Source of the DNA: a bacterium
GTDB taxonomy: Bacteria; UBA3054
Assembly: GCA_017538635.1 (NCBI GenBank)
Contig: JAFYIM010000008.1
Location: forward strand, 1 to 5,638
DNA: 5,638 nucleotides
Direction of reading: 5' to 3'
In this document: in pieces, positions 1 to 5,638 of the stretch
Numbering within the stretch: the first letter of the stretch is position 1
Layout of the letters: each line of letters starts with the position of its first letter
Notes under the pieces: generated by a model
Databases searched by the model: none
Seen by the model: only the letters and a program-made list of their open reading frames with translations
Told to the model about the DNA's origin: nothing
Position numbers and translations under genes: made by a program

Positions 1-1077
1 GGAAATTTTGTGTGGCTGGCGCACCAAAGCGACATGGTTGATGCCGGAACAACCATTTATTGCGTGCAGGAAAACGATATTGACGCGGCTGAGACGGAAG
101 AATGGCAGAGTTTCCCTGGTATTGAAACCAACAACATTAATGGTGAAAACAAAGGGGCCTGGACTTTGGATTATGACGGCCAAGGGTTTAAAATAGAAAA
201 TCTTTGCATTAGTCAAACCAAAGGTTTTTACAGCGCGTTGTTTTGCTTAGGCAGCTTCCAATTGAAAAACATTAATATTAACGGAGTGAAAAGCAAGGTG
301 CCGTGGGGAAGCACGGGAATTTTGGTAGGAAACATGGGAGCCGGGTATATAGATAATTGCCATATAAGCGGAACAAATATTCGCGCAACAGCCGGTTTGA
401 TCCAGGAAGTAATCGTTCCGCAGGGAGGAAGTATTGAAATCAGCAATTGTTCTGTAGAGACGGATTTAACAAACGCTTGGGCGGGGGTAATAGAGCAAGC
501 GCGTGTTTATGGAACGCTAGTAATTAGAAACACATCTTACAAAGGAAAAATTACGATCGGGGATGAATCTGGCGGAGACGTAATTTCGGCTGGCTTTATC
601 AAAGCATTGCAGTTGGAAGAAAAACATGCCAAAGTGGTCATTGAAGATTGTTATTCCGATGCTGCTATAACATGCGCTAATCAATATCTTGGCTTATCGG
701 GATTCGTAGGCATAATTAACAACGCGAATTATGGAGAACCAGTTGACATTGAGATCAATCGCTGTTATTCCACGGGATCAATAAGCAATACGAGACCGTG
801 GGGCAGCGCTAGTTTTCTGACCGTGGTGTACGGATGTGAACCGGTGGTAAAGGATTGCTACTACAATTCCACGACGTTAAAAAAAGCTGACAAATACGCG
901 CTTCCCAAGACAGAAGAAGAGATGAAACAATTGGCCACTTTTGAAAATTGGGATTTTGAAAACGTCTGGGATATCGACGAAGGAGAGACCATGCCGTATC
1001 TCGTATATACGCTTCCCGAGCCGTGCGGTGTGGCTGCTTTGCTTTTGCTGATTTTGGTTTTAACAAGAAGAAAATAA
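1..1077 (+). CDS. Secreted GLUG/beta-helix-type surface protein with PEP-CTERM-like C-terminal tail (5' partial)
   Basis: The reading frame is open from base 1, so the true start lies upstream; 358 residues are visible. GTG at 10 is only an internal possibility. The body consists of loosely repeated strands of the kind 'I.NC..SG.I', 'IEDCYSDAAI' and 'INRCYSTGSI', alternating with glycine-rich turns, as in GLUG-motif or right-handed beta-helix surface proteins. It closes with 'WDFENVWDIDEGETMPYL', a familiar end to such repeat regions. The last 20 residues (339-358) are PEPCG, a run of about 11 hydrophobic residues, then TRRK, the tripartite layout of PEP-CTERM sorting signals (motif, membrane helix, basic tail). 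Inference: exported, then recognised by an exosortase-like enzyme and held at or released from the surface. Ligand and function are unknown. By eye the gene is more AT-rich than the cdaA region. Similar architectures include adhesins and polysaccharide-binding proteins. The family call is fairly sure; the role is not. Confidence 0.75.
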   Translation, partial: GNFVWLAHQSDMVDAGTTIYCVQENDIDAAETEEWQSFPGIETNNINGENKGAWTLDYDGQGFKIENLCISQTKGFYSALFCLGSFQLKNININGVKSKVPWGSTGILVGNMGAGYIDNCHISGTNIRATAGLIQEVIVPQGGSIEISNCSVETDLTNAWAGVIEQARVYGTLVIRNTSYKGKITIGDESGGDVISAGFIKALQLEEKHAKVVIEDCYSDAAITCANQYLGLSGFVGIINNANYGEPVDIEINRCYSTGSISNTRPWGSASFLTVVYGCEPVVKDCYYNSTTLKKADKYALPKTEEEMKQLATFENWDFENVWDIDEGETMPYLVYTLPEPCGVAALLLLILVLTRRK

Positions 1078-1098
1078 AATTGCATAAAAAGGAAGGCG

Positions 1099-1158
1099 GG
1101 ATTTTTTCCAAAATCCAACTGTCGGAGATTTTGCGACAGTTGTATTGCTTGCTTTTTT
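1099..1158. terminator. Probable bidirectional terminator between convergent genes
   Basis: Two adjacent hairpins fill the 83-nt gap between two genes that converge. The first has GGATTTT (1099-1105) pairing with AAAATCC (1110-1116) around a TTCC loop. The second has a perfect 9-bp stem, CAACTGTCG (1116-1124) with CGACAGTTG (1134-1142), around a 9-nt loop; the two share base 1116. On the plus strand a T6 run follows at 1153-1158, about ten bases beyond the second stem; on the minus strand the second stem is followed by GATTTTGG. The T-tracts are not ideally close, but the position supports a shared terminator. Confidence 0.65.
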
Positions 1159-1160
1159 GA

Positions 1161-2219
1161 TTATTCGGCGACAAACACTTTCTTATGATCGCCGCGGTCG
1201 ACCACGATCTCGTAGCCCGCGCAGGCTACCCGGGCGGAAAGGCATTTGATGCATTCTGCTGATTCGCTGCCGGTACAGATCTTTCCGTTGTAAAGCGCAT
1301 ACTTATCGCGAACGCTTACTGGCGATAGATTTGGCATTACAACATTTGCGCCGTGCCTCAAGCCTTTTTCACGGCCTTCGGGATCGATCGTGCCAAGCGC
1401 GGTCGTAGCCGGCAACAGCACATCCGGCACCAGAAGACGAATGATGGAAAGAAGCTTCAGCGTCAGATCAAGGCTGCCCTGCGGTTCGTCCTTAAAGATC
1501 GTGTCTTTATGAGGAATAAAGGGACCGATGCCGCACATGTCGGGTTTGAATTCCGAGATAAAGCGAAGGTCCGCGATCAAATTCTGCGTGGTTTGGTAGG
1601 GAGAGCCGACCATCATGCCGCAGCCGACCTGATAACCGATTTTGCGCAGCGTTTTGAGGCAGTTCATGCGGTTTTCCCAAGAGAGATTGGCGGGGTGCAG
1701 TTTGGCGTAATGAAGGGGCGAGGCGGTCTCATGGCGTAGGAGATAGCGGTCGGCGCCGGCTTCAAAGAAGGCCCGGTAACTTGCTTCGCTTTTCTCTCCG
1801 ATGGAGAGCGTCACGGCGCAATCCGGATGCATAGCCTTTATCCCGCGGATCAAAGAAATGATCTTATCGTCAGTATAAAAGGGATCCTCGCCGCCCTGCA
1901 GGACGAAAGTGCGAAAACCCAGTTCATATCCCTCGCGCACGCAATCCAATATTTCTTCATCGCTAAGGCGGTAGCGATCGGCTTTGGCATTCTTGCAGTT
2001 GATGCCGCAATAATAGCAGCTGTTCTTGCAATAGTTCGTGAATTCGATGAGGCCTCTGATATATACGGCTTTGCCGTAGATCTTTTCACGGATTTCACGC
2101 GCACAGGCGGCAAGATACGCGAGAGCCTCTTCATCTTCCGTTGTAAGAAGAGCCTCAAGCTCAGCATCCGAGACGCTGCGCCCTGCCTTCAGTTCGTCTA
2201 TAATCGCCTTAATATCCAT
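1161..2219 (-). CDS. hydE: [FeFe] hydrogenase H-cluster radical SAM maturase HydE
   Basis: HydE is a radical SAM enzyme that, with HydF and HydG, builds the diiron subcluster of [FeFe] hydrogenase in the cytoplasm. With the ATG at 2219 the protein has 352 residues (Thermotoga maritima HydE, about 348). The radical SAM CX3CX2C cysteines are C64, C68 and C71 in 'CKNSCYYC'. Other HydE-like stretches are 'VLQGGEDP' (about 106-113), 'DRYLLRHETASP', 'GIGPFIPHKDT' and 'PATTALGTIDP'. Three C-terminal cysteines, C315, C323 and C326, have the same 8 and 3 spacing as the auxiliary-cluster cysteines of T. maritima HydE. The start at 2219 aligns with the Thermotoga N-terminus; longer forms from 2228 or 2279 would add residues encoded by promoter-like or repeat DNA. 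There is no Shine-Dalgarno, and an extended -10 lies directly upstream. No hydF, hydG or hydrogenase gene is in the window. BioB and PylB are relatives, but the overall match is to HydE. Confidence 0.95.
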   Translation of the reverse strand: MDIKAIIDELKAGRSVSDAELEALLTTEDEEALAYLAACAREIREKIYGKAVYIRGLIEFTNYCKNSCYYCGINCKNAKADRYRLSDEEILDCVREGYELGFRTFVLQGGEDPFYTDDKIISLIRGIKAMHPDCAVTLSIGEKSEASYRAFFEAGADRYLLRHETASPLHYAKLHPANLSWENRMNCLKTLRKIGYQVGCGMMVGSPYQTTQNLIADLRFISEFKPDMCGIGPFIPHKDTIFKDEPQGSLDLTLKLLSIIRLLVPDVLLPATTALGTIDPEGREKGLRHGANVVMPNLSPVSVRDKYALYNGKICTGSESAECIKCLSARVACAGYEIVVDRGDHKKVFVAE

Positions 2220-2225
2220 CAATTT

Positions 2226-2241
2226 CATTGTAGCAGAAAAC
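2226..2241 (-). promoter_or_regulatory. Candidate extended -10 promoter of hydE (leaderless or near-leaderless)
   Basis: On the minus strand GTTTTCTGCTACAATG runs from 2241 to 2226. It holds an extended -10 (TGC followed by TACAAT, 2232-2227). With normal spacing transcription would begin near 2220, one base before the preferred hydE ATG at 2219. No -35 was recognised. The same 16-mer, with two differences, precedes cdaA at 3703-3718, in the same relation to its start codon. The overlap with the alternative ATG at 2228 argues against that start. Confidence 0.45.
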
Positions 2242-2253
2242 ACTCTTTGCTGC

Positions 2254-2274
2254 GCGAAAAAAAGAACGCACCCC
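2254..2274. repeat. Third copy of the palindrome arm (direct repeat)
   Basis: On the plus strand GCG-A7-GAAC-GCA-CCCC resembles the left arm of the neighbouring palindrome (2282-2304). It matches the reverse complement of the right arm (2361-2382) at about 19 of 21 positions, including the seven-A run. It has no inverted partner of its own nearby, so it looks like half of a duplicated hairpin. On the minus strand it lies between the palindrome and hydE and reads as GGGG, a short mixed stretch, then T7. Confidence 0.7.
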
Positions 2275-2281
2275 ACCATCG

Positions 2282-2382
2282 GGCGAAAAAGAAGAACACA
2301 TCCCTAAGCGAACTCACGGAGGACGCAAATCAAGGCAATGCACGCGTAGTCCGTGAGCGGGGGATGTGTTCTTTTTTTCGCC
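2282..2382. terminator. Long imperfect palindrome downstream of guaA; probable bidirectional terminator or structured intergenic element
   Basis: The outer arms are 2282-2304 and 2361-2382: 13 perfect pairs (2292-2304 with 2361-2373), one bulged G (2291), five A-T pairs and GGCG/CGCC. After an asymmetric internal loop, CTCACGGA (2313-2320) pairs with TCCGTGAG (2350-2357), then ACGC (2323-2326) with GCGT (2344-2347), leaving a 17-nt apical loop. Each strand therefore reads A-tract, GC-containing stem, T-tract: T7 on the plus strand, TTCTTTTT on the minus strand. It begins 20 nt past the guaA stop, so the simplest role is guaA termination. A smaller hairpin, CGCC-TATTT-GGCG (2379-2391), shares its edge with the right arm. 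The structured 101-nt core is larger than an ordinary terminator, so a small RNA or a REP-like mobile repeat is also possible. Confidence 0.65.
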
Positions 2383-2401
2383 TATTTGGCGAGGACGGTG
2401 A

Positions 2402-3625
2402 TTACTCGAATTCGATGGTCGACGGCGGTTTCGGCGTAATGTCGTACAGCACTCTGTTCACGCCCGGCACTTCCGCCACCACTCTCACCGCCACCTTTCT
2501 AAGCAGCTCGTAGGGGATCTGCGCGACTTCCGCACTCATGGCGTCGGAGGACAGTATCGCTCTCAGGCAGATGGCTTCCGCGAACGTGCGGCGGCCGTCT
2601 TTCACACCCGTACTCTTGAAGCCCGGGCAGACCGCGAAGTACTGCCAGATCTGCTTGTCCAGGCCGGCGTTCTTAATTTCTTCGCGCCAGATGGCGTCCG
2701 CCTCGCGGACGGCCGCCAGCTTTTCTCTCGTTATTGCGCCGACGACTCGGACGCCGAGGCCGGGGCCCGGGAAGGGCTGGCGCCAGACCTGCTCGTCGGG
2801 GAGGCCGAGGGCGGTGCCGACAGATCTCACTTCGTCCTTGAAGAGCCATTTGATGGGCTCCAGGAGCTGGAAGTCAACATCCTCGGGCAGGCCGCCCACG
2901 TTGTGGTGGGATTTCACCATGCCTTTTTTACTGAAGCTTTCGATGATGTCGGGGTAGATGGTGCCCTGAAGGAGGAAGTCCATTTTGCCGAGTTTGGCGG
3001 ACTCTTCCTCGAAGACGCGGATGAATTCCTCGCCGATGATCTTGCGTTTCTTTTCGGGATCGTCAACGCCGGCCAGCTTCGTCAGGAAACGCTCTTTGGC
3101 GTCGATCATGATGAGGTTCATCTTGAAGGTCTGCTTGAAGATCTTCTCGATGGATTCCGGCTCGTTCTTGCGCATGAGGCCGTGGTCAACGAAGACGCAG
3201 GTAAGTTGGTCGCCGATGGCGCGGTGGACGAGCGCGGCGCACACCGAGCTGTCAACGCCGCCGGAAAGGGCGCACAAAACTTTTTTGTCGCCGACGGTCT
3301 TTCTGATCTCTTCCACGGCGTTCTCAATGAAGGATTCGACCGTCCAGTCCTGCTTGAAGCCGCAGGATTTGAAGAAGGCGAGAACTTCTTCGTTGGTTTT
3401 GAGGTTGCCTTTTTCAAGGACGGGGACGCCGAAGGGCTTGAGGACGGACAGATCGCATTCGCTTTCGTCGTCGCCGATGGCCACGATAGCTTTGGGTTTG
3501 ATGGTGGCGTCGATCTTTTCTATGGGCAAAACTTCGCAGTAAACGTTCGCGGATCTGGCTTGTTTGGCGACTTTCTGATTGTTGTGGGCGCCGAAATCGG
3601 CGATGAGAAGAAGTTCTTTGTTCAT
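2402..3625 (-). CDS. guaA: GMP synthase with internally deleted glutamine amidotransferase domain
   Basis: GMP synthase aminates XMP to GMP using ATP, in the cytoplasm. From the ATG at 3625 the protein has 407 residues, against roughly 510-525 for usual bacterial GuaA. The synthetase half is complete: P-loop SGGVDSS (121-127), '[14 protein letters not shown]', '[11 protein letters not shown]' (220-230), '[10 protein letters not shown]' (238-247), 'RQPFPGPGL' (282-290) and the C-terminus '[14 protein letters not shown]'. The N-terminal glutaminase domain survives only as its first 65 or so residues ('LLIADFG', 'VYCEVLPIE', 'GVPVL'). It then jumps to the sequence that normally follows that domain ('[21 protein letters not shown]'). 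The nucleophilic cysteine, where GVCYGMQ would be expected, and the catalytic His-Glu are absent. Inference: it uses free ammonia or a separate glutaminase. ATG 3625 is preferred to TTG 3685 because 'ELLLIADFG' begins just after it, although no Shine-Dalgarno precedes it. Confidence 0.93.
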
Positions 3626-3660
3626 AGTCGTTAAGGGGGATTGGTTAAACAAGAAAATTG

Positions 3661-3666
3661 TGTCAA
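3661..3666 (-). promoter_or_regulatory. Possible -35 box of guaA
   Basis: A perfect TTGACA reads on the minus strand 36 nt before the guaA ATG. The hexamers at 15-18 bp spacing are poor: the best, ACCAAT, matches 3 of 6 at 15 bp. The box lies between TTG 3685 and ATG 3625; if it is real, the TTG would be upstream of the transcript and ATG 3625 would be the start. Weak evidence overall. Confidence 0.3.
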
Positions 3667-3702
3667 AATCCTCTTTCAAATTCAAGGGGGCGAGAGGCGC
3701 CG

Positions 3703-3718
3703 GTTTTTTGCTAAAATG
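3703..3718 (+). promoter_or_regulatory. Candidate extended -10 promoter of cdaA (leaderless)
   Basis: GTTTTTTGCTAAAATG contains an extended -10: TGC followed by TAAAAT (3712-3717). With standard spacing the first transcribed base would be 3724, the A of the cdaA ATG, so the mRNA would be leaderless. That agrees with the lack of any Shine-Dalgarno before this start. No -35 was recognised. The element is 14/16 identical to the one before hydE. Confidence 0.45.
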
Positions 3719-3723
3719 TATAT

Positions 3724-4500
3724 ATGAATCATTTGCTATCTATGGCGCAGCTGCGCCGCTTCATAGCTATCCTGCATCCCGGGGTGTGGGATATCGTCGA
3801 GATATTGGTAATGGCCACGGTCTTTTACCTTATCATCTCGTTCGCTTCCAGGACGCGCACGGTCTCACTTCTGAAAGGTCTGTGCGTTCTGGCTTTGGTC
3901 TATATTTTGGCGAACGTTTTGCCCTTAATGACGATCAGGACGCTTATTTCGGATCTTTTGCCCTCCATCGTTCTGTGCATCGTTATTCTCTTTGCCCCGG
4001 AAATGCGCCGCGGTCTTACGGAGCTTGGCAAGAACACGACCTTTAAAAGGACTAAGCAGACGAACGCCCCTGTCAGGGAGATCTACAACGCGGTCGTCGC
4101 CCTTTCCGAGCAGAAATGCGGCGCCCTTATAGCCATCGAGCGCCACGTCGGCTTGCACGGGTACGTGGCTCCTTCAGGAGTTGTCATAGACGCCGACGTT
4201 TCGACGCCTTTGCTTTTGAACATCTTCTACCCGAAATCCCCGCTGCACGACGGCGCGGTATTGATAATCGGCCGCAAGATCCATGCGGCGGCCTGCCATG
4301 TGCCCCTTTCCACGAAGCAGCTGGCCCAGCTTATGGGCACCAGGCACTGCGCGGGATTGGGCTTGAGCGAGGAGACTGACGCTCTGGTCATTTGCGTTTC
4401 CGAGGAGACCGGGCATATTTCGCTTTTCGAGGACGGGCGCTGGGACAGGAACGTTCCCGCCTCCAATCTTCTGAAGCGGCTTTTGGAAGTTTACGCTTAA
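3724..4500 (+). CDS. cdaA: Membrane diadenylate cyclase, CdaA type (DisA_N/DAC domain), variant RHR motif
   Basis: CdaA enzymes make the second messenger c-di-AMP from two ATP and act at the cytoplasmic membrane. The 258-residue protein is near the usual 270-280. Three hydrophobic segments stand at about 22-41, 50-67 and 75-91, followed by '[13 protein letters not shown]', typical of the linker into the cyclase domain. That domain shows 'GALIAIER' (133-140), 'PLHDGAVLI' with the DGA motif at D176-A178, and '[14 protein letters not shown]'. The second catalytic motif, normally T-R-H-R, reads T206-R207-H208-C209 (codon TGC; CGC would give Arg). In many bacteria cdaA is followed by cdaR (YbbR) and glmM; here the next gene starts a polysaccharide pathway with no spacing. 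The start rests on the upstream -10-like element; ATG 3742 is an alternative. The family call is firm. Full activity is uncertain because of C209. Confidence 0.92.
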
Positions 4501-5638
4501 ATGCTCTACCACAGACAATATTCATATCTTCGTCTGATGATGTGGAGCGACGCCTTCTGCGCCGCTTGCGGTCTGCTTTTGGCTTACGCTCTGCGTTTTG
4601 TCTTGTCGAGCTGGTACGCGAGCAATATGTCGGGCATTCCTCTTTGGTTCCCGGCTATTCCGCCCTACGAGGAAGGCTTCTTTTTGAAGGAGCTTTTGTG
4701 GACGCTGCCGGCCTGCATGCTGGTCTGGCCGTTCTGCCTCGGGCACTACGGGCTCTATGATCCGGAGCGCCAGCGCGACTGGAAGAGGAGGAGAGTGTTG
4801 ATCCTGCAGGGCTCGCTTCTGGCGACAGTTGTCCTGATGACCTTCATCTTTGTTTTCAAGCTGGAATACACGGCCCGTATCGTCATTGTCGGCACGGCGT
4901 TTCTGACGGCTGGATTGCTGGAATTGAAAGAGCTCTTTTTGAAGCGCTACCGGGTCTTGAAAGACAGGCAGGACGATTTCCACCTGCTGATCCTGAGGAA
5001 AGGGGAAGAGAGCGACGAGGAACGGCGTACGCTTGAGCGCTACAGCGAGTGGGGCGCCAAGCAGGTCAGGGTATTGAGTCTGGAAGGCTTGGATGAGGAG
5101 ACGCTGACGAAAGCTCTCATAGAGGGCGAAGTCGATGAGATCGCCTGCTTCTGCCCGCTGGAAGAATTGTTCCGTTTCTGGCCGCTCATCAAGGCCGGCG
5201 GCATCATGGGTCTGCAGACAGTCTGCTATTTCCCGACTGACAAAGGCTTCGAGAGGGTCTCCGTTTCCAAGAACGAGGGAATTAGCTCACTTTCGCTGAA
5301 CAAAACTTCCCCTGATCTCGGCGCGCTGACGCTGAAATTGATATTCGACAAGATCTTTGCTTTTATTCTGCTCATTCTGCTTTCGCCCTTGTTCCTTGTC
5401 ATTGCGATACTGGTGAAGCAGAGCAGCCAAGGTCCGGTGTTCTGGCGCCAGACCAGGGTGGGCCGCAACGGGCACCTCTTCACGCTCTACAAGTTCCGCT
5501 CCATGGTCGCGGACGCCGAGGAGAAGAAAGAGGAATTGATGAGCAAGAACGAAGTCGATGGCTGGGCCTTCAAGATGGAAAGAGATCCTAGGGTGACGCC
5601 CATAGGCCGCTTTTTGCGCCGCTTCTCCTTGGACGAAC
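4501..5638 (+). CDS. Exopolysaccharide-initiating polyprenyl-phosphate sugar-1-phosphate transferase (3' partial)
   Basis: Members of this family (WbaP/WcaJ-like, Bac_transf domain) move a sugar-1-phosphate from a nucleotide sugar to undecaprenyl phosphate, the first step of exopolysaccharide or O-antigen assembly at the inner membrane. The frame runs off the window after 379 residues. The N-terminal part has hydrophobic segments at about 13-36, 63-80, 101-119 and 125-140, then a soluble region (about 155-265). The transferase domain begins with 'LKLIFDKIFAF' and a membrane segment to about 304, followed by 'GPVFWRQTRVGRNG', 'LYKFRSM' and 'DPRVTPIGRFLRR'. The final residues, S-L-D378-E379, correspond to the catalytic Asp-Glu pair normally followed by LPQ, so the rest of the domain is outside the window. 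The ATG touches the cdaA stop, implying one transcript and probable translational coupling; a GGAAG at 4485-4489 is a possible weak ribosome-binding site. The sugar cannot be told from sequence alone. Confidence 0.9.
   Translation, partial: MLYHRQYSYLRLMMWSDAFCAACGLLLAYALRFVLSSWYASNMSGIPLWFPAIPPYEEGFFLKELLWTLPACMLVWPFCLGHYGLYDPERQRDWKRRRVLILQGSLLATVVLMTFIFVFKLEYTARIVIVGTAFLTAGLLELKELFLKRYRVLKDRQDDFHLLILRKGEESDEERRTLERYSEWGAKQVRVLSLEGLDEETLTKALIEGEVDEIACFCPLEELFRFWPLIKAGGIMGLQTVCYFPTDKGFERVSVSKNEGISSLSLNKTSPDLGALTLKLIFDKIFAFILLILLSPLFLVIAILVKQSSQGPVFWRQTRVGRNGHLFTLYKFRSMVADAEEKKEELMSKNEVDGWAFKMERDPRVTPIGRFLRRFSLDE

Follow-up and report, generated by a model that had tools for sequence, protein, structure and literature searches.

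Where does a GMP synthetase take the amino nitrogen of GMP from when the part of the protein that hydrolyzes glutamine is gone? The question is raised by a gene on the 5,638 nucleotides of bacterial DNA analyzed here (GenBank assembly GCA_017538635.1, contig JAFYIM010000008.1), to which we refer as the window. The gene, a guaA on the minus strand (ATG at position 3625, stop codon at 2402-2404 in the ORF analysis), encodes a protein that scores over the cut-offs of the model NF000848 (520.8 bits, cut-off 400) and of the synthetase model TIGR00884 (478.9 bits, cut-off 338.75). The answer that we favor, with a probability of about 0.7, is that the protein is an ammonia-fed XMP aminase in which the residual amidotransferase stub caps the synthetase, and that it serves the window lineage as a second copy of GuaA.

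A GMP synthetase gene without glutaminase core

In the profile alignment to GMP synthetase from E. coli (1GPM) the match ends at chain residue 83 and resumes at residue 186, from which it follows that about 102 residues of the class I amidotransferase (GATase) domain are missing. The stub breaks off with GVPVL (residues 66-70, window 3416-3430), and about 8 unrelated residues lie in the alignments between this segment and the last GATase helix (Table 1). The original prediction had put the retained part at about 65 residues up to GVPVL, the loss at about 105 residues and the junction near 3397-3416, which is correct give or take a few residues. When the protein is aligned to 1GPM and to its full-length relatives, the GATase core is absent together with its Cys/His/Glu triad, which we take to be Cys86, His181 and Glu183 in 1GPM. 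The synthetase motifs SGGVDS (residues 121-126), DIIES (226-230), VKSHH (237-241), KDEVR (263-267) and KPPSTIEFE (399-407) are all present and are invariant across 33 aligned sequences, and the protein thereby exhibits SGGVDS, DxxES, (I/V)K(S/T)HH and KD(D/E)V(K/R) like a two-domain GMP synthetase. That the triad had been lost, the synthetase motifs kept and the frame left open had been predicted, and alignment, motif check and ORF analysis agree with it. In the lid motif there is a V where a literature alignment of 600 sequences has an I (PMC4673825). The excision therefore removed glutamine hydrolysis and left the synthetase and the face that contacts it.

Table 1. Features of the window, all coordinates referring to the 5,638 nucleotides
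Feature	Position	Strand	Basis or remark
Stub-type guaA	2402..3625	-	407-aa GMP synthetase without glutaminase core; stop codon counted
GATase stub, residues 1-70, last residues GVPVL	3416..3625	-	Profile alignment to 1GPM residues 6-83
Interface helix alpha1 with re-tuned signature, residues 10-25	3551..3598	-	Invariant columns in thinned representatives
Deletion junction, residues 71-78, EKGNLKTN	3392..3415	-	Replaces about 102 residues including the Cys/His/Glu triad
Last GATase helix and linker to synthetase, residues 79-92	3350..3391	-	Alignments; model helix 78-87
ATP-pyrophosphatase and dimerization domains, intact, residues 94-407	2405..3346	-	TIGR00884 and PF00958 over cut-offs
Catalytic helix DIIES and lid with VKSHH, residues 226-241	2903..2950	-	Motif alignment; low model confidence
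HydE, [FeFe]-hydrogenase maturase	1161..2279	-	TIGR03956, 567 bits, cut-off 254.6
CdaA diadenylate cyclase, divergent	3724..4500	+	TIGR00159, 206 bits, cut-off 188.8; context only

The identical in-frame architecture is found in seven other genomes (loci L001-L006 and L013), which are 'Bacterium' MAGs from ruminants and in which the gene is 90-100% identical (95-100% in L001-L003 and L013, 90-94% in L004-L006); an eighth locus, L033, holds the 3' end of the stub gene only. The same deletion is found in all 65 of the top-ranked protein clusters (P0001-P0065), the best-scoring ones of one database search. Because the architecture recurs in seven genomes and 65 clusters, a one-off deletion of about 315 bases in the assembly, which the original prediction had to reckon with, is excluded and the loss is real. 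By a simple Nei-Gojobori count over the 28 pairs of eight orthologues, dN/dS ranges from 0.03 to 0.07 for the synthetase and from 0 to 0.49 for the stub, all these values being upper bounds since multi-step synonymous codon changes inflate the nonsynonymous count. The value of up to 0.49 between the more distant orthologues indicates that part of the stub is weakly constrained. With the low values of the synthetase and the wide conservation of the form, the earlier view of a selected in-frame loss rather than decay has held.

One of the clusters, P0002, follows the window protein almost without change until midway through the synthetase and then continues with a divergent C-terminus of the full-length type (approximately residues 290-407); it is either a recombinant between two GuaA paralogues or a chimeric assembly.

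The neighboring genes provide context. The gene for HydE adjoins the stub gene in L001-L006, L013 and L033, its orientation in L003 and L033 being opposite to that in L001, L002, L004-L006 and L013. An operon of the two genes is unsupported because of this inversion, and HydE is probably unlinked to the stub gene in function. In L001-L006 and L013 the gene for CdaA is transcribed divergently from the stub gene. Positions 1-1077 of the window encode a repetitive, probably beta-rich protein which by eye has a hydrophobic stretch and an RRK end resembling a sorting signal, and for which there was no match in Pfam or NCBIfam.

Conservation and predicted fold of the retained stub

Column conservation was compared between 45 thinned stub sequences and 29 thinned full-length ones. 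Residues 3-34, which comprise strand 1, helix 1 and strand 2, have a mean column identity of 0.83 in both sets, whereas residues 35-68 are relaxed in the stub (0.47 versus 0.71 in the full-length sequences). A13, H14, N15, N16, Q17, A20, K21 and R24 are found in 45 of the 45 stub representatives. The signature of the full-length sequences, D-F-G-G-Q-Y-N-Q-L-I-A-R-R-x-R-E, has in the stub become D-x-G-A-H-N-N-Q-x-V-A-K-x-x-R; GAHNNQ is present in 64 of the 65 clusters, the exception being P0040 with GAYNNQ, which thinning had removed from the set. As stub-free forms occur in the same clade, the stub can be dispensed with. The suggestion that the stub could be structural or a docking surface is upheld in spirit, since its strand-helix-strand part is conserved as in full-length enzymes, the rest being relaxed.

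An AlphaFold2 model built from 33 sequences (mean pLDDT 84.6, pTM 0.84) predicts a folded stub with strands at residues 6-10, 30-34 and 46-50 and helices at 18-25, 59-65 and 78-87. The only poorly predicted part is the catalytic helix with the lid (pLDDT below 50 at residues 223-230 and 233-245), and the lid is described as mobile in solved GMP synthetases (PMC4673825). With VIA-align 388 of the 407 residues of the model superpose on GMP synthetase from Acinetobacter baumannii (7sbc) at 1.9 A in the range 1-407, and 385 residues on that from E. coli (1gpm) at 2.5 A. The Plasmodium falciparum structures fit more loosely, the rotated form 4wio at 6.5 A and the unrotated forms 3uow and 4wim at 4.0 A and 4.3 A, respectively. 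From the superposition on 7sbc over the whole length the stub is predicted to sit at the usual place of the GATase, a placement that may be explained by the training of the predictor on solved GMP synthetases.

In the enzyme from P. falciparum the domain interface is reported to be formed mostly by GATase helix 1 and by the synthetase helices with DxxES and KD(D/E)V(K/R), mutagenesis having probed the contact of Lys24 with Asp412/413 and that of His20 with Glu374 (PMC10526850; PMC4673825). His20 and Lys24 correspond by alignment to Q17 and K21 of the stub, and both partner motifs are intact in the window protein. The isolated ATP-pyrophosphatase (ATPPase) of P. falciparum is reported to retain ammonia-dependent activity with a 5.9-fold lower kcat (PMC4673825). 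More generally, the ATPPase module of the GMP synthetases studied is described as working without GATase and as using external ammonia in vitro, the wild-type enzymes preferring glutamine and using free ammonia poorly by comparison (PMC10526850). The conservation of helix 1, the model and this literature on other enzymes together make a capping role the most likely one for the stub.

Repeated losses and copies of GuaA

Stub forms are found outside the clade of the window protein (A) in three places, B1, B2 and C, the groups having been named after the first tree had been seen. B1 (P0098 and P0121, support 100) stands beside full-length relatives such as P0122, which has 84% identity over 80% of the query; B2 (P0067, P0069 and P0077) stands beside P0111 and P0107 (82-86%); and C (genomes G275 and G395) lies within a family having full-length members. 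The borders nearly coincide in all of them: the stub ends no more than a few residues away from the strand that precedes the lost cysteine, and the sequence picks up again shortly before the last helix. In the AU test a single clade of all 33 stub and stub-free rows had a p of 1.8e-58, by which a single origin of all the glutaminase-less forms is rejected. Also rejected were the pairs A+B1 (p 0.019), A+C (9.6e-5), B1+B2 (3.1e-13), B1+C (3.3e-11) and B2+C (7.3e-27), whereas A+B2 was not (p 0.33). The core must therefore have been lost independently three times or more, and the best tree shows four losses. Stub-free forms of about 325-350 amino acids nest beside the stub forms in clade A and its sister branch, from which we conclude that in parts of this clade the stub was lost later.

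Profile A2 picks up stubs of the window type only. At E<=1e-18 it matched 3 of 398 genomes sampled from the clostridial phylum (among the three G275 and G395 with another stub type), 4 of 345 genomes of an order sample at E<=1e-15 and 7 of 44 genomes of the phylum of the window's relatives at E<=1e-15, counts that do not measure the whole class because the profile missed stub-free forms later found by length. Among 20 short forms, 10 did not match the C-terminal motif pattern, 2 missed that of the lid and 1 that of helix 12, some of these failures reflecting the strictness of the patterns.

In the GTDB family of G001 the stub gene is present in 7 of 8 genomes; the eighth, G017, has fragments of GuaA C-termini only, beside a full-length N-terminus, and among 7 other genomes of the same order there was no stub match. 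In eleven of the 13 stub genomes G001-G013 a GuaA N-terminal domain is over cut-off as well, taken to indicate a full-length GuaA (in G002 and G007 the domain is cut by the contig end), G009 and G013 being the two without a full-length match. The original prediction had held that a second intact guaA, with the stub copy unexpressed, would speak against it; the second copy, half of that case, is what was found. As 11 of the 13 genomes hold a full-length GuaA, the stub protein of the window lineage is probably a paralogue and not the sole GMP synthetase. The full-length GuaAs of the family (L036 and L039) are away from the stub clade in the trees, and the family's stub GuaA groups with clostridial stubs in a clade that is otherwise mostly clostridial. 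A duplication within the genome as origin of the window copy was considered and rejected, the two GuaAs lying in different parts of the tree. Since the full-length GuaA of the family lies elsewhere, the stub gene was probably acquired from outside and both genes were kept; the tree positions thus suggest a horizontal transfer into the window lineage.

Other arrangements of guaA genes were seen on the way. At L014:6001-8647 a full-length guaA is directly followed by a stub-free one, so that the two forms stand in tandem. In G010 the full-length guaA (L166, G010:C51:1-7500) has a fast-evolving synthetase domain (branch 1.22) and lies by eye behind carA- and carB-like genes and before a NadE-like gene; in this organism the normal copy may be the drifting one. 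In G022 (L092), an order-level relative of the window's kin, there is a 406-aa distant GuaA-like frame on a very long branch.

G275 and G395 have one GuaA match each, in the stub form, and three sister species have one full-length GuaA each. The gene before guaA (by eye a phosphoribosyltransferase) is the same one in 5 of 5 loci, which indicates that the stub gene occupies the ancestral guaA locus and that the core was removed in place; two downstream genes (by eye transporters) are common to 3 of the 5 loci. The model guaA_Nterm (TIGR00888), which as a positive control found its target in all 14 named genomes, four of them archaeal, did not reach its cut-off in any of the stub-only genomes in which it was run, G009, G013, G275 and G395. 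In G275 and G395 the next best matches of the glutaminase model were a separate class I GATase of 249 to 270 residues and the stub itself.

A sample of the clostridial family of G013 comprised 60 genomes, 51 of them with a GuaA synthetase match and 22 with a short form spanning the synthetase. Ten of these 22, all uncurated assemblies, list no full-length copy, the search for a lone glutaminase among the ten having covered G013. Since 9 of the 60 genomes show no GuaA match at all, some of the missing full-length copies will be assembly gaps, though hardly all ten. Twenty of the 22 short loci were fetched: all have an in-frame stop upstream of the short form, and in 6 an IMP dehydrogenase of the PRK07107 type lies upstream, in 5 of them within about 120 nt. 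In G013 the stub gene starts 19 nt behind the only IMP dehydrogenase match, and in G011 and G012 the gene beside the IMP dehydrogenase is a full-length guaA instead. Throughout G008-G013 the only IMP dehydrogenase match is below the canonical cut-off, being of the PRK07107 type where checked (L009 and L035). Judged by the gene content of these uncurated assemblies, the short form may be the sole GMP synthetase in G275, G395, G009, G013 and some other genomes of the G013 family.

Source of the nitrogen and comparison with known systems

The favored reaction is the formation of GMP from XMP, ATP and free ammonia, with ammonia as the sole nitrogen source, and the ammonia-fed enzyme of the original prediction is, as far as sequences can tell, the likeliest outcome. 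With the glutamine-hydrolyzing core excised in frame from the GATase domain, the remaining strand 1, helix 1, strand 2, later strands as far as that preceding the lost cysteine, and final helix would fold and sit on the synthetase as the GATase would. Helix 1 of the stub would touch the two active-site helices of the synthetase, and the stub would be a cap that shields and shapes the adenyl-XMP site while ammonia enters from solution. The window rumen lineage would have acquired this second GuaA horizontally and kept it beside the glutamine-dependent one, being useful where ammonia is plentiful.

The nitrogen could instead come from glutamine if the stub docked a separate glutaminase or, in a mixed dimer, the GATase that belongs to the full-length GuaA. 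A full-length GuaA is at hand in 11 of the 13 stub genomes, mixed dimers are possible because GMP synthetase dimerizes through its C-terminal domain (PMC10526850), and the strong conservation of the stub signature is what one would expect of an interface. An archaeal-type glutaminase serving the enzyme in trans, the second outcome named in the original prediction, nevertheless found no backing in the four stub-only genomes, where that model stayed below cut-off and a full-length GuaA match is likewise missing. As partnerless forms exist and the modelled stub seems to fill the very place that a docking GATase would take, we regard this source as unlikely. The protein could also have left GMP synthesis and aminate another acceptor nucleotide or, as a regulator binding XMP or GMP, tune the full-length enzyme. 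The stub gene does accompany a normal GuaA in the window lineage, away from other purine genes, and there are clade-specific changes, for example the AHNN of the stub and a lid motif with V instead of I. Yet neither the catalytic nor the XMP-site motifs have changed, and relatives in the same clade are found behind IMP dehydrogenase genes without a detected full-length GuaA, which makes a new substrate less likely; with a synthetase dN/dS as low as in a housekeeping enzyme, such a new job appears quite improbable. To a decaying remnant or an assembly deletion we give next to no chance. Full-length GuaA in relatives would permit decay, but pseudogene and assembly deletion are ruled out by the recurrence of the same in-frame form in seven genomes and 65 clusters, by purifying selection and by the invariant signature, and the in-frame stop upstream in all 20 fetched short-form loci also speaks against them.

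The ammonia-fed reading can be extended to a more daring one, which we put forward tentatively and consider rather doubtful: there may be a distinct, repeatedly evolved class of glutaminase-less bacterial GMP synthetases, pared down from the full-length enzyme via the capped stub to no stub, in which the window stub has turned into a new element with an invariant signature of its own, GAHNNQ..AK..R, that gates or senses the passage of ammonia into the adenyl-XMP site, the cell using its two GuaA isoforms to switch GMP synthesis between glutamine and ammonia.

In the bacterial lineages discussed, GMP synthetase has lost its glutaminase several times, the borders being almost the same each time, and in some genomes there is apparently no other GuaA left. 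Bacterial GMP synthetases are described as two-domain, glutamine-using enzymes, separate subunits being ascribed to archaea (PMC10526850; PMC9312489), and one survey is reported to have required its sequences to align to >=80% of the canonical domains (PMC9312489), a filter that would leave out forms like the window protein. In searches of the open-access literature we found no description of bacterial GMP synthetases without glutaminase. The NCBI model NF000848, 'glutamine-hydrolyzing GMP synthase', is over cut-off for the window protein, for the stub form of L009 and for a stub-free form of 327 amino acids, and such proteins carry the glutamine-hydrolyzing name in public records. If the enzymes are ammonia-fed, guanine synthesis in bacteria of the rumen and in other anaerobic bacteria would have a nitrogen economy other than the annotated one, since this curated model says glutamine-hydrolyzing. 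The series of full-length, stub and stub-free forms is a set of natural deletion mutants for the contribution of the GATase face to the synthetase, so far studied by mutagenesis in the enzymes from P. falciparum and Methanocaldococcus jannaschii.

With two-domain GuaA (E. coli 1GPM type; NF000848) the window protein shares the synthetase and dimerization domains, the tested motifs, the first four GATase strands and the last helix; it differs by having neither the GATase core nor the Cys/His/Glu triad, for which reason the name 'glutamine-hydrolyzing' cannot hold for it. The ATPPase of the archaeal two-subunit enzymes (M. jannaschii 6JP9, P. horikoshii 2DPL and 3A4I) likewise has no glutaminase of its own and is 48-53% identical over the synthetase in the structure match. 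In contrast to it, the window protein has a GATase stub and derives from two-domain enzymes by loss, and in the four stub-only genomes no gene for a glutaminase subunit was over cut-off.

Single-domain NadE, which the window protein would resemble in its mode of action, is a related ATP-pyrophosphatase that uses free ammonia and has no glutaminase; single-domain ammonia-using forms of NAD synthetase are reported to be common, with ammonia as the physiological donor (PMC3376133). NadE acts on another substrate and its single-domain form is regarded as ancestral; the GMP synthetase of the window, by contrast, lost its glutaminase secondarily, with the stub left behind. Archaeal PurF' without the catalytic cysteine, the carriers of which presumably include haloarchaea, is like the window protein a purine amidotransferase without a working glutaminase. 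PurF' has been proposed to be ammonia-dependent (PMC3261824); there it is a point loss in another enzyme, whereas in the GMP synthetase of the window the whole core has been excised.
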